Origin: Okibacterium fritillariae
GTDB taxonomy: Bacteria; Actinomycetota; Actinomycetes; Actinomycetales; Microbacteriaceae
Direction: 5' to 3'
DNA: 64,000 nucleotides
Assembly (NCBI RefSeq): GCF_900167575.1
Contig: NZ_FUZP01000001.1
Location: forward strand, 1,364,001-1,428,000
The position numbers were made by a program, and so were the translations under genes. The notes below the pieces were generated by a model. It ran no database searches. It worked only from the letters and a program-made list of their open reading frames with translations, and was not told where the DNA came from. Shown piece after piece: positions 1 through 64,000 of this stretch (the first letter of the stretch is position 1; every line of letters begins with the position of its first letter).

Positions 1-1
1 A

Positions 2-2164
2 GACGCGTCGCTGCAATTTTCCCCGCCCCCCGACGCAAATTTGGACGACGCCAACGCCACAGAGCGAGGCCGCGCCTCAGACGCGGACGTTGCGGGTTCG
101 GACATGAAGGCCAGTGCTCGCCACGACGGCGCCGGCTCGATGGACTTCCCGGCGCGCGCCGGCAGCCTCGTGCGCGCCGACACGCTCGTGCAGGCCCCCG
201 AGGGCGTGCTCGCGCTCCTCTCGACCATTTACGTGGCGCCGGATGTCGACAGCGCCCGCCGCGAACGCGTCACGCTCACGCATCCCGACCGTGTGACCGT
301 CGTCACCGACACCGGAGACGTCCTCACCTCCCACGTGCTCTCGGGCGGCTCGGGCGAACAGCCCAGCCGCATCGAACTGCTCGCCGAACGCGACGCCGCG
401 GCCGACGCCCTCGAGGGCCTCACCTCGACCATCGAGCGCCTGCGCTACGAACTCACCGAGCAGCGCCAGCAGAACCAGGTGGCGAAGAAGCAGTCCGCCG
501 ACGCGCTCCAGATGCTGCGCCAGTACGACGCCGAGCTCGCGGCCCATAGCGAGAAGGTCAACCGCGCGCTCGTGCAGGTCGAGTCGTCGACGGCGGAGTG
601 CGAGCGCATCCGATCGGCCCTCGCCCTCGCCGAGAACACCGTGAACGACGCGCAGACCGCGCTCGATCAGGCCAAGCAGGCGCTCGAGCAGGCCTCGTCC
701 CGCCCGCGGCCGATCCTCGACGTCAGCGCGCGCGACGCCGTGATGGCCGAACTCGACGCGGCCCGCGAAGCCGAGGTGCAGGCGCGTCTCTCACTCGAGA
801 CGGCCCGCGAGCGTGTGCGCCAGGGTGACGCGCGCATCGGTTCGCTCGTGCGCCGCCGCGACCAGGAACGCCGTCAGGCCGAAGAGGCGGCACGCCGCGC
901 GGTCATCCGTCGCCGACAGGTGGATGCCGCCACCCACGTCATCGAGACCCTCCCCGCCGTGCTCGCCTCCGTCGACCGTTCGGTGGCCGAGAGCTCTCTG
1001 CGCCTCGCCGCCGCCGAGGAGGAACGCCGCAGCCAAAACGAGGAACTCGGGGCCTTGCGTCGACAAGAGGCCGGCCTGCGCGAACGCTTGCAGGCGATCA
1101 CCGAGAACGTGCACGGCCTCGAGCTGCAGATCTACGAGAAGAAGCTTCACCTCTCGGGTTTGCTCGAGCGCGCCGGCTCGGAGCTCGGCCTCGTCGAGGA
1201 TGTCCTTGTCGCCGAATATGGCCCCGACCAGCTCGTCCCCGATGACGCCGACCTGCTCGCGACGATCGCGGAGAAGGTCGAAGCTCAGGAGGCCGCCGCC
1301 GCGGCCGCGGTCATCGCCGAACTCGAGGCCGAGATCGAGTCGGGCAGTGGGGGAGGAGCTCCCGCGACACGGCGCGTATCGGCCGACACCGTCGTGAGCA
1401 GCGCCTCCGACACCGCCCTCGAACCGGAGAGTGCGAGCCGAATGGCCGTCGGTGAGGGGGACGATGGCGCATCGGACGCCCCGATCGCCGCGCCCCGCGG
1501 CATCCCCTTCGATCGCGCCGCGCAGAAAAAGCGTTTCGAGCGTGCCGAACGCAAGCTCGCGCAACTCGGGCGCGTCAACCCGCTGGCCCTCGAGGAGTTC
1601 GCGGCGCTCGAACAGCGTCACGCCTTCCTCACCGAACAACTCGCCGACCTCACGAAGACCCGCAAGGACCTGCTCACGATCATCGACGAACTCGACGACC
1701 GCATGCAGACCATCTTCCGCAGCGCCTTCGACGACACGCAGCGAGCCTTCACCGACGTGTTCCCGGTGCTCTTCCCGGGAGGCACGGGCAGCATCTCGCT
1801 CACGAACCCCGACGACCTGCTCACGACGGGCATCGAGGTGCAGGTCAAACCGGCCGGTAAGAAGATTGAGCGCCTGTCGCTGCTCTCGGGCGGCGAACGC
1901 TCGCTGGCCGCCGTGGCCCTGCTCATCAGCATCTTCAAGGCCCGCCCGAGCCCGTTCTACATCATGGACGAGGTCGAGGCGGCCCTCGACGACGCCAACC
2001 TCGGCCGCCTGCTCGAGATCTTCGAAGACCTGCGTTCCACCAGCCAGCTCATCGTCATCACGCACCAGAAGCGCACCATGGAGATCGCGGATGCCCTCTA
2101 CGGCGTGTCGATGCGTCAAGACGGGGTGTCGGCGGTCGTCGGTCAACGCGTGGCGACGCCGTAG
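2..2164 (+). CDS. smc: Smc, chromosome-partition ATPase (C-terminal part, 5' truncated by window)
   Basis: This is the C-terminal two thirds of the SMC condensin subunit, which compacts and segregates the chromosome with ScpA/ScpB. The reading frame is open to the window edge, so the N-terminal ATPase half lies upstream. The visible part starts in the hinge (about residues 40-110), follows with a long Glu/Arg/Ala-rich coiled coil (about 110-550), and ends in the head domain with the ABC signature LSGGE, the Walker B stretch FYIMDEVEAALDD and the H-loop ITHQKRT. A TTG near base 41 is inside the hinge and is not a credible start. The first 45 residues are unusually Asp/Ala-rich for a hinge. ftsY follows 9 bases later, the usual actinobacterial order. 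Identification is certain from the head motifs. Confidence 0.96.
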   Translation, partial: DASLQFSPPPDANLDDANATERGRASDADVAGSDMKASARHDGAGSMDFPARAGSLVRADTLVQAPEGVLALLSTIYVAPDVDSARRERVTLTHPDRVTVVTDTGDVLTSHVLSGGSGEQPSRIELLAERDAAADALEGLTSTIERLRYELTEQRQQNQVAKKQSADALQMLRQYDAELAAHSEKVNRALVQVESSTAECERIRSALALAENTVNDAQTALDQAKQALEQASSRPRPILDVSARDAVMAELDAAREAEVQARLSLETARERVRQGDARIGSLVRRRDQERRQAEEAARRAVIRRRQVDAATHVIETLPAVLASVDRSVAESSLRLAAAEEERRSQNEELGALRRQEAGLRERLQAITENVHGLELQIYEKKLHLSGLLERAGSELGLVEDVLVAEYGPDQLVPDDADLLATIAEKVEAQEAAAAAAVIAELEAEIESGSGGGAPATRRVSADTVVSSASDTALEPESASRMAVGEGDDGASDAPIAAPRGIPFDRAAQKKRFERAERKLAQLGRVNPLALEEFAALEQRHAFLTEQLADLTKTRKDLLTIIDELDDRMQTIFRSAFDDTQRAFTDVFPVLFPGGTGSISLTNPDDLLTTGIEVQVKPAGKKIERLSLLSGGERSLAAVALLISIFKARPSPFYIMDEVEAALDDANLGRLLEIFEDLRSTSQLIVITHQKRTMEIADALYGVSMRQDGVSAVVGQRVATP

Positions 2165-2167
2165 GCT
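2162..2167 (+). promoter_or_regulatory. Putative -10 element for leaderless ftsY
   Basis: TAGGCT lies exactly six bases before the ftsY ATG, and no Shine-Dalgarno sequence precedes that ATG. A transcription start about seven bases after the element would fall on the ATG. The first three bases are the smc stop codon. No clear -35 is visible. Confidence 0.5.
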
Positions 2168-2173
2168 GGATGC

Positions 2174-3049
2174 ATGGCAGAACGTACACCCTGGTCCTTG
2201 TCCGGCGCCCTGCGCGGCATGTTCCAGAAACCCACCATCGACGATGACACCTGGGATCAGCTGGAGCACGCTCTCATCACGGCCGACTTCGGCCCCGACC
2301 TCACCGAGTTCGTCGTCGACGACCTGCGGCAGAAGGTCGCCCGCTACCGCACCACCGACCCGCGCGACTTGCAGCGCATGCTGCGCGAGTCGATCGAGGA
2401 GCGCCTGTCGAAGTACGACACGACGCTGAAGCTCACCGAGCGCCCGGCCGTCGTGCTGGTCGTCGGTGTGAACGGTGTCGGCAAGACCACCACCATCGGC
2501 AAGTTCGCCAAGTTCCTCGGCACCTACGGACGCACGGTCGTCGTGGGGGCCGCCGACACGTTCCGCGCCGCCGCGGTCGAGCAGCTCGCCACGTGGGCCG
2601 AGCGGGCGGGGGCCGCGATCGTGCGCCCGCAGCAGCAGGGGCAAGACCCCGCATCCGTCGCCTTCCAGACCATCGAATACGCCAAGCGCACGGGCACCGA
2701 GATCGTCGTCATCGACACGGCCGGTCGCCTGCAGACGAAGGGCGGCCTCATGGACGAGCTCACCAAGGTGCGCCGCGTCATCGAGAAGCAGGCCCCGATC
2801 AGCGAGGTGCTGCTGGTGCTCGACGCGACCACGGGCCAGAACGGTCTGTCGCAGGCCGAGGCGTTCATCGAACACGCCGGTGTGACGGGTCTCGTCCTGA
2901 CGAAGCTCGACGGCTCGGCGCGCGGAGGCTTCGTGCTCGCCGTGCAGGAGAAGACGGGCATCCCCATCAAGCTCGTCGGCCAGGGCGAGGGCATCAACGA
3001 CCTCACCGGTTTCACGCCGCACGTCTTCGCGCAGAAGCTGGTCGGCTAG
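2174..3049 (+). CDS. ftsY: FtsY, signal recognition particle receptor GTPase
   Basis: FtsY docks ribosome-SRP complexes at the membrane during co-translational insertion. The 291-residue protein is almost a bare NG domain: a helical N domain (about residues 20-90) then the SRP-type GTPase with P-loop GVNGVGKT (98-105), the DTFRAAA motif, DTAGR and TKLDG. The long acidic A domain of E. coli FtsY is absent, so membrane contact must come from the short N-terminal helix, as in many Gram-positives. The ATG at 2174 has no ribosome-binding site but sits six bases after a -10-like hexamer, suggesting a leaderless transcript. Its partner Ffh is encoded 2.4 kb downstream. Confidence 0.97.
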   Translation: MAERTPWSLSGALRGMFQKPTIDDDTWDQLEHALITADFGPDLTEFVVDDLRQKVARYRTTDPRDLQRMLRESIEERLSKYDTTLKLTERPAVVLVVGVNGVGKTTTIGKFAKFLGTYGRTVVVGAADTFRAAAVEQLATWAERAGAAIVRPQQQGQDPASVAFQTIEYAKRTGTEIVVIDTAGRLQTKGGLMDELTKVRRVIEKQAPISEVLLVLDATTGQNGLSQAEAFIEHAGVTGLVLTKLDGSARGGFVLAVQEKTGIPIKLVGQGEGINDLTGFTPHVFAQKLVG

Positions 3050-3549
3050 TGGCGCTCGAGCACGACTACTTCGGCTTGATCGAGGAGCAGCCGGGTGGTG
3101 GGCTCTACTGGTCCGAATCGGTCGAGGTGGGCGATCAGTATGTCGACCTGTCGATGAGCGTTCCGCGCGGCGAGGGCGTCAGCGACGAAGATCTCGACAT
3201 CGCTGCGGCGCTGCTGCAGGCCCTCGAGGGGCTCGATCTGCGGGCCCGCGAGGATATGCTGTCGGCCGTCGACGATCGCGAGAGCGACGTGTCGGTGTTC
3301 GTCGTGCAGGCGGTCGAAGAATACGGCGACGGCATCGAGGACCTCTTCGTCGACCACTCGGGCGACCTCGACGTCGACCTCATCCGTTCCCTCGTGCTCA
3401 CGCGCGTCGCCGTGCACCCCTCGGCATCCTCCGACACCGAGGCCTTCGTCGACCTCGAGTTCGCCCTCGACCCGGATAGCTCCGACCTCGCGCTCCTCGT
3501 TTCGCTCAGCCGCTCGGTCACACCTGTTTCGATCACGATCGTCGAATAG
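3049..3549 (+). CDS. Small acidic conserved protein (DUF2004-like)
   Basis: A 166-residue acidic protein starting at a GTG whose first base is the last base of the ftsY stop codon, so it is probably translationally coupled to ftsY. It begins with EHDYFGLIEEQPGGGLYWSE and resembles short actinobacterial DUF2004 proteins, which often start with a similar HxFG motif. There is no signal peptide or membrane segment. The function is unknown. The family name is from memory of the N-terminal motif and should be checked. It converges with lipA, whose stop lies 11 bases away. Confidence 0.7.
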   Translation: MALEHDYFGLIEEQPGGGLYWSESVEVGDQYVDLSMSVPRGEGVSDEDLDIAAALLQALEGLDLRAREDMLSAVDDRESDVSVFVVQAVEEYGDGIEDLFVDHSGDLDVDLIRSLVLTRVAVHPSASSDTEAFVDLEFALDPDSSDLALLVSLSRSVTPVSITIVE

Positions 3550-3559
3550 CGACCTTCGT

Positions 3560-4663
3560 TCACACGCCCTGCAAGAACACCGGCTCGCCGTCGGTGCGGT
3601 CGAGGTGTGCGAGGTCGTCCGGCAGTACGCGTCCCTTGGCCCGCATCGACTGTGCCCACAGCCGACCCGCGCGATAGCTCGACCGCACGAGCGGCCCGGC
3701 CAGCGCGCCCGAGAAACCGATCTCGTCGGCCTCGCCCTTGATCTCGAGAAACTCCTCGGGCGGCAGCCAGCGGGCGACGGGCAGGTGCCGCGGCGTCGGC
3801 CGTAGGTATTGCGTGATGGTGATGATGTCCGTTCCCGCGTCATGCAGATCGCGCAGCGCCTGCGAGATCTCGTGCCGCTCCTCGCCCATGCCGAGGATCA
3901 GGTTGGACTTCGTGATCAGCCCGGCCGACCGCGCCTGCGTGAGCACATCGAGCGAGCGCTCGTATCGGAACGCCGGACGGATGCGCTTGAAGATGCGCGG
4001 CACGGTCTCGACGTTGTGCGCGAACACCTCGGGCCGCGCCTCGAACACCTCGCCCAGCAGGTCGGGGTTTCCCGAGAAGTCGGTGGCGAGAATCTCGACG
4101 CCCGTCCCCGGGTTCTCGGCGTGGATGCGACGCACGGTTTCGGCGTGCAGCCAAGCCCCCTCGTCGGGCAGGTCGTCGCGGGCAACCCCCGTCACGGTCG
4201 CGTACCGCAATTGCATCGCTTTCACGGATGCCGCCACCCGACGTGGCTCGTCGGTGTCATAGTCGGCGGGCTTGCCCGTATCGATCTGGCAGAAGTCGCA
4301 CCGCCTCGTGCACTGCGAACCGCCGATCAGGAACGTCGCCTCGCGGTCCTCCCAACACTCATAGATGTTCGGGCATCCGGCTTCCTGGCACACCGTGTGC
4401 AGGTCCTCGCTCTTCACGAGGCTCTGCAGCTGCTGGTACTCCGGCCCCATGCGCGCCTTCGTCTTGATCCAGGCGGGCTTGCGCTCGATCGGCGTCTCGG
4501 CGTTGCGCACTTCGAGCCGCAGCAGCTTGCGCCCATTCGCGCCTGTCGCCGAACTCGCCGTGCCCGCAGTCGCCATGCCGCTCGTTTCCGCAGCGCCCGC
4601 CGTTCCGCAACCCGTCGCCGCAGCCCCGTGCGGCGCCCCGTTGCTCGTCCCGCACGCGCTCAT
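3560..4663 (-). CDS. lipA: LipA, lipoyl synthase
   Basis: LipA is a radical-SAM enzyme that inserts two sulfurs into octanoyl groups on lipoyl domains. Both iron-sulfur clusters are visible: [12 protein letters not shown] for the auxiliary cluster and CTRRCDFC for the SAM cluster. [11 protein letters not shown]-type sequence and the C-terminal LVRSSYRA region, whose serine ligates the auxiliary cluster, are also present. The start chosen is the ATG overlapping the lipB stop as ATGA. This gives 367 residues with an extra Ala/Gly/Thr-rich N-terminal stretch of about 45 residues before the conserved [17 protein letters not shown], so an internal start is possible. lipB lies immediately upstream in the same operon. 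Confidence 0.96.
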
Positions 4664-5328
4664 GCCGACACCTCGTCCGTCGCCCCGAACGCCCGAGCAA
4701 TGACTGCCGCAACGGTCTCGGGCTCGACATCCCGCCCGGTCACCTCGCGGATCGATGTGACCCCCGCATCCCGAATCCCGCAGGGCACGATCTGCTCGAA
4801 CGGCGCCAGATCGTTGGTGCAGTTGAGGGCGAACCCGTGCCGTGTCACGCCATCGTTCACGCGGATGCCGATCGCCCCGATCTTGGCGGCTGCGACGCCC
4901 GGCCGCTCGACCCACACCCCCGAACGCCCCTCGATGCGCCCACCCGTGACGCCGAAACCGCCCAGCACCTCGATCAGGATCCCCTCGAGCGCCCGCACAT
5001 AGGCCACCACATCGATCGGCTCGTGCAGCCGCACGATCGGATACCCCACCAGCTGCCCCGGCCCGTGCCACGTGATCTTGCCCCCGCGATCCACATCGAT
5101 CACGGGGGTGCCGTCCCCCGGTCGCTCGTCGTCGGTCGTGCGCCGACCCGCCGTGAACGCCGGCTCGTGTTCGAGCAACACGAGCGTGTTGGGCGAACGC
5201 CCCGCCGCGACATCCGCGTGGATCTCGAGCTGCAGACGCAACCCGTCGTCATACCCGACCGGATGCGGCGAGAACCCGGGTTGCACGAGACGCGGCGCCT
5301 CGATCGTCCTGCTGGCGGTGACGCTCAT
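4660..5328 (-). CDS. lipB: LipB, octanoyl-ACP:protein N-octanoyltransferase
   Basis: LipB transfers octanoate from acyl carrier protein to the lipoyl domains of dehydrogenase complexes and the glycine cleavage H protein. The 222-residue protein has the family signatures [28 protein letters not shown], and the acyl-site lysine and cysteine in [11 protein letters not shown] and IVPCGI. The ATG is preceded on the minus strand by a good AAAGGAG ribosome-binding site. Its stop overlaps the lipA start by four bases, so the two steps of lipoate assembly are co-translated. Confidence 0.97.
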
Positions 5329-5358
5329 GGCGGGCTCCTTTCGGAAGCTTTTCGAGTT

Positions 5359-5364
5359 AGTGTA
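5359..5364 (-). promoter_or_regulatory. Putative -10 of lipB-lipA
   Basis: On the minus strand TACACT lies 30 bases upstream of the lipB start, which has its own ribosome-binding site. A weak TGTGAT lies 17 bases further upstream. The assignment rests on spacing and consensus only. Confidence 0.4.
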
Positions 5365-5417
5365 CTCGATCCATAAACCTCATCACACGGTCAGCCAACT
5401 CGGTGCACCCGATCGAC

Positions 5418-5423
5418 TAAACT
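5418..5423 (+). promoter_or_regulatory. Putative -10 of ffh
   Basis: TAAACT lies nine bases before the ffh ATG with no Shine-Dalgarno sequence between, so the transcript would be leaderless or have a leader of only a few bases. It is divergent from the lipB promoter across the same short gap. Confidence 0.45.
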
Positions 5424-5432
5424 TGTCGGATC

Positions 5433-7007
5433 ATGGCGACATTTGGCTCACTGTCCGAACGGCTGACAGACACACTCAAGAACCTCCGCACGAAGGGCAA
5501 GCTCTCGGCGTCCGATGTCGACGGCACGGTCCGCGAGATCCGGCGCGCACTGCTCGACGCCGACGTCGCGTTCGATGTGGTCAAGCAGTTCACCAACACG
5601 GTGCGCGAGCGCGCCCTCGGCGACGACGTCAACCGCGCGCTCAACCCGGCGCAGCAGGTCGTGCAGATCGTCAACGAAGAGCTCGTCAACATCCTGGGTG
5701 GCGAGCAGCGCCGCCTGCAGTTCGCCAAGCGCCCGCCGACCATCATCATGCTCGCGGGTCTGCAGGGTGCCGGTAAGACGACGCTCGCGGGCAAGCTCGC
5801 CAAGTGGCTCGTCAAAGACGGCCACACGCCCGTGCTCGTCGCGGCCGACCTCCAGCGCCCCAACGCCGTCAACCAGCTGCAGGTCGTCGGTGGTCAGGCC
5901 GGCGTGCCCGTCTTCGCCCCCGAGCCCGGCAACGGTGTCGGCAACCCGGTCAAGGTCGCCAAAGACGCCGTGAAGTATGCCGAGACGAAGCTCCACGACG
6001 TCGTCATCGTCGACACGGCCGGCCGCCTCGGCGTCGACCGCGACATGATGAAGCAGGCCGCCGACATCCGCAAAGCCATCGACCCCGACGAGGTGCTCTT
6101 CGTCATCGACGCCATGATCGGTCAAGACGCCGTCGCCACCGCCAAGGCCTTCCAGGAGGGCGTCGACTTCACGGGCGTCGTCCTGTCGAAGCTCGACGGC
6201 GATGCGCGCGGTGGAGCGGCCCTCTCGGTCGCCTCGGTGACGGGCCGCCCGATCATCTTCGCGTCCACCGGTGAGAGCCTCGACGACTTCGAGCCGTTCT
6301 ACCCCGACCGCATGGCCAGCCGCATCCTCGACCTCGGTGACATCCTCACCCTGATCGAACAGGCGCAAGAGGCGTTCGACGAAGACGAAGCGCGCGAGAT
6401 GGCAGAGAAATTTGCCACCGACACGTTCACGCTCGAGGACTTCCTCAAGCAGATGCAGCAGCTCAAGAACATGGGCTCTATCAAGAAGATGATGGGCATG
6501 CTGCCCGGCATGGGCCAGATGAAGCAGCAGCTCGAGAACTTCGACGAGAGCGAGCTGGTGCGCACCGAGGCGATCATCCAGTCGATGACGCCCGCCGAGC
6601 GCCGCAACTCCAAGCTGCTCAACGGCTCGCGTCGCCTGCGTATCGCGCGCGGTTCGGGCACGACCGTCACCGAGGTGAACGCGCTCGTCAACCGCTTCGA
6701 GCAGGCCGCCAAGATGATGAAGACCGTGGCCAAGGGTGGCGTGCCGCAGATGCCCGGCATGGGCCCCATCCCAGGTGCCGGCCGCATGCCCAAGAAGCCC
6801 GTCGCCAAGAAGAAGGGCGGCTCGAAGTCGGGCAACCCGGCCAAGCGCGCCGCCGAGAACGCCGGTCTCGCGGCCGGCCCCGCCCAGCCCGCCGCACCCG
6901 TCGGCACGGGCTTCGGTCTCGCCAAGGGCGCCAAGGGTGCGGATGCCGCAGCCGGCCCCTCGGCCGAAGAGCTCGCCACGCTGCAGAAGTTCCTCGGTCG
7001 CTCCTAG
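5433..7007 (+). CDS. ffh: Ffh, SRP54 signal recognition particle GTPase
   Basis: Ffh binds signal sequences of nascent membrane proteins and 4.5S RNA and hands them to FtsY. The 524-residue protein shows the N domain, the GTPase with P-loop GLQGAGKTT (about residues 107-116), the DLQRPNAVNQL and DTAGR motifs and SKLDGDARGG, then the methionine-rich M domain with MMGMLPGMGQMK and the RNA-binding SRRLRIARGSG. The C-terminal tail of about 90 residues is rich in Gly, Ala, Pro and Lys, longer than in enteric Ffh but usual for actinobacteria. A strong hairpin follows the stop codon. Confidence 0.97.
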   Translation: MATFGSLSERLTDTLKNLRTKGKLSASDVDGTVREIRRALLDADVAFDVVKQFTNTVRERALGDDVNRALNPAQQVVQIVNEELVNILGGEQRRLQFAKRPPTIIMLAGLQGAGKTTLAGKLAKWLVKDGHTPVLVAADLQRPNAVNQLQVVGGQAGVPVFAPEPGNGVGNPVKVAKDAVKYAETKLHDVVIVDTAGRLGVDRDMMKQAADIRKAIDPDEVLFVIDAMIGQDAVATAKAFQEGVDFTGVVLSKLDGDARGGAALSVASVTGRPIIFASTGESLDDFEPFYPDRMASRILDLGDILTLIEQAQEAFDEDEAREMAEKFATDTFTLEDFLKQMQQLKNMGSIKKMMGMLPGMGQMKQQLENFDESELVRTEAIIQSMTPAERRNSKLLNGSRRLRIARGSGTTVTEVNALVNRFEQAAKMMKTVAKGGVPQMPGMGPIPGAGRMPKKPVAKKKGGSKSGNPAKRAAENAGLAAGPAQPAAPVGTGFGLAKGAKGADAAAGPSAEELATLQKFLGRS

Positions 7008-7023
7008 GGTCGCACGCAGAGCG

Positions 7024-7062
7024 AAAGCCGGGTCAGACACTCAGGTGTCCGGCCCGGCTTTC
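7024..7062. terminator. Bidirectional terminator hairpin between ffh and the GCS2 gene
   Basis: A hairpin with arms AAAGCCGGG and CCCGGCTTT plus an inner GACAC/GTGTC stem lies 17 bases after the ffh stop. The A-run on one side and T-run on the other would let it work in both directions, ending ffh and the convergent ligase gene. Confidence 0.75.
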
Positions 7063-7078
7063 TGCGCGCCATGACGAG

Positions 7079-7149
7079 AGCGCCTCAGAACCGACACCGA
7101 TGCGTGTAGCGCCTCATGTTGATCCGACACTGATGCGTTTAGCGCCTCA
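7079..7149. repeat. Degenerate tandem repeat of about 30 bp
   Basis: AGCGCCTCA occurs three times (7079, 7108, 7141). Between copies, CCGACACCGATGCGT at 7091 and CCGACACTGATGCGT at 7124 match at 14 of 15 bases. No credible coding sequence covers the stretch. Confidence 0.7.
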
Positions 7150-7170
7150 TGATGACCCGCGCCGCGCCGT

Positions 7171-7248
7171 GCCGCGCCTCGCATCGACTCGCGCAGCGCA
7201 GTGCATCGACTCGGGCCGCGCCGCGCCTCGCATCGACTCGCGCAGCGC
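7171..7248. repeat. Perfect 29-bp direct repeat pair
   Basis: Two identical 29-base copies lie at 7171-7199 and 7220-7248, both containing CGCATCGACTCGCGCAGCGC. A partial third unit, GCATCGACTCGGG, lies between them. The second copy ends one base before the stop codon of the leftward GCS2 gene, so the array grew or contracted right at that gene's 3' end. Confidence 0.8.
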
Positions 7249-8388
7249 TCAGGCGTCGACGCGCAACCCGTGCCGCAGTTCCTTGGCCAGCATGTGCACG
7301 ACGGCGGGCAGGCTCCCGCCATTCGACTGGGCGACAGCCAACTGCCGCTGATAGCTCGCCCCCACGCGCAGAATCACGAGCGCGTCGTTCAATTCCTTCT
7401 CGCATCCGAGCCGCCGGGCGATGGGGTTCAGCACATCCACCAATTCGGCGATCTCGTCGGTGACCAGGCGCTCGTGCCCATCGGGGCGCACGATGATCTC
7501 GGCCTCCATGCCATACCGGGCGGCGCGCCACTTGTTCTCGCGCACGAACCACGGCTGCAGTGTCGTGAGCGCCTCGCCGTCGTCGAGCCGCGACGACAAA
7601 TGCTCGACCAGGCAGTGGATGAGCGCCGACAATGCCCCGAATTCGGTGATGCTCGAGGCGCCATCGCACGACCGCATCTCGACCGTTCCCCAGTGCGGCG
7701 ACGGGCGGATGTCCCAGCGCACCTCGGTGTAGTCCTCGATGATGCCCGTCTTCATCATGTCCTCGACGTAGGACTCGAATTCGCCCCAGTGTTCGAGCTG
7801 GTAGGGGAGTCCCGCGGTCGGAAGCTGCTGGAACATGAGCGCCCGGTTCGAGGCGTACCCGGTGTCCACGCCGCCCCAGAACGGGCTGGAGGCCGACAGC
7901 GCCTGCAGATGCGGCGAATAGGTCAGCAGGCCGTTCACGAGCGGCAGCACTTTGCGCACATCCTCGACGCCCACGTGCGCGTGCACGCCCCAGATCATCA
8001 TGTTGCGGCCCCACCACTGCGTGCGGTCGATGAGCTTGGCGTAACGGTCCTTCGCCGTGACCTCCTGGTCGAACCACTGCCCGAACGGATGCGAGCCGCT
8101 GCCCACGAGCTCGATGCCCATCGGGTCGGTGATGGCGCGAACCTCGTCGATCTGACCGGCGAGGTCGGCGATGGCATCCGGAACGCTGTGGTGCACACCG
8201 GAGACGAGCTCGACGGTGTTGCGCAGCAGCTCGCCCGTGATGTGCGGATGCGGCGCGCCATCGGTGCTCAGCTGCTCGAGCACCTGATCGGCCGCCGAAA
8301 CGAGATCGCCCGTGTCGCGATCGACGAGCGCCAGCTCCCACTCGAGGCCGACGGTGGAGCGCTCCGAGGAGGCGAAATCGATACGCAT
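7249..8388 (-). CDS. Carboxylate-amine ligase, GCS2/YbdK family
   Basis: A 379-residue member of the glutamate-cysteine ligase 2 family, ATP-dependent enzymes that join an amine to a glutamate carboxylate. The conserved N-terminal [14 protein letters not shown], the HPFGQW and [16 protein letters not shown] motifs and the RYGMEAEI region are visible. In actinobacteria these proteins are usually annotated as weak glutamate-cysteine ligases or of unknown substrate, so no specific product is claimed. The ATG follows a GAGG-type site on the minus strand. It is convergent with ffh and its stop codon abuts the repeat pair. Confidence 0.88.
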
Positions 8389-8513
8389 GGTGGATCCTCG
8401 TCTGTTCGTGCATTCGGCCGATTACCGTTCGGATGCTTCCGCCATTTTCACATGGAGGTGCGACGCGCCAACATCCGCGTGTCTCGGATTATCACAAACG
8501 GCCCAGCATCTGA

Positions 8514-8519
8514 CAGAAT
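8514..8519 (+). promoter_or_regulatory. Putative -10 of the rpsP operon
   Basis: CAGAAT lies within a gene-free stretch of 262 bases (8389-8650) before rpsP. It would give a leader of about 125 bases. A TACCGA/TCGGTA inverted repeat at 8586-8612 could form a leader stem. No convincing -35 is visible. Confidence 0.35.
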
Positions 8520-8650
8520 GGTTAGTCGAGTCCGTACCCATCCGACCCTCTAATCAGACGGGTACAGACGCCATCACAGTTTTCGTACCGAGCGTGCCCC
8601 CACCTTTCGGTATCGAGCACGAATCAGTCATCAAAAATTTCAGGAGAATT

Positions 8651-9070
8651 GTGTCTGTCAAGATCCGTCTGAAGCGTCTCGGTAAGATCCGCGCGCCCTA
8701 CTACCGCATCGTTGTCGCCGACTCGCGCACCAAGCGCGATGGCCGTGTCATCGAAGAAATCGGCATCTACCACCCCACCGAAGAGCCCTCGGTCATCGAG
8801 GTCGACTCCGAGCGTGCGCAGTACTGGCTCTCCGTGGGCGCACAGCCCACCGAGCAGGTTGCCGCTCTCCTCAAGCTCACGGGCGACTGGGGCAAGTTCA
8901 AGGGTGACGAGAACGCCGTCTCCACCGTCCGCGTGAAAGAGGCCAAGGTTCCTTTCGTCGCCGACGAGAAGAAGAAGCCCGTTCTGAAGCCCAAGGCTGA
9001 GAAGCCTGCCGAGAAGCCGGCCGAAGAGGCCGCTCCCGAGGCTGCTGCCGAAGAGTCGACCGAGGCCTAG
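8651..9070 (+). CDS. rpsP: 30S ribosomal protein S16
   Basis: S16 is an assembly protein of the small ribosomal subunit. The 139-residue product starts [25 protein letters not shown], the family signature, and has the usual core to about residue 85. It then carries a Lys/Glu/Ala/Pro-rich tail of about 50 residues seen in many actinobacterial S16 proteins. The GTG at 8651 was chosen because an AGGAG site stands four bases upstream and the conserved N terminus begins there. It heads the rpsP-khpA-rimM-trmD operon. Confidence 0.97.
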
Positions 9071-9072
9071 TC

Positions 9073-9309
9073 TTGCTCGCTCCCGCACTCGAACACCTCG
9101 TCAAAGGGATTGTTGACAATCCCGACGATGTGCGCGTCGTTGCGAAATCGTCACCACGTGGCGAGGTCCTCGAGGTTCGTGTGAACCCCGAGGACCTCGG
9201 TCGTGTGATCGGTCGCTCCGGACGCACCGCTAAAGCACTCCGCACGCTCGTTGCCGCGCTGGCCGATGGCCGCCGCGTTCGTGTCGACGTCGTCGACACC
9301 GACAACTGA
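9073..9309 (+). CDS. khpA: KhpA, KH-domain RNA-binding protein
   Basis: A 78-residue single KH-domain protein of the KhpA/YlqC family, which binds RNA broadly and influences small-RNA action and cell division in Gram-positives. The GxxG loop is in RVIGRSGRTAKALRTLV. The start is a TTG two bases after the rpsP stop, consistent with translational coupling. Its place between rpsP and rimM is conserved across actinobacteria and firmicutes. Confidence 0.93.
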   Translation: MLAPALEHLVKGIVDNPDDVRVVAKSSPRGEVLEVRVNPEDLGRVIGRSGRTAKALRTLVAALADGRRVRVDVVDTDN

Positions 9310-9311
9310 TC

Positions 9312-9965
9312 GTGGAAACCCCGCAGGCGCCGGCCGACCAACTCCGGGTCGGCCGCCTCGTCAAGGCGCACGGCCTCAAGGGCGCCCTCAAGATCGAGCT
9401 CTACACCGACGACCCCGCCGCGCGCTTCGTGCCCGGCGCCGTCTTCTCGCTGCAGGTGCCCACATCGTCTCCGTGGCACGGCAAGACGCTCGAGCTGAAA
9501 GAGCTGCGCTGGTACAACCAGAACCCCGTCGGCTTCTTCGTCGGTGTCGACGACCGCAACGCCGCCGAGACGCTGATCAAGGCCATCCTCTGGGTCGAGC
9601 ACGACGATGACGCATCGTCCGAGCCGGATGCCTGGTACGACCACCAGCTCATGGGCCTGAAGGTGCTGCGCGACGGCGTCGAGGTCGGCACCGTGTCGCG
9701 CGTCGAGCACTTCCCGGCACAAGACCTGCTCATCATCGACACGTCGAAGGGCGACGTCATGGTTCCCTTCGTCGGCGCGATCGTGCCCGAGGTGAACATC
9801 GAGGCGGGCACCCTCACGGTCACGCCCCCGACGGGACTCTTCGAAGAGATCCCCGAAGACCCGGCCGATGCCGAGCCCGCTATCGCGTCGGACGGCGACG
9901 CCGAGCCTGACGCAGACGCGGACTCCAGCCCTGACGCCGACACAACCGAGCCGAACGCCGGCTGA
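9312..9965 (+). CDS. rimM: RimM, 16S rRNA processing protein
   Basis: RimM binds S19 and helps mature the head of the 30S subunit. The N-terminal domain begins with LRVGRLVKAHGLKGALKIELYTDDP, and the PRC-barrel domain includes the YDHQLMGLKV segment. The GTG start lies two bases after the khpA stop. The last 35 residues are a very acidic Asp/Ala/Glu tail with no counterpart in the enteric protein. trmD follows 3 bases later. Confidence 0.95.
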   Translation: METPQAPADQLRVGRLVKAHGLKGALKIELYTDDPAARFVPGAVFSLQVPTSSPWHGKTLELKELRWYNQNPVGFFVGVDDRNAAETLIKAILWVEHDDDASSEPDAWYDHQLMGLKVLRDGVEVGTVSRVEHFPAQDLLIIDTSKGDVMVPFVGAIVPEVNIEAGTLTVTPPTGLFEEIPEDPADAEPAIASDGDAEPDADADSSPDADTTEPNAG

Positions 9966-9968
9966 CCG

Positions 9969-10676
9969 ATGCGACTCGACATCGTCACGATCTTCCCGGA
10001 GTTCTTCGATGTCCTGGACATCTCACTCCTCGGCAAGGCGCGCACCAACGGGTTGATCAACCTGTCGGTGCACAACCTGCGCGATTTCGCGCACGACCGG
10101 CACCGCACCGTCGACGACACGCCGTACGGCGGCGGCGCGGGCATGGTCATGAAGCCCGAACCCTGGGGCGAGGCCTTCGACCAGATCCTCGGCGAGAACA
10201 CGGTGGATGACGCATCCGCCCCGGTCGTCATCTTCCCGTCCCCGGCCGGCGAAGTGTTCACACAGGCCATGGCCCGTGAGCTCAGCCATGAATCGCAGCT
10301 AGTCTTCGGGTGCGGTCGCTACGAGGGCATCGACCAGCGCGTCTTCGACGACACCGCCCAGCGCGCACGCGTCAAGCTCGTCAGCCTGGGCGACTACGTG
10401 CTCAACGGGGGAGAGGTCGCCGTCATGGCGATGATCGAAGCGATCGGTCGACTCATCCCCGGCGTCGTCGGCAACCCGCAGTCGCTCGTCGAGGAGTCGC
10501 ACGAGGACGGGTTGCTCGAGTACCCGAGCTACACGAAGCCGGCCGAGTGGCGCGGACATCGTGTGCCCGACATCCTGCTGAGCGGCAACCACGGAGCCAT
10601 CGACCGGTGGCGGCATGAGCAGCAGGTCGAGCGCACCAGGCGTGTGCGCCCCGACTTGTTGCCCGACGCGGAGTAG
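9969..10676 (+). CDS. trmD: TrmD, tRNA (guanine-37-N1)-methyltransferase
   Basis: TrmD methylates G37 next to the anticodon of tRNAs for Leu, Pro and Arg and prevents +1 frameshifts. The 235-residue SPOUT protein shows IVTIFPEFF at the N terminus, [15 protein letters not shown], the cofactor knot region [13 protein letters not shown] and [12 protein letters not shown], and the C-terminal [10 protein letters not shown] with the catalytic aspartate region [12 protein letters not shown]. It is last in the rpsP operon. Confidence 0.97.
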
Positions 10677-10805
10677 TTTCCTCGGCACGACGGGTGCTCG
10701 AGACGGTCGCCGCCGATTCGGGCCGGCTTTCAGGCTCTGGCGCGCTCTGAGCGAACGCGGCGACCGAATCCGACTCCTGTCGGCGCTTTCCGAGGCGCAC
10801 CCTCG

Positions 10806-10811
10806 TAGGCT
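10806..10811 (+). promoter_or_regulatory. Putative -10 for a leaderless membrane protein
   Basis: TAGGCT lies exactly six bases before the ATG at 10818, with no Shine-Dalgarno sequence, the same arrangement as at ftsY. Confidence 0.5.
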
Positions 10812-10817
10812 GTTCCC

Positions 10818-11327
10818 ATGTTCGTGCGTCGCGCATTCTTCCGCTGGATGTTCATAGCCCCCGCCGTGCTGCCCATCTGGCCGCTCATCAGCGTCGGCAT
10901 CTTCAGTGGCAGCGGCTGGACCTTCCTGGGGCTCGTCGTCGCGATGCCCATCCTCTTCATCGCCCTGGTCGTTGTGGCCTTCCTCATCCGGGCCCGCCTC
11001 GAGGTGCGCGAGCAGCGCGCGGTTTCGTGGGCGGATGTCGCGGTCCTCTCTGTCTGGCACGCGACGATCATCGCTTTTGGCTTCTTCACACCGGCCAGCG
11101 CGATCCTCGCAACGGCCGGCATCATCATCGGTATCGCGATCTTCTGGTACGAGCTCTGGCGACTGCTCCGGAGTGCCGCCGAGCGTGCCCGTGCCGCCAT
11201 GGCGGAGTACGAGCAGATGAGTCGCCAGCCGGCGTCTCCGCCCCGCATGCCGCGCCCGTCGGAACCGGCGCAGGTCGAGGAGTTCATCGTCATCCACGAA
11301 GAGCGCCGCTCGGGTGAGGCATCCTGA
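10818..11327 (+). CDS. Conserved membrane protein, unknown function
   Basis: A 169-residue protein with four hydrophobic segments (about residues 9-25, 33-57, 73-92 and 95-112) and a charged cytoplasmic C-terminal tail. I see no catalytic motif. Proteins of this kind sit between trmD and rplS in related genomes and are sometimes labelled MFS transporter permease, which seems unjustified at this length. The ATG is probably the first base of a leaderless transcript. Confidence 0.8.
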   Translation: MFVRRAFFRWMFIAPAVLPIWPLISVGIFSGSGWTFLGLVVAMPILFIALVVVAFLIRARLEVREQRAVSWADVAVLSVWHATIIAFGFFTPASAILATAGIIIGIAIFWYELWRLLRSAAERARAAMAEYEQMSRQPASPPRMPRPSEPAQVEEFIVIHEERRSGEAS

Positions 11328-11338
11328 CGCCCTGAGCT

Positions 11339-11368
11339 TTGCCAAGAGGGGTCTCGGCGTGGCAGAAT
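11339..11368 (+). promoter_or_regulatory. Putative rplS promoter
   Basis: TTGCCA at 11339 and CAGAAT at 11363 are separated by 18 bases. This gives rplS a leader of about 115 bases, in which autogenous control is possible but no known motif was recognised. Confidence 0.45.
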
Positions 11369-11490
11369 GGTCGATTGTGCCGCGGCCTGCTCTGCCACAG
11401 GGGAGCCAGCATCAACGTCGGACACCATAAATCTCATTCGAACCCCTATTTTCGTAGTCGACCTGTGGCGGTTACAGAGAGCGAAGCAAC

Positions 11491-11838
11491 ATGCACATCC
11501 TCGACCACGTCGATGCAGCATCCCTCCGAAACGACATCCCCGATTTCCGCGCCGGCGACACCGTCAAGGTGCACGTCAACATCGTCGAGGGCAGCCGCTC
11601 GCGTATCCAGGTGTTCCAGGGTGTCGTTATCGGCCGTCAGGGCGAGGGCGTCCGCGAGACGTTCTGCGTCCGCAAGGTGAGCTTCCAGGTCGGCGTCGAG
11701 CGCACCTTCCCGGTGCACTCCCCGGTGATCGACCACATCGAGGTCGTTACCCGCGGTGACGTCCGTCGCGCGAAGCTGTACTACCTGCGCGACCTGCGCG
11801 GCAAGAAGGCCAAGATCAAGGAAAAGCGCGACCGCTAA
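11491..11838 (+). CDS. rplS: 50S ribosomal protein L19
   Basis: L19 sits at the 30S-50S interface. The 115-residue protein has the family core [29 protein letters not shown] and the C-terminal [21 protein letters not shown]. It has its own candidate promoter and a hairpin terminator, so it is probably transcribed apart from the rpsP operon. Confidence 0.97.
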
Positions 11839-11863
11839 GCGCGTTGCTCCAGCCGTCTTACAG

Positions 11864-11894
11864 GCTCCCCGCCGATACACTGGTGGGGAGCTTT
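11864..11894 (+). terminator. rplS terminator
   Basis: GCTCCCC (11864-11870) pairs with GGGGAGC (11885-11891), followed by TTT. It lies 25 bases after the rplS stop. The loop contains a -10-like TACACT that may serve lepB. Confidence 0.6.
11876..11881 (+). promoter_or_regulatory. Putative lepB -10 inside the rplS terminator loop
   Basis: TACACT sits in the terminator loop 22 bases before the lepB ATG, giving a predicted leader of about 15 bases. No -35 is evident. Confidence 0.35.
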
Positions 11895-11903
11895 GGCGGT
11901 TAA

Positions 11904-12680
11904 ATGACAGACAACATTTCGGCGGCAGACGATTCTGCGGCCACCCTCGAACGTCCGGCGACCCGTCGGGGCGCCCACCGTTCCGAGAAGCGCGGCGGCT
12001 GGATCTTCGTGCGCGACATCCTCATCATCTTCGTGGTGGCGTTGCTGGTGTCGTTCCTCATCAAGACATTCCTGGTGCGTTCGTTCTACATTCCCTCCGG
12101 GTCGATGAAGGACACGCTGCAGATCGACGACCGCATCCTCGTGAATGAGCTCGTGCCCAGTGTCATCAAGCTCGAGCGCGGCGATGTCGTCGTGTTCCGC
12201 GACCCGGGCGGATGGCTGCCTCCCGCGGCCCCCAAGCCCGACCCGGGCCCCCTGGCCTCCAGCGCTGAGTGGGTTCTCTCGCTCGTGGGCCTCACCTCGC
12301 CCGACAGCGACGACCACCTCATCAAGCGCGTCATCGGCCTGCCCGGCGACCGCGTCGAGTGCTGCAACGCGCTCGGCCAGATGACGGTCAACGGCGTGCC
12401 GCTCAACGAGCCCTACGTGCTCATGCCCCCGGGCAAAGACAGTGTTTCCGAGATCAAGTTCAGCGTCACCGTGCCGAAAGACTCCCTCTGGGTGATGGGC
12501 GACAACCGCTACGACTCGGCCGACTCGCGCTACAACCAGGATGACCCGGGCAAGGGCTTCGTGCCCATCGACGATGTCGTCGGCCGCGCGTTCGTGATCA
12601 CCTGGCCGTTCGATCGTTTCGGGTGGCTCGGCAACTACCCCGAGACGTTCCAGGGCGTTCCCGAGAGCCCGTCGAAGTAA
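11904..12680 (+). CDS. lepB: Signal peptidase I
   Basis: LepB cleaves signal peptides from exported proteins on the outer face of the membrane. The 258-residue protein has a charged cytoplasmic start, one transmembrane helix (about residues 37-58), the catalytic serine in IPSGSM (Ser67), the general-base lysine in HLIKRVIGLPGD and the GDNRYDSADSR box. There is an insertion of about 40 residues rich in Pro between the serine box and the lysine box. Its stop overlaps the rnhB start by one base. Confidence 0.96.
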   Translation: MTDNISAADDSAATLERPATRRGAHRSEKRGGWIFVRDILIIFVVALLVSFLIKTFLVRSFYIPSGSMKDTLQIDDRILVNELVPSVIKLERGDVVVFRDPGGWLPPAAPKPDPGPLASSAEWVLSLVGLTSPDSDDHLIKRVIGLPGDRVECCNALGQMTVNGVPLNEPYVLMPPGKDSVSEIKFSVTVPKDSLWVMGDNRYDSADSRYNQDDPGKGFVPIDDVVGRAFVITWPFDRFGWLGNYPETFQGVPESPSK

Positions 12681-13324
12681 TGCCCGTGGTCGAACCGACC
12701 GATCTGGTCGAACGCGAACTGTTCGCTGCGGGCTCGACGCTGGTCATCGGCGTCGACGAGGTCGGCCGCGGCGCGATCGCCGGACCGGTGGCCGTGGGTA
12801 TGTCGGTCATGTCGGCCTCGTGCGGGGCACATCCCGCGGGCGTTCGAGACTCCAAGTTGCTCAGCGAGAAGAAGCGGGTCGAATTGGCCCCGCTCTTGCG
12901 CGAGTGGTCGGTTGCGTCGGCCGTCGGTCTGGCGTCGCCGCAAGAGATCGACGAGTTGGGCATCGTGCACTGCCTCGGCCTGGCGGCCAAGCGGGCCCTC
13001 GGGTCTTTGCATGTGGCGGGCATTCCGGTGGCGACCAGCACGATCCTGCTCGACGGCAACAGCGACTGGTTGAACCCCATCCTGGCGAGCCCGCTCGACG
13101 TGCGCACGCGCGTGAAGGCCGACCGTGACTGCGTGTCGGTGGCGGCGGCATCCGTCATCGCCAAGGTGCATCGCGACGAACTGATGGTGGCGGCGCACGA
13201 GACCCGGCCCGATTTCGGCTGGGCGGGCAACAAGGGATACGGCAGCACGCAACACATGGAGGCCGTTCGAGCGCTCGGTCCGAGCGACTTCCACCGGCGC
13301 ACGTGGCTGCTCTCCTACGCGTAG
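12680..13324 (+). CDS. rnhB: Ribonuclease HII
   Basis: RNase HII removes ribonucleotides misincorporated into DNA. The 214-residue protein has the acidic catalytic motif GVDEVGRGAIAGP, the RDSKLLSEKKR helix and the C-terminal KVHRDELM and DFGWAGNKGYGS motifs. The ATG at 12680 shares its A with the lepB TAA stop, which fixes the start; a longer reading upstream would overlap lepB heavily and add nothing conserved. Confidence 0.95.
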   Translation: MPVVEPTDLVERELFAAGSTLVIGVDEVGRGAIAGPVAVGMSVMSASCGAHPAGVRDSKLLSEKKRVELAPLLREWSVASAVGLASPQEIDELGIVHCLGLAAKRALGSLHVAGIPVATSTILLDGNSDWLNPILASPLDVRTRVKADRDCVSVAAASVIAKVHRDELMVAAHETRPDFGWAGNKGYGSTQHMEAVRALGPSDFHRRTWLLSYA

Positions 13325-13327
13325 GAT
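13322..13327 (+). promoter_or_regulatory. Putative -10 for the DUF2469 gene, overlapping the rnhB stop
   Basis: TAGGAT begins with the rnhB TAG stop and lies nine bases before the ATG at 13337. This implies a leader of about zero to three bases. Confidence 0.4.
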
Positions 13328-13336
13328 GGACGGACG

Positions 13337-13660
13337 ATGGATGAAGACGAGTTCGAGGACTACGACCGCGAGGTCGAGCTTGCTCTGTACCGCGAGTACC
13401 GTGATGTTGTTTCCCAGTTCACCTATGTGATCGAGACGGAGCGTCGTTTCTATCTCGCCAACGAGGTCGAGCTGAATCGACGTGACACCGAGCATGATTT
13501 CTATTTCGAGATCACGATGAAAGACGTCTGGGTGTGGGATGTCTACCGCTCCGACCGCTTCGTCAAATCGGTGCGCGTGCTCACGTTCAAAGACGTGAAC
13601 ATCGAAGAGCTGACCACGCGCGACTTCGAGCTGCCGAAGGAACTCGCGCTCGACGAGTAG
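13337..13660 (+). CDS. DUF2469 family protein
   Basis: A 107-residue acidic protein conserved across actinobacteria immediately after rnhB. The family hallmarks are the EDEFEDYDREVELALYREYR start and the aromatic FYFEITMKDVWVWDVYR core. No function is established. It has no membrane segment or metal motif. A candidate -10 overlapping the upstream stop suggests an almost leaderless transcript. Confidence 0.9.
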   Translation: MDEDEFEDYDREVELALYREYRDVVSQFTYVIETERRFYLANEVELNRRDTEHDFYFEITMKDVWVWDVYRSDRFVKSVRVLTFKDVNIEELTTRDFELPKELALDE

Positions 13661-13794
13661 TCCCGCGCCGCCGAGCTTGTTCGGTGCGGCCGACTGAGTT
13701 CTGCACAACCCGCTTCCGGGCCGATCTCTCCACAGATGGGGCGATGCTTGCCGCGTGATTGTCGTGAGCCGCCACAGTCGTTGTGGAGGTTCAC

Positions 13795-14148
13795 ATGGGA
13801 CACAACGCAGAGTTGGGGCGGCTGGGCGAGAGCATCGCCGCCGAGCATTTCGAGAAGATCGGCTATTCGGTGTTGGCGCGCAATTGGCGCTGTCGACACG
13901 GTGAGATCGACCTGATCGTCGGTCGTGGCGACCACATCGTGGCCGTCGAGGTCAAGACGCGGTCGAACGAGCGCTTCGGGCACCCGTTTGAGGCCATCAC
14001 AGCCGCCAAGCGCGTGCGCATGTATCGTCTGGCGCAGCTGTGGCGCGCGTCGAGCGACAGGCCCGAGGCGCGCGTGCGGGTGGATGCCGTAGCCGTCGTG
14101 TTGCAGCGCGGCCGGCCCGCGCGCGTCGAGCACCTGGCGGCGGTGTGA
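13795..14148 (+). CDS. YraN family endonuclease-like protein
   Basis: A 117-residue member of the YraN/UPF0102 family, with a restriction-endonuclease-like fold. The conserved core is ARNWRCRHGEIDLIV followed by VAVEVKTRS, giving the E-x-D...E-x-K pattern of that superfamily. Its role is unproven, but it is regularly next to comM and dprA, implying DNA processing. The ATG at 13795 was preferred over a GTG at 13783 because a GGAGG site lies five bases before it. comM starts one base after the stop. Confidence 0.9.
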   Translation: MGHNAELGRLGESIAAEHFEKIGYSVLARNWRCRHGEIDLIVGRGDHIVAVEVKTRSNERFGHPFEAITAAKRVRMYRLAQLWRASSDRPEARVRVDAVAVVLQRGRPARVEHLAAV

Positions 14149-14149
14149 C

Positions 14150-15682
14150 ATGGCCGTCGCGCGAACCTGGTCCGTCGCACTGTCGGGCTCCGAGGGCACC
14201 GTCATCGAGGTCGAAGCCGACATCTCGGCGCAACTCCCGGCTCTGATCATCATCGGCCTGGCCGACCGCTCGCTCGGAGAGGCGGGCGGGCGGGTGCGTC
14301 AAGCGGCCCGCAACTCGGGGTGCAGCCTGTCCTCGCAACGCCTCACCGTCAACCTTTCTCCGGCCAGTCTGCCGAAGCACGGTTCGGCGTTCGATCTCGC
14401 CATCGCACTCGCCTGCTTCGCCGCCGACGGTGTCGTCTCACGTGGGTCGATCGATGACACCGTCCATCTGGGCGAGCTGGGTCTCGACGGCAGGCTCCGA
14501 CCGATCTTCGGTGTGTTGCCGGCCGTTCTCGCGGCGGCGCGGGCGGGGCGGCGGCGGGTCATGGTTCCCGCCGCAAACCTGGCCGAAGCCCAGCTGGTGC
14601 CGGGTATCGACGCGATGGGGGTGACGTGCCTGCGCGATGCTGCGATCTTTCACGGCGCCCAGCTTGCGCCGGTAGACGTTGAGGCGATCCCTTTCTCGGG
14701 TCGAGTCGCCCCGTCGGTTGCCCCTCCCGAATTGAGTCGAATAGCCGGCCAATACGTGCCCGTGCGGTCGTTGCTCGTGGCGGCGGCCGGCGGCCATCAC
14801 ATCTACTTCCTCGGTCCGCCCGGGGCCGGCAAGACCATGCTCGCGCAATGCCTGCCGGGCATCCTGCCCGACCTGTCTGTGTCCGAGGCGCTCGACGTCA
14901 TGTCGGTGCGATCCCTCGGCGGCGAGGCGGTGGGGCCCGAGCTGCTCCGTCGACCGCCCTTCGAGGCGCCGCATCATGGAGCGTCCGCCGCGGCCATCCT
15001 GGGTGGAGGTTCCGGCACGATCCGACCGGGGTTGGCGGCGCGGGCCACCGGGGGAGTGCTGTTCCTCGATGAAGCTCTCGAGTTTCCCGCCGTCGTCCTC
15101 GACGCGTTGCGGCAACCCCTCGAATCGGGCCAGCTCACAATCCACCGCTCGGGCGTCATGGCGCAATTTCCGGCGCGGTTTCAACTGGTTCTCGCGGCTA
15201 ACCCCTGCCCGTGCGGGCAGTTCGGCTCACGCGACGGGTCATGCACCTGCCCGCCGTCGTCGGTGCGGCGATATCAGGGGCGGCTGTCGGGGCCGTTGCT
15301 CGACCGCGTCGATCTGCGCGTTCGCGTCGATCGGGTGGGTGCGTCCGAGCTTCACGCGGCACCGGGCGATCGCCTCTCGACGGTGCAGGCCCGAGAGGTC
15401 GTTGCAGCAGCCCGGCAGCGCTCCGCCGACCGATTGGCGGGCACGCCCTGGGCTCTCAACGCCCGCGTGCCGGGCGATTGGCTCCGCGATCCCGCACACC
15501 GCCTGCCCGCGCGCCTCTGCGTCGACCTCGACGATGCACTCGAGCGCGGCTCCCTGTCCATGCGGGGCTATGACCGCGTGCTGCGTATCGCGTGGACGCT
15601 CGCCGACATCGATGGAACCGAGCACCCGACGGCCGAGCACCTGGGCCTCGCCACGTTCATGCGGCAGGGGGCGCGGGCATGA
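14150..15682 (+). CDS. comM: ComM/YifB family AAA+ ATPase (Mg-chelatase-like)
   Basis: ComM is an AAA+ helicase that promotes branch migration during natural transformation. The 510-residue protein has the N-terminal Lon-S5-like fold (about residues 1-180), Walker A GPPGAGKT (222-229), a Walker B LFLDEALEF near 300, the zinc-like NPCPCGQFGSR...CTCPP cluster, and the C-terminal Mg-chelatase domain. The canonical LFLDELPEF is altered to DEALEF, a small deviation. The gene overlaps dprA as ATGA, supporting a joint role in handling incoming DNA. Confidence 0.93.
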   Translation: MAVARTWSVALSGSEGTVIEVEADISAQLPALIIIGLADRSLGEAGGRVRQAARNSGCSLSSQRLTVNLSPASLPKHGSAFDLAIALACFAADGVVSRGSIDDTVHLGELGLDGRLRPIFGVLPAVLAAARAGRRRVMVPAANLAEAQLVPGIDAMGVTCLRDAAIFHGAQLAPVDVEAIPFSGRVAPSVAPPELSRIAGQYVPVRSLLVAAAGGHHIYFLGPPGAGKTMLAQCLPGILPDLSVSEALDVMSVRSLGGEAVGPELLRRPPFEAPHHGASAAAILGGGSGTIRPGLAARATGGVLFLDEALEFPAVVLDALRQPLESGQLTIHRSGVMAQFPARFQLVLAANPCPCGQFGSRDGSCTCPPSSVRRYQGRLSGPLLDRVDLRVRVDRVGASELHAAPGDRLSTVQAREVVAAARQRSADRLAGTPWALNARVPGDWLRDPAHRLPARLCVDLDDALERGSLSMRGYDRVLRIAWTLADIDGTEHPTAEHLGLATFMRQGARA

Positions 15683-17391
15683 CGACAGACGAGCCACGGG
15701 TGCGGGCGGCTGCCCCTCCGGCAAAATCGACACCGCCCCTCGCGTCCCGCTCTTCCGCGACGTCACAGAACGGCGTCGGTTCCGCGCGATCTCGTCACCG
15801 CGGCGAGACAAATCTCATCGGAGCTCTCGTTGACACGCTTGCGGTGCTTCGGCCCCCGTCCGCGCAGCACGAGAGCGATGAACGATTCGCCGAACGCACA
15901 TCGCGCACGATCCTCAGCGCTCTCGCTGAACCGGGTGACGGGGTGCTCGGCGGTCTCGTGCTCGAATACGGCGCGATCGAAGTGCTCGATCGCCTCTGGA
16001 AATCTCGATCCGGCGCCGCAGGCCTCGGGCGCCACGAGGTTCGGCAGGCCGTCACGCGCGCCCGCGATGGTCGATCTGCTGACAGACCCGGGGCCGCGGT
16101 CGGGCAGGCCGGTCTCGACATACCCGAATCAGACTTGGTTTCACTCGGACGTCGGCCGCACGCCGCACACTGCGACTCATCCTCCGAGGGGGGTGCACGT
16201 GACTGGGGTTCGAGTGTGTCTGGTCCGGGCTTCGAACAGCTGTCGGCGCATGATGTCCTCGAACCGTTTCGCTCGGGGGAGTGGGCGGAAACCACCGGCC
16301 ACACGGTCGCATCTCCGCGGTCGCGGGGCACGAATCGCGATACTGGCTCCTGCCGCGGGTCGCAGATCGATACCGAGCTGGAGGGGCTTTCGGCATCCCT
16401 CGAAACCTGGATGCTTCGCCTCGACCGCGTCGAGCAGTCCCTCGACCTGGCTGTCGCCCGTTCGGTCGGTGCCGAGCTCCTGATCCCGGGGGACGACGAC
16501 TGGCCAGGCGGCCTCGACGACCTCGGTCGGCACGCACCCTTCGTGTTGTGGGTGCGTGGCAGCTCGAGGGACCTGAACAGCGCCCGCCCCGCCGTCGCCC
16601 TGGTCGGCGCACGCGCATGTTCCGCCTACGGACAGCAGGTCGCAACGGATGCGTCGTGGCATCTCGCCCGGCGAGGAGTGACCGTCATCTCCGGCGGCGC
16701 CTACGGCATCGACGGAGCCGTGCACCGCGCTGCGATCCGTGCCGACGGGCGCACCGTGGCGTTCCTCGCCGGCGGAGTCGACAGACTGTACCCGGCCGGA
16801 CACCACGCCCTTCTCGAGTCCATCATCGACAACGGTTGCCTCGCGTCGGAGGTTCCCTGCGGCACGACCCCGACGAAATGGAGGTTCCTGCAGCGAAACC
16901 GGTTGATCGCCGCGGCGAGTCAGGCCACGGTCGTGGTCGAGGCCGGCTCGCGGTCGGGATCGCTGAATACGGCCGGGCATGCGGCGCATCTCGGGCGACC
17001 ACTGGGCGCCGTCCCCGGCCCGGTGACCACCGCCCACTCGATCGGATGCCACCGGCTCCTGCGCGAATATGACGCGACGTGTGTCACCTCCGGCGACGAG
17101 ATGATGCAACTCATAGAGCCCCTTCAGGCGGCGCAGTCACTGTCATCCGGGTCTCCCGCTCCGCAGACCGATGTGGTTTCGGGGAAGGATCGTCGGGAGG
17201 ATGACCGGCCGCGCGCGAGACGGCTGATCGACGCTCTGAGTGCACGCACACCGCGCCAGCCGCTCGACCTCGCTCGGCAATCCGGGCTTCCTCTGGCCGA
17301 CGTGGTCGCCGAACTCGGTTCCCTTCAGCTGCGGGGAGTCGCGAAGTCGACGGAGAAGGGATGGCTCCATATGCCGCGCAAGCACCGATGA
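15679..17391 (+). CDS. dprA: DprA/Smf, DNA-processing protein with large insertion
   Basis: DprA loads RecA on single-stranded DNA taken up by transformation. At 570 residues it is far longer than the usual 300-400. A SAM-like segment (about 65-108) is followed by a low-complexity, Ser/Arg/Gly-rich stretch (about 110-235) absent from most homologues. The Rossmann core then resumes with LLIPGDDDWPGGLDDLG, VALVGAR, SGGAYGIDGAVH (338-349), FLQRNRLIA and EAGSRSGSLNTAG, ending in a winged-helix domain. The start overlaps the comM stop as ATGA. The frame is intact, so this is not a pseudogene. Confidence 0.93.
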   Translation: MTTDEPRVRAAAPPAKSTPPLASRSSATSQNGVGSARSRHRGETNLIGALVDTLAVLRPPSAQHESDERFAERTSRTILSALAEPGDGVLGGLVLEYGAIEVLDRLWKSRSGAAGLGRHEVRQAVTRARDGRSADRPGAAVGQAGLDIPESDLVSLGRRPHAAHCDSSSEGGARDWGSSVSGPGFEQLSAHDVLEPFRSGEWAETTGHTVASPRSRGTNRDTGSCRGSQIDTELEGLSASLETWMLRLDRVEQSLDLAVARSVGAELLIPGDDDWPGGLDDLGRHAPFVLWVRGSSRDLNSARPAVALVGARACSAYGQQVATDASWHLARRGVTVISGGAYGIDGAVHRAAIRADGRTVAFLAGGVDRLYPAGHHALLESIIDNGCLASEVPCGTTPTKWRFLQRNRLIAAASQATVVVEAGSRSGSLNTAGHAAHLGRPLGAVPGPVTTAHSIGCHRLLREYDATCVTSGDEMMQLIEPLQAAQSLSSGSPAPQTDVVSGKDRREDDRPRARRLIDALSARTPRQPLDLARQSGLPLADVVAELGSLQLRGVAKSTEKGWLHMPRKHR

Positions 17392-17549
17392 CGCCTGTGT
17401 CTCAGCCGGCCCGAACACCGTCCTCAACACCAGCCCCGCGACCCGCCAGAACGCCCGCGTCGCCCGCCCCAGCCGGAGAAACGCGTCTCGAACGGACTTC
17501 GGTCGGTGTGGCGGGCGTCGTCGACGTCGGGGCGCGGCATCCTAGAGAG

Positions 17550-18494
17550 ATGCAGATCCGCGAATCGATGGAGCGCTACCTGGCGCACCTGGCTGACGAG
17601 AGACGTCTCTCGCCGGCCACGGTCCGCGCCTACGCCTCCGATCTCGAACAGTTGCGCGCATACTGCGACGAACACGACGCGACCGACTCCTCCGACGTGA
17701 CTCTCGAACTCGGTCGTGACTGGTTGTGGCACGGTTCGCAGCGCGGGTTGAGCGCCACGACCCTCGCGCGCCGGGCGGCCGTCATCCGGGGCTGGTCGAA
17801 GTGGAACGCGGCGCACATCCCCTCGGCGACGGATTCGAACGCTCGATTGCGCTCGCCGAAGACAGGGCGTCACCTTCCGCACGTGGTGGCAGCCGATCAG
17901 ATGACCAACCTGGTCGACGTCTTGCGTGGCCGTGCCGATGACGGCGACGCGGTCGCGATTCGGGACGTCGCGATGGTCGAAATGCTCTACGCGTCGGCGC
18001 TGCGCGTCTCAGAACTCGTCGGCCTGGACGCCGATGACGTCGATCTCGACCGACTGACCGCACGGGTGACGGGTAAGGGGGCGAAGCAGCGTGTCGTGCC
18101 GTTCGGTGTTCCCGCGCAGAACGCCCTCGTCGATTACCTCACAAGAGCACGGCCCGAGCTGGTCGCGCGGGCGAAGGACCAAGGTTCTCCTGCGACGACA
18201 GGCGCAACCCACGCGGAACGTGCGCTCTTTGTCGGCGCGCGCGGGTCGCGCATCGGGGTCAAGGCCGTCTACACCGTCGTGAACCGACTCCTCGAAACGC
18301 TGCCCGGCTTCGATGCCGGAGGCCCGCACACGCTCAGACACACCGCGGCCACCCACCTCTTAGACGGGGGAGCCGACCTCCGGTCCGTGCAAGAGATGCT
18401 CGGTCACGCATCCCTCGGCACCACCCAGATCTACACGCACGTCTCGCTCGAGCGGCTGAAGGATAGCTATCGCGGCGCCCACCCACGCGCGTAA
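17550..18494 (+). CDS. xerC: XerC/XerD-family tyrosine recombinase
   Basis: A 314-residue tyrosine recombinase, probably the chromosome-dimer resolvase XerC because of its position after dprA. The SAM-like DNA-binding domain spans about residues 5-90. The catalytic set is complete: Arg152 in ALRVSEL, Lys176 in GKGAKQR, His260 and Arg263 in HTLRHTAATHLL, His286 in GHASLGTTQIY, and Tyr295. The frame is open upstream to 17361, but the conserved N terminus MQIRESMERYLAHLADERRLS fits the ATG at 17550, and the upstream residues are low-complexity Pro/Ala. It converges with the M23 gene. Confidence 0.92.
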   Translation: MQIRESMERYLAHLADERRLSPATVRAYASDLEQLRAYCDEHDATDSSDVTLELGRDWLWHGSQRGLSATTLARRAAVIRGWSKWNAAHIPSATDSNARLRSPKTGRHLPHVVAADQMTNLVDVLRGRADDGDAVAIRDVAMVEMLYASALRVSELVGLDADDVDLDRLTARVTGKGAKQRVVPFGVPAQNALVDYLTRARPELVARAKDQGSPATTGATHAERALFVGARGSRIGVKAVYTVVNRLLETLPGFDAGGPHTLRHTAATHLLDGGADLRSVQEMLGHASLGTTQIYTHVSLERLKDSYRGAHPRA

Positions 18495-18513
18495 AGGCCC
18501 AATCCGCAACCCC

Positions 18514-19131
18514 TCACCCCGGCCACGCGAAATCGCCGAGGGGCACAAGGACGGCACGTCGCCTCGGCAGGAAATATGGCTCGGGGTCGACATAGTCGCC
18601 CTGCACGCGCGCTCCGACGTGAAGGCATGCCGCACCGCAGTGCCCACCCTCGGCCACACGACCGACAGGCTGGCCCGACCTCACCTCATCGCCCGCCGCC
18701 ACGCTGGCCGAGATGGGCTCGAAGCTCGAGACCGTGCCGTCGGCATGTCTGATGGAGAGAACCCCTCGATCCACGACCATCCCCGCGAACAGGACGACGC
18801 CAGCCGCGGGCGCCACGACATCTTCACCGACCGACGTGGGGAGGTCGATGCCGCGATGGCCCGCCGAGTACTCGTCGGCCGGGCGCTCGAACGCTCGGCT
18901 CACCTCCTCCCGCTCGAGCGGCCACACCCAGCGCGCGGCAACGGGGACTGCCGCGGCGGTGCGCTCAGAGTGCGCACCCGCACCCGCACCCGCAGCCGCA
19001 CCCGCACTCGCGAGACCGCTCGACAGGACCGGCATGCCCGACAAGACGACAACACAGAGCGTCATCGCGACGCACCGCTTGGCACCCCGGACGTCTCTCG
19101 GAGAAGAACCCTCGCGCGGCGGCCGAACCAT
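18514..19131 (-). CDS. Exported M23 (LytM-like) peptidase
   Basis: A secreted 205-residue protein with a hydrophobic export segment (about residues 22-45) followed by a Gly-Ala linker encoded by a hexamer repeat, then an M23 fold. Zinc-site features are GHRGIDLP and CLHVGARVQGDYVDPEPY; the usual HxH is reduced to LHV, so one zinc ligand pattern should be checked. M23 proteins cut peptidoglycan cross-bridges or activate amidases. The start is uncertain: the frame extends to 19356, but the extra 75 residues are Arg-rich and look non-coding, so the ATG at 19131 is preferred. An M23 gene divergent from rpsB is a common actinobacterial arrangement. Confidence 0.78.
   Translation of the reverse strand: MVRPPREGSSPRDVRGAKRCVAMTLCVVVLSGMPVLSSGLASAGAAAGAGAGAHSERTAAAVPVAARWVWPLEREEVSRAFERPADEYSAGHRGIDLPTSVGEDVVAPAAGVVLFAGMVVDRGVLSIRHADGTVSSFEPISASVAAGDEVRSGQPVGRVAEGGHCGAACLHVGARVQGDYVDPEPYFLPRRRAVLVPLGDFAWPG
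18974..19009. repeat. Six-unit GCACCC hexamer tandem repeat
   Basis: Six consecutive hexamers close to GCACCC encode the Gly-Ala linker after the export signal of the M23 protein. Length changes here would stay in frame and alter only linker length. Confidence 0.75.
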
Positions 19132-19529
19132 CGCTCGAGTGGCCGCACCGCCGTCGAGCGCCGCGGATTGCTGAGGATCGCCGAGCCCCGCCGGGCCCAC
19201 TCGGCGCGCCAGTCGAGAGCAGGAACGCCGCCACAACGGCCCGCCAGCATTGCGCCCGGCAGGCCTGTATACCTCTCGGCCGGGCGCTGCAAGGGCCACC
19301 GACCTCGAACGAAACCGGATGCGGGGGCGTGCGTATACTTGCTGGGCCATGCTCACCAGCCTGGCCGCGTGAGCAACCGACGAGCTGCCCGCTTCGCGAT
19401 CTGTGGATGACTTCCCGTCGTGTCGCCTCGGGAGAAACGGTTGTCAGCGAGCACCGACAAGACCAGAATGAAGGTCAGTTCGCCGGGCACCCCTCGGATG
19501 CCGCGAGCCCTGACTGGGGAGGTTACGAA
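19132..19529. other. 398-bp gene-free region upstream of the sugar transporter
   Basis: I see no convincing gene here. A perfect-looking TATACT (19334-19339, plus strand) preceded by GTGCG could be a -10 for the transporter, with a leader of about 185 bases. On the minus strand TATACA near 19267-19272 could serve the M23 gene, but its TTGCAG partner is only 15 bases away. No known riboswitch motif was recognised. Confidence 0.5.
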
Positions 19530-20996
19530 ATGTCCAACTCAACCGCGTCGAATCCGGCGCCGCCCAGTCAAGCCCAACTCACCCGCAGGGTCATCGGACT
19601 GGCGATCTCGGCCGCGGTCGGAGGCTTCCTCTTCGGCTTCGACTCGTCCGTGGTCAACGGAGCGGTCGACGCCATCCAGGGCCAGTTCAGCCTGAGCTCG
19701 GGCGTCACCAGCTTCGCCGTCGCATCCGCCCTGCTCGGCTGTGCTGCCGGTGCCTATGGAGCAGGACGCCTCGCCGACCGCTGGGGCCGCATCAAGGTCA
19801 TGCTGTTAGGTGCCGGCCTCTTCTTCGTCTCGTCGATCGGCGCCGGTTTGGCCTTCGCCGCCTGGGACCTCGTGATCTGGCGTCTCGTCGGAGGCCTCGG
19901 CATCGGAATCGCCTCGGTCATCGCCCCCGCTTACATCGCCGAGATCGCGCCGCGCAAGATCCGTGGCCGACTCGCCTCCCTGCAGCAGCTCGCCATCACC
20001 CTCGGCATCTTCGCCGCCCTGCTGAGCGACGCGCTCTTCGCCAACGCCGCGGGGGGTGCGGCCAAGGAGTTCTGGTTCGGGCTCGAGGCCTGGCGCTGGA
20101 TGTTCCTGGCCTGCGCGATCCCTGCCGTGATCTACGGCATCCTGGCCCTGCGCCTGCCCGAGTCGCCGCGCTATCTCGTGAGCCGCGGCAAGGAAGCCGA
20201 AGCCAAGAAGATCTTCGCGACCGTCTGGCCGTCCGACGAGGTCGACCGCGCCATGCGTGAGGCCGAGAAGTCGATCGAGGAAGACAAGATCGCCAAGAAG
20301 ACGGGAACGCTGAAGGGCAACCGCTTCGGACTGGCCCCGATCGTCTGGATCGGAATCATCCTGTCGATGCTGCAGCAGCTCGTGGGCATCAACGTGATCT
20401 TCTACTACTCGACCACGCTGTGGCAGGCCGTCGGTTTCGACGAGTCGAACTCCTTCACGATCTCGGTCATCACGAGTGTCACGAACGTGGCCGTCACCAT
20501 CGTCGCCATCCTGCTGGTCGACCGCGTCGGGCGCCGTCCGTTGCTCCTCATCGGCTCGGTGGGCATGACGCTGTCGCTCGCCGCCATGACGCTGGCGTTC
20601 AGCCAGGCATCCATCGTGGATGGAAAGCCCGTGCTGGATGACCCGTTCGGCACCATCGCCCTCATCGGCGCCAATGTCTTCGTGATCTCGTTCGGCGTGA
20701 GCTGGGGCCCGCTCGTCTGGGTGCTGCTCGGCGAGATCTTCCCGACCCGCATCCGCGCCAAGGCGCTCGGTGTGGCGGCGGCGGCTCAGTGGCTGACCAA
20801 CTTCCTCGTCACCGTCACGTTCCTGCCCCTGTCCCAGGATGTCTCGCTCACGCTCACCTATGGCATCTACGCCCTCTTCGCCCTCCTCTCGTTCTTCTTC
20901 GTCTTCTTCAAGATCCCCGAAACGAACGGTATGGAACTCGAGCAGGCCGAAACGCTCTTCGTGCGCAAAGACAAGAAGAAGTCCGCCGTTTCCTAG
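19530..20996 (+). CDS. MFS sugar:proton symporter (sugar porter family)
   Basis: A 488-residue, twelve-helix transporter. Sugar-porter hallmarks are GFLFGFDSSVVNGA in helix 1, GRLADRWGR after helix 2, PESPRYLVSRGK before the central loop, QQLVGINVIFYYS in helix 7, DRVGRRPLLLIG and the C-terminal PETNGMELEQAE. It most resembles xylose/arabinose/glucose proton symporters; the substrate cannot be read from sequence. The ATG at 19530 was chosen because GGAGG lies seven bases upstream and the longer frame adds no conserved residues. Its position between the M23 gene and rpsB looks like an insertion into an otherwise conserved neighbourhood. Confidence 0.92.
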   Translation: MSNSTASNPAPPSQAQLTRRVIGLAISAAVGGFLFGFDSSVVNGAVDAIQGQFSLSSGVTSFAVASALLGCAAGAYGAGRLADRWGRIKVMLLGAGLFFVSSIGAGLAFAAWDLVIWRLVGGLGIGIASVIAPAYIAEIAPRKIRGRLASLQQLAITLGIFAALLSDALFANAAGGAAKEFWFGLEAWRWMFLACAIPAVIYGILALRLPESPRYLVSRGKEAEAKKIFATVWPSDEVDRAMREAEKSIEEDKIAKKTGTLKGNRFGLAPIVWIGIILSMLQQLVGINVIFYYSTTLWQAVGFDESNSFTISVITSVTNVAVTIVAILLVDRVGRRPLLLIGSVGMTLSLAAMTLAFSQASIVDGKPVLDDPFGTIALIGANVFVISFGVSWGPLVWVLLGEIFPTRIRAKALGVAAAAQWLTNFLVTVTFLPLSQDVSLTLTYGIYALFALLSFFFVFFKIPETNGMELEQAETLFVRKDKKKSAVS

Positions 20997-21008
20997 TCCC
21001 CGGACTGG

Positions 21009-21014
21009 TATGCT
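21009..21014 (+). promoter_or_regulatory. Putative extended -10 of rpsB
   Basis: TATGCT preceded by TGG lies in the 218-bp gap between the transporter and rpsB. It would give a leader of about 195 bases. That leader contains a TGGCC/GGCCA hairpin at 21148-21161. No -35 consensus is clear. Confidence 0.4.
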
Positions 21015-21214
21015 GATCGGAGCACCTCGCTCGTCGGGGTGACTACGCGTGCCCATTCGGCCACACCATCCACCGGTCATCACCCCCTTCTTCTCTCTCG
21101 AGTGAACAAGGGTCGATGCGGATGTCTGTGCCGGGCACCAGGATCAGTGGCCATCCGGCCAGGGATAACAACCGAGTGGCGTTCCTCAGGGGCGCCAGAA
21201 TAGGAGAACGGCTC

Positions 21215-22165
21215 ATGGCCGTCGTAACCATTCGCCAGCTGCTCGACAGCGGCGTGCACTTCGGGCACCAGACCCGCCGTTGGAACCCGAAGATGAAGCG
21301 TTTCATCTTCACCGAGCGTTCCGGCATCTACATCATCGACCTGCAGCAGTCGCTCGGCTACATCGACAAGGCCTACGACTTCGTCAAGGAGACCGTCGCC
21401 CACGGCGGCACCGTCCTCTTCGTCGGCACCAAGAAGCAGGCTCAGGAAAGCATCGCCGAGCAGGCGACGCGCGTCGGACAGCCCTACGTCAACCAGCGTT
21501 GGCTCGGTGGCCTCCTCACCAACTTCAGCACCGTGTCGAAGCGCCTCGCTCGCATGAAGGAGCTCGAGGAGCTCGACTTCGAAGATTCGTCGAAGTCCGG
21601 CTTCACCAAGAAAGAGCTGCTCATCAAGAAGCGCGAGCTCGACAAGCTTCACAAGTCGCTCGGCGGAATCCGCAACCTCACCAAGACGCCGTCGGCGCTG
21701 TGGGTTGTCGACACCAAGAAAGAGCACCTCGCGATCGACGAGGCCAAGAAGCTCGGCATCCCCGTCATCGGCATCCTCGACACCAACTGCGACCCCGACG
21801 AGGTCACCTACCCGATCCCGGGTAACGACGACGCGATCCGCTCCGTGAGCCTGCTCACGCGCATCATCGCCGACGCCGCGGCCGAGGGCCTCATTCAGCG
21901 TCACCAGAAGCCCGAAGCCGGCGAGTCCTCCGCTCCGACCGAGCCTCTCGCCGAGTGGGAGCAGGAGCTGCTCGCCCAGAGCGAAGCCGCACCGCTGCCC
22001 ACCGAAGAGAACGACGCCGACGCCGAGGTTGCGGCCAAGAACGAGGCTAAGGAAGACGCCCCGGTCGAGGACCCCAAGACCCCCGAGGCCGACGCCGACA
22101 CCGAGGCTCGCCTCGAAGCAGAAGCGACCGAGGCTGAGAAGCAGCCCGCCGCCGACGCTGAGTAA
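21215..22165 (+). CDS. rpsB: 30S ribosomal protein S2
   Basis: S2 binds the small subunit near the S1 site. The 316-residue protein starts [26 protein letters not shown], the family signature, and has WLGGLLTNF and [15 protein letters not shown]. After about residue 240 it carries a 75-residue acidic Glu/Ala tail, typical of some actinobacterial S2 proteins. The ATG at 21215 follows an AGGAG site eight bases upstream; the frame continues further upstream but without conservation. tsf follows at 42 bases. Confidence 0.97.
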
Positions 22166-22207
22166 TTTTCCCTCCTACCAGTTCCTAGAACGAGGAAGCA
22201 GATATTA

Positions 22208-23035
22208 ATGGCAAACTTCACTGCCGCTGATGTGAAAGCGCTCCGCGACCGTCTCGGCGCGGGCATGATGGACAGCAAGAACGCACTCGTGGAAGCCGAC
22301 GGCGACCTCGAAAAGGCTGTCGAGATCCTCCGCCTCAAGGGTGCCAAGTCGAACGCCAAGCGCGCCGACCGCTCCACGAGCGAGGGCCTCGTCGCCGCCA
22401 AGCAGAACGGCAACACGACCACGCTCATCGAGCTGGCCTGTGAGACCGACTTCGTGGCAAAGGGTGACAAGTTCATCAACCTGTCGCAGGTCGTCCTCGA
22501 CGCCGCTGTTGCCGCCGGTGCAACCACCGTCGACGAGGCTCTCGCCGCGTCGACCGGTGACAAGACGGTGGCCCAGGCCATCGACGAAGAGTCCGCCATC
22601 ATCGGCGAGAAGGTGGAACTCCGCCGCCTCGCCGTCGTGACGGGTGACGACTTCGCCGTCTACCTGCACAAGACCTCGAAAGACCTGCCCCCGCAGGTCG
22701 GCGTGGTCGTCGGGTACACCGGTTCCGACGGTGACACCGCTCGCAGCATCGCCCAGCACATCGCCTTCGCCGACCCGCAGTACCTGGCTCGCGAAGACGT
22801 TCCTGCCGACGCCGTCGAGAAGGAGCGCGAGATCGTCACCGAGATCTCCCGCAACGAAGGCAAGCCCGAAGCAGCCCTGCCCAAGATCGTCGAAGGCCGC
22901 CTCGGCGCCTTCTTCAAGCAGGTCGCACTGCTCGAGCAGGACTACGCGAAAGACAACAAGGTCCAGGTGAAGAAGGTCGTGGCCGACGCAGGCCTCACCA
23001 TCACCGGCTTCGTTCGTTTCAAGGTCGGGGCCTAA
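22208..23035 (+). CDS. tsf: Elongation factor Ts
   Basis: EF-Ts recycles EF-Tu by releasing GDP. The 275-residue protein begins ANFTAADVKALRDRLGAGMMDSKNAL with the TDFV motif in CETDFVAKGDKF, both diagnostic. The core and the C-terminal coiled-coil insertion are complete. It forms an operon with rpsB and is closed by a strong terminator 7 bases after its stop. Confidence 0.97.
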   Translation: MANFTAADVKALRDRLGAGMMDSKNALVEADGDLEKAVEILRLKGAKSNAKRADRSTSEGLVAAKQNGNTTTLIELACETDFVAKGDKFINLSQVVLDAAVAAGATTVDEALAASTGDKTVAQAIDEESAIIGEKVELRRLAVVTGDDFAVYLHKTSKDLPPQVGVVVGYTGSDGDTARSIAQHIAFADPQYLAREDVPADAVEKEREIVTEISRNEGKPEAALPKIVEGRLGAFFKQVALLEQDYAKDNKVQVKKVVADAGLTITGFVRFKVGA

Positions 23036-23042
23036 TACCCCG

Positions 23043-23084
23043 AAGGAGCTCGGATTGCATTCACGCAATCCGAGCTCCTTTTTT
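23043..23084 (+). terminator. Strong intrinsic terminator after tsf
   Basis: A perfect 15-bp stem (arms 23044-23058 and 23065-23079, sequence beginning AGGAGCTCGGATTGC) with loop ATTCAC is followed by a T-run. It is the clearest Rho-independent terminator in the window and separates rpsB-tsf from pyrH-frr-cdsA. Confidence 0.93.
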
Positions 23085-23154
23085 GTGCGCACACGCCGAG
23101 ACCGGCCCGCGCACACAGTAGCTTTAGTGAGAATCAGGATGAAAGGGTGCACAC

Positions 23155-23871
23155 ATGTCCGACCAGAAGAAGAAGCGCCGGGTACTGCTGAAACTGTCGG
23201 GCGAATCGTTCGGTGCAGGCGCACTCGGAGTAAACCCTGATGTCGTCGCATCCATCGCCCAGGAGATCGCCCAGGCGGCCCAAGAGGTCGAGGTGGCCAT
23301 CGTGGTCGGCGGCGGAAACTTCTTCCGCGGTGCCGAGCTGTCGCAGCGCGGCATGGACCGCGGCCGTGCCGACTACATGGGCATGCTGGGCACCGTCATG
23401 AACGCCCTCGCCCTGCAGGACTTTCTCGAGCAGGCGGGCGCCGCCACGCGTGTGCAGTCCGCCATCTCGATGACACAGGTCGCCGAGCCCTACATCCCGC
23501 GCCGTGCCGAACGCCACCTCGAAAAGGGACGCGTCGTCATCTTCGGCGCCGGAGCCGGCCTGCCCTACTTCTCGACCGACACCGTCGCCGCGCAGCGCGC
23601 CCTCGAGATCGGTGCCGACGTGGTGCTCGTGGCCAAGAACGGTGTCGACGGTGTCTACTCCGACGACCCGCGCCAGAACCCCGACGCGCACAAGATCGAC
23701 CACATCACTTACCAGGAGGCGCTGCAGCGCGGCCTCAAGGTCGTCGACTCGACCGCCTTCAGCCTGTGCATGGACAACAATATGCCCATGCAGGTCTTCG
23801 GCATGCAGCCGGCCGGCAACGTGACCGCCGCCATCCTCGGCGCCGGCCTCGGAACCCTGGTCCAGAACTAG
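23155..23871 (+). CDS. pyrH: UMP kinase
   Basis: PyrH phosphorylates UMP to UDP in pyrimidine synthesis. The 238-residue amino-acid-kinase-fold protein shows [31 protein letters not shown] and the [13 protein letters not shown] uridine-binding region. The ATG is preceded by an AAAGGG site. It is in the conserved order tsf, pyrH, frr, cdsA. Confidence 0.97.
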
Positions 23872-23928
23872 CACCACCCCACCCGGGCGCCCCGGCGCCA
23901 CCCGTATGTCGTCACCATCCGTTCACCC

Positions 23929-23934
23929 TAGAAT
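23929..23934 (+). promoter_or_regulatory. Putative -10 of frr
   Basis: TAGAAT lies 33 bases before the frr start, which has its own AAGGAG site. This would allow frr-cdsA expression apart from pyrH. Confidence 0.4.
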
Positions 23935-23967
23935 GGTCACGACTGCACGCAACGAGAAGGAGTCCCC

Positions 23968-24522
23968 GTGATCGCGGATGTTCTGTCAGACACCGGCGCC
24001 CGAATGAACAAGGCCGTCGAGGTCGCCAAAGACGATTTCGCCTCGGTTCGCACGGGCCGTGCCAACCCGCAGATGTTCCAGAAGATCCAGGTGAGCTACT
24101 ACGGAACGCCGACGCCCCTCGAGCAGCTCGCATCGCTGCAAAACCAGGAGGCGCGCACGCTCATCGTCACCCCCTACGACAAGTCGGCGCTCAAAGACAT
24201 CGAGCAGGCCATCCGCGACACCCCCAACCTCGGAGCGAACCCCACGAACGATGGCACCATCGTGCGCGTCACGCTTCCCGAGCTGACCGAAGAGCGTCGC
24301 CGCGAATACGTGAAGATCGTGCGCGGCAAGGGTGAAGACGCCAAGGTGGCCGTGCGCAACATCCGTCGCAAGGGCAAGGACGACCTCGAGGCGCTGAAGA
24401 GCGAGGTCGGCGACGACGACGTGGCCCGCGCCGAGAAAGAGCTCGAAGCCCTCACCAAGACCCACATCGACCAGATCGACGACGCGCTGAAGCGCAAGGA
24501 AGCGGAGCTCCTCGAGGTCTGA
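23968..24522 (+). CDS. frr: Ribosome recycling factor
   Basis: RRF splits post-termination ribosomes together with EF-G. The 184-residue protein has the family core [31 protein letters not shown] and the C-terminal [29 protein letters not shown] helix. It starts at a GTG five bases after AAGGAG. cdsA begins 38 bases downstream. Confidence 0.97.
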
Positions 24523-24560
24523 CGCCTCGTGGAACACCCGCGTCCGCCCCAGGCGGCGAT

Positions 24561-25574
24561 ATGATGAACGATCCTCACGAACCCCGCACGGGGAAGGTTC
24601 CGCGCGTTGCGGCGCGCAAACGCCTCAGCCGCGACGAACTCCAGTCGCAGCTGAAGGCGAAGCGCGCCGACATCGAGCGCCAGGTGCAGGCCACCCGTGC
24701 CCAGATCGACCAGGCCAACGAGCGCATCGAGGCCCGAACCGGGCGCAACCTGGTTCTCGCCATCGGCATCGGCCTCGTGCTCGGGGTGCTGCTGATCTCG
24801 AGCCTCATCTTCCTCAAATGGGTCTTCGTGATCTTCGCGGCGCTCATCGTCGCGATCACGACCTTCGAGCTGGTCCAGGCGCTCAACAAGTCGGGGCGCC
24901 GCATCGATGCCATACCCCAGGTCGTCTTCGGCGTGGGCATCGTGGCATCCGGCTATCTCGGAGACGGCGCGGTGCGCTGGTCGGCCCTGCTCGGGTCGAT
25001 CGCTGTCGTCGTGGTCTGGCGCCTCATCGCGCAGATGGCCTCGCAGACGAGCCGTTCCGCAATCGACACAGTGGCCGATCTCGCGACCGGTGCGTTCGTG
25101 CAGATCTACGTGCCGTTCCTCGCATCCTTCGCCGTCGTGTTGGTGCGTCAGGAGGGCGGGCAGTGGTGGGTGCTCGCGTTCCTCATCCTGGTCGTCTCGG
25201 TCGACACCGGCGCCTACGTTGCCGGGCTGAACTTCGGCAAACATCCGATGGCGCCGCGCATCAGTCCGAAGAAGACCTGGGAGGGATTCATCGGGGCTGG
25301 CATTGCGGCGGTCATTGCCGGTGTTCTCCTCGCGCTCTTCATGCTGCAGGTCGAGTGGTGGGTCGGAATCATCCTGGGCCTGCTGATCCTCGGCACCGCC
25401 ACTATGGGGGACCTGACCGAGTCACTGATCAAACGTGACATGGGAGTCAAAGACATGAGCTCGTGGCTGCCCGGGCACGGCGGCATCCTCGACCGCCTCG
25501 ACTCGATGCTGCCATCGGCACCCATCGCATTGGCCGTGTTCCTCATCGTCAACCTGCAAACGTCACTCGGATGA
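24561..25574 (+). CDS. cdsA: CdsA, phosphatidate cytidylyltransferase
   Basis: CdsA makes CDP-diacylglycerol from phosphatidate and CTP at the inner membrane. The 337-residue protein has about eight hydrophobic segments and the full C-terminal signature, ending SLIKRDMGVKDMSSWLPGHGG followed by DRLDS. Unusually, the first 60 residues are a charged, coiled-coil-like Arg/Gln/Glu helix before the first membrane segment. The start may be at either of two adjacent ATG codons. It closes the frr operon. Confidence 0.94.
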   Translation: MMNDPHEPRTGKVPRVAARKRLSRDELQSQLKAKRADIERQVQATRAQIDQANERIEARTGRNLVLAIGIGLVLGVLLISSLIFLKWVFVIFAALIVAITTFELVQALNKSGRRIDAIPQVVFGVGIVASGYLGDGAVRWSALLGSIAVVVVWRLIAQMASQTSRSAIDTVADLATGAFVQIYVPFLASFAVVLVRQEGGQWWVLAFLILVVSVDTGAYVAGLNFGKHPMAPRISPKKTWEGFIGAGIAAVIAGVLLALFMLQVEWWVGIILGLLILGTATMGDLTESLIKRDMGVKDMSSWLPGHGGILDRLDSMLPSAPIALAVFLIVNLQTSLG

Positions 25575-25616
25575 CGCGGGCCACCGGCTTCGTGCCGACT
25601 CCCGTGCCCGGTAAGG

Positions 25617-25622
25617 CAGAAT
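25617..25622 (+). promoter_or_regulatory. Putative -10 for the DivIVA-like gene
   Basis: CAGAAT lies exactly six bases before the GTG at 25629, with no Shine-Dalgarno sequence, predicting a leaderless transcript. Confidence 0.42.
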
Positions 25623-25628
25623 AGTCGC

Positions 25629-26174
25629 GTGACAACGACATTCCCGACGGCCAAACGTCGCAGCACAGGGTACGACCAGCGCGAGGTCGACGCCTTCCTC
25701 GCCCGGGCCCGCGCGGCCTACGATGCCGACGACGAGGCTGGCATGACGTCAGACGAGATCCGGCACGTGTCGTTCGGCCTCAAAAAGGGTGGATACTCGA
25801 CCGCCTACGTCGACGCCGCTCTCGAGCGACTCGAGGACGCGTTCTTCCTGCGAGAGCGTGAGCGGGCCTTCGAAGAGGCCGGCAAACGTGAGTGGTTGTC
25901 ATCGGCGCGTGAGACCGCCCAGGTAATTTTGAACCGGCTCGCGCGACCCGACGGTGAGCGATTCTCGCGCGTGAGCATCCTTTCGAAGGGTTACCGCCGC
26001 TCCGAGGTCGACGCACTGGCCGAGCGCCTCATCGCCTACTTCGAAGAGGGAAAACCGGTCAATATCGAGCAGGTTCGCACGGTCGCTTTCTCGGCTCAAC
26101 GGGGTGGATATCGCGAGTCCCAGGTCGACCTTCTGCTCGACAGTGTGGTCGAAGTGATGCTGGCGGTTCGCTGA
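25629..26174 (+). CDS. DivIVA-domain-like protein with repeated short motif
   Basis: A 181-residue soluble protein containing repeated short DivIVA-type units. RRSTGYDQREVDAFLARARAAY and KGYRRSEVDALAERLIAYF match the (K/R)GY(d/s)xxEVDxFL pattern, and KKGGYSTAYVDAALERLEDAF and QRGGYRESQVDLLLDSV are related second-type units. So there are two pairs in tandem. In actinobacteria such proteins are annotated as DivIVA domain proteins; full-length DivIVA/Wag31 organises polar growth, but this one lacks the long coiled coil. It starts at a GTG after cdsA and probably has its own promoter. Confidence 0.82.
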   Translation: MTTTFPTAKRRSTGYDQREVDAFLARARAAYDADDEAGMTSDEIRHVSFGLKKGGYSTAYVDAALERLEDAFFLRERERAFEEAGKREWLSSARETAQVILNRLARPDGERFSRVSILSKGYRRSEVDALAERLIAYFEEGKPVNIEQVRTVAFSAQRGGYRESQVDLLLDSVVEVMLAVR

Positions 26175-26213
26175 GCGGAGCCCCCTCGGGTGGCTAAGAC
26201 ACGACATCTCGGC

Positions 26214-26219
26214 TAAAAT
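26214..26219 (+). promoter_or_regulatory. Putative -10 for the SLT-like gene
   Basis: TAAAAT lies three bases before the ATG at 26223 and nine before the GTG at 26229. If used, transcription would begin after the ATG, favouring a leaderless start at the GTG. Confidence 0.4.
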
Positions 26220-26222
26220 CGG

Positions 26223-26930
26223 ATGATCGTGGGTAAGCATGTAGTGAATCTTCCAGCATCCAAGCCGACTCGAGGCACTCGAGCGGCGTTCCACAGACCT
26301 CGATCCCGGTCGCGCATCGCACTCTTCGCGTTCGCATTTGCCGCGGCATCCGGGGTCGTCATGGTCAACGTGGTAGACCCGACGGCAGGCGCTATCGCCT
26401 CCCCGTACTACCAGCCGGCCGGGCAACGGTTCGACGGCGAGGCCGCTCAGACCGTGGCTGTCGCTGGCGGCTATGAGACCGGTTTCGACCGCGACGGCTA
26501 CGAGGTCGTCCTCGCTCCGAAGCCGACTCCGACTCCGACTCCCGTGGCAGAGACCCCCGCAACCGGAACGGCCACCAAGAAGGCCGTCTCGGGTTCCGGT
26601 GTAGCTCCCGTTGCCGCGGCCCCCGACCCGGGCTCGGCCAAGGCCATCGCGCGCGACATGCTCGCCGCGCGCGGCATGGGTGACGACCAGTACTCCTGCC
26701 TCGTCTCCCTCTGGAACAAGGAGTCCGGCTGGCGCGTCAACGCGAACAACGGCTCGTCGGGCGCTTACGGAATTCCGCAGGCCCTCCCCGGCAGCAAGAT
26801 GGCCACGGCGGGTGCCGACTGGCAGACCAACCCGGCCACGCAGATCACCTGGGGTCTCGGCTACATCACGGGGCGCTACGGCAGCCCGTGCGGCGCCTGG
26901 GCTCACTCGCAGGCCATGAACTGGTACTAA
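26223..26930 (+). CDS. Exported lytic-transglycosylase-like protein
   Basis: A 235-residue protein with a basic N terminus and one hydrophobic export or anchor segment (about residues 31-55). A Pro-Thr-repeat linker PKPTPTPTPV follows, then a compact C-terminal SLT-like domain. The domain shows CLVSLWNKESGWRVNANN, whose glutamate is the likely catalytic acid, then SGAYGIPQALPGSKM and the closing SPCGAWAHSQAMNWY. This short form is common in actinobacteria and is thought to trim peptidoglycan. The true start may be the GTG at 26229. Confidence 0.85.
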   Translation: MIVGKHVVNLPASKPTRGTRAAFHRPRSRSRIALFAFAFAAASGVVMVNVVDPTAGAIASPYYQPAGQRFDGEAAQTVAVAGGYETGFDRDGYEVVLAPKPTPTPTPVAETPATGTATKKAVSGSGVAPVAAAPDPGSAKAIARDMLAARGMGDDQYSCLVSLWNKESGWRVNANNGSSGAYGIPQALPGSKMATAGADWQTNPATQITWGLGYITGRYGSPCGAWAHSQAMNWY

Positions 26931-26951
26931 GAACGCTGAACCACTCACGCG

Positions 26952-26977
26952 GGGGTCGCATCTTCGGATGCGGCCCC
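26952..26977 (+). terminator. Terminator with UUCG tetraloop
   Basis: GGGGTCGCATC pairs with GATGCGGCCCC across a TTCG loop, with one T-G wobble, followed by a T-rich TTCGTTGTT. It lies 22 bases after the SLT-like gene and just before the next candidate promoter. Confidence 0.8.
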
Positions 26978-26989
26978 TTCGTTGTTCCC

Positions 26990-26995
26990 TAGGAT
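26990..26995 (+). promoter_or_regulatory. Putative -10 for a leaderless small gene
   Basis: TAGGAT lies exactly six bases before the ATG at 27002 and only a few bases after the preceding terminator's T-run. Confidence 0.5.
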
Positions 26996-27001
26996 GGTTT
27001 C

Positions 27002-27292
27002 ATGCCCAGAAGCAATCGGCCCCGCGGGCGCAAACCCTCGAACAACGATGAAGATCTCTCATACCTCATGTCGGGCTGGCGGCGCACGGAAACGCGTCGC
27101 GGTCGCGAATGGAACGTACAGCCCGTGTCGGCGACGCAGGCCGCGAAGGTCTACATCTGCCCCGGGTGCCAGCTCGGCATCAATGTGGGTGTGGCCCACC
27201 TGGTCGCCTGGCGCGCGGACGGGGTCATGGGCGACGAGGCCGATCTGGCTGCACGACGTCATTGGCACCTGCACTGCTGGAACATCGCCTGA
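27002..27292 (+). CDS. Small conserved actinobacterial zinc-ribbon-like protein
   Basis: A 96-residue basic protein with a CPGC pair (ICPGCQLGI) and a later HWHLHCWNIA ending, which together could bind one metal ion with C-C-H/C ligands. Homologues are often labelled ATP/GTP-binding protein in databases, although no nucleotide-binding motif is visible here. The core GWRRTETRRGREWNVQPV is characteristic. The function is unknown. It is probably leaderless. Confidence 0.8.
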   Translation: MPRSNRPRGRKPSNNDEDLSYLMSGWRRTETRRGREWNVQPVSATQAAKVYICPGCQLGINVGVAHLVAWRADGVMGDEADLAARRHWHLHCWNIA

Positions 27293-27339
27293 GCCCTCCT
27301 GCGGCGGCGAGAACGACGGTGTGACACACGAGGAACACG

Positions 27340-28080
27340 ATGAACGACAGGATGAGCATGAGCGACGAGATCGAGATCCGGGGGAGCGTCGAGCTTCCGG
27401 CGCGGCGGCAAGACGTGGAGTTGCACACCGACGATGGGCTCACGCTCGTCGGTGAGCTCGCGCTGCCCGAACACGGAGATCCGGTCGCGACGCTCGTGAC
27501 GCTGCATCCGCTGCCCACCCATGGCGGGTTCATGGACTCGCACATTCTGCGCAAGGCCGCCGCGCGACTGCCCGCACTGGCGCAACTGGCCGTGCTGCGT
27601 TTCAACACGCGGGGCACGACGTCGCCACGGGGGACCAGCGAGGGTGCCTTCGAGCAGGGCATCGGCGAAGAGGCGGATGTGCGCGCGGCGATGGACCTGG
27701 TCACGCAGTTCTCGCTGCCGCATCCGTGGCTCGTGGGGTGGTCGTTCGGCACCGAGTTGGCGCTGAAGTATGGCCGCCAGCACGACGTCGATGGAGCCAT
27801 CCTGCTGTCGCCGCCCCTGCATCGCGCCTCAGCCGACGAGGTTGCCGCCTGGCAGGGCGACCCACGCAAACTCATCGCGTTGATCCCCGAATTCGACGAA
27901 TACCTGCGCCCGGATGCCGCGGCGGAACGGTTTGCATCCGTTCCCGATATGACGCTCATCCCCGTGGCCGGCGGTAAGCACCTGTGGGTGGGGGAGTCTC
28001 AGACCCGCACCGTGCTGACCGAGATCGTGCGCGCCGTGAACCCCGAGGCGTTGCCGCTGCCGACCGTCTGGAACGGCTGA
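27340..28080 (+). CDS. Alpha/beta hydrolase
   Basis: A 246-residue alpha/beta-fold hydrolase. The nucleophile elbow is GWSFGTE, the oxyanion region is TLHPLPTHGG, and the C-terminal histidine is in GGKHLWVGESQ; an acidic residue precedes it. The N-terminal LPARRQDVELHTDDGLTLVGEL resembles KANL3/Tex30-like and CocE-like serine hydrolases. The substrate is not predictable. The stop codon TGA is part of the first unit of a 7-bp repeat array. Start at 27340 follows a GAGGAAC site; an in-frame ATG at 27355 is an alternative. Confidence 0.82.
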   Translation: MNDRMSMSDEIEIRGSVELPARRQDVELHTDDGLTLVGELALPEHGDPVATLVTLHPLPTHGGFMDSHILRKAAARLPALAQLAVLRFNTRGTTSPRGTSEGAFEQGIGEEADVRAAMDLVTQFSLPHPWLVGWSFGTELALKYGRQHDVDGAILLSPPLHRASADEVAAWQGDPRKLIALIPEFDEYLRPDAAAERFASVPDMTLIPVAGGKHLWVGESQTRTVLTEIVRAVNPEALPLPTVWNG

Positions 28081-28171
28081 CGGCTGACGGCTCACGGCTG
28101 ATGGCTCACGGCTGATGGCTGACGGGTCACGGCTGATGGCTCACGTCTGACGACTCACGTCCGACGACTCA
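28074..28171. repeat. Fourteen-unit tandem repeat of a 7-bp motif
   Basis: Fourteen uninterrupted heptamers follow consensus CGGCTGA, with variation mainly at position 1 (C or T) and position 6 (G or C); the last four units are more diverged (for example CGTCTGA, CGACTCA). The first unit includes the hydrolase stop codon. The array fills most of the gap between two convergent genes. TGA and TCA triplets make it stop-rich on both strands. Confidence 0.93.
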
Positions 28172-28242
28172 CCGCGAACGGCTGGCGGGATGACGCCCGA
28201 GCCTGAGGACGGTCGCCTGACGCCTCAGACTGCGTGACGCCC

Positions 28243-29295
28243 CTAGAGCTCGTTCTGGCGCGGGATGAGGACCTGCTTGATGATGAGCAGGATCGACGCG
28301 GCGGTCGGGATGGCGATGAGCGCGCCGAGGAGGCCGAGCAACGAGCCACCGGCCAGGGCCGCGATGACGACGACCGCTCCGGGCACGGCGACGGCACGGC
28401 TCATGATGCGCGGGCTCAAGACATACGCCTCGATCTGCATGTAGACGAGGTAGTAGATGGCGGCGACGATGGCCGTGGACACGCCTCCGAGGCCTGGGAT
28501 GAGGCACGTGAGCGTAATGATGATGGAGCCCGTGAGCGTTCCGACGAGCGGGATGAGCGAGAACGAGAACGCGACGACCGCGAGCACGGCGGGGAACGGC
28601 GCCTGGATGATCGACAGGAAGATGAACGACAGCACGCCGTTGATGGCGGCCGTCGAGGCCTGACCGATGACATAGCGACCGACCGAAGACGTGATCTGCT
28701 CGGAGAGATCGGCGAAGTTGGCGCGCTTCGACGCGGGCACCAGCTGGTACATGCCGCGCTTCATCGAGGGCAGCGAAGCCGTGAAGTACAGGGTGAGGAT
28801 GAGGACGATTAGCACGCCGAAGAGTGCCGAACCGACACCGACGACGAACGCCAGCAGGCCGCCGGTGAGGTTGGCGACGCTGTTGACGTCGCTGAAGAAC
28901 TTGCCGACCTCGCCGATGATGTTGTCGACCGGCACCCAGGGGAACTGCGCCTTGATGTACTCGACGAGACTCAGGTCGCCGATCTGCTGCTGGATGGTGG
29001 GGACGAGCTTGACGAGCTTCGTGATCTGTTCGGCGATGATGGGCACGAGCATCCACACGAGGCCGGCGACGAGGACGACGACGCCCAGGACGACGATGAG
29101 CACGGCGGACCAGCGCGGCAGGTGCTTCTTCTCGAGCCATCCGACGATGGGTTCGAGGCCGAGGGCGATGAAGAGGGCCGCGCCGATATAGATCAGGATG
29201 GTCTGCAGCGAGATGATCGACGTGATGATCAGCAGGCCGAGGCCGACGCCGAGCGTCGCGACCAGGCCGAACCGGAACGGATTCTGAATCTTCAT
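28243..29295 (-). CDS. AI-2E family transporter
   Basis: A 350-residue membrane protein of the AI-2E (YdiK/PerM-like) family, with two or three helices at the N terminus, a soluble central domain (about residues 85-150) and a helical C-terminal bundle. Family features include ALFIALGLEPIVGWLEKK, the PSMKRGMYQLVPASKR loop and the conserved LIPLVGTLTGSIII and LSPRIMSRAVAVPG. Members have been linked to autoinducer, ion or polymer export, so the substrate is open. An AAGGGGC site precedes the ATG. It is convergent with the hydrolase across the heptamer array. Confidence 0.9.
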   Translation of the reverse strand: MKIQNPFRFGLVATLGVGLGLLIITSIISLQTILIYIGAALFIALGLEPIVGWLEKKHLPRWSAVLIVVLGVVVLVAGLVWMLVPIIAEQITKLVKLVPTIQQQIGDLSLVEYIKAQFPWVPVDNIIGEVGKFFSDVNSVANLTGGLLAFVVGVGSALFGVLIVLILTLYFTASLPSMKRGMYQLVPASKRANFADLSEQITSSVGRYVIGQASTAAINGVLSFIFLSIIQAPFPAVLAVVAFSFSLIPLVGTLTGSIIITLTCLIPGLGGVSTAIVAAIYYLVYMQIEAYVLSPRIMSRAVAVPGAVVVIAALAGGSLLGLLGALIAIPTAASILLIIKQVLIPRQNEL

Positions 29296-29539
29296 GGGTG
29301 CCCCTTCGGCGCGAACGGCCGAAGAGACCCCGGCCGCAATATCGCTTCATCGTAGCGCGCGGCACGAGGAGGTCATGCGCAGAACGGACCCCGTTGCGTA
29401 TGTGCCTCCGCTCACTTTCTAGACGCCTCTCAGACTGTGCCGCTAGTCTGGAATGTCTGTGTTCGTCGCCGTCCGCCCGTCACGAACCCCTGTCGACGGG
29501 TGCGAGAACCCCCGCAACGGCGACCCAGGAGGAGATTTC

Positions 29540-31333
29540 GTGCGATTCGTACTCGCTATAGCCGCGTTCGTCGTGGCCGCCGCCATGATCATCACGGGCA
29601 TCGCTCAGCGCACCGTGTTCCTGGGTCCGCCGACCCAGACGGTCGATGTGAAGGTGTCGGGCGAGCTGCCCTACACGGTCATCGACGGCACCACGCTGAA
29701 CGCCAACCCGGGTCAGCAGACGGTGACGCTGGCCGGCTCGTCGAAGGCCTATCTGGCCTACGGCCGCACGAGCGACGTGAAGGCCTGGCTGGGGGAGTCG
29801 AAGTACAACCTGCTCACGCTCGACGACGAGAACAAGCTCGTGTCCGACGTCGTGACGCCGAAGCCCGCCGAGACATCGACCGGTTCGAACTCAGGGGATG
29901 AAGCATCCACCGATGCCGATGCGACCTCCGATGTCACCGACCCCGCCGGGAGCGACCTGTGGCTCGGCGAGTTCACCGAAGACCGCGCATTGATCGCACC
30001 CATGAGCGTTCCCGACGACGTCAGCGTGCTGATCGCTTCGGATGGCTCGGAGCCCGCCCCCTCGACCGTCAAACTCTCGTGGCCGCTCGATAACGCCACA
30101 CCGTGGGCCGGCCCGCTGATCGTCGGCGGAATCATCCTGCTGGCCGTCGGCCTCGTGCTCTACCTGCTGGGCCTGCGCCACATGCGCCGCTCGCGGGGCC
30201 CCCGCCGCAAGTCGCTGCCGCCCCTCGACGACCAGAAGAGGCTGCCGCGCGCTCCCAAGGCTCGGCGGCCCAAGGCCGCACGTCGCAATGCCCTGATCGC
30301 CGTCATCCCGGTCGCCCTCGTCTCGTCGCTGGCCCTCAGCGGGTGCAGCCCGAGCTTCTGGCCGCAGTTGCCGGCCCAGAGTGCCACGCCGACCAGTACC
30401 TCGACCGATGCGGCCGCCACGGATGACAGCCAACCCGCGCCCGTCGTCAGCGTGCCGCAGATCGAGCGCATCGTCTCGAAGATCTCGGCCGTCGTGGCCG
30501 ACGCCGACGAGCAGAAGAGCGCCGATGTCGCAGCCACGCGCCTGACCGGGCCCGCGCTCGACGAGCGCAAAGCGAACTACCAGATCCGTTCGAAGAACGC
30601 CGATGCGCAGGCGACGGCCGCGATCCCCGCGTCGCCCATCACGCTGACGCTGCCCCAGGCATCCGACACGTGGCCGCGCACCGTGATGACCGTCATCCAG
30701 GACGCCGACGACACGAGCGTCGCTCCGACGCTGCTCGTGCTGACGCAGGAGACGCCGCGCGCCAACTATCTCATCGACTACTCGGTGCGGCTCGAGCCCC
30801 AGGCCCAGATTCCGGATGTCGCGCCCGCCACCATCGGCGCCTCCCAGATTCCGCCGGACTCGAGCTTCCTGCTGCTCGCCCCCGACAAGATCGCCGAGGC
30901 CTATGCCGACGTGCTCGCCAACGGGGATAGCTCTCAGTACGCCGCCCAGTTCGCCGCCGAGGGTGACACGCTGCGCACCCAGGTGTCGGAAGACCGCGAG
31001 AAGAAGAAGGCCGACCTGCCCGACACGGCGTCGATCGAGTTCGCCACGAAGGCGGGCTCCGGCCCGGCGCTGGCTCTCGCGACGAACGACTCGGGCGCCA
31101 TCATCGCCGTCAACGTGACCGACTCCGAGACCGTCAAGCCGGTCGAAGAGGGCGCGAGCGTGAAGACATCCGGAGCCGTCGCGTCCCTGAGCGGTCTCAC
31201 CGAGACGAAGAAGGGTGTCACGAGCACCTATGGCGACCAGTTGCTGTTCTACGTGCCGCCGACCGGGAGCACGGACAAGATCCGCCTGCTCGGCTTCAGC
31301 CAGGGGCTCGTGAGCGCCACCGAACTGCCGTAA
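29540..31333 (+). CDS. Two-module membrane/lipoprotein-like protein, unknown function
   Basis: A 597-residue protein with an N-terminal membrane helix (2-22), an external domain (23-188), a second helix (189-213), a very basic cytoplasmic loop (214-249), and then a third hydrophobic segment (250-267) ending in LSGC, a textbook lipobox with Cys269. A second external domain (270-597) follows. It looks like a membrane protein fused to a lipoprotein precursor. I do not recognise either external domain. The GTG at 29540 was chosen because AGGAGGAG lies five bases upstream and the membrane helix starts there; the frame continues to 29453. The thioredoxin-like gene follows at 49 bases. Confidence 0.8.
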   Translation: MRFVLAIAAFVVAAAMIITGIAQRTVFLGPPTQTVDVKVSGELPYTVIDGTTLNANPGQQTVTLAGSSKAYLAYGRTSDVKAWLGESKYNLLTLDDENKLVSDVVTPKPAETSTGSNSGDEASTDADATSDVTDPAGSDLWLGEFTEDRALIAPMSVPDDVSVLIASDGSEPAPSTVKLSWPLDNATPWAGPLIVGGIILLAVGLVLYLLGLRHMRRSRGPRRKSLPPLDDQKRLPRAPKARRPKAARRNALIAVIPVALVSSLALSGCSPSFWPQLPAQSATPTSTSTDAAATDDSQPAPVVSVPQIERIVSKISAVVADADEQKSADVAATRLTGPALDERKANYQIRSKNADAQATAAIPASPITLTLPQASDTWPRTVMTVIQDADDTSVAPTLLVLTQETPRANYLIDYSVRLEPQAQIPDVAPATIGASQIPPDSSFLLLAPDKIAEAYADVLANGDSSQYAAQFAAEGDTLRTQVSEDREKKKADLPDTASIEFATKAGSGPALALATNDSGAIIAVNVTDSETVKPVEEGASVKTSGAVASLSGLTETKKGVTSTYGDQLLFYVPPTGSTDKIRLLGFSQGLVSATELP

Positions 31334-31382
31334 GCAGCGCATCGCCATTCACCGTTTGTCATCACTGGAGGATCTGTAAGAC

Positions 31383-32453
31383 ATGGCCAATCTCGATGTG
31401 AACCCTGCCGCTCTGCGCGGAGCCGTCGACCTGTCGGGGCTCGTCAACCGGGCGAACGCTCAGGCGGCCGCACAGGCCACGGGCGCGACGAACGGTGCCG
31501 GAGCCGCCGCGACGGGTGCCGGGGCTCCCACGGGCGCCGCAGGGCAGGCAGCGGCGGGCGGCACTGCCGTGGCCGGCCAGCCCGGTGCCGCTGGTGCCGC
31601 TGGTGCCGTCATCGAGCTGCCCGGGCTCGTCTTCGATGGAACCGACGAGAACTTCACCCAGTTCCTCGACCTGTCGGCTCAGGTTCCCGTCATCGTCGAC
31701 CTGTGGGCCGAGTGGTGCCAGCCGTGTAAGCAGCTGTCGCCCATTCTCGACAAGCTCGTCGCCGAATTCGGCGGCCGGTTCGTGCTCGTCAAGGTCGACG
31801 TCGACCAGAACCCTCAGCTGACGCAGGCGTTCCAGGCACAGTCCATCCCGACCGTCGCGGCCGTCATCGGCGGGCGCCCGCTGCAGCTGTTCCAGGGCGC
31901 CATCCCCGAGCCCCAGGTGCGCCAGGTGTTCGAGCAGGTTCTCGAGGCTGCCGCGCAGAGCGGTGTCTCGGGTTCGGTCACCGTCGTGGGTGCCGCCGAG
32001 GGTGGCGCGGATGCCGCAGCCGCCCCCGAGGAACCGCCGCTGCCGCCGCTGCACCAGGAGGCCTACGACGCGATCGACCAGGGCGACTACCCGGCCGCCA
32101 TTCGCGCCTACGAGAAGGCCATCGCGCAGAACCCCACCGACAAGATGGCGCACGCCGGTCTCGCCCAGGTGAGCCTGCTGCACCGTTTGAACGGGAAGAC
32201 GCTCGACGAGATCCGCTCGGCCGCCGCGCAGAACCCCGAAGACCTCGGCGCCCAGCTCGACGTCGCCGACCTCGACCTCTCGGGTGGGCATGTCGAGGAT
32301 GCCTTCGACCGTCTGCTCACGCTCTTCCCCGAGCAGGATGCCGACGGGAAGAACACCGTCCGCGCGCGTTTGCTGCAGTTGTTCGAGGTCGTCGGGCTCG
32401 ACGACCCGCGGGTCGCGATTGCGCGAGGACGCCTCACCAACCTGCTGTTCTAG
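31383..32453 (+). CDS. CnoX/YbbN-like thioredoxin-TPR protein
   Basis: A 356-residue protein with a thioredoxin fold followed by TPR-like helices, the architecture of the CnoX/YbbN co-chaperone that holds unfolded proteins under oxidative stress. The active site is WCQPC (111-115), so unlike E. coli CnoX it keeps both cysteines. Residues 25-78 are an Ala/Gly/Thr/Pro linker. The C-terminal half begins with PLHQEAYDAIDQGDYPAAIRAYEKAI, a TPR signature. It starts after a GGAGG site and ends before a bidirectional terminator. Confidence 0.92.
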   Translation: MANLDVNPAALRGAVDLSGLVNRANAQAAAQATGATNGAGAAATGAGAPTGAAGQAAAGGTAVAGQPGAAGAAGAVIELPGLVFDGTDENFTQFLDLSAQVPVIVDLWAEWCQPCKQLSPILDKLVAEFGGRFVLVKVDVDQNPQLTQAFQAQSIPTVAAVIGGRPLQLFQGAIPEPQVRQVFEQVLEAAAQSGVSGSVTVVGAAEGGADAAAAPEEPPLPPLHQEAYDAIDQGDYPAAIRAYEKAIAQNPTDKMAHAGLAQVSLLHRLNGKTLDEIRSAAAQNPEDLGAQLDVADLDLSGGHVEDAFDRLLTLFPEQDADGKNTVRARLLQLFEVVGLDDPRVAIARGRLTNLLF

Positions 32454-32538
32454 CCATTCGGTGATGCGGCTCGCGATGCGCCGCCACCTGCCGCATCACG
32501 CTACGGCACGCTCGTTGTATGTCGCGCGCTCGACACAC

Positions 32539-32582
32539 GAAACGGCCGGGAGAAGGATTCACATCCTCTCCCGGCCGTTTTC
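32539..32582. terminator. Bidirectional terminator between the thioredoxin gene and glgB
   Basis: AAACGGCCGGGAGA pairs with TCTCCCGGCCGTTT, extended by AGGAT/ATCC with one bulged A. A T-run on one side and A-run on the other make it usable for both convergent genes. Confidence 0.88.
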
Positions 32583-32599
32583 GTGTCTGACGGGTCTCG

Positions 32600-35284
32600 C
32601 TATCCGCGGTACTTGAGCCAGACCGCGCCGAGGGGCGGCAGGGTCATCGACGCCGACGCGCTGCGGCCGGCCCACGGGTCGTTCGTCGCCGTCACGGTGC
32701 CCATGTTGCCGACACCGGAACCACCGAACGCCGCGGCATCCGTGTTGAGGATCTCGTCCCATTCACCCGCGAAGGGCAGGCCCGTGCGGTAGTCGTTGTG
32801 GGGAGCACCCGAGAAGTTGACGAAGACGGCGATGGCGCTGCCATCCTCGGCCCAGCGGATGAACGAGACGACCGAGCGTTCGGCGTCGCCCCCGTCGAGC
32901 CACTCGAAGCCCTGGTGCGACGCGTCCAGCTCCCAGAGGGCCGGGTTGGCGACATAGGCCTTGTTCAGCTGCGACACGAGGTCGAAGAGACCCTGGTGGC
33001 TGGGCTGGTCGAGCGTCCACCAGTCGAGCCCGCGGCCCTCGGACCATTCGGACTGCTGCCCGAACTCCTGGCCCATGAAGAGCAGCTGCTTGCCGGGGTG
33101 CGCCCACATGAAGGCCAGGTAGGCACGCATGTTGGCGAGCTTCTGCCAGTGGTCGCCGGGCATCTTGCTGAAGAGCGAGCCCTTGCCGTGCACGACCTCG
33201 TCGTGGCTGATCGGCAGGAGGAAGTTCTCGCTGAACGCGTAGACCAGCGAGAACGTGAGTTCGTTGTGGTGGTAGGAGCGGTAGAGCGGGTCCTCCTGGA
33301 TGTACTCCAGCGAGTCGTGCATCCATCCCATGTTCCACTTGTAGCCGAAGCCGAGGCCGCCTTCGCTCGTGGGCTTGGTGACACCGGGCCAACTCGTCGA
33401 CTCCTCGGCGATCACGACGACGCCGGGGTTGCGCTTGTAGGCCGTAGCGTTGGCCTCCTGCAGCAGCGAGATGGCCTCGAGGTTTTCGCGGCCGCCGTGC
33501 TCGTTGGGCAACCACTCGCCCTCCTTGCGGGAGTAGTCGAGGTAGAGCATGGACGCGACGGCGTCGACACGCAGCCCGTCGACGTGGAACTCCTCGAGCC
33601 AGTAGAGCGCGTTGGCCACGAGGAAGTTTTTCACCTGGCGTTGGCCGAAGTCGAACACCAGCGTGCCCCAGTCCTTCTGCTCGCCGCGGCGCGGGTCGGG
33701 GTGCTCGTAGAGCGGCTGACCGTCGAAGTTGGCCAGCGCCCAGCCATCCTTGGGGAAGTGGCCGGGAACCCAGTCGAGCAGAACGCCGATGCCGGCGCCG
33801 TGCAGGCGGTCGATGAGGTAGCGCAGGTCGTCGGCGTTGCCGAAACGGCTGGTGGGGGCGTAGTACCCCGTCACCTGGTAGCCCCACGAGCCGCCGAAGG
33901 GATGCTCGGCGAGCGGCATGAATTCGACGTGCGTGTAGCCGAGGGCGAGCACGTAGTCGATGAGCGGCTCGGCCAATTCGCGGTAGCCGAGACCCGGGCG
34001 CCACGAGCCCACGTGCATCTCGTAGACACTCATGGGGCGGCGGTGCACCTCGGTGGTGGCGCGCTGCTCGAGCCACGCGGCATCTTGCCACTCGTGCGTC
34101 GACGGCGGGGAGACGATGGAGGCGGTGCCGGGGGACTGCTCGGCGAAACGCGCCATGGGGTCGGCCTTGCGGTGCCAGACGTTGTCTTGGCCCAGGAGAT
34201 CGAACTTGTAGAGCGCATCGGCTTCGAGGCCGGGCACGAAGATCTCCCACACGCCCGTCGAACCCATGTTGCGCAGCGCGTGGCCCGTGCCGTCCCACCC
34301 GTTGAAGTCGCCGACGACGCGTGCGGCCTGGGCGTGGGGGGCCCACACCGCGAAGCTCACGCCCGAGATGCCGCCGTGCGTGCGCACGTGGGCGCCGAGA
34401 GCAGTCCACAGCTCTTCGTGGCGGCCTTCGCCGATGAGGTGCAGGTCGAGTTCGCCGATGGTGGGGGCGAAGCGGTAGGGGTCGTCGGCGATCCACGGGG
34501 GACCATCCTCGTAGGCGGCCTCGATCGTGTAGTCGACGGGGTCGCCGTCGAAGACGCCCTGCCAGATGCCGGCGTGGGCGTGTTCGAGCGTGACGGTGCC
34601 GCCCGGTTCGAGGTGCGCCGTGACCGATTCGGCCAGGGGGCGTCGGGTGCGGATGACCGTGCGGCCGTCTCCCAGCGAGTGGATGCCGAGAACGCTGTGG
34701 GGGGAGTAGTAGCGGCCCTCGGCGACGGCTTCGAGGATCCACTCGTCGACCGTGGGGTCGGCGGGGGTCGACTCAGCGGGCTGAGCGTCGGAAGAGTCAG
34801 GGGCTGACGCCGATGCAGGCGCTGCGTCGGTGAGCGAACCGACCCCGGCGGATGCGTCGACGCCGGTCGCAGCTTCGGGCTCGCTGCCGGGAACGTCGAT
34901 CACGACATCCGCCGCGTCGCCGTCGAACTGGCTGACCTGGGCGGGCAGCTCCTCGTCGACCTCGTCGGCGTGTGCCTCGGCCTCGGGGGAGATGGTCTCG
35001 GGGTCGCGGTCTTGGCCGGCGTACTCGCCGAACGGTTCCGCGTGGTGCGCATGTTCGACGCCCGGTGCCTCGGAAACGGGCGTGGATGCGTCGGGCTTCT
35101 CGTTCTGTTCGGTCACGGGTTCCTCAGCCTTCGGGGCGGTGGCGGGTGCAGACGCGTCCGGGGCAACGGGTGCGTCGCGCGTCACGGGTGCGGGTGCCGG
35201 TGCGGATGCCGCCGTGGGTGTCGATGCGGTCTCGTCGGGCTCGTCGGCCGACTTCTTCGACCAGGGGAAACGGGGAGGGGTCAT
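32600..35284 (-). CDS. glgB: GlgB, 1,4-alpha-glucan branching enzyme
   Basis: GlgB makes alpha-1,6 branches in glycogen and alpha-glucan. The 894-residue protein has a disordered Ala/Pro/Glu-rich extension (1-178), a double CBM48 region, and a GH13 barrel. The barrel carries YEMHVGSWR, DWVPGHFPKD, the nucleophile Asp in DGLRVDAVASMLY, the acid/base Glu in VIAEES and the third Asp in ISHDEVVHGKGS. Family members are usually about 730 residues, so the extension is extra. The ATG at 35284 overlaps the glgE stop as ATGA. A longer frame upstream lies inside glgE and is spurious. Confidence 0.97.
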   Translation of the reverse strand: MTPPRFPWSKKSADEPDETASTPTAASAPAPAPVTRDAPVAPDASAPATAPKAEEPVTEQNEKPDASTPVSEAPGVEHAHHAEPFGEYAGQDRDPETISPEAEAHADEVDEELPAQVSQFDGDAADVVIDVPGSEPEAATGVDASAGVGSLTDAAPASASAPDSSDAQPAESTPADPTVDEWILEAVAEGRYYSPHSVLGIHSLGDGRTVIRTRRPLAESVTAHLEPGGTVTLEHAHAGIWQGVFDGDPVDYTIEAAYEDGPPWIADDPYRFAPTIGELDLHLIGEGRHEELWTALGAHVRTHGGISGVSFAVWAPHAQAARVVGDFNGWDGTGHALRNMGSTGVWEIFVPGLEADALYKFDLLGQDNVWHRKADPMARFAEQSPGTASIVSPPSTHEWQDAAWLEQRATTEVHRRPMSVYEMHVGSWRPGLGYRELAEPLIDYVLALGYTHVEFMPLAEHPFGGSWGYQVTGYYAPTSRFGNADDLRYLIDRLHGAGIGVLLDWVPGHFPKDGWALANFDGQPLYEHPDPRRGEQKDWGTLVFDFGQRQVKNFLVANALYWLEEFHVDGLRVDAVASMLYLDYSRKEGEWLPNEHGGRENLEAISLLQEANATAYKRNPGVVVIAEESTSWPGVTKPTSEGGLGFGYKWNMGWMHDSLEYIQEDPLYRSYHHNELTFSLVYAFSENFLLPISHDEVVHGKGSLFSKMPGDHWQKLANMRAYLAFMWAHPGKQLLFMGQEFGQQSEWSEGRGLDWWTLDQPSHQGLFDLVSQLNKAYVANPALWELDASHQGFEWLDGGDAERSVVSFIRWAEDGSAIAVFVNFSGAPHNDYRTGLPFAGEWDEILNTDAAAFGGSGVGNMGTVTATNDPWAGRSASASMTLPPLGAVWLKYRG

Positions 35285-37734
35285 CGGCGGATCTCCTTCG
35301 CCTCGAAGATGTGCACCGGGTGCGAGAACGCATCCAGTCGCACGTAGTTGTGGTCCCCCCACGTGTAGGTGTCGCCGGTGACGAGATCGGTGACCTCGTA
35401 GGCCGCGCCCTGCGGAATGCCGAACGCCGTCGTGTCGAGGTGCACCGTCGTCTCGCGCACGGAGTGCGGGTCGACGTTGGCGACGACGAGGATGCGGTCG
35501 GTCGTGCCATCCTCGGTGAACGCTCCGTCGAGGAACTTGCTGTAGACGAGGATGCTGTCGTCGTCGCTCGCGTGCAGCGTGAGGTTGCGCAGCTGCTGCA
35601 GGGCGGGGTGCTCGCGGCGGATCTTGTTGAGCAAACCGAGGTAGAGGCCGAGCGATGCGCCGGCCTGTTCGGCGGCCGCGAAGTCGCGCTGCTTGTACTC
35701 GTACTTCTCGTTGTCGATGTTCTCTTCGGCGCCCGGGCGGGCCACGTTCTCGAACAACTCGAAACCGGAGTAGACGCCCCAGACGGGTGCGGCCGTCGCG
35801 GCGAGGGCGGCTCGGATCGTGTAGGCGCTCGGCCCGCCGAACTGCAGGTACTCGGTGAGGATGTCGGGCGTGTTCACGAAGAGGTTCGGGCGCAGGAAAT
35901 CGCTCGTCTCGTGAGAGATGCTCTGGAAGAACTCTTCGAGCTCCTCCTTCGTGTTGCGCCAGGTGAAGTAGCTGTAGCTCTGCTGGAAGCCCACCTTGGC
36001 GAGCCCCTGCAACATGGCCGGGCGCGTGAAGGCTTCGGCGAGGAACACGATGTCGGGGTGCGTCTGGCGCACCTCGTGCATGATCCACTCCCAGAAGTCG
36101 AGCGGTTTGGTGTGCGGGTTGTCGACGCGGAAGATGTGCACTCCGAGGTCGATCCAGTGCCGCAGCACGCGCAGCGCCTCCTGGCGAATGCCCTCGGGAT
36201 CGTTGTCGAAGTTGATCGGGTAGATGTCCTGATACTTCTTCGGCGGGTTCTCGGCGTAGGCGATCGTGCCGTCGGGCAGCGTGGTGAACCATTCGGGATG
36301 CTCGGTCACCCACGGGTGGTCGGGCGAGGCCTGCAGCGCGAAGTCGAGGGCCACCTCGATGCCGTACTTCTTCGCCTCGGCGAGGAAGAACTGGAAGTCC
36401 TCGACGGTGCCGAGGTCGGGGTGGATGGCGTCGTGCCCGCCCTCGGCCGAGCCGATGGCCCACGGCGATCCGGGGTCGTGCGGTCCGGGGTTCATCGTGT
36501 TGTTCGGGCCCTTACGGAACGCGTGGCCGATGGGATGGATGGGCGGCAGGTAGAGCACGTCGAAGCCCATGGCCGCCACACCCTCGAGGCGCCGGGCCGC
36601 GGTGCGGAACGTGCCGGACTGCCAGGAGCCGTCGGCATTCTTGACGGCGCCCTCGGAGCGCGGGAAGAACTCGTACCACGAACCGACGCCGGCGCGGCGA
36701 CGCTCGACGCGCAGGGTGCGCTCGTCGGAGAAGCTCTCGAGCGAGGCGAGGGGGATGTCGGCGAGCAGGGCCGAAACGGTCTCGTCGCTGATGACGGCGG
36801 CGCGTTCCTCGAGGGACCGTTCGTCGTCGAGCAGCGTGCGGGCGGCCGCCGACAGACGGGCCCGGGCGTCTTCGGAGCGTTCGGGCTGGTCGGCCGCGAG
36901 GGAGGCGAGTCCCGCACCGATCTGGAACATGAGCTCGACATCGATGCCGGCGGGCACCTTGATCTCGGCGGCGTGCTGCCACGTGGCCCAGTCGTCGGCG
37001 AAGGCGCGCACGCGGAACGTGTAGTCGCCCTCGGCATCCACGCGGACGAGGCCCTCCCAGCGGTCGAGGCCGGGGGCGCCGGGAGACAGACGGTGAGCCG
37101 TCGTGGTGCCGGACGGGTCGGTCAAGAGGAGCTGCGTGCCGATGAGGTCGTGGCCCTCGCGGAAGGCGGTGGCGCCGAACTCGACGACCTCTCCGACGAC
37201 GGCTTTGGCCGGCCACAGGTGGTCGGGCAGCGCGGGCGTGACGTCGAGCACGGGGATACGCCCGATGACGGGGCGGAAGTCGCTGGCCGCCTGCTGCGCG
37301 GCGTCGGGCGCCGTCGGTGTGGCGGCGCTGTTCTGGTTGGCAGAGAGCGACAGGTCGAGGGCGGCTGCGCCGGCGGTTGCCGAGGCGCCGGCGGTCGAAC
37401 CGCTCGTCGGCAGGTCGCCGCCCGAGGCTTCGGTCGGAACGTGCTCGGTGCCGGGCTGCGTCGGAGCGGCGGCGGCAGCGTCGGCCGAAGCCTCGGTCTC
37501 TGCCGCAGACGGCGCGTTATCGACGGCCGGAGCGTCGGGCGTGTGCGACGCGGCCGTCGCGGGCGGCGTCGGAGGAGACGCCTCGATGATCGGAGTTTCT
37601 GCGGCCTCCGCCGCGCCCGGGCTTGCTGCCCCCGGGCTCGTCACGATCCCGTCGGCCGCGGCCGCTTGGGGCGACGAAGCCTTCTTGCTGGTCTTCGCCG
37701 GTGTCCGACGTCGGTTGCCTTTTTCTGCTGCCAC
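35281..37734 (-). CDS. glgE: GlgE, alpha-1,4-glucan:maltose-1-phosphate maltosyltransferase
   Basis: GlgE extends alpha-glucan with maltose units from maltose-1-phosphate, the actinobacterial route from trehalose. The 817-residue protein has a Pro/Ala-rich low-complexity start (1-150), then the family's N-terminal domain beginning RPVIGRIPVLDVTPAL. The GH13 barrel shows VLYLPPIHPIGHAFRKGPNN, the catalytic Asp in FRVDNPHTKP and Glu in FLAEAFTRP. The GTG at 37734 was chosen because AAGGGGAG lies upstream on the minus strand. It is co-transcribed with glgB and divergent from glgP. treS and pep2 are not in the window. Confidence 0.96.
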   Translation of the reverse strand: MAAEKGNRRRTPAKTSKKASSPQAAAADGIVTSPGAASPGAAEAAETPIIEASPPTPPATAASHTPDAPAVDNAPSAAETEASADAAAAAPTQPGTEHVPTEASGGDLPTSGSTAGASATAGAAALDLSLSANQNSAATPTAPDAAQQAASDFRPVIGRIPVLDVTPALPDHLWPAKAVVGEVVEFGATAFREGHDLIGTQLLLTDPSGTTTAHRLSPGAPGLDRWEGLVRVDAEGDYTFRVRAFADDWATWQHAAEIKVPAGIDVELMFQIGAGLASLAADQPERSEDARARLSAAARTLLDDERSLEERAAVISDETVSALLADIPLASLESFSDERTLRVERRRAGVGSWYEFFPRSEGAVKNADGSWQSGTFRTAARRLEGVAAMGFDVLYLPPIHPIGHAFRKGPNNTMNPGPHDPGSPWAIGSAEGGHDAIHPDLGTVEDFQFFLAEAKKYGIEVALDFALQASPDHPWVTEHPEWFTTLPDGTIAYAENPPKKYQDIYPINFDNDPEGIRQEALRVLRHWIDLGVHIFRVDNPHTKPLDFWEWIMHEVRQTHPDIVFLAEAFTRPAMLQGLAKVGFQQSYSYFTWRNTKEELEEFFQSISHETSDFLRPNLFVNTPDILTEYLQFGGPSAYTIRAALAATAAPVWGVYSGFELFENVARPGAEENIDNEKYEYKQRDFAAAEQAGASLGLYLGLLNKIRREHPALQQLRNLTLHASDDDSILVYSKFLDGAFTEDGTTDRILVVANVDPHSVRETTVHLDTTAFGIPQGAAYEVTDLVTGDTYTWGDHNYVRLDAFSHPVHIFEAKEIRR

Positions 37735-37768
37735 GAGAGCCGCTCCCCTTACCGTTGGTCCTTGTCCG

Positions 37769-37797
37769 ACCGTACCGGAGTCGGGCGGCCTCTGTGA
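37769..37797 (-). promoter_or_regulatory. Putative glgE-glgB promoter
   Basis: On the minus strand TCACAG and TACGGT are separated by 17 bases and lie about 35 bases upstream of the glgE GTG. The elements are weak matches. Confidence 0.35.
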
Positions 37798-37849
37798 GGG
37801 GTTGTATCGTCCGGGCACAGCATCTAAGAGCGAGTTCACACCACCGGTT

Positions 37850-37855
37850 TATGCT
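37850..37855 (+). promoter_or_regulatory. Putative -10 for leaderless glgP
   Basis: TATGCT lies exactly six bases before the glgP GTG, with no ribosome-binding site. The divergent glgE promoter lies in the same 127-bp gap. Confidence 0.52.
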
Positions 37856-37861
37856 GAGCGG

Positions 37862-40750
37862 GTGAAGGCGATCAGACGATTTACCGTGCGGCCCGTGCTC
37901 CCTCCCGCTCTCGACGCGCTCGGCGTGCTCGCCTCGAACCTCCGGTGGAGTTGGCATGAGCCGACGAAGCGGCTGTTCCGCGAGATGAGCGCCGAGTTGT
38001 GGGAGTCCACGGGGCACGATCCGGTGGCTCTGCTGGGGGCGATCGGCACCGACCGATTGCGTCAATTGGCGGATGATCGCGGCTTCGTCGAGTTGGCGAA
38101 CGGGCTGCGCTCCGACCTCGAGGTCTACCTGCGGGAGCCGCGCTGGTATCAATCGCTCGGAGACGACGCGCCGACATCCATCGCATATTTTTCGCCCGAA
38201 TACGGCATTGCGGCGTCGTTGCCGCAGTATTCGGGTGGCCTCGGCATCCTTGCGGGTGATCACCTGAAGGCCGCCTCAGACCTGGGTGTGCCGCTCGTGG
38301 CCGTCGGGCTGTTCTACCGGGCCGGCTATTTCTCGCAGTCGTTGTCTGCCGAGGGCTGGCAGAAGGAGAGCTATCCCGTTCTCGACGCGGATGGTCTGCC
38401 CGTGCAATTGTTGCGAAACGCCGACGGCACCCCGGTGGTCGTCACCCTGGCGATGCCCGACGGCGGCGCCCTCTCCGCCCGCGTGTGGCGGGCCGAGGTG
38501 GGCCGCGTGCCCCTGCTGTTGCTCGACACCGATATCCCCGAGAACACGGCCGAATACCGCGCGGTCACCGACCGTCTCTACGGCGGCGACACCGAGCACC
38601 GGCTGCGCCAAGAGCTGCTCCTCGGCATCGGCGGCGTTCGAGCGGTCGAACACTGGTGCGATCTGTCGGATGTCACGTTCCCGACCGTCTTCCACACCAA
38701 CGAGGGGCACGCGGGGTTCCTCGGCCTCGAGCGCATCTCGTCGCTCATCGGACAGGGCCTGTCGTTCGCCGAGGCGCTCGAGGTCGTGCGGGCCGGCACG
38801 GTGTTCACGACCCACACCCCCGTTCCCGCGGGGATCGACCGCTTCGACCGGGGCCTCGTCGCGCGCTACCTCGAGGGCGGCGACCTGCTTCCGGGCGTCG
38901 ACCCGGGTGATGCCCTCGCCCTCGGAGCCGAGCCGGGCGACGGGGGTGACGGCGGCGCGGGAGGCGAAGCATCCGCGTTCAACATGGCTTTCATGGGGTT
39001 GCGGCTGGCCCAGCGCGCGAACGGCGTGTCCGAGTTGCACGGCGACGTGTCACGCGGCATGTTCCAGAAGCTGTGGCCCGGTTTCGAGCAGGCCGACGTG
39101 CCCATCGGGTCGATTACGAACGGTGTGCACGCCGCGACGTGGACGGATTCGCGGATGGTGCGCCTGGCCGAGGAGCGTTTCGGCACGACCGACACCACGA
39201 GCGTCGACTGGCAGTCCGACGCGCTCTCCGACGACGACCTGTGGCGCGTGCGCCGTGAGATGAAACAGGCGCTCGTGGCGGATGCCCGCGAGCGCGAACG
39301 AGCCCTCTGGCTGGAGCAGAACCGCGGCGGCATCACGCCGGACTGGATCGACCAGGTGCTCGACCCCGACGTCTTGACCATCGGTTTCGCGCGTCGGGTG
39401 CCCACCTATAAGCGACTGACGCTCATGCTGCACGACCAGGAGCGGCTCACCCGCATCCTGACCGACCCCGATCGGCCGGTGCAGATCGTCGTCGCCGGCA
39501 AATCGCATCCGCATGACGAAGACGGCAAGCGGCTCATTCAGAAGCTCGTCGAATTCGCCCAGCAGCCGGCCGTGCGCGGGCGCATCGTGTTCCTCACGAA
39601 CTATGACATCCGCATGGCCCAGGTGCTCTACCCGGGCACGGACGTCTGGCTGAACAACCCGCTGCGGCCGCTCGAGGCGTGCGGCACCTCCGGTATGAAA
39701 GCGGCCATGAACGGGTCGCTCAACCTGTCCATCCTCGACGGGTGGTGGAACGAATACTTCGACGGCGTCAACGGCTGGGCGATCCCCACAGCTCCGGGCG
39801 AGGGAGCCAGCGAGGAGCGCGACCTGTTCGAGGCGAACGCCCTCTACGACCTGCTCGAGACGCGCGTCGTGCCCGAGTTCTATGACCGCGGCGACGACGG
39901 CGTGCCCCGCGCCTGGATGTCGCGCGTGCGGCATTCGCTCGCCCACCTGTCGCCCGAGCTCAGCGCCGAGCGCATGGTGCGGGAGTACGTCGAGAACCTG
40001 TACGTTCCGGCCGCGCGATCGCGAGCCGCCCTCGCACCCGAGAACCCCCGCCCCGCGCGCGAGCTGGCCGCGTGGAAGCAGCGTGTGCGCGGTGCCTGGC
40101 CGGGTGTCGCGGTGGCCCACGTCGAATCGGGTGGGCTCGAGCACGTTCCTCAGGTGGACGATGTGCTGCGCTTGCGCGCCCGCATCCGCACGGCCGGTCT
40201 GTCTTCGGATGAGCTGAGCGTGCAGGTCGTCTACGGCGCCGCGTCGTTCGACGGCGAGCTCACGTCCACACGGGTCGTCGAATTGCGACCGGCCGGCGGG
40301 GGCGAATCCGGCGAGACCGTGTTCGAGGGCGAGGTGCGCCTCGTGCACTCCGGAGGGTTCGGTTATACCGTGCGCGTGCTGCCGCGGCATCCGCTGCTCG
40401 CCGCGCCCGCCGAACTCGGGCTCATCGCGCACGCCGACGACGCGCCGAGCGACGCCGCCGCCGAGGCGCTCGGTCGGGTGCCGTCGTTGCTCGGCCAGAC
40501 GTCGGTGCCGTCGACGCCGGGTGGCCAGGGCTACGGTGGTTCGGCCTCCGACACGGGGTTCGGTGACGCGTCGTCGGACGGTTTCGACGACCGGGCTCAC
40601 GAGGGGCACGAGGCCGACGGTTCGGAGGCCGGCCCGCAGGGTGACGCCGCTCACACGGACGGCGCTCATGTGGACGGCGCTCATGTGGATGGCGCCGATG
40701 GCGACGGTTCGCACGGCGACGGCGCTCCCTCCGATCGCGCGGAGGGCTGA
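37862..40750 (+). CDS. glgP: Alpha-glucan (glycogen) phosphorylase
   Basis: This enzyme releases glucose-1-phosphate from alpha-glucan chains with pyridoxal phosphate. It belongs to the compact actinobacterial phosphorylase group, starting VKAIRRFTVRPVLPPALDAL. Motifs are YFSPEYGIAASLPQYSGGLGILAGDHLK, FHTNEGHAGF, THTPVPAGIDRF, RRVPTYKRL and the PLP-lysine region EACGTSGMKAAMNGSLN. The 962-residue protein ends in an Asp/Gly/His-rich tail of about 80 residues containing 15-bp tandem repeats. The frame is open far upstream, but homology begins at the GTG at 37862, which lies at the predicted transcription start. Confidence 0.95.
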   Translation: MKAIRRFTVRPVLPPALDALGVLASNLRWSWHEPTKRLFREMSAELWESTGHDPVALLGAIGTDRLRQLADDRGFVELANGLRSDLEVYLREPRWYQSLGDDAPTSIAYFSPEYGIAASLPQYSGGLGILAGDHLKAASDLGVPLVAVGLFYRAGYFSQSLSAEGWQKESYPVLDADGLPVQLLRNADGTPVVVTLAMPDGGALSARVWRAEVGRVPLLLLDTDIPENTAEYRAVTDRLYGGDTEHRLRQELLLGIGGVRAVEHWCDLSDVTFPTVFHTNEGHAGFLGLERISSLIGQGLSFAEALEVVRAGTVFTTHTPVPAGIDRFDRGLVARYLEGGDLLPGVDPGDALALGAEPGDGGDGGAGGEASAFNMAFMGLRLAQRANGVSELHGDVSRGMFQKLWPGFEQADVPIGSITNGVHAATWTDSRMVRLAEERFGTTDTTSVDWQSDALSDDDLWRVRREMKQALVADARERERALWLEQNRGGITPDWIDQVLDPDVLTIGFARRVPTYKRLTLMLHDQERLTRILTDPDRPVQIVVAGKSHPHDEDGKRLIQKLVEFAQQPAVRGRIVFLTNYDIRMAQVLYPGTDVWLNNPLRPLEACGTSGMKAAMNGSLNLSILDGWWNEYFDGVNGWAIPTAPGEGASEERDLFEANALYDLLETRVVPEFYDRGDDGVPRAWMSRVRHSLAHLSPELSAERMVREYVENLYVPAARSRAALAPENPRPARELAAWKQRVRGAWPGVAVAHVESGGLEHVPQVDDVLRLRARIRTAGLSSDELSVQVVYGAASFDGELTSTRVVELRPAGGGESGETVFEGEVRLVHSGGFGYTVRVLPRHPLLAAPAELGLIAHADDAPSDAAAEALGRVPSLLGQTSVPSTPGGQGYGGSASDTGFGDASSDGFDDRAHEGHEADGSEAGPQGDAAHTDGAHVDGAHVDGADGDGSHGDGAPSDRAEG
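40643..40687. repeat. Three 15-bp tandem units in the glgP tail
   Basis: Units at 40643, 40658 and 40673, the last two identical (GACGGCGCTCATGTG), encode D-G-A-H-V repeats at the C terminus of the phosphorylase. A fourth diverged unit follows. Confidence 0.8.
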
Positions 40751-40754
40751 CCCG

Positions 40755-41207
40755 GTGTACGACCTCGACGCCTTCCCGGGCGGCCGCATCGTGGGCGGCC
40801 TGGTCGTCATGTCGATGATCGCCGTGGTGCTGTTCCTGTTCGCGCGAACGTATCGCCGGTCGACGGCGGCCGGGGCGAATAGGCGTTTCGACACGGTCGA
40901 GATCCCGCCGGACATCCCGGGCTCGCGTGAGTTCATCGTGCGCGACGACAAGACGGGTTCGAGCTTCCAGTTCATCGTGCTGCACGACTACGCGAGAATC
41001 ACCCGCGTTCTGGTGCCGAAGAGACACGAGGGCGCCGGCGCTGAACGCGACATGTTCGTCGAGGCGCTGAAACGCTCGGGCGGTGTGCAGAACTGGGCCT
41101 GGCCCGTGTCGACCGCCGAGGGCCAGGAGTTCCTCGTGCGGCTGTCACACGAGTTTCCACAGCTGCGATTCGTCGACGGGTATGGCAACCGCATCGGGTG
41201 GCAGTGA
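40755..41207 (+). CDS. Single-pass membrane protein, unknown function
   Basis: A 150-residue protein with one hydrophobic helix (about residues 10-30) and a soluble C-terminal domain containing SREFIVRDDKTGSSFQFIVLHDYARITRVLVPKR. I do not recognise the domain. It starts at a GTG four bases after the glgP stop and overlaps the following methyltransferase gene, so it appears to be co-translated with both. No catalytic residues are apparent. Confidence 0.72.
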   Translation: MYDLDAFPGGRIVGGLVVMSMIAVVLFLFARTYRRSTAAGANRRFDTVEIPPDIPGSREFIVRDDKTGSSFQFIVLHDYARITRVLVPKRHEGAGAERDMFVEALKRSGGVQNWAWPVSTAEGQEFLVRLSHEFPQLRFVDGYGNRIGWQ

Positions 41208-42115
41208 CCGAGGCCGGTGAGCACGACCAGCACGACATCGAAGCGGATGTCGCGCGACGGCTGCGTGCGGCCGGCTCCGTTTTCGCCGCGGAAGAAGCCG
41301 CGTTGCTCGTCGGGGAGGCCCTGCTCGCGGGAGAATCCGTGGCCGAACGTGACGCCATGCGCGCAGCGGACGCTGTGCTCGTCGGGGAGGCGGCGCTCAC
41401 AGGGGAGGCCCTGCTCGTGGCGCGGGGTGGGGCCCTAGACCGGGTCGACCTCGAGCGGATGGTTGCGCAGCGTGTTTCCGGAGTGCCGCTCGAGTACGTC
41501 GTCGGGTGGGCGCTATTCGACGGCATCCGCGTGCGCGTGGGGGACGGCGTGTTCGTGCCGCGGCATCGCACCGAACTGCTCGTCGACGCGGCCGCGTCGG
41601 TCACCCGGCCCGGAGACGTGGCCGTCGACCTCTGTTGCGGGTCGGGCGCGATCGGATTGGCCCTCGCCCGGCGTGTGCCCGGCATCGCGTTGAGCGCCGC
41701 CGACATCGACCCCCGCGCCGTCACCTGGGCACGCGTGAACCTCGAACCGGTGGGCGGCCGGGTCTTCGAGGGCGACCTCTATGCGGCGCTCCCCGCGAGC
41801 CTGCGCGGACGCATCCGCACGCTCGTCTGCAACACGCCCTATGTGCCGACCGCCGACATCGCCCTGCTGCCGCCCGAGGCGCGCCTGTATGAGCCGCACG
41901 GCACGCTCGATGGCGGCGACGACGGGCTCGACATCCAGCGCCGTGTCGCCGTTGACGCCCGTGCGTGGCTCGCGCCCGGAGGGACACTCTTCGTCGAGAC
42001 GAGTGATGCTCAAGCGCACGAGTCGGCCGAGATCATGCAGGCGGCAGGTCTCGCGGCACAGATCATCCGCTCACCCGACGGCGACGCCACGGTCGTGAGC
42101 GCTCGCCGCCCTTAG
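41204..42115 (+). CDS. PrmC-related N5-glutamine methyltransferase, unknown substrate
   Basis: A 303-residue class I SAM-dependent methyltransferase close to PrmC (HemK), which methylates release-factor GGQ glutamines. The SAM loop is VAVDLCCGSGAIGLAL, preceded by PLEYVVGWALFDGI and VFVPRHRTELLVD. The substrate motif NPPY is replaced by CNTPYVPT, which marks a separate actinobacterial subfamily whose target is unknown. The GTG at 41204 overlaps the upstream stop as GTGA; a GTG at 41198 is an alternative. Its stop overlaps the convergent glgX stop by four bases. Confidence 0.87.
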   Translation: MTEAGEHDQHDIEADVARRLRAAGSVFAAEEAALLVGEALLAGESVAERDAMRAADAVLVGEAALTGEALLVARGGALDRVDLERMVAQRVSGVPLEYVVGWALFDGIRVRVGDGVFVPRHRTELLVDAAASVTRPGDVAVDLCCGSGAIGLALARRVPGIALSAADIDPRAVTWARVNLEPVGGRVFEGDLYAALPASLRGRIRTLVCNTPYVPTADIALLPPEARLYEPHGTLDGGDDGLDIQRRVAVDARAWLAPGGTLFVETSDAQAHESAEIMQAAGLAAQIIRSPDGDATVVSARRP

Positions 42116-44166
42116 TCGCTCTCGGCCCGGAACAACCACATCGACGTCGCGCACACGTCGACGACATCGCCCGGCGCGAACACGGCGCCATCGTCGCCCG
42201 TCACGTCGTCTTCGGCGCTCGACCACAGCGATCGATAGCGCACGACGCCGTTGTGCTGCGGCAGGGTCACCCTGACCTCGGTTTCGACGCCGTGCACGAT
42301 GAGCAGGATGCGGTTGAACTCCTCGGTTTCGGGCGTCGACGCCGCGACGTATTGCAGCGTGCGGTGGCGGGGAGACGTCCAGTCCTCGTCGCTCATGGTC
42401 GCACCGGAGGCGTCGTACCAGTCCATCTCGCTCGCGCTCGGCACGCGCACGCCGCTCTTGCCGAACCGCTGGGGTCGCAACGCGGGGTTCTCGGCGCGCA
42501 CGCGCGTCAGCGTCTCGACGTGCCGACGCTGCGCCTGCTCGAGGGGGGTCGGCCCATAGGACAACCACGTGAGCTCGCTGTCGTGGCAGTAGGCGTTGTT
42601 GTTGCCGCGCTGGCTGCGCGCGATTTCGTCGCCCGCCGTGAGCATGGGCACGCCCGCCGACAGCAGCAGCGTGCCGAGCAGGTTGCGCATGGCCTTGCGG
42701 CGGGTGGCCAGGATGCCGGGGTCGTCGGTCTCGCCCTCGGCACCGTGGTTGAACGAGCGGTTGTTGTCGCTGCCGTCGCGGTTCGACTCGCCGTTGCCCA
42801 CGTTGTGCTTCACGTCGTAGGACACCAGGTCGGCCAGTGTGAAACCGTCGTGTGCCGTGACGAAGTTGACCGAGGCGAGCGGCCCCCGCGAGGCGCCGAA
42901 CGTGTTCGACGAGCCCGCGAGCCGGGTGGCGAAACCACCGATGCCCACGGGCGGGTCGCTCGCGCGCCGCGAGTAGTCCACATCGCTCAACCAGAAGTTG
43001 CGCGCGCGGTCGCGGTAACGGTCGTTCCACTCGTGCCAGCCGTCGGGGAAGTTGCCCGTCTGCCAGCCGCCCAGGCCCACATCCCACGGCTCGGCGATCA
43101 TCTTCACGCCCGCGAGCGCCGGGTCGTCGACGATGGCGGTGAGAAGCGGATGCTCGGGGTCGAACTCGTGCCCCGCGTTGCGCCCGAGCGCCGCCGCCAG
43201 GTCGAACCGGAAACCGTCGATCTGCACCTCGTTCGCCCAGTAGCGCAGCGAATCGAGCACGAGCCGCTCACCGCCCGGCGAGTTCGTGTCGAGCGTGTTG
43301 CCGCAGCCCGTGACGTCGATGTAGCGCCCGCGATCGTCCTGACGGTAGTAACTCGAGTCGTCGAGCCCGCGCAGGCTGAGGCGCGGACCATCCGGCCCCT
43401 CTTCCGCCGTGTGGTTGTAGACCACGTCGAGCAGCACCTCGAGCCCGGCCTCGTGCAGCAGCTTCACCATGCCCTTGAACTCGCGCAGCACGGCCGCCGG
43501 CCCACCCGCCTGAGCCGTGCGCGACGCATAGGGCGCGTGCGGGCTGAAGAACGACAGCGTGTTGTAACCCCAATAGTTGGTCATGCCCTGCTTCAGCAGC
43601 CGCTGCTCCGACACGAAGGCGTGCACGGGCAGCAACTGCACGCTCGTCACCCCGAGGCTCGTGAGGTGCTCGATGGTCGACGGATGCGCGAGCCCCGCGT
43701 AGCTGCCCCGCAGATTCTCGGGCAGCGCCGGGTTGAGCTTCGTCAGGCCCTTCACATGGGCCTCGTAGATCACCGTGCGATCGAGCGGCACGGCCGGTTT
43801 CTGCACGCCGCCCCAGTCGAAGGACTCGTCGACGGCCGTCGAACGCCATTCGCCCTGCGCCACACGCTGCAGGCCGCGGCCATACGGGTCGAGCAGCAGG
43901 GCGTCGGGGTCGAAGCGGTGGCGCGGGCCCGTCGGTCCGTCGGCGCGCAGCGCGTAGCGGCGGCCGGGCGTGAGCAGGGGAGAGCGGGCGGTCCAGACAT
44001 CCGATTCGCCGCGCGTCAGCGGCACGCGGGCCGTGACCCACTGGGGGTCGGTGTCGTCGAAGAGGACGAGTTCGATGCGGGTGGCGCTCGCCGACCAGAC
44101 GCCGATGCGGCCGCCGGACCCGTCGAATCTCACACCGAGGGACGCGAACGGGTCGGGGGTTGTCAT
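42112..44166 (-). CDS. glgX: GlgX, glycogen debranching enzyme
   Basis: GlgX hydrolyses alpha-1,6 branches left after phosphorylase action. The 684-residue GH13 protein has the N-terminal CBM48-like domain with LGVRFDGSGGRIGVWSA, then VIYEAHVKGLT, LLPVHAFV, DVVYNHTAEE, the nucleophile Asp in GFRFDLAAALGR, the Glu in MIAEPWD and VTAHDGFTLADLVSY. The longer frame to 45282 is antisense to the desulfurase gene and is rejected. The ATG at 44166 lies at the end of a minus-strand -10-like element, so the mRNA is probably leaderless. Confidence 0.96.
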   Translation of the reverse strand: MTTPDPFASLGVRFDGSGGRIGVWSASATRIELVLFDDTDPQWVTARVPLTRGESDVWTARSPLLTPGRRYALRADGPTGPRHRFDPDALLLDPYGRGLQRVAQGEWRSTAVDESFDWGGVQKPAVPLDRTVIYEAHVKGLTKLNPALPENLRGSYAGLAHPSTIEHLTSLGVTSVQLLPVHAFVSEQRLLKQGMTNYWGYNTLSFFSPHAPYASRTAQAGGPAAVLREFKGMVKLLHEAGLEVLLDVVYNHTAEEGPDGPRLSLRGLDDSSYYRQDDRGRYIDVTGCGNTLDTNSPGGERLVLDSLRYWANEVQIDGFRFDLAAALGRNAGHEFDPEHPLLTAIVDDPALAGVKMIAEPWDVGLGGWQTGNFPDGWHEWNDRYRDRARNFWLSDVDYSRRASDPPVGIGGFATRLAGSSNTFGASRGPLASVNFVTAHDGFTLADLVSYDVKHNVGNGESNRDGSDNNRSFNHGAEGETDDPGILATRRKAMRNLLGTLLLSAGVPMLTAGDEIARSQRGNNNAYCHDSELTWLSYGPTPLEQAQRRHVETLTRVRAENPALRPQRFGKSGVRVPSASEMDWYDASGATMSDEDWTSPRHRTLQYVAASTPETEEFNRILLIVHGVETEVRVTLPQHNGVVRYRSLWSSAEDDVTGDDGAVFAPGDVVDVCATSMWLFRAESD

Positions 44167-44173
44167 GAGTTCT

Positions 44174-44179
44174 AGAGTA
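44174..44179 (-). promoter_or_regulatory. Putative -10 for leaderless glgX
   Basis: On the minus strand TACTCT lies seven bases before the glgX ATG, with no Shine-Dalgarno sequence. Confidence 0.45.
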
Positions 44180-44235
44180 GTAAGGGCGTTCGACGGCAAA
44201 GTAACGAGCACCTGAATGCGTTTGAGGAGCACGAT

Positions 44236-45453
44236 ATGGCGGTCTATCTCGACCACGCGGCAACCACCCCCATGCTGCCGGAGGCGATCGACGCCTACAC
44301 GCGCGCCCTCGGCACGTTCGGCAACCCGTCCTCGATCCACTCGGCGGGGCAGGAGGCCAAGCGTCTGCTCGAAGAATCCCGCGAGACCGTTGCCACGAGC
44401 GTGGGCGCCGACCCCATCGAGGTGGTCTTCACGTCGGGCGGCACCGAGGCCATCAACGCGGCCATCAAGGGGCTGCACTGGGCGCGCAACGTCGGCGAGT
44501 CGCGGCCCCTCATCCTCGCGCCCGGGGGAGAACACCACGCCACCATCGACGCCGTCGAATGGCTCGTCACCCGGCAGCAGGCCGAGGTGCACTGGCTGCC
44601 CCTCGACGACGACGGGTTCGTGCTGCTCGACGCCCTCGAACGCGAGCTTGTCGACAACGGCGACCGCGTGTCGCTGCTGACGAGCATCTGGGTGAACAAC
44701 GAGGTCGGCAGCATCCAACCCATCGAGCGGATGTCGGCGCTCGCCGCCCGCTTCGGCGTGCCGTTCCATGTGGACGCCGTCGCCGCCTACGGACACGTGC
44801 CCATCGATCTGGCCGCCGTGCGCGCCGCGAGTGGGAGCACGGGCGGCGCGGGTCTCGTGGCGCTCAGCGTGTCGGCGCACAAGATCGGCGGGCCGGTCGG
44901 TGCGGGCGCGCTCGTGCTCTCGCGCCGCGCCACCATCGAGGCGCTCGTCCATGGCGGCGGGCAGCAAAGACAGGTGCGTTCGGGCACACAGGATGTCGCG
45001 GCCGCTGCGGCATTCGCGGCCGCCGCGCGTTCGGCGGTCGAGCGCATGTCCTCCGAGGGCCCGCGGCTCGCGGACCTGCGCGACCGGCTCGTCGACGGCG
45101 TGCGCGCGGCCGTCCCCGACGCTGTGCTCAACGGCCCGACGGGCGAGACCCGCGTGGCGACCAACGCTCACTTCTCCTTCCCCGGATGCGAGGGCGACTC
45201 GCTCCTCTTCCTCCTCGACATGGCGGGGGTCGCCGTCTCGACCGGGTCCGCGTGCCAGGCGGGCATCCCCGAGCCGTCCCACGTGTTGCGAGCCATGGGC
45301 CGCGACGAGGATGCCTCACGCGGCGCCCTGCGCATGACCCTCGGTCACGGCAGCACCGACTCCGATGTCGACGCGCTGCTCGCCGCCCTGCCGTCGGCAT
45401 ACGCGCAGGCCCGCAAGGCCGGTCACGCCGACCGCGCCGTCGTCCCGCGCTGA
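44236..45453 (+). CDS. Cysteine desulfurase (NifS/IscS-like)
   Basis: A PLP enzyme that takes sulfur from cysteine; here it most likely feeds MnmA, encoded next. The 405-residue protein shows VYLDHAATTPMLPEA, the PLP lysine in SVSAHKIGGPVGAG, and the persulfide-carrying cysteine in STGSACQAG. It starts at an ATG six bases after GAGGAG. The pairing desulfurase-mnmA is common in Gram-positives and implies tRNA thiolation as the main role. Confidence 0.95.
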   Translation: MAVYLDHAATTPMLPEAIDAYTRALGTFGNPSSIHSAGQEAKRLLEESRETVATSVGADPIEVVFTSGGTEAINAAIKGLHWARNVGESRPLILAPGGEHHATIDAVEWLVTRQQAEVHWLPLDDDGFVLLDALERELVDNGDRVSLLTSIWVNNEVGSIQPIERMSALAARFGVPFHVDAVAAYGHVPIDLAAVRAASGSTGGAGLVALSVSAHKIGGPVGAGALVLSRRATIEALVHGGGQQRQVRSGTQDVAAAAAFAAAARSAVERMSSEGPRLADLRDRLVDGVRAAVPDAVLNGPTGETRVATNAHFSFPGCEGDSLLFLLDMAGVAVSTGSACQAGIPEPSHVLRAMGRDEDASRGALRMTLGHGSTDSDVDALLAALPSAYAQARKAGHADRAVVPR

Positions 45454-45505
45454 CACCTCGCGGCGGGGGCACAGCGGCCCCGACGCATCCGCTCTCAACC
45501 GCGCG

Positions 45506-45511
45506 TAGACT
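45506..45511 (+). promoter_or_regulatory. Putative -10 for leaderless mnmA
   Basis: TAGACT lies exactly six bases before the mnmA ATG, and no ribosome-binding site is present. Confidence 0.52.
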
Positions 45512-45517
45512 TATCGG

Positions 45518-46636
45518 ATGAAAATTCTTGCGGCGATGTCTGGCGGTGTCGATTCTGCGGTGGCTGCCGCGAGAGCGGTCGACGCCGGTCACGAGGTGGT
45601 CGGCGTGCACCTGGCCCTGTCCCGCATGCCGGGCACCCTGCGCACGGGCAGCCGAGGCTGCTGCACCATCGAAGACTCGACCGACGCGCAGCGGGCGGCC
45701 AACATCATCGGCATTCCCTACTATGTGTGGGACTTCTCCGAGCGCTTCAAGCTCGACGTGGTCGACGACTTCATCGCCGAATACTCGGCCGGGCGCACGC
45801 CCAACCCGTGCATGCGCTGCAATGAGAAGATCAAGTTCGCCGCGCTGCTCGAGAAGGCCATCGACCTCGGCTTCGACGCCGTGTGCACGGGTCACTACGC
45901 CACCATCGTCACCGACGACCAGGGCAACCGCGAGCTGCACCGCGCCAGCGCCTGGGCGAAAGACCAGTCCTATGTGCTGGGCGTCTTGACGGCCGAGCAG
46001 CTGGCGCACTCCATGTTCCCGCTCGGCGAGACCCCGTCGAAGGCGCTCGTCCGTGCCGAGGCCGCCGAACGCGGTTTCAGCGTGGCCTCGAAGCCCGACA
46101 GCCACGACATCTGCTTCATCCCCGACGGTGACACGAAGGGATGGCTGGGCGAGCGCGTCGGCATCGCCGACGGCGCCATCATCGACCGCGAGGGCAACAC
46201 CGTGGGTGCCCACGAGGGAGCGCACGCCTACACGGTCGGCCAGCGCCGCGGCTTGAACCTCGGCGTGCCGGCCCCCGACGGCCGCCCCCGTTTCGTGCTC
46301 GAGGTGCGCCCGAAGACCAACGAGGTCGTCGTCGGCCCCAAGGAGGCGCTGGCTATCGCCGAGATCGCCGGAAGCCGATACACCTGGGCAGGGCTGCCGC
46401 AGCAGCACCCCGAGGAATCGTTCGACTGCGAGGTGCAGATCCGCGCGCACGCCGACCCCGTGCCGGCTGTCGCGCGCATCCAGCCCACAGAGAACGGCGA
46501 CGAGTTCGTGGTCACCCCCGAGATCGCGCTGAACGGCGTGGCCCCCGGCCAGACCGCCGTCATCTACGTGGGAACGCGCGTGCTCGGCCAGTTCACGATC
46601 GACCGCACGGTCAGCGCCGTACCGGTCGGCGTCTAG
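45518..46636 (+). CDS. mnmA: MnmA, tRNA-specific 2-thiouridylase
   Basis: MnmA puts the 2-thio group on U34 of tRNAs for Lys, Glu and Gln. The 372-residue protein has the PP-loop SGGVDS (8-13), the catalytic cysteine pair in NPCMRCN and HDICFIPDG, the tRNA-binding TGHYATI segment and the C-terminal beta-barrel with [12 protein letters not shown]. It follows the cysteine desulfurase, its sulfur donor. The transcript is probably leaderless. Confidence 0.96.
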
Positions 46637-46654
46637 CCGAGAAGGTTCTCGGCT
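46635..46654. terminator. Inverted repeat at the mnmA stop codon
   Basis: AGCCGAGA and TCTCGGCT form a perfect 8-bp stem with loop AGGT, starting within the mnmA TAG stop. It lacks a T-run, so it may be a weak terminator or a 3'-end-stabilising hairpin. Confidence 0.5.
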
Positions 46655-46705
46655 GCAGGGCTCGGGCGCCCGGCGCAACCCCGTTCGCCTGTCGGTGGTG
46701 GTCTC

Positions 46706-49078
<2,373 letters not shown>

Positions 49079-49097
49079 CTCGGCACGCTGCCGCATG

Positions 49098-49130
49098 GCC
49101 TCGGGGTGAACGCAGCGTCCACCCCGAGGC
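49098..49130. terminator. Terminator hairpin between ligA and fadD
   Basis: GCCTCGGGGTG pairs perfectly with CACCCCGAGGC across an 11-base loop. It lies between two convergent genes. No T-run follows. Confidence 0.7.
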
Positions 49131-49181
49131 ATGAGCGGGTCGTCGCGCCTGCGGGTCTGGCGGCGCGACGGACCCGGACGA

Positions 49182-50876
49182 CTAGCCCGCGATGATGCTC
49201 TCGCGCACCTTCTTGCGCAGCACCTTGCCGATGAGCGACACGGGCAGCTCGTCCACGACCACGATGCGGCGCGGAACCTTGTACGGCGTCAGCTGATCGC
49301 GCGCGAACGCGCGCAGCGCCTCGGCATCGATCGTCTGTCCCGGCGCGGCGACGACAGCGGCCACGACATCCTCGCCCGAATGCACCGACGGCACACCCAC
49401 GACGGCCGCGTCGGCCACCGAGGGATGCATGCGCAGCGCGTTCTCGACCTCGGTCGGAGCCACATTGAACCCGCCCGTGATGATGAGCTCCTTGATGCGG
49501 TCGACAACGCTCACGAACCCGTCCTCGTCGAGCGACACGATGTCGCCCGTGCGGAACCAGCCATCGACGAAAACCGCCGCCGTCTCGTCGGGCTTGCGGT
49601 AATACCCGCCGAACACCTGGGGTCCGCGCACCAGCAGCTCGCCCTCCGAGCCGATCGGCAACACCTCGTGAGGGTCGTCCTGATCCACGACGCGCACCTC
49701 GGTGCCGGGAAGCGGCAGCCCCACCGTGCCCGCCTTGCGGTTGCTCGCCACCGGGTTCGCCATCAATACCGGCGAGCACTCGCTCAGGCCATAACCCTCG
49801 ACGAGGAACCCGCCGGTCGCGGCCTCCCACGGCTCGACGAGCGTCTCGGGCAACGTCATGGCGCCCGAGATCGCAATCTCGATGCCATTCAGCGACACGC
49901 CCTGCTCGGTGGCCGCCCGCAGCAGGCGGTCGGCGATGGGCGGCACGGCCGGCAGGAACGTCGGCGGGCGCTTGGCCGCCACCTTCAGCACGAGATCCGG
50001 ATCGAACTTCGGGAACAGCACGAGCCGCGCGCCCATGCTCATCGCGAAGGTGAGGCACAGCGTCAGTCCGTAGGCATGGAACATGGGCAGCACGGCATAC
50101 ACCGTGCAATTGCCGCGCTCGATCGTGGGCACCCACGCGCGCGACTGCGCCGCGTTGGCGAGCAGGTTGCCGTGCGTCAGGGCTGCACCCTTGGGGGTGC
50201 CCGTGGTGCCCGATGTGTACTGGATGATCGCGAGATCGCCTGTCTCGGGGCGAGGATGCTTCGCATCGAGCTTCTTCGAGGCGACCAGCTTCTCCCACAA
50301 CACCGTCCCCGACACCTTCTGGGTGAGAGCGGCTCGCGATTCGCGCGCCTTCTTGATGGGGAGAGTGAGGGCCGCTCGCGTGTGAGCGGGCATGGCGCGT
50401 GTGACGTCGACCGAGATCAGGGTGTCGACCGCGACATCCGACGGGAACTCCTGCACCGTGCGCACGACCTTGTTCCACACGATGGCCGTCTTGGCTCCGT
50501 GGTCTTCGAACTGGTGCCGCAACTCGCGCGCCGTGTAGAGCGGGTTGTGCTCGACCACGATCGCCCCGAGCCGCAACACGGCGTAGAACGCCACGATGTG
50601 CTGCGGGCAGTTCGGCAGCACGATGGCCACGGTGTCGCCCTTCGACACACCGAGTCGGCGCAGGGCCTCGGCCACGCGCGCGATCTGCTCGACGAGCTCG
50701 TCGTAGCTCGTGGTGCGGCCGAAGAACTCGAGAGCGGCGGTGCGGCCGTATTGGGCCGCCGATTCGTCGACGAGATCGACCAAGCATCCGGTCTGGGTCG
50801 GGATGTCGGTGGGCACCCCCTCGGCATAACTCTTAAGCCAGGGTTTCGCGTCGTCGTTGGTCGCTTCGAGGTTCAC
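49182..50876 (-). CDS. Long-chain fatty acid-CoA ligase (AMP-forming)
   Basis: A 564-residue acyl-activating enzyme that makes acyl-CoA from fatty acid, ATP and CoA. The AMP-binding P-loop is QYTSGTTGTPKGA, followed by VEGYGLSECSP and the WFRTGDIVSLDEDGF, DRIKELIITGGFNVAPTEVE core motifs, with the C-terminal lysine in GKVLRKKVR. FadD-type long-chain ligase is the closest fit; chain length cannot be read from the sequence. The GTG start lies six bases after a minus-strand -10-like hexamer. Confidence 0.92.
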   Translation of the reverse strand: MNLEATNDDAKPWLKSYAEGVPTDIPTQTGCLVDLVDESAAQYGRTAALEFFGRTTSYDELVEQIARVAEALRRLGVSKGDTVAIVLPNCPQHIVAFYAVLRLGAIVVEHNPLYTARELRHQFEDHGAKTAIVWNKVVRTVQEFPSDVAVDTLISVDVTRAMPAHTRAALTLPIKKARESRAALTQKVSGTVLWEKLVASKKLDAKHPRPETGDLAIIQYTSGTTGTPKGAALTHGNLLANAAQSRAWVPTIERGNCTVYAVLPMFHAYGLTLCLTFAMSMGARLVLFPKFDPDLVLKVAAKRPPTFLPAVPPIADRLLRAATEQGVSLNGIEIAISGAMTLPETLVEPWEAATGGFLVEGYGLSECSPVLMANPVASNRKAGTVGLPLPGTEVRVVDQDDPHEVLPIGSEGELLVRGPQVFGGYYRKPDETAAVFVDGWFRTGDIVSLDEDGFVSVVDRIKELIITGGFNVAPTEVENALRMHPSVADAAVVGVPSVHSGEDVVAAVVAAPGQTIDAEALRAFARDQLTPYKVPRRIVVVDELPVSLIGKVLRKKVRESIIAG

Positions 50877-50882
50877 GCCTCC

Positions 50883-50888
50883 ACTTTA
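50883..50888 (-). promoter_or_regulatory. Putative -10 for the fadD-like gene
   Basis: On the minus strand TAAAGT lies exactly six bases before the GTG start. The intervening GGAGGC looks like a ribosome-binding site but directly abuts the GTG, too close to act as one. Confidence 0.45.
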
Positions 50889-50933
50889 GGTGTCGAGCGC
50901 GATCGGGGCACCCGCCGGAACGCGCGTCGGCCA

Positions 50934-50939
50934 TAGAAT
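50934..50939 (+). promoter_or_regulatory. Putative -10 of gatCAB
   Basis: TAGAAT lies 33 bases before the gatC ATG, giving a leader of about 27 bases that contains a TGGAG ribosome-binding site. Confidence 0.45.
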
Positions 50940-50972
50940 TAGGGCACACCACCCCCAATCAGATGGAGTGTT

Positions 50973-51272
50973 ATGTCTGAAATCACGCCGGAGCTGGTGG
51001 CGCATCTCGCCAACCTCGCCCGGATCGACCTCGGCGACGACGAAATCCAGAGCCTCACGACAGAGCTCGGGCAGATCGTCGACAGCATCCAGAAGGTGCA
51101 AGAGGTCGCCACCGACGACGTTCCCGCCACCAGCCACCCGATCCCGCTCACCAATGTGTTCCGCGACGACGTCGTGGGCGAGACGTTGACCATCGAGCAG
51201 GCGCTGCAGAACGCGCCCGAACACGCCGACAACCGCTTCAAGGTCTCGGCGATCCTGGGGGAGGAACAGTGA
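50973..51272 (+). CDS. gatC: GatC, Asp/Glu-tRNA amidotransferase subunit C
   Basis: GatC holds GatA and GatB together in the complex that converts Glu-tRNA(Gln) and Asp-tRNA(Asn) to the amidated forms. The 99-residue protein has the signatures [18 protein letters not shown] and [12 protein letters not shown]. Its stop overlaps the gatA GTG start as GTGA. A candidate promoter lies just upstream. Confidence 0.96.
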
Positions 51273-52780
51273 GCGACATCATCCGCATGACCGCGGCCGA
51301 ACTGGCCGAGAAGCTGTCGTCGCGCGAGATCAGTGCCGTCGAGGCCACGCGCGCGCACCTCGACCGCATCGCAGCGGTCGACGGCGACGTGCACGCGTTC
51401 CTGCACGTCTCCGACCATGCCATCCAGCAGGCCGAGCGCATCGACGAGCGCCGCGCCGCCGGTGAGCAGCTCGGCGAACTCGCCGGTGTGCCGCTGGCCG
51501 TGAAAGACGTCCTCGTTACCACCGACATGCCGTCCACCTCGGGTTCGAAGATCCTCGAGGGCTACATGTCGCCCTACGACGCCACCGTCGTCAAGCGTGC
51601 GCGCGAGGCCGGCCTCGTGCCCCTCGGCAAGACCAACATGGATGAATTCGCCATGGGTTCCTCCACCGAGCACTCCGCCTACGGCCCCACCAAGAACCCG
51701 TGGGATCTCACCCGCATCCCCGGCGGCTCCGGTGGCGGTTCGGCCGCGGCCGTCGCGGCCTTCGAGGCGCCCCTCGCGCTCGGCAGCGACACCGGTGGCT
51801 CTATCCGCCAGCCCGCGCACGTCACGGGCACCGTCGGCATGAAGCCCACCTACGGCGGCGTCAGCCGTTACGGTGCGATCGCGCTGGCCTCCTCACTCGA
51901 CCAGGTCGGACCCGTCACGCGCACGGTGCTCGACGCCGGTCTGCTGCACGACGTCATCGGCGGCCACGACCCGCGCGACAGCACCTCCCTGCGCGACGAG
52001 TGGCCCTCCATGGCCGCCGCCGCCCGCGAGGGTGCCACCGGCCAGGTGCTGCGCGGCCTCAAGGTGGGTCTCGTGCGCGAGTTCCAGGGCGACGGCTTCC
52101 AGGCCGGCGTCAAGAGCCGCTTCGACGAGGCCGTCCAGCAGCTCGAGGCGCAGGGCGCAGAGGTCATCGAGATCTCGGCCCCGAACTTCGAGTACGCGGT
52201 GTCGGCTTATTACCTGATCCTGCCCGCCGAGGCATCCAGCAACCTCGCCAAGTTCGACTCGGTGCGTTTCGGCATGCGCGTTCAGCCCGAAGGTGGCGGC
52301 ACGGTCGAGCAGGTCATGTCGGCCACGCGCGAGGCCGGTTTCGGTCCCGAGGTCAAGCGCCGCATCATCCTCGGCACGTATGCCCTGAGCGCCGGCTACT
52401 ACGACGCCTACTACGGCAGCGCGCAGAAGGTGCGCACGCTCATCCAGCGCGACTTCAACGCCGCGTTCGAGCAGGTCGACGTGATCGCCACGCCGTCCGC
52501 GCCCACGACCGCGTTCAAGCTGGGCGAGAAGCTCGGCGACCCGCTGGCCATGTACCTCAACGACCTGACCACGATCCCCGCCAACCTCGCGGGCGTTCCG
52601 GGCATCAGCGTGCCCATCGGTCTCGCCCCCGAGGACGGGCTGCCCGTCGGCATCCAGTTCATGGCCCCGGCCCGCGAAGACGCCCGTCTCTACCGCGTCG
52701 GTGCGGCGCTCGAGACGCTGCTCGACGACGCCCGCGGCCACACCCTCATTTCTGAAGCACCTGCCCTGGGAGGCAAATAA
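51269..52780 (+). CDS. gatA: GatA, Asp/Glu-tRNA amidotransferase subunit A
   Basis: GatA is the glutaminase-type amidase that supplies ammonia. The 503-residue protein carries the amidase-signature triad Lys79 (AVKD), Ser154 ([10 protein letters not shown]) and Ser178 ([10 protein letters not shown]), which matches the numbering of well-studied GatA proteins. The GTG start overlaps gatC, and its TAA stop shares its last A with the gatB ATG. Confidence 0.97.
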
Positions 52781-54288
52781 TGGCGAAGGATCGGTTGCTC
52801 GACTTCGACGAAGCGCTCGAACTGTTCGAACCCGTCCTCGGTTTCGAGGTGCACGTCGAACTGTCGACCAAGACCAAGATGTTCTCCGACGCGCCCAACG
52901 AGTTCGGCTCGCTGCCCAACACCAACGTGTCGCCCGTGTGCCTCGGCCTGCCCGGTTCGCTGCCCGTCGTCAACGGCCAGGCCGTGCGCTACTCGATCAG
53001 CTTGGGCCTCGCGCTCGGCTGCGAGATCGCGCCGTCGAGCCGTTTCGCGCGCAAGAACTACTTCTACCCCGACCTGGCGAAGAACTATCAGATCTCGCAG
53101 TTCGACGAGCCCATCGCCTTCGAGGGTTCGGTCGACGTCGAGCTGTCCGACGGCACCATCGTCACGGTCCCCATCGAGCGCGCGCACATGGAGGAAGACG
53201 CCGGAAAGCTCACGCACGTGGGCGGTTCGACGGGCCGCATCCAGGGCGCCGAGTACTCGCTCGTCGACTACAACCGCGCGGGCGTGCCCCTCGTCGAGAT
53301 CGTCACGAAGCCCATCTACGGCGCCGAGCACCGCGCGCCCGAGATCGCCAAGGCCTATGTGGCCACGATTCGCGACATCGTCGTGTCGCTCGGCATCTCC
53401 GAAGCCAAGATGGAACGCGGAAACCTGCGCTGCGACGCCAACGTCTCGCTGCGCCCCCGCGGCCAGGAGAAGCTCGGCACGCGCACCGAGACGAAGAACG
53501 TGAACTCGCTGCGTTCGGTGGAGCGCGCCGTGCGTTACGAGATCCAGCGGCAGGCGGCCATCCTGAAGGGTGGCGGCACCATCACGCAGGAGACGCGGCA
53601 CTGGCACGAAGACACCGGCGCCACCTCGGCCGGTCGTCCGAAGTCCGACGCCGACGACTACCGCTACTTCCCCGAGCCCGACCTGCTGCCCGTCGAGCCG
53701 TCGCTCGAGTTGATCGAAGAGCTGCGTGCGGCCCTGCCCGAGCCCCCGGCCGCGCGTCGTCGTCGCCTGAAGGCCGAGTGGGGTTTCACCGACCTCGAGT
53801 TCCAGGATGTCGTCAACGGCGGTCTCCTCACCGAGATCACCGAGACGGTCACGGCCGGCGCGACCCCGCAGGCCGCCCGCAAGTGGTGGACCGGCGAGAT
53901 CTCGCGGCTCGCGAACGCGCAGGGTGTCGAGGCATCCTCGCTCGTCGAGCCCGCGCAGGTCGCGGCGCTCACGCGTCTGGTCGATGACGGCACGCTCACC
54001 GACAAGCTCGCCCGCCAGGTGCTCGAAGGCGTCATCGCCGGCGAGGGCACCCCGCAGGAGGTCGTCGACAAGCGCGGCCTCGCGGTCGTGTCCGACGACG
54101 GAGCACTCATCGCGGCCATCGACGAGGCGCTGCTCTCGCAACCCGACGTCCTGGCCAAGATCAAGGACGGCAAGGTGCAGGCCGCCGGCGCCGTCATCGG
54201 TGCGGTCATGAAGGCCATGAAGGGCCAGGCCGACGCCGCTCGCGTGCGCGAACTCGTGCTGGAGCGCGCTGCCGCCGTCGAAGAATAG
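52780..54288 (+). CDS. gatB: GatB, Asp/Glu-tRNA amidotransferase subunit B
   Basis: GatB phosphorylates the tRNA-bound Glu or Asp and transfers ammonia. The 502-residue protein begins with [20 protein letters not shown] and has [45 protein letters not shown] and a C-terminal YqeY-like tail domain. The overlapping starts and stops of gatC, gatA and gatB indicate stoichiometric co-translation. Confidence 0.97.
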
Positions 54289-54325
54289 TCACCCGCCGCG
54301 GGCGCGTTCAGCCCCGCGGAACGTC

Positions 54326-54362
54326 GAGGGGGTTGAGCCGGGAAGACCGGTTCAACCCCCTC
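54326..54362 (+). terminator. gatCAB terminator hairpin
   Basis: A 16-bp stem with arms beginning GAGGGGGTTGA and ending TCAACCCCCTC, one G-T wobble and a five-base loop lies 37 bases after gatB. There is no T-run. Confidence 0.75.
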
Positions 54363-54384
54363 GCGCGTTGCCGGAAGCGGGGTC

Positions 54385-54390
54385 TACGAT
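54385..54390 (+). promoter_or_regulatory. Putative -10 for a leaderless unknown gene
   Basis: TACGAT lies exactly six bases before the ATG at 54397, with no ribosome-binding site. Confidence 0.42.
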
Positions 54391-54396
54391 GACGCC

Positions 54397-55011
54397 ATGC
54401 TCGTGGAGGGTACGATCCGTTGGCAGGTCACAGAGGACTGCCCCTGGGACGTGCTGCTGGCGCTTGCGCTGCGCGATCTGGCCGGCCTGGCGGGGGAGTG
54501 CGCCGAGACCATCCCGCCCGTGCACCCGGTGCCCGTGCCGATCGCCGCGCGGCGCCTGCCCGCGGACCTCGACGGTATCGATCGGGTCGCTCTGGCGGCG
54601 CAGTGGCGCGGGTGGTGGGCCGGAATCATCCTGCGCGAGACGCGCCCCTTCATGTCGCCCGTGCGCCCGCCGCACTTCGAGGTCTTCGACCGGGCCCTCG
54701 AACTGCAGGAGCTGCTCCACAGGCAGTACGACGCGGCCATGCGCTGGAGCATCGACCGTCACGCCGAGTACGAGCGCTCGGTTCGGCAGCGCGGGTCGTC
54801 GCTTCCGGCGATCTACCGGCTCGTGCAGCGTCGGCAGCTGCAACTGCGCCGGCAGTCCAACTCGTTCCGCGTCGACCTGACGGTTCTCCCGCTGTCACGC
54901 TACGGCGGCTGGGTCGTCGCGCCCGACACGATCGTGGTGAGCTCATCGCTGCGGGACGATCCCGAAGCCTTCCAAGCGTGGTTCGAACCGATCGTCGAAG
55001 CGCTCGTCTGA
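54397..55011 (+). CDS. Hypothetical protein
   Basis: A 204-residue soluble protein with no recognised domain. It contains aromatic- and Arg-rich segments such as AAQWRGWWAGIILRETRPF and LVQRRQLQLRRQSNSF. The C-terminal half has alternating hydrophobic residues ending DPEAFQAWFEPIVEALV, suggesting a folded mixed alpha/beta protein. Codon use matches the neighbours, so it is probably real. It is isolated between the gatCAB terminator and a convergent gene. Confidence 0.7.
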   Translation: MLVEGTIRWQVTEDCPWDVLLALALRDLAGLAGECAETIPPVHPVPVPIAARRLPADLDGIDRVALAAQWRGWWAGIILRETRPFMSPVRPPHFEVFDRALELQELLHRQYDAAMRWSIDRHAEYERSVRQRGSSLPAIYRLVQRRQLQLRRQSNSFRVDLTVLPLSRYGGWVVAPDTIVVSSSLRDDPEAFQAWFEPIVEALV

Positions 55012-55019
55012 CGGCTGGT

Positions 55020-55595
55020 CTAGCTGGGGAAGGGCGCGCGCACGTCGCGACCGGTGAGCGCGAGCAGGCGCGACTGCAGGGGCGCATCGTCGTCGACCGC
55101 AACGGGTGAGGCGAACAATCCGGATGCCTCGAGCGTCTCCTTCTGCGGCGCGAAAACGCTCCACACGGCCTCGACCAGGTCGTCGTCGAGCTTCTCGTCG
55201 GCGCCGACGGCCTTGGCGAGATCCCACGTGTGGACCGCGACATCCGACACCTGCTCGGCCAGGTATTCGCGCACGGTCACGGTGTCATAGCTGAGGTGCA
55301 CGGGCGCGTCGTGGGATGCTTCCCGCCACGCGTTCGTGGCCCGCTCGGAGTGCTGCCGCCACTCGGCCCTCAGATCGTCGGACAGCGGGTTGAGCAACCC
55401 CTGCGCCTGCCGCGTGGTCATGCCGGTGAGCAGTGCGGACACCCACTGCTGCTCGTCGATCACGTGCTGCACGAGTTGGCGCACGTTCCAGTCGGTGTCG
55501 GGCGTCGGGGCCTCCCAATCGGTGACCTGTTCGAGGCGACGCGAGAATTCTTCGTGCGCGGTGCGCTGCAGTTCCAGCCAGTCGTAGTCGGTCAT
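55020..55595 (-). CDS. TIGR03086-type DinB-like metal-binding protein
   Basis: A 191-residue member of the mycothiol-dependent maleylpyruvate isomerase/DinB-like helical family common in actinobacteria. The core is TPDTDWNVRQLVQHVIDEQQW, with the metal-binding histidine in QHVIDEQ, and later AVHTWDLAKAVGADEKLDDDLV, whose histidine completes the expected metal site. Exact substrates are unknown; many members are thought to use mycothiol. The frame is open upstream to 56384, but homology starts at the ATG at 55595. Confidence 0.85.
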   Translation of the reverse strand: MTDYDWLELQRTAHEEFSRRLEQVTDWEAPTPDTDWNVRQLVQHVIDEQQWVSALLTGMTTRQAQGLLNPLSDDLRAEWRQHSERATNAWREASHDAPVHLSYDTVTVREYLAEQVSDVAVHTWDLAKAVGADEKLDDDLVEAVWSVFAPQKETLEASGLFASPVAVDDDAPLQSRLLALTGRDVRAPFPS

Positions 55596-55808
55596 CGGTG
55601 CCTCCCGGTCGGTGTGTCCCCGACCACTGTAACGCCCGGGCGCGCGAGCCATTCCCGAGTGCCGGGCGGCGGCCGGGCGGCGGCCGAGCGGGGGCCGAAC
55701 GAGCGTCGGTGCCGCGCTTCCGAGCGGTGCCCGCCATGCACGCACGGCGCCGGCACGGATGCTCTGGCGCCCCGCCCCGAATGTCGGTGGCGCCTGAGAC
55801 AATAAGGT

Positions 55809-57137
55809 GTGTCCCGCCAAGATGGTCTCTCGCGTCGCGTCTCCGACGACGACGCCTCGGGTGAGGGCGCGCACATCCTCCATATCGACATGGACGCCTT
55901 CTTCGCGTCGGTCGAATTGCTCGACTACCCCGAGCTGCGGGGCAAGCCGGTGATCATCGGCAACCCGACGGGCCGCTCGGTCGTGACGAGCGCCACCTAT
56001 GAGGCGCGGCGTTACGGCGTGACGGCCGCCATGCCCGTGTCGAAGGCCATCCGCCTGTGCCCGCAGGCCGTCATCCTCGAGCCGCATCACGCGCGCTATA
56101 GCCACTTCTCGAAGCGCGTCATGACCATCTTCGAAGAGGCGACGCCGCTCGTCGAGAAGCTGTCGATCGACGAGGCGTTCCTCGATGTGGCCGGGGCGCG
56201 TCGGCTGCTCGGCACACCCGCCGAGATCGGTCGCATGCTGCGCCGCCGCGTGCACGAAGAGACGGGGCTCACGTGCTCGGTGGGCGCGGCCGGGTCGAAG
56301 TTCGTGGCGAAGCTCGCGTCGTCGGCCGCCAAACCCGACGGCCTGCTGGTCGTGCCGCCGGCCGAGACGCTGCAGTTCCTGCATCCGTTGCCCATTCGAG
56401 CGCTCTGGGGCGTGGGCGGGCGCACCGAAGAATCGCTGCTGCGCATGGGGCTGCGCACGGTCGGCGACGTTGCCGCGGCACCCCTATCGGTGCTCGAGCG
56501 CGCGGTGGGTGCGGCCACGGGGCGCAAGCTGCATGAGCTCGCGCGCGGCGTCGACGACCGGCGCATCGTCACGCAGTCCACCGAGAAGAGCGTCGGCCAC
56601 GAGGTCACATTCGACGAAGACATCCGCGACCCGGCTCGCATCAAACGCGAGATCCTCGGCCTGTCCGATCGGGTGGGGCAACGCCTGCGCGCGGCGGGTC
56701 TTTCCGGCCGCACGGTGTCGATCAAGGTGCGTTACTCCGATTTCACGACCGTCACGCGATCGCGCACGCTCGAAGACCCGAGCAACGTCTCGAAGCGGTT
56801 CTACGAAGAGGCCGCCGACCTGTTCGATGCGCTGCACACCGATGGCCGCGCCATCCGCCTCATCGGCGTGCGGGCCGAGCAGCTGACCGAAGGCGGCCCG
56901 GGCGCCCTGCTGTGGGATCCCGACGAGGAGTGGCGCGAGGCCGAGACCATGATCGACTCGCTGCGCAAGAAGTTCGGCTCGGGCGCGATCGGTTCGGCGG
57001 CGCTCCTCAGCGGCACGACGCGCACGGGGCGGGATCGGGCGGCCGCGGCATCCGCCCACCGCGCCGACCAAGCGCGTCGAGAAGCTGACCGCAACCCCTT
57101 GGACGGGGAAGCCCCACAGAGTAACTTTGGGGCATGA
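55809..57137 (+). CDS. dinB: DNA polymerase IV
   Basis: DinB is a Y-family translesion polymerase. The 442-residue protein has HIDMDAFFASVE and KLSIDEAFLDVAG with the catalytic acidic residues, SNKFVAK-type sequence as AGSKFVAKLASS, helix-hairpin-helix GVGGRTEESL, and the little-finger domain. It starts at a GTG preceded by TAAGGT; a GACAAT at 55798 could be a -10 giving an almost leaderless mRNA. The C-terminal 45 residues after the little finger are Arg/Ala-rich without a visible beta-clamp motif. Its stop overlaps the next gene as ATGA. Confidence 0.95.
   Translation: MSRQDGLSRRVSDDDASGEGAHILHIDMDAFFASVELLDYPELRGKPVIIGNPTGRSVVTSATYEARRYGVTAAMPVSKAIRLCPQAVILEPHHARYSHFSKRVMTIFEEATPLVEKLSIDEAFLDVAGARRLLGTPAEIGRMLRRRVHEETGLTCSVGAAGSKFVAKLASSAAKPDGLLVVPPAETLQFLHPLPIRALWGVGGRTEESLLRMGLRTVGDVAAAPLSVLERAVGAATGRKLHELARGVDDRRIVTQSTEKSVGHEVTFDEDIRDPARIKREILGLSDRVGQRLRAAGLSGRTVSIKVRYSDFTTVTRSRTLEDPSNVSKRFYEEAADLFDALHTDGRAIRLIGVRAEQLTEGGPGALLWDPDEEWREAETMIDSLRKKFGSGAIGSAALLSGTTRTGRDRAAAASAHRADQARREADRNPLDGEAPQSNFGA
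57122..57127 (+). promoter_or_regulatory. Putative -10 for the GerW-like gene
   Basis: TAACTT lies exactly six bases before the ATG at 57134, within the end of dinB. It may allow separate leaderless transcription. Confidence 0.35.
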
Positions 57138-57484
57138 GCAACCTTTCTCTCGACCTGGCCAACTCCTTCAAATCGCTCGGCGTCTCAACCGTCTACGGTG
57201 AGCCTGTCGAGTTCGAGGGGGGCTCCCTCATTCCCGTCGCCCTGACCTGGTACGGCTTCGGCGCCGGCGAAGGGGAGAACATCGAAGACGGCGACGAGAA
57301 CGTCGCCGGTTCGGGTTCCGGCGGTGGCGGCGGTGGCGCCTCCATCCCGATCGGCGCCTACGTCAAGGCGGCCGACGGCATCCGCTTCGAGCCCAACGTC
57401 GTTTCGCTGCTCGCCGTGGGCATCCCGGCCATCTGGGTCACGGGCAAGGCCCTCGCGCGCATCATCAAGGCGCTCAAGAAGTAG
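57134..57484 (+). CDS. GerW/YtfJ-family protein
   Basis: A 116-residue protein resembling the GerW (YtfJ) family, known from spore-formers but also found in non-sporulating actinobacteria. The family pattern is visible as VYGEPVEFEGGSLIPVALTWYGFGAGEG, a glycine-rich block, and ASIPIGAYVKAADGIRFEPNVVSLLAVG. There is no signal peptide. Its role here is unknown. The ATG overlaps the dinB stop, and a strong hairpin follows. Confidence 0.82.
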   Translation: MSNLSLDLANSFKSLGVSTVYGEPVEFEGGSLIPVALTWYGFGAGEGENIEDGDENVAGSGSGGGGGGASIPIGAYVKAADGIRFEPNVVSLLAVGIPAIWVTGKALARIIKALKK

Positions 57485-57498
57485 CCCTCACTTTCTCG

Positions 57499-57530
57499 GC
57501 CCCGCGGCGACTCGCCGCGGGGCTATAATT
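57499..57530 (+). terminator. Terminator directly abutting the thiamine promoter
   Basis: A perfect 11-bp stem (GCCCCGCGGCG with CGCCGCGGGGC, loop ACT) ends at 57523. The following TATAATTTT acts both as a T-rich tail and, in its first six bases, as a -10 box. Confidence 0.8.
57524..57529 (+). promoter_or_regulatory. Consensus -10 TATAAT for the TPP-riboswitch transcript
   Basis: A perfect TATAAT sits immediately after the terminator stem and just before the riboswitch aptamer. The -35 region would lie inside the hairpin stem, so activity may depend on an extended contact or an activator. Confidence 0.6.
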
Positions 57531-57536
57531 TTGTCA

Positions 57537-57630
57537 ACACGGGAGTCCGGTGAGCCGGGCTGAGAGGAAGGTTCTCAACCTTCGACCGTCGAACCTGATC
57601 TGGATCATGCCAGCGCAGGGAGGCATCCAT
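57537..57630 (+). promoter_or_regulatory. TPP riboswitch (THI element)
   Basis: The aptamer's conserved cores are all present: CTGAGA at 57560-57565, CCTGATC at 57594-57600, GGATCATGCCAGCG around 57602-57615 and CAGGGA just after. The CCGGTGAGCCGG stem precedes the CTGAGA core. TPP riboswitches repress thiamine synthesis and uptake genes when thiamine pyrophosphate is abundant. It lies about 45 bases upstream of ykoE, which fits the transporter's predicted substrate. Confidence 0.96.
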
Positions 57631-57639
57631 CTCCTTACC

Positions 57640-57671
57640 CGTGCCCTCATTCACCGAATAGAAGGGGCACG
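57640..57671 (+). promoter_or_regulatory. Hairpin that may sequester the ykoE ribosome-binding site
   Basis: CGTGCCC (57640-57646) pairs with GGGCACG (57665-57671). The second arm overlaps the AAGGGG ribosome-binding site just before the ykoE GTG. No T-run follows, so the switch most likely blocks translation rather than transcription. Confidence 0.6.
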
Positions 57672-57675
57672 AATC

Positions 57676-58308
57676 GTGTCAACGCGCACCGAAACACTCA
57701 CCCAACCGCAGGCCCCGGCCGCCCCCAGCCGGTTCCGTTGGCGGGTCGTCGACATCGTCGTGGCCAGCGTGCTCGGCGTGGCCGCCGGCATCGTCTTCTG
57801 GGCCTGGGGCCTCGGATGGAGCGCCATCAGCGCCCCGTTCCAGTTCCTCCCCGGCTTGCAGGCGTCGCTCGCCACCCTGTGGGTGGCCGCCGGAGTGCTC
57901 GGCGCCCTCGTCATCCGCAAACCCGGCGCGGCCATCTTCGTCGAGACCGTCGCCGCGGCCGTCTCGGCTCTCGTCGGCACCCAATGGGGAGGATTCCTCA
58001 CCATCGAGGCCGGCATCGTGCAGGGCCTCGGCGCCGAGATCATCTTCCTGCTGTTCTTCTACCGGGTCTGGAACCTGCCCGTCGCCATGCTCGCGGGCGC
58101 GGGCGCCGGTCTCGCCATGGCCATCAACGACCTGGTGCTCTGGTACCCGGGCTCGGCATTCGGCTTCGTCGCGGTCTACACGATCTCGGCCATCGTCGGC
58201 GGCGCCATCGTCGCGGGCGTGCTGCCGTGGCTCGCGGCCACGGGGCTCGCACGCACGGGCGCGCTCGATCGCTTCGCCTCGGGACGGGCCTCCGCTCGAC
58301 GTGTCTGA
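57676..58308 (+). CDS. ykoE: YkoE-type ECF transporter substrate-binding (S) component
   Basis: A 210-residue integral membrane protein with about five to six helices of the YkoE family, the substrate-specific subunit of the YkoEDC energy-coupling-factor importer for hydroxymethylpyrimidine or thiamine. The core includes RWRVVDIVVASVLGVAAGIVFWAWG, LVGTQWGGFLTIEAGIVQGLGAE and AMAINDLVLWYPGSAFGF. The GTG start follows an AAGGGG site that lies in a hairpin after the TPP aptamer. It overlaps ykoD by eight bases. Confidence 0.92.
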   Translation: MSTRTETLTQPQAPAAPSRFRWRVVDIVVASVLGVAAGIVFWAWGLGWSAISAPFQFLPGLQASLATLWVAAGVLGALVIRKPGAAIFVETVAAAVSALVGTQWGGFLTIEAGIVQGLGAEIIFLLFFYRVWNLPVAMLAGAGAGLAMAINDLVLWYPGSAFGFVAVYTISAIVGGAIVAGVLPWLAATGLARTGALDRFASGRASARRV

Positions 58309-59923
58309 CGACAAGACGATGTCGGTGCGCCCGGCCGGGGTCGAGGCCCGCGGCTGGGCGTTCCGGCACGCCAGTCGGCTCGCGTGGGCGGTCGACGGGC
58401 TCGAGCTGTCGATCGCCCCGGGGGAGCGCGTGCTGCTCCTCGGGCCGTCGGGCGCCGGCAAATCGACGCTCATCCAGGCTCTGGCGGGCGTTCTCGGCGA
58501 CAGCGCAGACGAAGGCGAATCGCGGGGCTCTCTTCTCATCGACGGGATGCTGCCCGCCGCCGTCCGCGGTCGTGCGGGCCTCGTGTTGCAAGACCCCGAC
58601 TCGCAGGTGATCCTGGCGCGCGTGGGCGACGACGTGGCGTTCGGCTGCGAAAACCTCGGCGTCGATCGCGACGAGATCTGGCGCCGGGTGGCCTGGGCGC
58701 TCGATGCGGTGGGCCTGCACGTGGCGCTCGACCATCCCACGTCGCAGTTGTCGGGTGGGCAGAAGCAGCGGCTTGCGCTGGCCGGTGTGCTGGCGATGCA
58801 TCCGGGCTTGTTGCTGCTCGACGAGCCCACGGCCAATCTCGATCCCGCGGGCGTGGCCGAGGTGCAGGATGCCGTGGGGCGTGTGCTCGAGCGCACGGGT
58901 GCGACGCTCGTCGTGATCGAGCACCGGGTCGACACGTGGGCCTCGGTCGTCGACCGCGTCGTCGTGCTCGAACCGAACGGTGGCGTCAGCGCTGATGGCT
59001 CGGTCGAGCGAGTGTTGGGGGATGCCTCGACCGCCGAACGCCTGCGCGATGCGGGTGTATGGGTGCCCGGGTGGCGCCCCGAGCCGCCCGGGCGACGCAC
59101 CCATCCGGGAACGGGTGCGGGTGCGGGTGCGAGTTCTGCCTCTGGCGGCGCCATCGGTGCAGCCCCTCCCGCTGGTGCCGGTGCTGGTGCCGGCGTGTTG
59201 CTCAGCGCCACGGGTCTCTCCGTCGGTCGCCCCGGCCAGCATCCCGTGCAGACCGATCTCGCGTTCGAGCTGCGCGACCGCGAACTCCTCGCCATCGAGG
59301 GCCCCAACGGCGCCGGCAAATCCACGCTCGCGCTCACGCTGGCGGGTCTGCTCGCTCCCCAGTCCGGCTCGGTCGTGGCGAGTGACCTGCTCCGGGGCGA
59401 CAACCGCGTGGATGCCTCACCCCACCGCTGGCGGTCGCGAGAGCTCCTCACCCGCATCGGCATGGTCTTCCAAGACCCCGAGCACCAGATCCTCAAGCCG
59501 ACCGTGCGCGAAGACCTGCTGGTGGGCCCGCGTGCCGCGGCTGGTGGGCGTTCGCGCCGGGTGCTGCCCTCCGACATCCTCGACCGCGTCGACGAGGTGC
59601 TCGAGCGCCTGCGACTCGCCCACCTCGCCGAGGCCAACCCCTACACGCTGTCGGGCGGCGAGAAACGACGCCTCTCGGTGGCCACGGCGCTCGTCACCGA
59701 GCCGCGCGTGCTCGTGCTCGACGAACCCACGTTCGGCCAGGACGCCCGCACCTGGCGCGAACTCGTGGCCCTGCTCGCCGAACTCCGCGACGACGGCACT
59801 TCGATCGTCGCCGTCAGCCACGACGCCGATTTCGTGCGCGTGCTGGCCGACCGGCGCCTCGAGCTGCAGGCGGCGACCGAAGCAGACCGATCTGACGAGC
59901 GCTTCGGGGGAGTGATCGCATGA
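58301..59923 (+). CDS. ykoD: YkoD-type ECF transporter ATPase with two ABC domains
   Basis: A 540-residue protein with two ATP-binding cassettes in one chain, powering the YkoEDC importer. The first has Walker A GPSGAGKST (48-56), QDPDSQVILARVGDDVAFG and the signature QLSGGQKQR. The second has GPNGAGKST, FQDPEHQILKPTVREDLL and TLSGGEKRR. A Gly/Ala repeat linker with GGGTGC-type hexamers separates them. The GTG start lies inside the end of ykoE, and the stop overlaps ykoC as ATGA. Confidence 0.94.
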   Translation: MSDDKTMSVRPAGVEARGWAFRHASRLAWAVDGLELSIAPGERVLLLGPSGAGKSTLIQALAGVLGDSADEGESRGSLLIDGMLPAAVRGRAGLVLQDPDSQVILARVGDDVAFGCENLGVDRDEIWRRVAWALDAVGLHVALDHPTSQLSGGQKQRLALAGVLAMHPGLLLLDEPTANLDPAGVAEVQDAVGRVLERTGATLVVIEHRVDTWASVVDRVVVLEPNGGVSADGSVERVLGDASTAERLRDAGVWVPGWRPEPPGRRTHPGTGAGAGASSASGGAIGAAPPAGAGAGAGVLLSATGLSVGRPGQHPVQTDLAFELRDRELLAIEGPNGAGKSTLALTLAGLLAPQSGSVVASDLLRGDNRVDASPHRWRSRELLTRIGMVFQDPEHQILKPTVREDLLVGPRAAAGGRSRRVLPSDILDRVDEVLERLRLAHLAEANPYTLSGGEKRRLSVATALVTEPRVLVLDEPTFGQDARTWRELVALLAELRDDGTSIVAVSHDADFVRVLADRRLELQAATEADRSDERFGGVIA

Positions 59924-60723
59924 CCGCCCCGTCAGCAGCACCCGCCGAACGCTCGCGACCCGGCCCCGTCATCTACCGCGTCAACCCGGTCGCCAAGCTC
60001 GCCGCGACCATCCCGCTCAGCCTCGCCCTCGTGCTCACGCTCGACTGGCTCTCGGCCACGGTCGCCCTCCTCCTCGAACTCGCGTTGCTCGGCTGGGCCG
60101 GCCTCGGTTGGCGCCAGTTCTGGCGCCGCACGCTGCCCATCTGGCTGGCCGCGCCGCTCGCCGGGCTCAGCATGGTGCTCTACGGGCAAGCATCCGGTGC
60201 CACCTACGTTCAGTTCGGCATCCTGCACGTCACGGATGGCTCGATCGCGATCGGTGTGGCAACGGCCCTGCGTATCGTGGCCATCGCCCTGCCCGCGGTC
60301 GTGCTCTTCGTCACGATCGACCCCACCGACCTCGCCGACGGACTCGCCCAGATCGTGAGGCTCCCGGCGCGTTTCGTCCTCGGGGCCCTCGCCGGCCTGC
60401 GCATGGTCGGCCTCTTCATCGACGACTGGCGTTCCCTGGCCCTCGCGCGTCGGGCACGCGGCGTCGCAGACTCCGGCCGCCTGCGCCGTTTCGCGGGCCA
60501 GAGCATCGCGCTGCTCGTGCTCGCCATCCGCCGCGGATCGAAGCTCGCCACCGCCATGGAGGCCCGCGGCTTCGGCTCCTCCCTCCCGCGCACGTGGGCC
60601 CGCGCCTCCCGCTTCCACCGAGCGGATGCCGTGCTCATCCTGATCGGAACCGGCATCGCCGCCGCGGCCGTCGTGGTCAGCGTCACGGCGGGCACCTGGA
60701 ACTTCATCCTGGGCGGCTCATGA
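59920..60723 (+). CDS. ykoC: YkoC-type ECF transporter transmembrane (T) component
   Basis: A 267-residue coupling subunit with about five helices. It starts with YRVNPVAKLAATIPLSLAL, the common entry of T components, and carries the Ala-Arg-Gly coupling motifs SLALARRARGVADSG and TAMEARGFGSSLPRT that contact the ATPases. It completes the YkoEDC complex. Its stop overlaps the following kinase-like gene as ATGA, so four genes form one translationally coupled unit. Confidence 0.93.
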   Translation: MTAPSAAPAERSRPGPVIYRVNPVAKLAATIPLSLALVLTLDWLSATVALLLELALLGWAGLGWRQFWRRTLPIWLAAPLAGLSMVLYGQASGATYVQFGILHVTDGSIAIGVATALRIVAIALPAVVLFVTIDPTDLADGLAQIVRLPARFVLGALAGLRMVGLFIDDWRSLALARRARGVADSGRLRRFAGQSIALLVLAIRRGSKLATAMEARGFGSSLPRTWARASRFHRADAVLILIGTGIAAAAVVVSVTAGTWNFILGGS

Positions 60724-61265
60724 CCGACCTCGCCTCGCTCACGGATCTCGTGCGTCGCGCCTGGGCGGCGCCGGGCCCCGGGGTCCTCCTCATCGACGGC
60801 CCCAGCGGCTCGGGCAAATCGACGCTCGCGGACGAGCTGCAGGCGTCGCTCGCCGACACGGGCGCCATTCTCATTCGCATGGATGAGATCTACCCGGGAT
60901 GGGGCGGCCTCGACGAGGCGACGACGATCCTCACGCGTGATGTGCTGTCACCGTGGCGTCGCGGCGAGCCCTCGGGTCACGCGCTCTGGGACTGGGCCGC
61001 CGACAGGCAGTCGGGATGGCGCAACATTCCCGCCGGACATCCACTCATCGTCGAGGGATGCGGCGCCGCGAGCGGCTGGGCAGGCGATCCCGCCACCGTG
61101 CTCGTCTGGGTGGAAGCATCCGACGACACGCGCAAGCGACGCGCTCTCGCCCGGGATGCGGGCACCTTCGACGCCCACTGGGAGATGTGGGATGCGCAGT
61201 GGCGCCGGTATCTCGCGCGAGCCGACTATCGAGCCCGCGCCGACGCCGTCATCCGCACCGACTGA
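60720..61265 (+). CDS. P-loop kinase-like ATPase linked to ykoEDC
   Basis: A 181-residue P-loop protein of the uridine-kinase/AAA-like small kinase type. Walker A is GPSGSGKST, followed by RMDEIYPGW, GHPLIVEGCGAA and a lid-like DTRKRRALARD helix. It overlaps ykoC as ATGA and is therefore under the TPP riboswitch. Being co-controlled with a thiamine-type importer suggests it might phosphorylate the imported compound, but this is inference; no thiamine-kinase signature is visible. Homologues are generally annotated only as ATP-binding protein. Confidence 0.85.
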   Translation: MTDLASLTDLVRRAWAAPGPGVLLIDGPSGSGKSTLADELQASLADTGAILIRMDEIYPGWGGLDEATTILTRDVLSPWRRGEPSGHALWDWAADRQSGWRNIPAGHPLIVEGCGAASGWAGDPATVLVWVEASDDTRKRRALARDAGTFDAHWEMWDAQWRRYLARADYRARADAVIRTD

Positions 61266-61371
61266 GTCGCTGAACCGAGTAGCCACGCAGGCCAGCACGA
61301 CACCGGCCGCCCGCGCACCGAGTCGGTCGCGTGAGTCATAGCTCGCGGCGATCGATCCGCATGCTGAAAGA

Positions 61372-61447
61372 TGGTGCCCCCGGCAGGATTCGAACCTGCG
61401 ACCAAGAGATTAGAAGGCTCCTGCTCTATCCCCTGAGCTACGGAGGC
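61372..61447 (-). tRNA. tRNA-Arg(TCT)
   Basis: On the minus strand a full cloverleaf is present: acceptor GCCTCCG with CGGGGGC (one G-U pair), D arm GCTCAGGGGATAGAGC, anticodon loop with TCT, and T arm with GGTTCGAATCC. The CCA end is encoded. TCT reads AGA codons, which are rare in this GC-rich sequence. Confidence 0.96.
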
Positions 61448-61488
61448 GAAGGGTTGCCCCACCAGGATATCGCAGCCGCCGGGCCCTC

Positions 61489-61707
61489 TCAGGCCTGAAC
61501 GAGGCCGATCACGCCGAAGATGGCCGACACGAGGGCGATGACGAGCGAGATGCCGATCAACACGGCGTGCACGATGAGGAACGTCGTGGGCTTGCCCGCA
61601 GCATCCCGAGCGCGCGTGTCTTTGCTGACGCGCTTATAGAACTGGGGCCACACGATGGCGTTCCAGACGGCGTTGACGAGAAGCAGGATGGCGAGGGTCA
61701 CGGTCAC
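61489..61707 (-). CDS. SCO4848-family small membrane protein
   Basis: A 72-residue protein with two hydrophobic helices (about residues 2-20 and 43-68) separated by a basic loop YKRVSKDTRARDAAGKPTTF. The family is conserved in actinobacteria next to orn and has no known function. The GTG start lies seven bases after a minus-strand TAGGAT, so the gene is probably leaderless and divergent from orn. Confidence 0.85.
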   Translation of the reverse strand: MTVTLAILLLVNAVWNAIVWPQFYKRVSKDTRARDAAGKPTTFLIVHAVLIGISLVIALVSAIFGVIGLVQA

Positions 61708-61714
61708 GCGCTCA

Positions 61715-61720
61715 ATCCTA
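61715..61720 (-). promoter_or_regulatory. Putative -10 for the SCO4848-like gene
   Basis: Minus-strand TAGGAT lies seven bases before the GTG start, back to back with the orn -10 on the other strand. Confidence 0.42.
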
Positions 61721-61736
61721 TGTCGGGCGCCCGCAC

Positions 61737-61742
61737 TAGGAT
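61737..61742 (+). promoter_or_regulatory. Putative -10 for leaderless orn
   Basis: TAGGAT lies exactly six bases before the orn ATG. It is 16 bases from the divergent TAGGAT, forming a compact symmetric promoter pair. Confidence 0.5.
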
Positions 61743-61748
61743 CGAGGC

Positions 61749-62369
61749 ATGGGTAGCGTTACAGACCGCCTCGTGTGGATCGATTGTGAAATGACCGGGC
61801 TCGACCTCGCCGTCGACGAATTGGTAGAGATCGCCGTGGTCATCACCGACTTCGACCTCAAGCCTGTCGACGAGGGCATCAGCATCGTCATCAAGCCAGA
61901 TGCCTCGGCGCTGGCGAATATGGGCGAGTTCGTCACGAATATGCACCAGACGTCGGGCCTTCTCGAAGAGATCCCCAACGGCGTGAGCCTGGCCGAGGCC
62001 GAATACGAGACGCTCGAATACATCCTCAAGCATGTGCCCGATCAGCTGAAGGCTCCGCTGGCCGGCAACAGCATCGGCACCGACCGGGCGTTCCTCGCCA
62101 AGTTCATGCCGCGCGTCGATGCGCACCTGCACTACCGCAACGTCGACGTGTCGTCGATCAAAGAGCTGGCCAAGCGCTGGTTCCCCCGCGTGTACTTCAA
62201 CGCCCCCTCGAAGAATGGCGGCCACCGCGCCCTGGCCGACATCCTCGAGTCCATTCGCGAGCTCGACTACTACCGCCACGCGGTGTTCGTGGCCGACCCC
62301 GGCCCCTCCAGCGACGAGGCCAAAATCGCCGCGCAGGCGAGTGTGGACAAGTTCGCCCTGGATATGTAA
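61749..62369 (+). CDS. orn: Oligoribonuclease
   Basis: Orn degrades the last 2-5 nucleotide RNA fragments, including pGpG from cyclic di-GMP turnover. The 206-residue DEDDh exonuclease shows LVWIDCEMTGLD with the first two acidic residues, NSIGTDRAFL, YRNVDVSSIKEL and the final HRALADILESI. The conserved C-terminal helix is followed by a short tail. It is probably translated from a leaderless mRNA. Confidence 0.97.
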   Translation: MGSVTDRLVWIDCEMTGLDLAVDELVEIAVVITDFDLKPVDEGISIVIKPDASALANMGEFVTNMHQTSGLLEEIPNGVSLAEAEYETLEYILKHVPDQLKAPLAGNSIGTDRAFLAKFMPRVDAHLHYRNVDVSSIKELAKRWFPRVYFNAPSKNGGHRALADILESIRELDYYRHAVFVADPGPSSDEAKIAAQASVDKFALDM

Positions 62370-62375
62370 TACACT
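62370..62375 (+). promoter_or_regulatory. Putative -10 for tRNA-His
   Basis: TACACT overlaps the first bases after the orn stop and lies about 43 bases before the tRNA. This is a consensus match only. Confidence 0.35.
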
Positions 62376-62417
62376 TTTCTAGTTGCGTTCGAGCCCGAGA
62401 GGGATTGAGACGCGCAT

Positions 62418-62494
62418 GGTGGGTATAGCTCAGTTGGTAGAGCGCCTGATTGTGGTTCAGGAGGTCGCGGGTTCAAGCCCCGTTACTCACCCCA
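62418..62494 (+). tRNA. tRNA-His(GTG)
   Basis: The cloverleaf has acceptor GTGGGTA with TACTCAC (one G-U pair), D arm GCTCAGTTGGTAGAGC, anticodon GTG and a T arm with GGTTCAAGCCC. The extra G at -1 (62418) faces C73 (62491), the identity element for tRNA-His. CCA is encoded at 62492-62494. Confidence 0.97.
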
Positions 62495-62595
62495 AGTTGA
62501 ATTCGATGCCAGAGGCAATCTGGTTCCGGCGGGTCGCGTTCGCGTCTCGGCCGGGTGATCGATCCCCATCCGCACGCATGTGACCGGAGGCTCCC

Positions 62596-62970
62596 ATGTC
62601 GACGCACCCCGGTTTCGAACCCCTCGACATCGCGGCCGAGCCTTTCGAACAGCTCGTCGTCGACGAACTCGACGAACTTCCCGACGACATGGTCGACGGC
62701 CTCGACAACATCGTGTTCGTCGTCGAGGACCGCCCCGAAGACGGCTCGCTCGACCTCCTCGGCCTCTATGACGGCGTCGCTCTCACCGAGCGCGGCCAAT
62801 ACGGCTTCGGCGAAATGCCCGACCGCATCGTCCTCTACCGCGAGCCCCTCCTCGCGATCTCGCGCGACCTCGACGAGCTGCGCGACCAGATCCACGTCAC
62901 CCTGGTGCACGAGATCGCCCACTTCTACGGCATCGACGACGACAAGTTGCACGAACTCGGGTGGGGCTAA
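62596..62970 (+). CDS. Zincin-like metallopeptidase (DUF1025 family)
   Basis: A 124-residue protein of the minimal zincin family found across actinobacteria. The metal site is HEIAHFYGIDDDKLHELGW: two histidines and the catalytic glutamate in HExxH, with a third ligand in the downstream ELGW motif. There is no signal peptide, so it acts in the cytoplasm. No substrate is known. It starts after a CGGAGG site. Confidence 0.9.
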   Translation: MSTHPGFEPLDIAAEPFEQLVVDELDELPDDMVDGLDNIVFVVEDRPEDGSLDLLGLYDGVALTERGQYGFGEMPDRIVLYREPLLAISRDLDELRDQIHVTLVHEIAHFYGIDDDKLHELGWG

Positions 62971-62993
62971 GCGCCGTCGCCCGATCATCCGGT

Positions 62994-62999
62994 TACTCT
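62994..62999 (+). promoter_or_regulatory. Putative -10 for a leaderless S11-like gene
   Basis: TACTCT lies exactly six bases before the ATG at 63006, with no ribosome-binding site. Confidence 0.48.
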
Positions 63000-63005
63000 G
63001 ACCAC

Positions 63006-64000
63006 ATGAGTGCCTCTTACCGACCCCGTGCGCGGTGGGGCCGCATCATCGGAATCCCGCTCGGAACCCTCATCATCCTGGCCGTCGGCCTCTATGGCCC
63101 AGCCACGCTCATCGGTCCGCTGCCGGCCGCCACGTTCACACCCGCGGCCGCCGCGACCAGCGACGTCGCCGGCACTCCCGTCGCCCTCCCCGAAACGGGA
63201 TCCTCGGCCGTGACCCTGGCCGACGTCGACGAGCCCATCGCGACCGCCGGCACGTCCGACCCGTTGCCGGCCGCCGGCACCGTCAAGGTCATCACGGCCC
63301 TCGTCGTCTTGGACAAGCATCCGCTGGGCGCCGGCGAGCAGGGCGCCACGCTCCCGATCGGGCGCGCCGACTTCGACTCCTACACCGACTATGCCAAGAA
63401 CGGCGCGCGCACGGTTCCCGTCTTCCTCGGCGAGAACTGGACGCAGCTCGAGATGCTGCAGGCGCTCCTCCTCGGCTCGTCGAACAACCACGCCGACTCG
63501 TTAGCGCGCTGGGCCTTCGGCAGCACCGAGGAGTTCGTCACACAGGCGAACGCGTGGCTGCGCGAGAACGGCATGCAGAACACGACGCTGGCCGACGCGA
63601 CCGGGCTGAGCGAGCAGTCGGTGGCGACGGCATCCGACCTCGCCCGCATCGCGCAGCTGGCCGACGACAATGAGGCCATCTCGGCGATCCTCTCGAACCC
63701 GTCCACGGCACTCGCGTCGCGGCGTGGCGTCGACAACACGACCGCTTACCTCGCCGACCTCGGTGTCACGGGCCTCTCACGCAGTTACACGGATGCCGCA
63801 GGCGTCAGTTTCCTCTACGCCGCCACGGTCTCCAAAGAGGGTCAGAACCTCACCTTCTACGGCGCCTTCGTCGGACAGCCCGACTACGACAGTCTCGAGG
63901 CGAGTGTGCGGGCTCTCATGGACTCGGCGCAGGCCGGGGTGCAGATCGCGCCACCGCTGCCCGAGGGCACCGTTCTCGGATCGATGACGTCGGCGTGGGG
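63006..64000 (+). CDS. D-alanyl-D-alanine carboxypeptidase-like protein (S11), 3' truncated by window, active serine missing
   Basis: An exported protein whose frame runs past the window end. It has a membrane helix at about residues 13-33, then an S11 (PBP5-like) domain. The alignment is clear around AAGTVKVITALVVLDKHPL, but the SxxK catalytic serine position is Gly91 (GTVK, Lys94 kept). The second motif SxN is present as Ser159-Asn160-Asn161 in LLLGSSNNHADSLARW, followed by ANAWLRENGMQNTTLADATGLSE. The expected KTG motif is not seen; RSYTDAAGVSF occupies its place. It may be a non-enzymatic peptidoglycan-binding relative. Confidence 0.85.
   Translation, partial: MSASYRPRARWGRIIGIPLGTLIILAVGLYGPATLIGPLPAATFTPAAAATSDVAGTPVALPETGSSAVTLADVDEPIATAGTSDPLPAAGTVKVITALVVLDKHPLGAGEQGATLPIGRADFDSYTDYAKNGARTVPVFLGENWTQLEMLQALLLGSSNNHADSLARWAFGSTEEFVTQANAWLRENGMQNTTLADATGLSEQSVATASDLARIAQLADDNEAISAILSNPSTALASRRGVDNTTAYLADLGVTGLSRSYTDAAGVSFLYAATVSKEGQNLTFYGAFVGQPDYDSLEASVRALMDSAQAGVQIAPPLPEGTVLGSMTSAW

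Follow-up and report, generated by a model that had tools for sequence, protein, structure and literature searches.

Can one gene encode both a membrane protein and a lipoprotein, the two being parted at a signal peptidase II site that lies inside the chain? The question is raised by a gene of Okibacterium fritillariae, which we analyzed within a window of 64,000 nt (assembly GCF_900167575.1, contig NZ_FUZP01000001.1, positions 1,364,001-1,428,000, forward strand); all coordinates below are those of the window. The first-pass annotation had described two membrane helices followed by a basic loop and a third hydrophobic segment with LSGC, ending at Cys269, and this anatomy was confirmed by both hydropathy and predicted helices. 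The gene and its surroundings comprise the following features.

29527..29534, + strand: Shine-Dalgarno-like aggaggag ahead of the GTG start (sequence reading)
29540..31333, + strand: whole gene, a putative fused membrane protein and lipoprotein precursor of 597 aa (ORF translation)
29543..29614, + strand: first transmembrane segment (TM1), residues 2-25 (hydropathy, predicted helix)
29630..30097, + strand: first domain, residues 31-186, mostly predicted strands (model; homologous to separate N-half genes)
30107..30193, + strand: second transmembrane segment (TM2), residues 190-218 (hydropathy, predicted helix)
30170..30292, + strand: end of TM2 and basic loop, residues 211-251, candidate n-region of the internal signal (16 K/R against 2 D/E)
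30293..30343, + strand: third hydrophobic segment, residues 252-268, ending in LSG, candidate h-region of the internal signal (hydropathy, model)
30344..30346, + strand: codon of Cys269, the proposed lipidated residue and first after the cut (cysteine column; A-x-A in cysteine-less members)
30347..30433, + strand: linker, residues 270-298, mostly predicted disordered (pLDDT <50 for 268-292)
30434..31330, + strand: lipoprotein half, residues 299-597, a relative of the SCO2278 family lipoprotein, possibly two NTF2-like domains (profile, model)
31383..32453, + strand: thioredoxin-TPR gene (PF00085 and PF14561), a conserved neighbor (Pfam, position in relatives)

The gene begins with a GTG codon with aggagg close 5' of it, and the assigned start is backed by the conservation of Met1-Arg2 among relatives. 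Hydrophobic windows of 19 residues fall within residues 1-28, 187-214 and 250-271, and the structure model predicts helices at residues 2-25, 190-218 and 255-267, from which we infer a topology that would place the first domain (residues 31-186) outside the membrane. The third segment ends in LALSGC, and Cys269 is the only cysteine of the protein. The window protein has a lipobox (LSGC) with cysteine at +1, preceded by a basic n-region and an h-region, as a lipoprotein does; an N-terminal signal peptide is absent, and the hydrophobic part of the signal begins at about residue 250, after two transmembrane segments. The AlphaFold model of the full protein (mean pLDDT 87.2) falls below 50 at residues 116-129, in parts of 226-252 and at 268-292, and these stretches suggest two folded domains connected by a flexible joint across the proposed cut site. 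The hydrophobicity of the third segment would also suffice for a transmembrane helix. The main rival to cleavage is an uncut fusion with three permanent helices, in which the outer domains would remain on one chain and the cysteine would be modified without cleavage or used otherwise.

The gene was matched in 149 of 150 genomes of the same family, which we take to be the Microbacteriaceae since the 80 named relatives, retained out of 387, comprise genera of the Microbacteriaceae together with metagenome bins, a few of these carrying broader or different labels. Among the named relatives, Leifsonia sp. ALI-44-B is closest (98%), and the one genome without a match, G012, is 82% complete. An alignment of 144 members was assembled from 143 of the 149 matching genomes and G284, which lies outside the 150; G014, G015, G070, G088 and G143 are absent from its rows, G032 was dropped, and G107 contributes an N-terminal fragment only. 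Both halves share one open frame in 143 of the 144 aligned members, the remaining one being G107, which ends at a contig end. An apparent split in G032 (L031, ~3480-3560) was rejected and taken as a misassembly, as a later stretch of the gene is duplicated inside TM2; G107, from the same genus, continues in a single frame past the joint until its contig ends. The fused form is retained even in the 1.4 Mb, 99% complete genomes G010 and G092. Its near-universal occurrence in one frame indicates that the gene belongs to the core of the family, and such constancy also lends something to the uncut fusion, for which the single chain itself might matter.

Conservation extends to the features of the putative internal signal. 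Column 269 holds cysteine in 135 of the 144 aligned members, and in 121 of these 135 it is the sole cysteine of the protein. The pattern [LVI][ASTVIG][GAS]C fits 126 of the 135 cysteine-bearing members, the other nine having M, A, G or F at -3. Lipobox patterns are short, and one might suppose that the cysteine follows the third helix by chance and is meaningless; its retention in so many members, mostly as the only cysteine, contradicts this supposition directly and leaves it hardly any credibility. Net charge over the 15 residues preceding the third segment is +2 or higher in 142 of the 144 members. A point against a lipoprotein-type signal is that the region between aligned positions 212 and 251 encloses 28 to 251 residues, while the n-regions of ordinary lipoproteins are short. 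Four members (L043, L066, L181, L182) carry long acidic inserts in this loop, yet have a basic stretch (WRRPRG..) directly before the third segment.

The first-pass annotation had held that conservation of the protein without the cysteine would speak against its proposal. Such proteins do occur, in nine of the 144 members (L028, L065, L067, L125, L136, L160, L177, L179 and L184), and to that extent the objection stands; what offsets it is that all nine present an A-x-A motif at the same spot. Within -4 to +18 of the column, A-x-A not followed by proline is found in 9/9 cysteine-less and 31/135 cysteine-bearing members (Fisher p 5e-6, for a window set after the sequences had been viewed and for rows that are related to one another). 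A looser pattern, [AVST]-x-A, gives a weaker contrast (9/9 versus 73/135, p 0.010). In a FastTree phylogeny of both domains that excludes the joint, the losses of the cysteine number six independent events, and the probability that all six would carry A-x-A at the 31/135 base rate is 1.5e-4; a sign test over independent pairs has too few pairs and is underpowered (median p 0.125). The window protein itself has no A-x-A between -4 and +18 and so lacks the signal peptidase I site of an LtaS-type protein.

Families for Lgt (PF01790) and Lsp (PF01252) were detected in 14 of the 14 genomes tested, including that of the window (G000) and those of all nine cysteine-less members, indicating that the cysteine losses are not generally due to lost machinery; in G101 the sole Lsp match is interrupted by one in-frame stop. 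The presence of A-x-A in all nine cysteine-less members suggests that the cut is more constant than the lipid, and on the simplest reading of these comparisons the cut at the column-269 site would be kept while the enzyme that makes it can change. A plain transmembrane helix, as the uncut fusion supposes, would have no need of these motifs.

The first-pass annotation had proposed a search for relatives in which the two halves are separate genes, and such relatives were found. Profiles of each half, built from alignments A4 and A5, were searched against 246 genomes of the class; this census scored 12 and 9 candidates per genome, and the resulting counts are lower bounds. The N-half and C-half profiles each match at least 73 of the 246 genomes, and a tally of the two match lists places both halves in at least 44. 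They share one open frame in at least 32 class genomes (12 from f1, 1 from f2, 1 from f6, 17 from f25 and 1 from f32, the last being G331, a weak case) and occupy separate, neighboring frames in at least nine of the 246 (G179, G197, G324, G304, G375, G156, G163, G175 and G262). Among the matches listed, the halves lie on different contigs in three genomes (G190, G260, G290), the C half occurs alone in 29 (f22 and f24), and the N half occurs alone, or as a protein with a related domain, in another 29.

The junctions of seven split pairs were read, revealing four ATGA, one GTGA and one TTGA overlap and one TAG abutting an ATG; the remaining two pairs, G324 and G262, appear as separate frames. 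At all seven junctions the C-half gene begins with a lipoprotein-type signal and a lipobox near its start, with alanine at -3 in L094, and the internal signal of the fused protein can thus be seen to occupy the place of an N-terminal signal in these relatives. The signal of one of these separate lipoproteins, L099 (G375), includes a twin-arginine pair, and export in that lineage might proceed through Tat. That separate-gene relatives provide the C half with a signal of its own also counts against the uncut fusion, which we consider unlikely.

That stop and start codons overlap or abut in the split relatives brings to mind a nested gene, in which the lipoprotein would be translated from an internal start in the basic loop, the full-length chain being minor or uncut. 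An in-frame ATG does lie between TM2 and the third segment in 99 of the 144 aligned members, but the other 45 have none, and just 18 of the 144 have a Shine-Dalgarno-like site to go with an ATG or GTG. In the window protein the sole candidate, an ATG where TM2 ends, lacks such a site. We therefore regard a nested start as very improbable, and cleavage of the full-length chain before Cys269 as the preferred reading.

Fused forms occur in other lineages of the class as well. A tree of 36 C-half rows rejects a single clade for the 21 fused rows (p-AU 0.0137), and although several branches are long, the well-supported ones force at least two changes between fused and split states, whichever the direction (fusion or fission). 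Fused proteins of f25 have an internal lipobox (LTGC, LAGC, VTGC or VTAC) in all 15 genomes read, of 17. The fused protein of G151 (f2) has an alanine-rich, signal-peptidase-I-like end at which cysteine is absent, and G366 (f6) has two fused copies with LAGC in each. These two paralogs (L101, 647-5173) flank a thioredoxin-TPR gene, and on the tree the second falls with f25, on a long branch. Besides split pairs, f32 has two more distant fused forms: L331, which carries LLGGC, and L332, whose C-half match is weak and which presents VQSC, no standard lipobox, after an RRSFL stretch.

The thioredoxin-TPR gene lies downstream of the fused gene on the same strand in all 80 named relatives, its match beginning no more than 600 bases away in 73, and a divergent gene for an AI-2E-type transporter lies upstream in 74 of the 80. 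A thioredoxin-TPR gene is likewise near all nine split pairs, adjoining them upstream or downstream in eight and lying ~2 kb off in L094; in L099 the match is limited to the TPR part. It also adjoins the fused gene in G151 and has a fused copy on either side in G366. Examination of four f25, two f24 and two f22 loci did not reveal it. These data suggest that the halves are tied to the thioredoxin-TPR protein in many lineages, if not in all, and both products may act together with it in the envelope.

The statement of the first-pass annotation that the two external domains are not recognized held for Pfam and has to be amended for the C half. In Pfam, no family reaches its cut-off in the window protein, matches to Phage_holin_3_6 and TgpA_N were set aside as below theirs, and relatives gave only scattered weak hits. 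Sequence searches of the PDB named neither half, one returning no match and the other a best E of 0.035. The C half shows a sub-threshold relationship to the SCO2278 family lipoproteins (NCBIfam NF053531): its score is 53.5 bits where the cut-off is 210 (E 1.8e-15), with residues 302-593 aligned to profile positions 31-317 of 320. Every member of alignment A5 (15 of 15) matches NF053531 at E ≤0.001, which indicates homology over the mature domain. In the literature searched, SCO2278 is mentioned once, in a figure legend of PMC5733086, as a hypothetical protein.

The C-half model (pLDDT 95.4, pTM 0.92) was compared with known structures. The best structural neighbor of its first part is PARC6 (Z 7.6, rmsd 2.5, 109 aligned), and its second part reaches Z 4.6 to 5.2 against TraM, IcmL-like, CagV and ketosteroid isomerase chains. 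These neighbors are of the NTF2-like type, all of them below Z 8, and suggest that the C half is possibly composed of two NTF2-like domains. Foldseek returned nothing at E ≤0.001 for the full model or the C half, the latter reaching no better than 0.02, and CDC50 matches to the N half were set aside as ~60 residues scattered over 1-215. A domain related to the first domain is carried by L330 together with DUF4389 (Pfam). The first domain appears to recur in further multi-transmembrane proteins (L328, L329, L334, L335 and L336), whose likeness was judged by eye only.

Taken together, the split relatives, the conservation of the cysteine and the A-x-A sites support the original claim that one gene would yield a membrane fragment and a lipoprotein. 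From these sequence comparisons we put at roughly 0.8 the probability that the chain is matured in this way, with Cys269 lipidated and the cut made by signal peptidase II. In the inserted precursor, TM1 and TM2 would span the membrane, with the first domain exposed on the outer side; the basic loop would remain cytoplasmic and orient the third segment with its N-terminus inside, like a lipoprotein signal peptide. Lgt would then lipidate Cys269 and signal peptidase II would cut before it, giving a membrane fragment of ~28 kDa (residues 1-268) and a lipoprotein of ~34 kDa (residues 269-597) in 1:1 amounts, and in the six cysteine-less lineages signal peptidase I would probably make the equivalent cut. 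The broader account of a family cut by signal peptidase II, with more than one joining of coupled genes and six lineages of one family switched to signal peptidase I, we hold with less assurance, although on balance we favor it.

If this reading is true, a conserved envelope protein present throughout the family is in fact two proteins, and lipoprotein processing is not confined to N-terminal signals, so that lipoprotein inventories drawn from N-termini would be incomplete and predictors that consider the N-terminus only would miss proteins with internal signals of this kind. The fused protein would also be a convenient means of testing whether Lgt and Lsp act on signals within chains that already bear helices. 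Cleavage behind preceding helices is established for signal peptidase I, as in LtaS; in the open-access literature searched, as judged by titles and abstracts, no report of an internal signal peptidase II site was found.

The closest known systems resemble the present protein in part. The FbcH cytochrome b/c1 precursor of Bradyrhizobium is one gene that gives two proteins through an internal signal peptide and has separate-gene relatives elsewhere; it differs from the present protein in that signal peptidase I is used and the products belong to a respiratory complex. Among actinobacterial proteins with DUF4389, L330 shares the related first domain, but these proteins have another multi-transmembrane architecture and no C half above the search threshold. 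The alignment of the C half covers the greater part of the profile for the SCO2278 family (NF053531), whose proteins stand alone with a lipobox near the start in f24 and f22, f24 being taken as Streptomyces-like since its members pass the NF053531 cut-off; the C half of the window protein, in contrast, is fused behind a membrane protein. In LtaS of Staphylococcus aureus, as described in PMC11323550, the signal peptidase I SpsB cuts after five transmembrane helices, and there too a signal peptidase acting behind earlier helices parts an N-terminal membrane portion from a C-terminal domain on the outside. In that description the enzyme is signal peptidase I and a lipid is not mentioned, whereas the present family has a lipobox cysteine in 135 of 144 members and separate-gene relatives; as far as that description goes, its nine cysteine-less members would be closer to LtaS than those that bear the cysteine.
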